Assembly: GCA_003661185.1 (NCBI GenBank)
Contig: QMVQ01000018.1
Span: 1 to 14,174, forward strand
Source: Candidatus Alkanophagales archaeon
GTDB lineage: Archaea > Halobacteriota > Syntropharchaeia > Alkanophagales > B39-G2
Direction of reading: 5' to 3'
DNA length: 14,174 nt
Shown: piece after piece, positions 1 to 14,174 of the stretch
How positions within the stretch are numbered: position 1 is the stretch's first letter
Layout of the letters: each line of letters opens with the position of its first letter
Program-made: the position numbers and the translations under genes
Notes under the pieces: model-generated
Told to the model about the DNA's origin: nothing
The model's database searches: none
Seen by the model: the letters and a program-made list of their open reading frames with translations, nothing else

Positions 1-441
1 CTGGTTATTGTTTGATTGACTGAGGCAGATGCCATAACCATCGTTCGATATGATATTGTTAATAATGATGTTATTGCTTGAATATACATGAACTCCTGCT
101 TCTGGAAAACCTGCTGCCCCACCTGAATTTCTTACAGTAAATCCTTCAATCCTGACGCCATCTGCATCTAAGCGGATGACATCACCGCGTCCTCCACTAT
201 CAATGATACAATTAGCGGGGCCGTTTTCCGATTTCAATGTTAGTTGCTTTACACGCACCCTCACATTCTCGTAATAGATTCCATCCCTCACAACAATCGT
301 ATCTCCAGCAGAAGCATTGTCCACCGCCCATTGGATTTTTGCGTAGTCATCAGGCACGTAGATCGTCCTCGCAGACGCTACACCCGCGAAAGCGAGGAAG
401 GACAGCACCAGTAAGAGGCAAAGCAAGGCTTTACTCTCCAT
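1..441 (-). CDS. Secreted right-handed parallel beta-helix protein (N-terminal part, runs off window)
   Basis: The minus strand is open for 147 codons from an ATG at 441 to the window edge, with no stop, so the 3' end lies outside. Residues 1-24 form a signal peptide (Lys at 4, hydrophobic core LLCLLLVLSFLAF, then AGVASA). Next comes TIYVPDDYAKIQWAVDNA, the usual opening of NosD/pectate-lyase-like parallel beta-helix surface proteins, followed by DTIVVRDGIYYENV. Short strand-turn repeats (VIRLDADGVRIEGFTVRNS, VHVYSSNNIIINNIIS) are PbH1-type coils rich in Asn and Gly. The family is typically exported to the archaeal cell surface; ligand unknown. An in-frame ATG at 447 is an alternative start; 441 is favoured because a TATA-like element lies about 27 nt upstream. 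The family call is firm; the function is not. Confidence 0.8.
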   Translation of the reverse strand, partial: MESKALLCLLLVLSFLAFAGVASARTIYVPDDYAKIQWAVDNASAGDTIVVRDGIYYENVRVRVKQLTLKSENGPANCIIDSGGRGDVIRLDADGVRIEGFTVRNSGGAAGFPEAGVHVYSSNNIIINNIISNDGYGICLSQSNNNQ

Positions 442-462
442 CTCCATCCCCAGGTTTTTTTC

Positions 463-476
463 ATTTAAAAATTTTT
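463..476 (-). promoter_or_regulatory. TATA-like element for the beta-helix gene
   Basis: The minus strand reads A/T only over about 12 bases (TTTTTAAAT core), centred about 27 nt upstream of the ATG at 441. This is the spacing expected of an archaeal TATA box for a leaderless or nearly leaderless transcript. It is read by eye, with no transcript data. Confidence 0.35.
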
Positions 477-481
477 CTCTA

Positions 482-841
482 AACTTACCAGCATTAAGAA
501 TGCCCACCCGTCCCCGCCGCCGGCGCGGTTCGCCACGAGGAGAATGGGAATCAACACCTTCGACACCCGCTCAAAGGAGACAACCCGCAGATAACTAAAC
601 ATATGGGTGTGAGGCGAAACGAGACTACATGACTTATCCCCTCTGCATCGGGTCTAAAGAGAGCCTGCCACCACATCCACAACACCACAATGCAATACCT
701 GAGATTCAACGAACCTTCATAAGGGAGCACCCGCAATCCTCGATGGCGCCCCGCGGCTACAAGCTGATATGCCTCGAAATTTCGCATAGACAAAATCATT
801 AAGCGGACAAGCTAAATACCCATGAACATTAAATAAAAAGG
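482..841. other. 360-bp intergenic segment without a credible gene
   Basis: This stretch separates the divergent beta-helix gene and carA. Short open frames exist on the minus strand (82 codons ending at 551, and two overlapping ones), but their products are rich in Arg, Trp and Cys, lack domain character, have no good ribosome binding site, and overlap each other. Visible structure includes a small GGCG/CGCC hairpin at 522-534 with a five-base loop, ACACCC (563-568) able to pair with GGGTGT (605-610), a CCTT/AAGG hairpin around 713-723, and a ten-base palindrome CGAAATTTCG at 775-784. The last 50 bases hold the carA promoter. The rest could be a decayed mobile element or a structured RNA; I do not recognise it as a tRNA, rRNA, SRP or RNase P RNA. 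Confidence 0.5.
809..820 (+). promoter_or_regulatory. TATA-like element upstream of carA
   Basis: The sequence GCTAAATACC is centred about 28 nt upstream of the carA ATG at 842, which suits a near-leaderless archaeal transcript. A second A/T-rich run (ATTAAATAA, 828-836) lies too close to the start codon to serve as a TATA box. The base before the ATG ends in AAGG, a poor Shine-Dalgarno site, in keeping with leaderless expression. Confidence 0.3.
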
Positions 842-1939
842 ATGCAAGCGATACTGGCACTTGAGGACGGCACGCTCGTGGAGGGCGAGGGCTTCGGCTA
901 CCCGAAGGTTGCGACCGGCGAGCTTGTGTTCGCAACGCCGATTACGGGCTATGAGGAAGCACTGACCGACCCCTCCTACAAAGGGCAAATTCTCATGCTC
1001 ACGTATCCGCTCATTGGGAACTACGGGGTCAGCGGCGCCAGATTCCAATCAGATGGGATAAAAGTGGAGGGCTTCGTCGTCCGTGAGATATGCGAGCGCC
1101 CGTCGCACTACAAGTCGAAGACGACTATAGACGAGTTTTTGCACTCGGAGGGAGTCCCTGGAATCTGTGAAGTGGATACAAGGATGCTCACGATAAAGAC
1201 GAGGCATTACGGAACGATGAAAGCATGTCTCATCGTGAAGGAGGAATTAAGCGACGCCGACAGAGAAAAAGCGCTGGAGCTTGCAAAGACGCAGCCTGAC
1301 ATCTCGGAGCTCGACTTGATAGAGCAGGTAACTTGCCGAAAGCCTTACAGAATTAAAGGCTCTGGAAAGAGAATTGCGGTGCTGGACATGGGCATCAAGC
1401 ATAACATCCTGAAGAGTTTAGAGCGGCGTAATCTCGACATTTGCGTGTTCCCGGCGGGGACGCCCCCCTCCGAGATCGAGAGCGTGGAGCCCTCCGCCAT
1501 CCTGCTTTCCAACGGTCCCGGCGACCCTCAGCGCGGGAAGAACGCCATAAACGTCGTAAAGCATTTCTTGGGGCGGCTTCCGATATTTGGGATATGCTTA
1601 GGACATCAGATAATAGCGTTAGCGCTGGGCGCCTCCACATACAAGCTGAAGTTCGGGCATCGGGGCGCAAACCAGCCCGTCAAGGACTTCGAGCTCGGAA
1701 AGGTATTTATAACGTCACAGAACCATGGCTTCGCTGCCGCCGAAGAGTCGTTGGCAAACGCCGAGGAAGGGACGCGGGTTACACAAATAAACGCCAACGA
1801 CCTGACAGTTGAGGGCTTGGAAAACCAATATTTGGGCGTTTACTGTGTGCAGTATCATCCTGAGGCGAGCCCCGGGCCTTGGGATACCGAACGCCTTTTC
1901 TTCGACAGACTCGTCAGGACCGTAGAGGCGTGGCATTAG
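842..1939 (+). CDS. carA: Carbamoyl-phosphate synthase small (glutaminase) subunit
   Basis: CarA hydrolyses glutamine and channels ammonia to CarB for carbamoyl phosphate synthesis, feeding pyrimidine and arginine biosynthesis in the cytoplasm. The 365-residue protein has the usual two domains. Residues 1-150 are the CarA-specific N-terminal domain (ATPITGYEEALTDPSYKGQ near 31-49, RHYGTMKACLI near 121-131). Residues about 175-360 are a class I glutamine amidotransferase with LLSNGPGDP near 221-229, nucleophile Cys252 in GICLGHQ, FGHRGANQPV near 261-270, and the His339/Glu341 dyad in QYHPEASPGP. Length and motifs are complete. The start codon has no strong ribosome binding site and probably sits on a leaderless mRNA. 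The large subunit gene carB, normally next to carA, is not in the window; the gene downstream is on the other strand. Confidence 0.97.
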   Translation: MQAILALEDGTLVEGEGFGYPKVATGELVFATPITGYEEALTDPSYKGQILMLTYPLIGNYGVSGARFQSDGIKVEGFVVREICERPSHYKSKTTIDEFLHSEGVPGICEVDTRMLTIKTRHYGTMKACLIVKEELSDADREKALELAKTQPDISELDLIEQVTCRKPYRIKGSGKRIAVLDMGIKHNILKSLERRNLDICVFPAGTPPSEIESVEPSAILLSNGPGDPQRGKNAINVVKHFLGRLPIFGICLGHQIIALALGASTYKLKFGHRGANQPVKDFELGKVFITSQNHGFAAAEESLANAEEGTRVTQINANDLTVEGLENQYLGVYCVQYHPEASPGPWDTERLFFDRLVRTVEAWH

Positions 1940-2022
1940 TCCTTATGAGCGCGGACTTCGGCATCGGTTTCTCCGTCGTGCGAAATACTGCTCGTTAGCG
2001 TGCGTCAAAGCGTCTTAGCGGT

Positions 2023-2604
2023 TCAGATGCGCTTCCGCCGCATCACAGCGAGCGCAAAGGCGACTACGCAGACTGCAACCTCAAAGCCGGACGGCGTCGG
2101 GCTGCGGTTCGCCGCTGGCGCCGACGGTAGCGTCACTGTTGGTGTTGCTGTTGCCGCAGACGGTGTTCCCTCTACCGTCGTCGTCACGGCGGCTTCTGCC
2201 ACAATTTTCTCGGCTAAATCTTTGATGTCTTCTGCTGAACTTTTAATTTCCTCCGCAAGAGTTCTGATTTCTGAGGTGGGAACTTCGATTTCCCCGACAA
2301 GGCTCTTGACGTCTTCGGCGAGAGTCACTATCTCCTCAGCTTGAGACTCAGCAGCGGGGTCGGCTCCCGCAACGTCCTCGGCTAAAGCCTCGATATCCCC
2401 AGCCAACGCCTCAATCTCAGCGATTAATCCCTCAATATCTTCAACTGAAGCCTGAACGCTCGTAGCCGCCACCTTAACCTCAGCGCTCAACTCAATGATG
2501 CTCGTCGCCGAGGTCTCAGTATCAGCCGCTGCAACCGCAGATGCTAAGACTGTCGGAGCTACGAGGGCTAATACGCAACACGTAAGCGCAACTAAATGCG
2601 TCAT
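2023..2604 (-). CDS. Secreted coiled-coil surface protein with PGF-CTERM-like sorting signal
   Basis: No enzymatic domain is recognised. The 193-residue product starts with a signal peptide (residues 1-27, hydrophobic LVALTCCVLALVAPTVLASA). Residues about 35-138 form a long acidic helix with heptad-like units (IEGLIAEIEALAGDIEALAEDV, SEIRTLAEEIKSSAEDIKDL), predicted coiled coil. A Thr/Ser/Pro/Ala-rich stalk follows (139-172), probably glycosylated. The C-terminus is PSGFE, a hydrophobic segment (VAVCVVAFALAV), and RRKR, the layout of archaeosortase A substrates, whose usual signature is PGFE; here Ser sits between Pro and Gly. The open frame extends 31 codons upstream, but the ATG at 2604 is chosen because the signal peptide begins there and a TATA-like GTTAAAAG is centred about 27 nt upstream. 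The protein is probably anchored to the cell surface as a stalk or adhesin-like element. Confidence 0.72.
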   Translation of the reverse strand: MTHLVALTCCVLALVAPTVLASAVAAADTETSATSIIELSAEVKVAATSVQASVEDIEGLIAEIEALAGDIEALAEDVAGADPAAESQAEEIVTLAEDVKSLVGEIEVPTSEIRTLAEEIKSSAEDIKDLAEKIVAEAAVTTTVEGTPSAATATPTVTLPSAPAANRSPTPSGFEVAVCVVAFALAVMRRKRI

Positions 2605-2624
2605 GCTCTTATTCTTTCGGTCTT

Positions 2625-2636
2625 CACTTTTAACGG
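2625..2636 (-). promoter_or_regulatory. TATA-like element for the coiled-coil surface protein
   Basis: GTTAAAAG on the minus strand is centred about 27 nt upstream of the ATG at 2604. This spacing supports the shorter start and a leaderless transcript. It lies in the 67-base divergent spacer shared with the plus-strand gene at 2672. Confidence 0.35.
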
Positions 2637-2671
2637 TAATGTTATTTCCGAGAACTGTCATCAAAATTTTA

Positions 2672-3598
2672 ATGCCGAGTGTTACCTTCGTGGGCAAGGT
2701 TCTGAGGGCGCTGCCGTCGGCGGGCGGCGAGGGCGTCAGAAGCCTAATCCTCGCAAATGAGTGTGGTTACGTCCGTGCTTTCTTCCGAGACGAAAAGGTG
2801 GAGCTTCTTGATGGAATAAACGTTGGCGACGTCCTCCTCATTGAAAACGCTTACGTCGGCAAAAAAGCGACGAAAACCATCAGAGTTGGCAAATACGCAA
2901 AGGTCAAAAAGCTTGACTTGGACGTTAAGGCATTGCGGGACGTCAGAGCCACGTATATCACGACGCTTGCTGTTGCCCGTCCTGAAAGCAACCACGTCTG
3001 CGTCGCCGGCATCGACGAACATGGAAACTGGCTTCGCCTTCAGTCGATTTATGAGGAGGACATCTTCTCACATGGCGGCAGCGAGCCGAATTTCAGAAAC
3101 TTCTACGTCTCTAAAGTTTACGTGGACGAGTGGCACGGCAGAAACCCACGGTTGGAAGACCGCTTTTTCATTTTCGGTGAGGGTGTCGTCAGGGAGCTGA
3201 ATGATGAGGAGAAGAAGAAGTTTTTAGAAGAGCATTTGGACAGGTCGGTGGACGCCGTCTTCAAGAGCGGGCGGACACTTGGGCTTATAAAGCCGAAGAT
3301 TCTGCGGGCTTACGAAGACCGCCGTCGTGGGGGGCGGAGCTACGGGCAATATATAAAATTTGACTTCAGGGACGGCACCGGTAGGCTCTTCCGGCGTTGG
3401 TCGTGCCGCTGTCTCGCATTCTACGACTTCTGGAATGATTTCAAGAGGCAGAAACGCCTCTTCTTCGGCTACCGCATGTTAAGGTTTCTACGAAAACATG
3501 ATGTTTACTTCTGCATCGGGCTGACGCACTCGGACTACGGCTTCAAAAACCTTGAATACGGGGCGTTCCCAATGGTTGTCGGCGTGCATGTCATTTGA
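2672..3598 (+). CDS. RPA-like OB-fold protein fused to a possible dual-OB domain
   Basis: The 308-residue protein has two parts. Residues about 4-80 resemble the OB fold of archaeal replication protein A: VRSLILANECGYVRAFFRD, then LLDGINVGDVLLIENAYV, then TKTIRVGKYAKV, the order seen in RPA single-strand DNA-binding domains. Residues about 92-308 resemble, from memory, the dual OB-containing domain family: an N-terminal CVAGIDEHGNWLRLQSI, a central LGLIKPKIL (203-211), and a C-terminal IGLTHSDYG...FPMVVGVHVI. Two RRRGGR/FRRW patches (about 217-243) are strongly basic and could bind nucleic acid. The frame runs further upstream, but that part is the antisense of the surface protein gene; the ATG at 2672 begins where OB homology begins. 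Function is unknown; nucleic-acid binding is an inference. The gene is monocistronic here. Confidence 0.7.
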   Translation: MPSVTFVGKVLRALPSAGGEGVRSLILANECGYVRAFFRDEKVELLDGINVGDVLLIENAYVGKKATKTIRVGKYAKVKKLDLDVKALRDVRATYITTLAVARPESNHVCVAGIDEHGNWLRLQSIYEEDIFSHGGSEPNFRNFYVSKVYVDEWHGRNPRLEDRFFIFGEGVVRELNDEEKKKFLEEHLDRSVDAVFKSGRTLGLIKPKILRAYEDRRRGGRSYGQYIKFDFRDGTGRLFRRWSCRCLAFYDFWNDFKRQKRLFFGYRMLRFLRKHDVYFCIGLTHSDYGFKNLEYGAFPMVVGVHVI

Positions 3599-3635
3599 TG
3601 CGTTGTGCGGCTCGCTCGTGCTTGGTGTCGGCACC

Positions 3636-3647
3636 GCTGACGTCAGC
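3636..3647. repeat. Perfect 12-bp palindrome between convergent genes
   Basis: GCTGACGTCAGC is a perfect palindrome that overlaps the guaA stop codon (3643-3645) in the 44-base gap between the convergent gene at 2672 and guaA. Just before it is GGTGTCGGCACC (3624-3635), itself a near-perfect inverted repeat. Together they could fold in transcripts from either side and help end transcription, but there is no T-tract, so a protein-binding site or chance is also possible. Confidence 0.4.
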
Positions 3648-5175
3648 AAGGCTCGATGGTGGACGGCGGCTTCGATGAGATTGCGTAGGCGACCCACGTA
3701 ACGCCTTTGACCTCGTTAGTTATTCTTCGGCTGATGTTTTCGAGCACGCCATACGGCAGTCTGGCGAAGTCGGCGGTCATCGCCTCTACGGACTCGACGA
3801 CACGCACGATGACGACGTGTCCGAGAACTCGCTCGTCGCCGAGGACGCCTGTCGCAAGGTCGTCGCCGACGATTGCGAACGCTTGCCAGACCTTATCATA
3901 CCAGCCGCTCCTCCGCAGCTCCTCCTCGACGATGAACGAAGCTTCCCTGCAAATCCGCAGCTTCTCCTCAGTAACCTCGCCAATAATGCGGGCGGCGAGC
4001 CCCGGACCGGGGAACGGATGCCGCTTTATTATCTCCTCAGGGAGCCCCAATTCCTTTGCTATTTCTTTAACTTCGTCCTTGTAGAGGTCCTTTATCGGCT
4101 CTACGAGCTTGAGGTTCATCTTCTTGGGGAGCGCTGCCACGTTGTGGTGTGATTTTATCCTCGACGCCCGCCTGCCACTTTGCGCTCGTGCACTTTCAAT
4201 TCTGTCAGGGTAGATGGTGCCCTGAGCGAGAAAATCCACCTTGCCAAGCTTCCGGGCTTCCTCCTCGAAGACACGGATGAACTCCTCGCCGATAATCCAG
4301 CGCTTCTCCTCAGGGTCGCTCACGCCGCGTAGTCGTCGCATGAAACGCTCCCTCGCATCAACGTGCACGACTCGCAGCTTCAGCTTTTTAAAAGTTTCCA
4401 GGAGCTCTTCAGTCTCGTTTTTCCGCATGAGCCCGTGATCCACATAAATGCAGGTCAGGTTCTCGCCGACCGCCTTGTGCACAAGGAGCGCCGTCGTTGT
4501 GGAGTCAATGCCTCCGCTGAGCGCGCAGATTACCTTCCCGTCGCCGACCTCTCTTTTGACCTCTTCGATGGCACGCCGCACGAAGCCCTTAAGTTCCCAG
4601 TTGCGCTGCAAGCCGCAAACTCGAAACAGGAAATTCCCAATAATTTCTTTGCCGCTCTCGGTGTGATGCACTTCGGGGTGGAACTGCACGCCGTAAATGC
4701 GGTCGGCGAGGCGGAAAGCAGCGAGCGGCGAGTGCTCGGTGTGCCCAAGAACTTCAGAATTTGGTAACGATTCTATCCTGTCGCTGTGCGACATCCAGAC
4801 CGTTAATTTCTTGCGTATGCCATGAAACAGCTCGTCTTCACGGTCCACGAAAAACTCGGTTCTGCCGAACTCTCTTTGCTCCGCCCGCCGCACGACGCCG
4901 CCTTTGAGGTGTGCGATGAGCTGCGCACCATAGCAAATTCCTAAAATCGGGACGCCGAGCTTGAAGACCTCGAGGTCGCACATCGGTGCATCGCGCTCAT
5001 AAACGCTCTTCGGACCGCCTGAGAAGATTATTGCTTGTGTCCCCCCCTCTACAAGACTCTCAGCGGAAACGTCGTGCGGGAAGAGCTCGGAATACACGCC
5101 AAGCTCTCTACACCTCCTGACGATGAGATGCGCATACTGCCCGCCGAAGTCCAGCACCGCGACCTTCTGCCGCAT
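3643..5175 (-). CDS. guaA: GMP synthase (glutamine-hydrolysing), single-chain form
   Basis: GuaA converts XMP to GMP with ATP and glutamine, the last step of guanine nucleotide synthesis. With the ATG at 5175 the protein has 510 residues, normal for one-piece GuaA. Residues 1-190 are the class I amidotransferase: KVAVLDFGGQYAHLIVRR, nucleophile Cys81 in GICYGAQ, His166/Glu168 in QFHPEVHHTESG. Residues about 195-380 are the ATP pyrophosphatase with the PP-loop SGGIDS (220-225) and QGTIYPDRIES. The C-terminal dimerisation domain holds RHPFPGPGLAARI and ends KPPSTIEPC (usual KPPATIEWE). The frame extends 32 codons upstream, but GGAG six bases before 5175 and the start of homology favour this ATG; 5187 and 5229 are alternatives. 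Many methanogens split this enzyme into two genes; the fused form is typical of bacteria. Confidence 0.96.
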   Translation of the reverse strand: MRQKVAVLDFGGQYAHLIVRRCRELGVYSELFPHDVSAESLVEGGTQAIIFSGGPKSVYERDAPMCDLEVFKLGVPILGICYGAQLIAHLKGGVVRRAEQREFGRTEFFVDREDELFHGIRKKLTVWMSHSDRIESLPNSEVLGHTEHSPLAAFRLADRIYGVQFHPEVHHTESGKEIIGNFLFRVCGLQRNWELKGFVRRAIEEVKREVGDGKVICALSGGIDSTTTALLVHKAVGENLTCIYVDHGLMRKNETEELLETFKKLKLRVVHVDARERFMRRLRGVSDPEEKRWIIGEEFIRVFEEEARKLGKVDFLAQGTIYPDRIESARAQSGRRASRIKSHHNVAALPKKMNLKLVEPIKDLYKDEVKEIAKELGLPEEIIKRHPFPGPGLAARIIGEVTEEKLRICREASFIVEEELRRSGWYDKVWQAFAIVGDDLATGVLGDERVLGHVVIVRVVESVEAMTADFARLPYGVLENISRRITNEVKGVTWVAYAISSKPPSTIEPC

Positions 5176-5253
5176 GCCCTGCTCCATCCTGTCAAATTCG
5201 TCTCCCGGAGTTAAAATGGTGCTGCTCATCGGACACGCTTTGCCCGCGCCTAA

Positions 5254-5274
5254 CGAAAAGATATAAATCATGTT
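5254..5274. promoter_or_regulatory. Shared BRE/TATA region for the cdh operon and guaA
   Basis: On the plus strand CGAAAAGATATAAATC has the form of an archaeal BRE (purine-rich CGAAAAG) followed by a TATA box centred near 5264. Initiation would fall near 5290, about 30 nt before the ATG at 5322. On the minus strand the same element reads TTTATATC behind AAAAACATGA, so it could also drive guaA leftwards. A second candidate for the plus strand is ATTATCTATAG at 5280-5290. Read by eye only. Confidence 0.45.
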
Positions 5275-5294
5275 TTTCCATTATCTATAGTTGT

Positions 5295-5313
5295 GCCCCA
5301 TGGGCCTTTGGGG
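5295..5313 (+). promoter_or_regulatory. Hairpin that could mask the ribosome binding site of the cdh operon
   Basis: CCCCA (5296-5300) can pair with TGGGG (5309-5313), and the 3' arm overlaps the GGGGTGG Shine-Dalgarno region of the gene at 5322. The same 5' arm can instead form GCCC-CAT-GGGC (5295-5305), which would leave the ribosome binding site free. The two folds exclude each other, a switch-like layout. The stems are only 4-5 bp, so this could be chance. Confidence 0.3.
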
Positions 5314-5321
5314 TGGTAAAA

Positions 5322-5543
5322 ATGGGCGGTTTATGTGAGTTGTGTGGGAAAGGAGATGCTGTGAACGAATGCAGCGAATGTGGCGCCAAAATATGCGACT
5401 CCTGCACGAAAGAGGTATCTTACGAGGAATTTCACCCCGGATACAGGATGAAAGGCGAATCCTTTATAGGAGCGATGAGTGAGGGTGTTGTGAGGAAAAA
5501 ATTGTGTCTGAAGTGCTTTGAGGAAGTAGATTTGTTGGGGTGA
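5322..5543 (+). CDS. Small double-zinc (four CxxC) protein leading the cdh operon
   Basis: The 73-residue protein has eight cysteines in four CxxC pairs: Cys5/8, Cys17/20, Cys25/28 and Cys62/65. The order and spacing suggest a cross-brace fold binding two zinc ions, like B-box or FYVE-type fingers; the GYRM region between the third and fourth pairs is a loop. No known family name is certain. An upstream in-frame GTG at 5313 exists, but the ATG at 5322 with GGGGTGG five bases upstream is the better start. The stop codon TGA overlaps the GTG start of cdhA (GTGA), so the two are likely translationally coupled. Its place as first gene of the operon implies a role in making, regulating or assembling the CODH/ACS subunits; this is inference from context only. 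Confidence 0.8.
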   Translation: MGGLCELCGKGDAVNECSECGAKICDSCTKEVSYEEFHPGYRMKGESFIGAMSEGVVRKKLCLKCFEEVDLLG

Positions 5544-8083
5544 CGTTTTTGTTGCCTAATTCTCGGAACGATTTAGATACTCCCGTGGCGACTGTCGGGA
5601 AGACTTCGGTGCGGATATGCGATGTCGTGAGGGATGTAAGAGGAATAGAAAGCATCGTGAAACGAGCGATAGAAGACCCGGACTTCGGGTGGCCCGAGCG
5701 GAGGCTGCAGCAAGTCGAATGTCATTTGCACATCTTTCCGTCTGCGAAGGAGCTTGAGGACTGGGATGGCTTCTTGCTGGGTAGATACCCGCCCGTATAT
5801 TCGCCGAAGTCCTCGAGATGTAACGACTGCATGCTTGGTGTCTGCGACTTGAGTCGGGAGCGGGGGGCGTGCGGCATCGACTTGAAGACAAAATGCGCAA
5901 GGGACAGCCTGCTCGACGCCTGTAAGGGGGCTTCCCAGATGATTTCTCACGCAAGAGCGCTGCTCAACGAAGCACTAAAGCGTTTTGGTAGAGATAAAAG
6001 GATAAGTCACGGAAAAAACGTAAGATACCCATCAATTAACACGATGCTCTTCACGGGGACGCCGATATACACGCTCGGCGATGCCGACGACGCTTTAAGG
6101 TATGCGGAGGAGCAGCTGGTTGAGCTCCTTGCGGCGGCGTCGCAGGAGTCCAACGTTATCGACTTGGAAAGCAAGGCGTTCCATGCCGGCTCGATGTATT
6201 TGCTCGCCGGTGAGGTTGCGGAGCTTGTGAAGGAGGCATGCTTCGGGCTTTGCAGCGCCGCCGACCGGGAACTTGTGGAACTCCCGAACTTCCCGCATTT
6301 CATAGAACGTGGCATCGGCGCCCTCGACCTTGAGAAACCCGTCGTGCTCTTCGTCGGAAATTCTTTCCTCGTAGGCATAGCGGCTGTTGACTTCGTGCGG
6401 GCAAGTGGGCTTGAGGACGAAGTCCAGATATGCGGCGTTGGACAGATGGGGCTCGACCTCGGACGTTATTACGAAAAGACGAAGAATCTCGGCGGCGCCT
6501 TGAAAGTTTTAAGGGTCTTGCGTGCGGGAATTCCTGACGTTATTGTCGTCGGCGAGCAATGCGTCCCGGCAAACATCTTGGAAGAGGCTAAGAAAACAAG
6601 GACAGCAGTCGTCGCAGTCTCGCAAAATATGAGCATGGGCTTGAAGGATAGGACCGACGCCGCTCTTTCCGAAATCGCAAATGCGTTGATAAGCGGCGAG
6701 GAGGCGGGCGTGCTCATACTGAACCCGAAGAAGGCGGCAGAGGTTGCTGTGAAGGTTGCAAGAGAGCTTTCAAGAGGTAGGAAGAAATTTGAGCTGCCAG
6801 GGCTGGAGGCTGCAGAGAAATGCGACGGCTGCGGCGCCTGCGACGACGCTTGTCCGAACGACCTTGAGGTTTCGGCTGCGGTGCTTGCCGCAAAGGAGGG
6901 GCGTGCTAATGAATTATCCGAGATTTACGACGATTGCTTGTTCTGCGCAAAGTGCGAAAGCGTCTGCATTGCGAGAATTCCGATAGTCAGCTTGGTCTTG
7001 AAAGCAGCCGTGGACAAAATGCGTGCGGAACGCTTTAAGATGCGCCCGGGCAGGGGCACGCCGTCACATTTGGAATACAGGGACGTGGCATACGCTTTTG
7101 GCTTCGGAACTGTCTCGGGCATGGTCGCAATCATAGGCTGCGGCGCTGGGAACGAGCAGGACGTCGGTTACATGGTGAACGAGCTCGTGGACATGAACTT
7201 CCTCGTGCTGACTGCGGGGTGCGTCGCCGCCGACATTGCGTCGTTTTACAATGAGGTGGAGAAGAAGCATTTGTATGAGGCGTGGGCGGCACTCCTCCAG
7301 ATACGGGGCTTTTTGAACTGCGGCTCGTGCTCGGCGTTCAGCCACGTCGCAAGGGCATTTATAAAATACAACCACTTAATCGCACGGCTGCCTCTCCTCG
7401 GAAACTTCGAAGAGCACGCCGATTACACCCTTGGCAAGATGCCCATGGGCGTTATAATCTGGGGACCAGCGTCGCCGCAGCTCTACGCGGCAGCTGCTGG
7501 TTTTGCACGCCTCGGGGCGCCCGTCGTCCTCGGACCACACGGCTGGAAGTTCCAGCGGTTCTTACTGGGTAACGTCGAAGACCGCAGCAAGTGGTGGGCA
7601 TACGACGGCTTCACCGGGCGTAAGGTGGAAGTTGACCCGGCGCCTCCGCATCTCATCATACCCGTCGAGACGAAGGAAGAGGCGCTCACGATGATTACGA
7701 GGCTTGTCTTCCGGGTCAATGACTTCAGGGACGGACGCATGTCGAAAATGGACAGCTATTGGTCGTTCTACGAGCGCTTCTTCAACAGCATCCCCGAAGA
7801 TTTCCACCTCTACGTGCGGGCGGACGCTGAGCTCCCGTGGACGAGGAAGCACAAGATGATAAGGATTCTCGGTGAGAAATACGGCTGGGACGTTGACAAG
7901 CGGCGGGGCTTGATAATAAGGGCTAAACACCGGGATGGGAGGCTCCTAACGCCTGAAGAGTATGCAAGAGATTACGGCATAAGAGTGGGGCAATATTCGA
8001 CGTTTTTAGAGCGGCTGATAATAAGGGAGGCGGCGAGGCGGGGGGAGCTCGCGGACGCCGATAAGAAGGACGAGGAGTGGTAA
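5540..8083 (+). CDS. cdhA: CODH/ACS complex alpha subunit (CdhA-like) with altered C-cluster ligands
   Basis: CdhA normally interconverts CO and CO2 at a Ni-Fe-S C-cluster and passes electrons through clusters B, D, E and F in the archaeal CODH/ACS complex. This 847-residue protein aligns along its length. Present: B-cluster set Cys94, 97, 102, 111; ferredoxin-like E set Cys428, 431, 434, 438 and F set Cys466, 469, 472, 476; cubane ligands Cys341 (EQC), Cys534 (IIGC) and Cys561 (TAGC); nickel-type Cys597 (CGSC); catalytic-type Lys670 (GPHGWK). Altered: the GHN His is Asn274 (VGNS), the GLCC pair is Gly301-Gln302, the histidine track reads Met134/His137/Ala140, and the two D-cluster Cys are Ser and Asn. 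GTG at 5540 overlaps the upstream stop; cdhB follows directly. A basic/acidic C-terminal tail of about 50 residues looks longer than usual. Family sure; CO chemistry doubtful. Confidence 0.93.
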   Translation: MTFLLPNSRNDLDTPVATVGKTSVRICDVVRDVRGIESIVKRAIEDPDFGWPERRLQQVECHLHIFPSAKELEDWDGFLLGRYPPVYSPKSSRCNDCMLGVCDLSRERGACGIDLKTKCARDSLLDACKGASQMISHARALLNEALKRFGRDKRISHGKNVRYPSINTMLFTGTPIYTLGDADDALRYAEEQLVELLAAASQESNVIDLESKAFHAGSMYLLAGEVAELVKEACFGLCSAADRELVELPNFPHFIERGIGALDLEKPVVLFVGNSFLVGIAAVDFVRASGLEDEVQICGVGQMGLDLGRYYEKTKNLGGALKVLRVLRAGIPDVIVVGEQCVPANILEEAKKTRTAVVAVSQNMSMGLKDRTDAALSEIANALISGEEAGVLILNPKKAAEVAVKVARELSRGRKKFELPGLEAAEKCDGCGACDDACPNDLEVSAAVLAAKEGRANELSEIYDDCLFCAKCESVCIARIPIVSLVLKAAVDKMRAERFKMRPGRGTPSHLEYRDVAYAFGFGTVSGMVAIIGCGAGNEQDVGYMVNELVDMNFLVLTAGCVAADIASFYNEVEKKHLYEAWAALLQIRGFLNCGSCSAFSHVARAFIKYNHLIARLPLLGNFEEHADYTLGKMPMGVIIWGPASPQLYAAAAGFARLGAPVVLGPHGWKFQRFLLGNVEDRSKWWAYDGFTGRKVEVDPAPPHLIIPVETKEEALTMITRLVFRVNDFRDGRMSKMDSYWSFYERFFNSIPEDFHLYVRADAELPWTRKHKMIRILGEKYGWDVDKRRGLIIRAKHRDGRLLTPEEYARDYGIRVGQYSTFLERLIIREAARRGELADADKKDEEW

Positions 8084-8085
8084 CT

Positions 8086-8532
8086 GTGATTGTGGACGTA
8101 GAGGGGGCCGTAAGGGTTTTGAGGGATGCAAAGAAGCTGTTAATCCTCGTGGGCTCGCGGCTGGACGGCGATATTCTGAGCACGGTCGTGAAACTGGCGG
8201 AAGGTTTAGGTGCAAAGGCAGGAATTGCCGCAACTGGAAACACGGCTGCGCCATTGAGGGAAATGGGCATTGACGCCGGTAAGGAATGGACTGCGGAGGT
8301 CGTGAGCCGTATGCTGCATTCGGAGGGAGATAAGCCTGACCTCCTGGTTTTTGTGGGTTTTTACTCCTTCGTGCTGAGCGGCGTGCTTTCTACGTTAAAG
8401 CATTTTGCGAGTTGCAAGACTCTGGCGTTGGAGCGTAGGCGTTTTGAAAATGCGGACTTCTCGCTCTCTGAAATGTCAAAAGAGGCGTGGAGGGATGCGT
8501 TGATGAGGATTGCTGAGGGGGTGATTAGATGA
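8086..8532 (+). CDS. cdhB: CODH/ACS complex epsilon subunit
   Basis: CdhB (epsilon) forms an alpha2-epsilon2 unit with CdhA in archaeal CODH/ACS; its fold is a DHS-like NAD/FAD-binding fold and its role is thought to be structural or in electron transfer. The product of about 148 residues opens with AVRVLRDAKKLLILVGSRL, typical of the family (a parallel-sheet strand and glycine turn), then GLGAKAGIAATGNTAAPLREMGID and PDLLVFVGFYSFVLSGVLSTLKHF. Of three in-frame GTG codons (8077, 8086, 8092), 8086 is chosen: GAGGAG at 8072-8077 lies eight bases upstream, and it starts just after the cdhA stop. The gene ends in an ATGA overlap with cdhC, so translation is coupled. The family call rests on context plus this motif pattern; sequence conservation in this family is low. 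Confidence 0.85.
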   Translation: MIVDVEGAVRVLRDAKKLLILVGSRLDGDILSTVVKLAEGLGAKAGIAATGNTAAPLREMGIDAGKEWTAEVVSRMLHSEGDKPDLLVFVGFYSFVLSGVLSTLKHFASCKTLALERRRFENADFSLSEMSKEAWRDALMRIAEGVIR

Positions 8533-9920
8533 TAAGAACGCCGGCGGACCACAAGCTCCCGAGGGGGAGGGAATATTGGGCGCCTGTGGATGACATAGAG
8601 CGATTGTTTGACGAGTTGCCGACCGAGATTTCGCCAAGGTGGGCGGGCGAGCGAATCCCGAAAAAGGACATGTGGGTCGAGCTCGGCGGCCCAAAGCATG
8701 ACTACAAGAGCTTTTACCTCATAGAAAAAAGAGACCCGAAGGAGATAGAGCATGGAAAGATTGAGATTGTGGGACCTGAGCTCAGCGAGCTAGAGGAGGG
8801 CATGAGCCTGCCTTTCGGCTATTACCTCATCGTCGGCGGCGAACGTCTCCAAGAGGAGCATGTCAGCTACTTCGAACGCTGGGCGATGGATAATCACGTC
8901 AAGCAAGAAGGCATACTCTGGCTCAACACTCGCAATATGGTCTGGGCGAGAATTCACAAGCGGCTGAAAGGTAGAATTGACTCCTTCAAGTATTTGCCTT
9001 GGGCAGCGATGGGTATGTTCCTGTCGCAGCTGCCCACAATCATTGACGCCATCGAGGCGAAGATGATAATAGCATCGCCAGAAATCGGCGGCAAGGAGCT
9101 CATCGCCGAAATCATAGAACAACAGTGCAAGCCAATATGGGATGCTCGAGACGCGCGGGCTATGGAGATGCGGGACGAGGAGGCTGATGTCTTCTACGGC
9201 TGCACGCTTTGTCAGAGCTTTGCGCCGAACCACTGCTGCGTCGTTACGCCGGACAGGACGCCCTTCTGCGGCGTGCTGAACTGGCACAACACCCGGGCAT
9301 GCCTCGACGTGGACCCGCAGGGCTACTGCTTCATCATCCCCAAAGGCGAGTGCATAGACCCCGTCGCCGGCAGATACACAGGTGTGGACAAAGCCGTTTA
9401 CGAGCGCACGAACAGGACAATACGGCACGTGAACCTGTATTCCGCCATAAAATACCCGATGACGTCGTGCGGCTGCTTTGAAGTTCTGGTGTTTTACATT
9501 CCTGAGCTTGACGGACTCGGCATCGTGAACCGCACTTACAAGGGCTTAACGCCTTTAGGGCTGAAGTTCTCAACAATAGCCGGCATGTGCGGCGGCGGCG
9601 TCCAGTATCACGGCTTCTGCGGCGCCTGCGTGCTCACGCTCAAAAGCCCAAAATTCCTCGGCGGCGACGGCGGCTGGGACCGTGTTATCTGGATACCCAA
9701 GGATTTGAAGATGAAGATTGCCGACGCCATCCCGGAGACGCACTTCCACCTCATAGCGACTGAGGAAGACGCTGTCGAGCCCGACGAGCTTAAAGCTTGG
9801 CTGAAAAAAGTCGGACACCCTATCGTGAAGAGGTTTTGGAAGAACGGCGAGCCGACGCCGCTGCAGCTACCAGGTCCTGGCGAGTTATGGCCCGAAGACA
9901 AAGCGGAAGAGGCGCCTTGA
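8529..9920 (+). CDS. cdhC: Acetyl-CoA synthase/decarbonylase beta subunit with complete A-cluster
   Basis: CdhC assembles or cleaves acetyl-CoA from a methyl group, CO and CoA at the Ni-Ni-[4Fe-4S] A-cluster. The 463-residue length is that of archaeal CdhC, which lacks the N-terminal CODH-binding domain of bacterial AcsB. A-cluster cubane ligands are Cys225, Cys228, Cys237, Cys247 (FYGCTLCQSFAPNHCC...FCG), and the distal nickel motif is Cys314-Gly-Cys316 (TSCGCFE). Spacings 3, 9, 10 and 86 (Cys228 to Cys314) equal those I recall for the Methanosarcina thermophila protein (Cys189/192/201/211/278/280). Other family marks: MWVELGGPK near 48-56, FYIPELDGLGIVNR, AGMCGGG, SPKFLGGDGGWDRVIWIPK, and a C-terminal GHPIVKRFW. 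A strong GGGGGTGAT ribosome binding site lies inside the end of cdhB. No cdhD or cdhE follows; the next gene is convergent. Confidence 0.97.
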   Translation: MIRTPADHKLPRGREYWAPVDDIERLFDELPTEISPRWAGERIPKKDMWVELGGPKHDYKSFYLIEKRDPKEIEHGKIEIVGPELSELEEGMSLPFGYYLIVGGERLQEEHVSYFERWAMDNHVKQEGILWLNTRNMVWARIHKRLKGRIDSFKYLPWAAMGMFLSQLPTIIDAIEAKMIIASPEIGGKELIAEIIEQQCKPIWDARDARAMEMRDEEADVFYGCTLCQSFAPNHCCVVTPDRTPFCGVLNWHNTRACLDVDPQGYCFIIPKGECIDPVAGRYTGVDKAVYERTNRTIRHVNLYSAIKYPMTSCGCFEVLVFYIPELDGLGIVNRTYKGLTPLGLKFSTIAGMCGGGVQYHGFCGACVLTLKSPKFLGGDGGWDRVIWIPKDLKMKIADAIPETHFHLIATEEDAVEPDELKAWLKKVGHPIVKRFWKNGEPTPLQLPGPGELWPEDKAEEAP

Positions 9921-9950
9921 GGCACTTCCTAAAACGATGCTCAAAGCAGC

Positions 9951-9974
9951 GCCCTGAAGCAAGCAGCTAAGGGC
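9951..9974. terminator. Candidate bidirectional hairpin between convergent operons
   Basis: GCCCT (9951-9955) pairs with AGGGC (9970-9974), and inside it AGC (9958-9960) pairs with GCT (9966-9968) around a five-base loop, giving a bulged hairpin. It lies in the gap between the end of cdhC and the end of the minus-strand operon and overlaps the stop codon of the latter. There is no clear T-tract on either side, so the call is tentative. Confidence 0.3.
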
Positions 9975-10452
9975 ACCTGCTCAGAAACTCTCTTATTTTC
10001 ATTTTTTGCGCCCTTTTCGCATCTTCAAGTTTTTTGGCAAGCTCCTCACTCAGGGCGACGCCTGTTGCCAGCCTTAAAATTTCAACGTATGAGACAAGCT
10101 CTTTTTCCAAAAGTAGCTCGTAACAACGTTGAATTTCTTGCGCATCGACATCAGGGGCGACTGCCGTCAGCTCGTGCAACACTCCTATCTTCTCTACGCT
10201 CTCTCTTGGCTTAACCGTCATCTGAGCAAAGAGCTTTGCGTAGGCGTTCTGAATGATGCCACCCTCAAGCTTCGGCAGGAAGCCCACGAGCTTCACGAGC
10301 CTCGCAACGCCGTGCACCAAGCACTTTTCGAGAAGCCGCTCGCACTTCTCACGAACGCCCGCTTCAAGCTCCCGCCTCAATTTCTCATAGGCGGCGGCGT
10401 CCGCTTCTGCTTCTAACGCCTCTTTCAAAGATAATATCTCCTCAATTCTCAT
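9967..10452 (-). CDS. Unknown alpha-helical protein, third gene of the cooC operon
   Basis: I do not recognise this 161-residue protein. It is almost wholly helical by composition: a charged N-terminal helix (EEILSLKEALEAEADAAAYEKLRRELE), a more hydrophobic middle (HGVARLVKLVGFLPKLEGG), and a C-terminal Lys/Glu-rich helix. Four cysteines are scattered (37, 44, 110, 160) without a metal-binding pattern. There is no signal peptide or membrane segment, so it is probably cytoplasmic. It starts at the base after the stop codon of the Cys-rich gene, with GGATGA just upstream, so the two are co-translated. Its place in an operon with a CooC-type ATPase and facing cdhC suggests a part in metallocentre assembly, an inference from context only. 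Confidence 0.7.
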   Translation of the reverse strand: MRIEEILSLKEALEAEADAAAYEKLRRELEAGVREKCERLLEKCLVHGVARLVKLVGFLPKLEGGIIQNAYAKLFAQMTVKPRESVEKIGVLHELTAVAPDVDAQEIQRCYELLLEKELVSYVEILRLATGVALSEELAKKLEDAKRAQKMKIREFLSRCP

Positions 10453-10839
10453 TCATCCAAAATAAGGATAATTCCGTTTCTTGTAACATTCCTCCTTGAA
10501 GGGGCAGCCCTCCGCCGTCCAGCATGCAAGATATGCTTCTTCGACGTATTCGTCTTCTTCTTCGTCGTAGTCCTCGAACACGAAGCGTGGCTCAAAGCAC
10601 TCATACGCATCCCAAGGGCGAATTATTCTGCCGTAGCAGTAGCCCACGCTTCCCCTTCTTATCCCTTCCACCAGCTCCTTCACCGCCTCGTCAATCTCGT
10701 AATTCCACACGGGCACCTCGACACGTCTCCCTAAGACCTCTATTACAATAACCTCGTCGCTTTTCGTCCGTTTGACGTCAAACATCGCTTTTTTCACGAC
10801 GGCACGCTCCCAATGCTTGCACGAGTAGCAACAGCGCAT
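10453..10839 (-). CDS. Unknown Cys-rich protein, second gene of the cooC operon
   Basis: The 128-residue protein has eight cysteines: Cys3, Cys4, Cys7 near the start (MRCCYSCKHW), Cys68, Cys81, and Cys106, Cys112, Cys118 near the end. Cys pairs near both termini could join to hold a metal ion or an Fe-S cluster; a very acidic stretch (YDEEEDEYVEEAY, about 91-103) precedes the last cluster. I know no family for it. An in-frame GTG at 10848 overlaps the cooC stop, but the ATG at 10839 is preferred because AGGTGA sits five bases upstream. The next gene begins directly after its stop. Soluble, probably cytoplasmic. A role in handling nickel, iron or Fe-S clusters for CODH/ACS is suggested by its partners but not shown. 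Confidence 0.72.
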   Translation of the reverse strand: MRCCYSCKHWERAVVKKAMFDVKRTKSDEVIVIEVLGRRVEVPVWNYEIDEAVKELVEGIRRGSVGYCYGRIIRPWDAYECFEPRFVFEDYDEEEDEYVEEAYLACWTAEGCPFKEECYKKRNYPYFG

Positions 10840-10844
10840 CGTTC

Positions 10845-11630
10845 TCACCTGGAACCCACGTAGGAAAATATCCTCTCTTTAATCTCGTATATCTTCTCCA
10901 CGGCTTTGCCGCCGACATCTATCGGCGCCCTCCCTTCAATGTCTGCTTTTATCAGGGCGTCGTCGTAAGGGATGACTCCGATAACTGGCATCTGCAATTC
11001 TCGCTCAAGCTTGCTTTTAAGGATTTCTATGACGCCCTCGTCGGCGCTCGCTTTGTTTATCGCAGCTACAACGTTCCTCACGCCGATGTCCGCTGCAAGC
11101 TTCTTTATGCGTTTTGCGGTCTCGACGGAACGCATCCCCGGCTCTACGATCGCCAGCATCAAATCCACGCCCCTTGCGGTGCCGCGTCCTAAATGCTCGA
11201 TGCCAGCCTCCATATCGAGGATTACAACCTTGCCGCGGAAGATAACGTGGCGGAGCAGTGCTCGCAAGAACGCATTTTCGGGACAGACGCAACCGCCGCC
11301 ACCCTTTTCGACCGTGCCCATGACGAGAAGGCGGACGCCGTCAGGGGCGATGACGCTGTATCTCATGACGACGTCGTCCACTTTCGGGTTAAGCTTGTAA
11401 ACGCCGCCATAACCACCAGCCCGCTCGTATATTAAGTCTTTAAGCTCTGAAATGGGCGTTGGAACCTCTGAAACGCCGAGCGCCGACGCAAGGTTCATCG
11501 CAGGGTCGGCATCTATGGCGATGACCTCGTAGCCCGCTCTCGCAAGCGCTCGGGCGAGCGTGCCCGCAAGCGTCGTCTTCCCGACGCCGCCTTTCCCCGA
11601 AATCGCTACCTTCACGCTTCTCTTTTGCAT
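10845..11630 (-). CDS. cooC: CooC-type nickel-insertion ATPase (MinD/SIMIBI family)
   Basis: CooC uses ATP-driven dimerisation to deliver nickel to CODH; the related AcsF serves acetyl-CoA synthase. The 261-residue protein has the deviant Walker A KGGVGKTT (13-20), AIDADPAMNLASALG (38-52) with the conserved Asp residues, a Cys114-x-Cys116 motif in GGGCVCPENAFLRALL that binds metal at the CooC dimer interface, the Walker B-like VVILDMEAGIEHLGRGT (135-151), and INKAS (191-195) for base recognition. The open frame reaches 39 codons further upstream, but the ATG at 11630 fits the family start and lies about 28 nt after a TATA-like element. It heads a three-gene operon; the next start follows its stop within five bases. 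Given the altered C-cluster of CdhA here, the client may be the CdhC A-cluster; that is inference. Confidence 0.9.
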   Translation of the reverse strand: MQKRSVKVAISGKGGVGKTTLAGTLARALARAGYEVIAIDADPAMNLASALGVSEVPTPISELKDLIYERAGGYGGVYKLNPKVDDVVMRYSVIAPDGVRLLVMGTVEKGGGGCVCPENAFLRALLRHVIFRGKVVILDMEAGIEHLGRGTARGVDLMLAIVEPGMRSVETAKRIKKLAADIGVRNVVAAINKASADEGVIEILKSKLERELQMPVIGVIPYDDALIKADIEGRAPIDVGGKAVEKIYEIKERIFSYVGSR

Positions 11631-11651
11631 GCCTGTTAATATTTTGGTGCC

Positions 11652-11664
11652 ATTAAATTTCATT
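11652..11664 (-). promoter_or_regulatory. TATA-like element for the cooC operon
   Basis: The minus strand reads GAAATTTAATGG, centred about 28 nt upstream of the cooC ATG at 11630. This spacing fits a leaderless archaeal transcript and supports that start over the in-frame ATG at 11663. Confidence 0.35.
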
Positions 11665-11683
11665 GTATAGGGTGCTGTGGTAT

Positions 11684-11708
11684 CGCCGAAGCTTTTAACA
11701 AATCGGCG
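11684..11708 (+). promoter_or_regulatory. TATA-like element flanked by an inverted repeat, upstream of the AIM24-family gene
   Basis: CTTTTAAC (11692-11699) is centred about 27 nt upstream of the ATG at 11722, as for a leaderless archaeal gene. It is framed by a perfect 6-bp inverted repeat, CGCCGA at 11684-11689 and TCGGCG at 11703-11708, with 13 bases between. A dimeric regulator binding the two half-sites would cover the TATA box and repress. No regulator is identified. Confidence 0.4.
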
Positions 11709-11721
11709 CAAAATTTGCCTT

Positions 11722-12459
11722 ATGGAATACAAGATCATTGGGGACAATCTCCAAGTTGTAGAGATTATGCTGGGCGCCGGCGAGGGGGTTTACGCCGAGG
11801 CGGGCGCCATGGTTTACATGAGCGGAAACGTCAAAATGGAAGCAAAAGCCAAAGGTGGTTTCTTAAAAGGTTTAAAACGGAAGCTCGTAGGTGAGACCTT
11901 TTTCTTGACGGAGTTCTCCACAAGTGGCGGTCCTGGTGTAGTCGCATTTGCTGGAAACGCCCCCGGCACGATTCAGCCCGTTAAAATTTCTTCGGCGGAG
12001 CGAAAAGAGTTCATAGCGCAGAAGGATGCGTTTTTGTGCGCCGAGGACGGCGTTGACCTCGGCATCACGTTCACGAAGAAGCTCGGCGCTGCCATCTTCG
12101 GCGGCGAGGGCTTCATCCTCGAAAAATTTTCGGGCGAGGGGCTCGTGTTCCTGCACGCCTGCGGCGATTTCATAGAGAAAGAGCTGAACGTCGGTGAGAT
12201 TTTGAAGGTGGATACGGGTTGCATCGTCGGCTTCGACGCCTCCGTGCGCTATGACATCGAGTTCGTCGGCGTGAAGTCCGCACTCTTCGGCGGCGAGGGC
12301 GTCTTCGTCGCTACCCTCACCGGTCCCGGCAGGGTTCTCCTGCAGTCAATGACGCTGCACAACCTCGCAGCGGCGCTCCGCCCGTTCCTGTCTGTTGGAA
12401 CCTCAGGCGCCGACCGAGAAATCGGTTTCAAGATAGGCGGCTTTAAGATGGACATTTGA
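11722..12459 (+). CDS. AIM24 / TIGR00266 family protein
   Basis: The 245-residue protein belongs to the AIM24 (DUF124) family, a beta-rich, tryptophan-RNA-binding attenuator-like (TRAP-like) fold of unclear function in bacteria and archaea, named for a yeast mitochondrial homologue. Family marks: EAGAMVYMSGNVKMEAKAKGG (26-46) with FLKGLKRKLVGETFFLTEF, the repeated glycine-rich turn FGGEGFILEKFSGEGLVFLHACG (126-148), LKVDTGCIVGFDASVRYDIE, FGGEGVFVATLTGPGRVLLQSM (189-210), and the C-terminal aliphatic strand. No signal peptide. The frame extends upstream but the ATG at 11722 matches the family start MEYKI and the promoter spacing. It is 10 bases from the next gene and probably the first of an operon with the unknown gene and trpA. 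No specific role can be given. Confidence 0.9.
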   Translation: MEYKIIGDNLQVVEIMLGAGEGVYAEAGAMVYMSGNVKMEAKAKGGFLKGLKRKLVGETFFLTEFSTSGGPGVVAFAGNAPGTIQPVKISSAERKEFIAQKDAFLCAEDGVDLGITFTKKLGAAIFGGEGFILEKFSGEGLVFLHACGDFIEKELNVGEILKVDTGCIVGFDASVRYDIEFVGVKSALFGGEGVFVATLTGPGRVLLQSMTLHNLAAALRPFLSVGTSGADREIGFKIGGFKMDI

Positions 12460-12468
12460 GGTGCGAGG

Positions 12469-12828
12469 ATGAGCTACGAAGCAGAAATAATGGGCTACCA
12501 GCTTGCAGAGCGGCTGAAATCCGGACTCATCATGGCGCAGAGGCTCATGGACGTTTTCTCCTCTCTGACGGGGGGTGAGCGTGGCGGCGCTCGGAAGATA
12601 ATGCTCACGTTCCTCGAGGGGTTGCTCAACGAGACGCAGCTTGCGTCGAATTTCACAAGCATGCAGGAGTTTGCTGAAATAGCATCGGAGTTGCGGGACG
12701 TGATGCGGAAAGTCGAGACCGACGAGCTTTCAGACAGCAACTTAAACATAGGGCGGGCGGTCTCAAGAGCGACAACTGCATGCGATGCAAAAATCAAAGC
12801 TCTGAAGGTGATTTTTGAGAATGATTGA
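12469..12828 (+). CDS. Unknown small helical protein between AIM24 and trpA
   Basis: I do not recognise this 119-residue protein. It is predicted helical throughout, with an N-terminal amphipathic helix (AEIMGYQLAERLKSGLIMAQRLMDVFSSL), a Gly-rich turn (GGERGGAR), and further charged helices ending KIKALKVIF. There is one cysteine, no signal peptide, and no membrane segment. GAGGTGCGAGG directly before the ATG is a good ribosome binding site; the gene starts 10 bases after the AIM24 gene and ends 35 bases before trpA, so the three are likely one transcript. Codon use and composition match the neighbours. It may be a lineage-specific protein; no function can be inferred. Confidence 0.72.
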   Translation: MSYEAEIMGYQLAERLKSGLIMAQRLMDVFSSLTGGERGGARKIMLTFLEGLLNETQLASNFTSMQEFAEIASELRDVMRKVETDELSDSNLNIGRAVSRATTACDAKIKALKVIFEND

Positions 12829-12863
12829 GCTACCGATGTGGCTGAGAGCGGGAGGAACTACAC

Positions 12864-13691
12864 ATGGACAGAATAACAAAGAGGTTTAAAGAGCTGAAGG
12901 AAAGGGGCGAGGGCGGACTAATAAGCTTCATCACTGCCGGCGACCCTTCAGCCGACGCCACCATCAAGATTGCGGATGCGCTTGTCAGTGGCGGCGTGGA
13001 CTTCCTCGAACTTGGCTTGCCGTTCTCAGACCCTATGGCTGATGGTCCAACCATCCAGAAAGGGACGGAACGCAGCTTAAAAGCAGGGATGACTCCCGAT
13101 ATTTATTTTGAGGTCGCTAAGGAGATTAAAGGCGTGCCGAAGATTTGCCTGACTTATTACAACATAGTTTTGCGGCGGGGCTTCGAAAGATTTATAAAGG
13201 ACTGCAAGCGTGCGGGCATCGACGGTTTAATAGTGGCGGACCTCCCGATAGACGAGGCGGCGCCGCTCCTCGAGCGATGCCGAGCGGAGAACTTCCATCT
13301 AATCTTCCTTGCGGCGCCGACGACGAGCGACGAGCGGCTGCGCTGGATTTTGAGGGAGAGCTCTGCCTTTTTATACTTGGTGTCACTGCTCGGCGTCACC
13401 GGCGAGCGGGAGAGGCTTTCTGCTTACGTCTCGCCGCTCTTGAGGCGGATAAAAGCGTTGGAGCAGGAGCTTGAAAAGGCAATGAGCGTGGCGGTCGGCT
13501 TTGGGATTTCGAAGCCTGAACACGTCCGCTCCGTCATAGATGCGGGTGCGGACGCCGCCATTGTCGGGAGCGCCTTCGTCAGACTCATCGAAGATAACGT
13601 GCATGACGAAGAAAAAATGTTGAGGACTGTGGAAGAATTCGCGCGGGCGTTGAAGGACGCTGCTTGTGGTGGCGTCCGCAGAGTCACTTGA
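12864..13691 (+). CDS. trpA: Tryptophan synthase alpha subunit
   Basis: TrpA cleaves indole-3-glycerol phosphate to indole and glyceraldehyde 3-phosphate; indole is channelled to TrpB. The 275-residue TIM barrel has catalytic Glu49 and Asp60 in FLELGLPFSDPMADGPTIQ, at the same numbers as in Escherichia coli TrpA. Other marks: SFITAGDPSAD (21-31), CLTYYN, GIDGLIVADLPIDEA (usual PDLP), a loop 6 SLLGVTGERERLS where most enzymes have SRxGVTG, VGFGISKPEHVRSVIDAGADAAIVGSAFV for phosphate binding. GGGAGG lies eight bases before the ATG. The gene stands apart from trpB and other trp genes in this window and follows an unknown gene; it is convergent with the MBF1 gene, with four bases between stop codons. 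Confidence 0.97.
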   Translation: MDRITKRFKELKERGEGGLISFITAGDPSADATIKIADALVSGGVDFLELGLPFSDPMADGPTIQKGTERSLKAGMTPDIYFEVAKEIKGVPKICLTYYNIVLRRGFERFIKDCKRAGIDGLIVADLPIDEAAPLLERCRAENFHLIFLAAPTTSDERLRWILRESSAFLYLVSLLGVTGERERLSAYVSPLLRRIKALEQELEKAMSVAVGFGISKPEHVRSVIDAGADAAIVGSAFVRLIEDNVHDEEKMLRTVEEFARALKDAACGGVRRVT

Positions 13692-13695
13692 GAAA

Positions 13696-14088
13696 TTATT
13701 GCACTCGCTCAACCAGCGAGATGTTCAAGATGCGTTCCAATTTCTGTCGCACTCTGTCGTCGGGCACAATCTCGCCACGCTCTATTTTGCGAAGGAGCGA
13801 GACCTTTTCGTTTATCCGCTTCGCAAGCTCCTCCTGCTTGAGCCCCAACTTCTCTCTTGCATCTTTGACGCGCATCCCGAAATCAGGGACGATCTCGATG
13901 CTGAACTCCTCATCCATGAGCTTGTATATCTTTTTCTTCACAACCGGTTTCGCCTTGCTTGACGCCCGCTCAGGGACGGCGACGCCGTATTTTGCGCACG
14001 CCTTGCAGACACGCAGCTTAGAAGTGCCAACCTCAACAAGATACGTGTGCTGCACATCCGCCCCGCATATTTCGCATTGCTGCGTCAT
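13696..14088 (-). CDS. Archaeal multiprotein bridging factor 1 (MBF1) transcription factor
   Basis: The 130-residue protein has the archaeal MBF1 layout. An N-terminal zinc ribbon has Cys5/Cys8 (CEIC) and Cys28/Cys31 (CKAC). A linker rich in Lys and Ser follows (about 40-55). The C-terminal Cro/C1-type helix-turn-helix (about 70-125) reads VKDAREKLGLKQEELAKRINEKVSLLRKIERGEIVPDDRV. In eukaryotes MBF1 bridges TBP and activators; in archaea the homologue binds ribosomes or DNA-associated complexes and its role is less clear. The only plausible start is the ATG at 14088. An A/T-rich element on the minus strand (ATAATAAATA, 14100-14109) lies upstream, closer to the start than usual for a TATA box. 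The gene stands alone and is divergent from the gene starting at 14148. Confidence 0.93.
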   Translation of the reverse strand: MTQQCEICGADVQHTYLVEVGTSKLRVCKACAKYGVAVPERASSKAKPVVKKKIYKLMDEEFSIEIVPDFGMRVKDAREKLGLKQEELAKRINEKVSLLRKIERGEIVPDDRVRQKLERILNISLVERVQ

Positions 14089-14116
14089 TTTGCATCAACT
14101 ATTTATTATGGCTGGA

Positions 14117-14129
14117 CAAATTAAAAAGA
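14117..14129 (+). promoter_or_regulatory. TATA-like element for the gene starting at 14148
   Basis: AAATTAAAAAG on the plus strand is centred about 25 nt upstream of the ATG at 14148, the spacing of an archaeal TATA box for a leaderless or near-leaderless gene. A GGGG three bases into the short leader could also act as a weak ribosome binding site. Confidence 0.3.
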
Positions 14130-14147
14130 GAACAGCGGGGTAAGAAG

Positions 14148-14174
14148 ATGGAAGAGAGTGAAAGAGTGCCGCCA
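14148..14174 (+). CDS. Start of a plus-strand gene cut by the window edge
   Basis: Nine codons are visible (MEESERVPP) after an ATG with GGGGTAAGAAG upstream and a TATA-like element about 25 bases upstream. It is divergent from the MBF1 gene with about 60 bases between starts. The product cannot be named from nine residues. MBF1 genes in archaea are sometimes next to the proteasome-activating nucleotidase gene, but nothing here tests that. Confidence 0.4.

Follow-up and report, generated by a model that had tools for sequence, protein, structure and literature searches.

Textbooks present CODH/ACS as a bifunctional enzyme, and this is how a CdhA/CdhC pair is generally understood. The window considered here, the whole stretch of 14,174 nucleotides that was analysed, carries such a pair, and the question is whether its alpha subunit can be a CO dehydrogenase at all. 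The source archaeon is a close relative of an oil-alkane-eating archaeon, and the same pairing, designated CdhA' and CdhC' here, recurs in methane-eating archaea and in some bacteria. The genes concerned are the following:

5540..8083, plus strand: cdhA', putative pseudo-CODH alpha subunit of 847 aa (ORF with GTG start and no internal stop; phmmer)
8077..8532, plus strand: cdhB', divergent epsilon subunit (PF02552, 37.0 bits, cut-off 21)
8529..9920, plus strand: cdhC', acetyl-CoA synthase beta subunit (TIGR00316, 436.6, above the cut-off of 355.95)
10845..11747, minus strand: CooC/MinD-like P-loop ATPase (Pfam CbiA, 82.3 bits)

An earlier note on this DNA had described the cdhA' frame as intact over 847 codons within a tight operon, and this was borne out by the absence of internal stops and by overlaps of 7 nt between cdhA' and cdhB' and 4 nt between cdhB' and cdhC'. 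By phmmer, the product is a CdhA homologue over its full length, matching the solved CdhA chains 8riu_A (E 5.9e-153, residues 66-793) and 3cf4_A (E 5.9e-132). Its TIGR00314 (NCBIfam cdhA) score was 642.7 bits, under the curated cut-off of 781.3, and the two canonical CdhAs of the same genome scored 1278.9 and 1029.7 bits. The TIGR00315 score of cdhB' (63.4) was also under its cut-off (101.2). The two canonical copies answer the suggestion of the earlier note to look for a second cdhA in this genome, which additionally contains a second variant set (C33) besides that of the window. No match to CdhD or CdhE was found on the contigs of the variant sets. The ATPase, encoded opposite to the cdhA'B'C' strand, is possibly a nickel-insertion factor.

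The residues on which the question turns were placed by alignment, with the CODH-II residue numbers taken by us as labels for aligned positions:

5810..5824, plus strand: S91 and N95, replacing both D-cluster Cys
5939..5941, plus strand: Met134, opposite the acid-base His of canonical CdhA
6221..6232, plus strand: E228 and K231, mostly D and Q in canonical CdhA
6359..6361, plus strand: Asn274 codon, opposite the Fe1-ligating His of canonical CdhA (phmmer alignment, VGNS against GHN)
6440..6445, plus strand: Gly301-Gln302 codons, opposite a Cys-Cys pair whose second Cys is an Fe1 ligand (GVGQ against GICC/GLCC)
6560..6562, plus strand: Cys341, kept (CODH-II Cys333 equivalent)
7079..7102, plus strand: R514, Y518 and G521, corresponding to MetCODH Arg500, Leu504 and Val507 (A-cluster contact, alcove)
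7139..7141, plus strand: Cys534, kept (CODH-II Cys446 equivalent)
7220..7222, plus strand: Cys561, kept (CODH-II Cys476 equivalent)
7328..7330, plus strand: Cys597, kept (equivalent of the CODH-II Ni ligand Cys526)
7379..7381, plus strand: Ile614, opposite the CO-alcove Phe (MetCODH Phe601, Moorella ACS Phe229)
7478..7480, plus strand: Gln647, opposite the catalytic Lys of canonical CdhA

The central claim of the earlier note, that CdhA' is without both ligands of the pendant iron (Fe1), held in the alignment with 8riu_A and 3cf4_A, as did the presence of the four cubane and nickel cysteine equivalents. The further claim of a loss confined to the pendant iron was only half right: both ligands are gone, but the neighbouring Cys of the CC pair, the D-cluster Cys, the acid-base His and the catalytic Lys are missing as well. 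The B-, E- and F-cluster cysteines are all kept. C94, between S91 and N95, begins the kept B-cluster pattern C94-C97-C102-C111, in which B- and D-cluster positions were told apart by CxxC spacing. Two otherwise complete canonical CdhAs also have no D-cluster, so that this loss is unspecific.

The same changes were found in a large group of proteins. Both Fe1 ligands were absent in 80/96 aligned CdhA proteins, the variants, and present in 16/96, the canonical ones; the window protein has 79 relatives without the same two ligands, homologues of the kind the earlier note had proposed to search for. The Fe1 His and each Cys of the CC pair occurred in 16/16 canonical proteins and in 0/80 variants, the catalytic Lys in 16/16 and 2/80, and the acid-base His in 15/16 (the exception is a fragment) and 1/80. 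The cubane Cys were present in all 16 canonical proteins and in 77/80 variants. At the E228 and K231 positions, Glu was found in 80/80 and Lys in 79/80 variants, against 1/16 and 0/16 canonical proteins. The E/F Cys were complete in 69/80 variants and incomplete in 11/80, and the B-cluster Cys were incomplete in 37/80. Cys594, three residues from Cys597, was present in 7/7 lineage-1 proteins, 0/16 canonical proteins, and 1/60 and 7/13 of the other variants. Two variants, P0055 and P0059, have no Cys at any examined ligand position, and their longest contigs are equal in size to those of the CdhC' matches P0086 and P0087.

Named members of the variant group come from Alkanophaga, ANME-1, Thermodesulfobacteriota and Dehalococcoidia. 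In a 99-protein CdhA tree (FastTree, ligand columns removed), 83/83 variants lay beyond one branch with support 100, and 36 of them were likewise on one side in a slower tree (SH-aLRT 100). Both trees were built without a CooS outgroup, and the change is read as a loss because the ligands are general in CODHs (PMC6344411 Table 2, as far as accessible).

The partner subunit was examined in 58 class genomes, with presence set at no less than 66% identity. CdhC' was present in 26/58, and in 23/23 of the class genomes with C33-type CdhA', a raw count that ignores shared ancestry; Fe1-ligand loss was confirmed for the C33-type protein in all 23. In many ANME-1, the two genes lie on separate contigs. 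In a third, partly bacterial group, a single CdhA'/CdhC' pair was seen with longest contigs of the same size (P0061/P0122). The CdhC' tree has the outline of the CdhA' tree, namely canonical, lineage 1 and the rest (support 100 and 97), and the split between CdhC' and canonical CdhC holds in a tree without the His-motif columns (support 100). This co-occurrence and the matching outlines favour the suggestion of the earlier note that CdhA' is a scaffold for the acetyl-CoA synthase.

The six A-cluster Cys were kept in 101/101 listed CdhC', the window protein included. The His of PHTSCGC, beside the A-cluster, was found in 28/28 canonical proteins and in 0/101 CdhC'; the window protein has Met. 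It keeps the F512 equivalent, and Phe512 is absent in 53/80 bacterial-type CdhC'. A functional lead was sought among ten proteins near cdhC' in various genomes, and none was found; they included MoeA, Gins51, eIF2-alpha, DNA methylase, helicase, HTH, SMC-like, TFIIB and Ftr proteins. One of the ten was CdhB-like with no Pfam match, and one came from a genome with CdhA' adjacent. A general role in the conversion of alkyl-CoM to acyl-CoA, as a marker of alkane oxidation, was rejected, since 21 genomes of family f2 (ANME-1), each with 0-2 McrA matches, carry C33-type CdhA'.

At the level of sequence, the analysis establishes the missing ligands, the common grouping of the variants, their co-occurrence with CdhC', the full set of A-cluster Cys in CdhC' and the changed alcove. 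On balance, CdhA' is probably a pseudo-CODH kept for its structural role as partner of CdhC', a paralogous acetyl-CoA synthase dedicated to it. Since most variants are without the acid-base His and Lys too, ordinary CODH activity in CdhA' is very unlikely. The protein would retain its CdhA fold with, probably, a plain cubane on four Cys, would not interconvert CO and CO2, and would dock on CdhC' to form half of the synthase pocket. According to the accessible text of PMC11474084, the alpha subunit of methanogen CODH lies directly against the A-cluster, and its Rossmann fold 2 (Leu504, Val507, Phe601) provides the CO alcove, with Arg500 touching the A-cluster; bacterial ACS takes this alcove from its own A1 domain. 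CdhC has no A1, and the alpha subunit would therefore be needed even if non-catalytic. The Phe601 equivalent, placed like the other alcove residues by alignment alone, is Phe in 16/16 canonical proteins and 0/80 variants, and position 504 is aromatic in 67/67 lineage-1 and lineage-2 proteins and 0/16 canonical ones. Given this re-shaped pocket, the chemistry is probably of the ACS type, with acyl-CoA made or cleaved at Ni, and uncoupled from local CO/CO2 conversion. If CO is involved, the cell's two canonical CdhA sets would supply or receive it, and any methyl carrier would have to be borrowed from the CdhD/CdhE of those sets. The Arg500 equivalent is kept in 76/80 variants; it was rejected as proof of CdhA'-CdhC' docking, as a CooS enzyme keeps Arg500 too.

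The cubane and E/F Cys kept by most variants count against a pure scaffold, which would not need them. We raise tentatively the further possibility that CdhA'-CdhC' is a new ACS-derived Ni enzyme, independent of CO from its own CODH, in which the CODH half forms a wall of the active site. The pocket, altered by the loss of the alcove Phe and the CdhC' His, would then serve another acyl-CoA reaction, such as the cleavage or formation of acyl-CoAs of longer chain than acetyl-CoA. The longer substrate is a guess; beta-oxidation genes are reported in Alkanophaga and ANME-1 in the accessible literature.

Sequencing error at the ligand codons was rejected, as the 90%-identity cluster of the window protein comprises seven sequences on five contigs in the public set and the 79 relatives share the loss. 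It is very improbable that CdhA' is a decaying duplicate without present function, although one assembly of Ca. Alkanophaga volatiphilum has a truncated, frameshifted copy of the window-type gene, which may therefore be dispensable. Between the two Alkanophaga genomes compared, the dN of the window copy (two in-frame pieces) was 0.213 versus 0.036-0.056 for the other three CdhAs, an amino-acid divergence four to six times theirs. Against decay, the window frame is intact, and invariant Cys are common to the seven lineage-1 proteins, which are 56-76% identical to that of the window. Furthermore, P0002, an intact protein of Ca. Alkanophaga volatiphilum, is 92-99% identical to four of the five pieces of the broken gene and 78% identical to the remaining piece, which contains internal stops. 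The dN/dS between two Alkanophaga genomes was 0.041 for the sister variant C33, 0.068 for CdhC', and 0.054 and 0.057 for the canonical CdhAs. The claim of selective loss rather than decay in the earlier note thus stands for the group, by the retained cubane Cys and the C33 value, and is weaker for the window copy because of the broken counterpart. A pseudogene was rejected for the window frame but not for that counterpart.

The retained metal sites invite other roles. CdhA' may carry a cluster of a new kind, catalytic or sensory: a cubane ([4Fe-4S] or [NiFe3S4]) bound by Cys341, 534, 561 and 597 and supplied through the E/F (and B) clusters, with redox chemistry other than CO oxidation as in hybrid-cluster proteins and CODH-V. 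The four cubane Cys persist more than any other feature and are retained where the B-cluster has gone, and both the E228/K231 pattern and the extra Cys594 of lineage 1 point the same way. We nevertheless consider this rather unlikely: P0055 and P0059 have no ligand-position Cys, yet their longest contigs match those of CdhC' in size, the acid-base His and Lys are absent in nearly all variants, and what co-occurs with CdhA' is an ACS rather than a new reductase. The A-cluster nickel requires reductive activation, and the complete E/F Cys of most variants, the window among them, would suit an electron conduit whose ferredoxin-like E/F domain holds the CdhC' A-cluster reduced and active. This role, proposed in the earlier note, agrees with the B, E and F Cys of the window protein and fits the group poorly, since many members have incomplete B or E/F sets and P0055 and P0059 have none. 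It is quite unlikely, and the C- to A-cluster distance of about 35 A in the methanogen complex (PMC11474084, accessible text) is beyond direct transfer. Retained CODH activity through substitute ligands, for example Cys298 or Asn274/Gln302, is hardly to be expected. Cys298 is found in 65/67 lineage-1 and lineage-2 proteins; the earlier note had proposed it as a substitute, and this failed, as it occurs in 9/16 canonical CdhAs alongside their own ligands and is absent from the lineage-1 member P0006. There is no common donor among the residues that take the ligands' place (N/S/D and A/P/S/Q/N), the acid-base His and Lys are gone as well, and CODH-V, with Cys295 changed to Glu, has no CO turnover (Jeoung 2022, cited in the accessible text of PMC13240472).

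Under the preferred reading of a pseudo-CODH kept for its synthase, the CODH half appears catalytically erased, and the synthase half keeps its metal ligands. This would be a natural experiment in which two CODH roles, CO making and the building of the synthase pocket, are separated, and it resembles the proposed course of events by which Rossmann fold 2 of CODH gave rise to the A1 domain of bacterial ACS (PMC11474084, accessible text). CODH/ACS genes of ANME-1, Alkanophaga and some bacteria need a ligand check before they are counted as CO2-fixing. In the accessible texts, ANME-1 clusters join FrhB7 with CODH alpha and epsilon genes (PMC9012536), and a 2026 survey filters out such ligand-lacking sequences (PMC13240472). 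In Ca. Alkanophaga, the alkyl-CoM to acyl-CoA and propionyl-CoA steps have no assigned enzyme (PMC10322722, accessible text); an orphan Ni acyl-CoA enzyme would be of interest for them, and nothing here ties CdhA'-CdhC' to these steps.

A literature search found no description of an archaeal CdhA without Fe1 ligands in the accessible text of works including PMC6344411, PMC13056359, PMC13240472, PMC9012536, PMC9539880, PMC10322722 and PMC12827605. Nor did the search, PMC6344411 included, find in such text the grouping of archaeal and bacterial variants, a dedicated CdhC' or the alcove change. Incomplete C-clusters in bacteria were already known (Inoue 2019); the archaeal groups, the dedicated synthase and the pocket change were not found in print by this search.

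Compared with known systems, CdhA' shares homology over about 730 residues, the E/F insert and the CdhB and CdhC partners with canonical archaeal CdhA (M. barkeri 3cf4, M. thermophila 9c0q, Ca. Ethanoperedens 8riu), but differs in the absent Fe1 ligands, D-cluster Cys, acid-base His/Lys and alcove Phe and in scoring below the NCBIfam cdhA cut-off. The ACS of Dehalococcoides mccartyi likewise works without a functioning CODH, acetyl-CoA cleavage freeing CO (Zhuang 2014, cited in PMC6113397); there, however, the accessible text describes the CODH as wholly absent. CODH-V and hybrid-cluster proteins resemble CdhA' in having the CODH fold with altered C-cluster ligands, and CODH-V is reported to be without CO turnover (PMC13240472, accessible text). 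In group D-1, the His is still present and Glu stands in place of the first Cys (PMC6344411 Table 2, as accessible), whereas window CdhA' has Asn and Gln and an ACS partner.

The closest likeness is to the Ni-CODH groups A-4 and A-6 of Inoue et al. (2019), whose incomplete C-clusters are tabulated for bacteria only in the accessible part of PMC6344411; its authors did not decide if proteins of this sort carry out the CODH/ACS reaction. Both are Clade A CdhA with the C-cluster His and first Cys replaced (D/P; N/S), keep Cys2-Cys5, have no D-cluster, as in window CdhA', and are associated with ACS genes. The letters differ, being D,P,Q,R or N,S,H,L in these groups and N,Q,M,Q in the window (Table 2). 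Among the variants, P0008 and P0070 have the A-4 letters, P0069 has them save one cubane Cys, and P0062 has the A-6 letters but Phe instead of His at the acid-base position. These proteins with exact or near A-4/A-6 letters (OIP92259 and OIP30420 being matched by letters alone) group with window CdhA'.

Three ORFs of the window, whose successive ends overlap, encode the variant CODH alpha (CdhA'), epsilon and acetyl-CoA synthase (ACS) beta (CdhC') subunits, confirming the tight operon described earlier:

5540-8083, cdhA'
8077-8532, cdhB'
8529-9920, cdhC'

In a phmmer search against solved structures, window CdhA' was aligned to Ca. Ethanoperedens 8riu_A and M. barkeri 3cf4_A over ~730 residues. 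VGNS was found opposite the canonical GHN and GVGQ opposite GICC/GLCC. Thus, both ligands of Fe1, the pendant iron of the C-cluster, are missing as the earlier note had claimed, and the cubane and nickel Cys are kept (Cys341, 534, 561, and 597). The window corresponds to contig C18 in a genome of 1.69 Mb (86% complete), in which canonical cdhA was found twice, on contigs C5 and C44, both with GHN and CC. A second variant CdhA', with GND and GIGA, is encoded on contig C33, followed 3' by its own cdhB'-like and cdhC'-like genes.

Several other genes were observed. In the region L010 2513-7744, the C44 cdhA is preceded by genes, named from reading their ORFs, for a corrinoid-binding protein and a RamA-like reductive activase, which are unusual partners for CODH/ACS. 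L012 4535-6397 (minus strand) encodes a 620-aa protein of CooS type whose motifs, read by eye, are DGHE and GFIETG; the His is kept and the first C-cluster Cys is probably Glu, like group D-1 (CODH-V type). A prismane-family (CODH/HCP) match at L013 (contig C157) 38-1230 runs over several frames with one stop, as a pseudogene or an error. In the window, 2023-2697 (minus strand) holds a repetitive 224-aa ORF, by eye probably a coiled-coil, whose C-terminal end has a short hydrophobic stretch and RRKR, akin to an archaeal surface-anchor signal.

Protein searches, in each of which the best ~8000 candidates were scored, returned at least seven proteins of the window type (lineage 1; the six besides the window at 56-76% identity over the alignment) and a larger variant set around the C33 copy. 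The 96 aligned proteins comprised 16 canonical CdhA, 7 of lineage 1, 60 of lineage 2 (C33 type; named members Alkanophagales, ANME-1, and Methanophagales), and 13 other variants, labeled bact (named members Thermodesulfobacteriota and Dehalococcoidia), and took in 19 CdhA' from class genomes. The canonical set consists of search returns plus the two CdhA of the window genome and is no survey. Dereplication at <90% identity leaves 40 of the 80 variants and 14 of the 16 canonical proteins. Homologues with the same changes, for which the earlier note proposed a search, amount to 79 further variants without Fe1 His and Cys.

Table. Proteins retaining each feature (canonical, lineage 1, lineage 2, bact).
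Fe1 His: 16/16, 0/7, 0/60, 0/13
Fe1 Cys: 16/16, 0/7, 0/60, 0/13
Four cubane Cys: 16/16, 7/7, 58/60, 12/13
D-cluster: 13/16, 0/7, 0/60, 0/13
B-cluster: 15/16, 7/7, 24/60, 12/13
E and F clusters: 16/16, 7/7, 55/60, 7/13
Acid-base His: 15/16, 0/7, 0/60, 1/13
Catalytic Lys: 16/16, 1/7, 0/60, 1/13

These counts indicate that the CODH catalytic apparatus is gone as a whole, with the cubane Cys as its most persistent part. The canonical misses for B-cluster and acid-base His, and one of three for D-cluster, come from the fragment P0019; the other two D-cluster misses are P0018 and P0073, which are otherwise complete. Among the variants, P0069 lacks one cubane Cys, and the CdhA homologues P0055 (742 aa) and P0059 (717 aa) have no Cys at any ligand position examined; their longest contigs equal in size those of the intact CdhC' matches P0086 and P0087. 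Cys594 and Cys238 occur in 7/7 lineage-1 and 0/16 canonical proteins, Cys594 also in 1/60 of lineage 2 and 7/13 bact. Cys234 is present in 7/7, 56/60, and 8/13 variants, respectively, and 0/16 canonical proteins.

A 99-protein tree (the 96 plus G010, G036, and G039) was built without ligand columns using FastTree, which warns of long branches. A single branch (support 100) set all 83 variants apart from the canonical proteins; lineage 1 (100) and lineage 2 (99) were each set apart in the same way, but bact was not. A slower 50-protein tree likewise placed 36/36 variants on one side (SH-aLRT 100), with lineage 1 outermost and the remaining variants together (99). As the trees contained no CooS outgroup, we infer rather than observe that the ligands were lost and not ancestrally lacking.

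The sole congeneric genome in the class search, G001, is taken to be that of alkane-oxidising Ca. Alkanophaga volatiphilum, so that the window would come from a sister species. Between the two genomes, dN/dS (Nei-Gojobori, dS 0.66-1.18) was 0.041 for C33 CdhA' and 0.068 for C33 CdhC', compared with 0.054 and 0.057 for canonical CdhA. The window-type copy, compared over two in-frame pieces, gave dN 0.213 and dN/dS 0.094 with saturated dS. In the G001 assembly, this cdhA' is frameshifted (L018 10001-12405, i.e., G001:C3, L050); its 5' part is fused into the cdhC' 3' part and cdhB' is gone, and the flanking genes have intact frames. P0002, from the same species, is intact and matches the broken pieces at 92-99% for four of five and 78% for the fifth. 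The break is either real or an assembly fault.

With the C33 CdhC' as query, CdhC' was found in 26/58 class genomes at ≥66% identity, and the canonical CdhC paralogue was set apart at ~40%. All 23 genomes with C33-type CdhA' had it, ligand loss being verified by residue in each (the G039 gene is partial); three others (G041, G047, and G051; 61-87% complete) had CdhC' without C33-type CdhA'. Co-occurrence gave Fisher p = 3e-13, counting genomes regardless of ancestry. Inheritance as an operon does not by itself account for this link, since the two genes lie on separate contigs in many ANME-1 and ~670 kb apart on one contig in G006. In six CdhA'/CdhC' pairs the longest contigs are identical in size, which suggests that both genes share a contig. 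The CdhC' tree (50 rows) repeated the outline canonical, lineage 1, and rest of the CdhA tree; the match concerns outline only, as bacterial partners were mostly not paired and inner order is not comparable.

Among the best 120 of 3633 matches plus nine sequences from this analysis, 101 CdhC' and 28 canonical proteins were separated by a tree without motif columns (support 100). In this set, six A-cluster Cys were kept in 101/101 CdhC', and the His of PHTSCGC in 28/28 canonical but 0/101 CdhC'. Also in this set, alcove Phe512 was absent from 53/80 bacterial-type CdhC' (33 L, 17 I, 2 V, and 1 N); it was kept in 21/21 of lineages 1 and 2. CdhC' of 26/26 class genomes had both the six Cys and Phe512. 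The window genome and G001 each gave four CdhD/CdhE matches (two CdhD and two CdhE-type), on C51 and C90 in the former and, in the latter, on the same contigs as its two canonical CdhA. The CdhD/CdhE search of the window genome did not find these corrinoid subunits on the variant-set contigs C18 and C33. In G008 and G010 (family f2, ANME-1; 96% and 91% complete), a canonical CdhA query returned variant CdhA' only, bar short weak matches, and canonical CdhC and CdhD matches were present; the absence may be an assembly gap.

The ACS subunit of the M. thermophila complex has no A1 domain, and the position of that domain is occupied by Rossmann fold 2 of CODH; CODH Arg500 touches an A-cluster residue, and the CO alcove is formed by CODH Leu504, Val507, and Phe601 with ACS Phe195 (PMC11474084). 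Changing Phe229 at the equivalent site of Moorella ACS to Ala lowered CO affinity thirty-fold and stopped autotrophic growth, and methylation still proceeded (PMC11321310). Alcove positions were transferred via a 9c0q alignment. Position 601 was Phe in 16/16 canonical proteins and 0/80 variants (Ile in 7/7 lineage 1 and Gly in 59/60 lineage 2, with a mixture in bact, which are aligned with less certainty). An aromatic residue occupied position 504 in 0/16 canonical, 7/7 lineage 1, 60/60 lineage 2, and 5/13 bact. Arg500 was kept in 16/16, 7/7, 60/60, and 9/13, respectively, and also in a CooS enzyme. Taken with the CdhC' signature, this means that every loss of the CODH site goes with differences on both sides of the pocket. 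With the pocket altered on both sides, the best available reason for keeping a CODH-dead CdhA' would be that it forms half of another active site, that of CdhC'. The remodelled pocket might accommodate another acyl group or chemistry that does not depend on CO. Because ANME-1 genomes also have CdhA'-CdhC', the module is not specific to alkane use.

A precedent is D. mccartyi, in which a CODH-less ACS splits acetyl-CoA and frees CO (PMC6113397). Bacterial CdhA whose C-clusters are incomplete were listed in Inoue 2019, which left their function undecided; the letters of its groups A-4 and A-6 are matched or nearly matched by some bact proteins (PMC6344411). New within the literature searched are the archaeal CdhA' groups and the finding that they cluster with bacterial ones, a co-inherited CdhC' bearing a signature of its own, the two members without any ligand Cys, and the alcove change in CdhA'.
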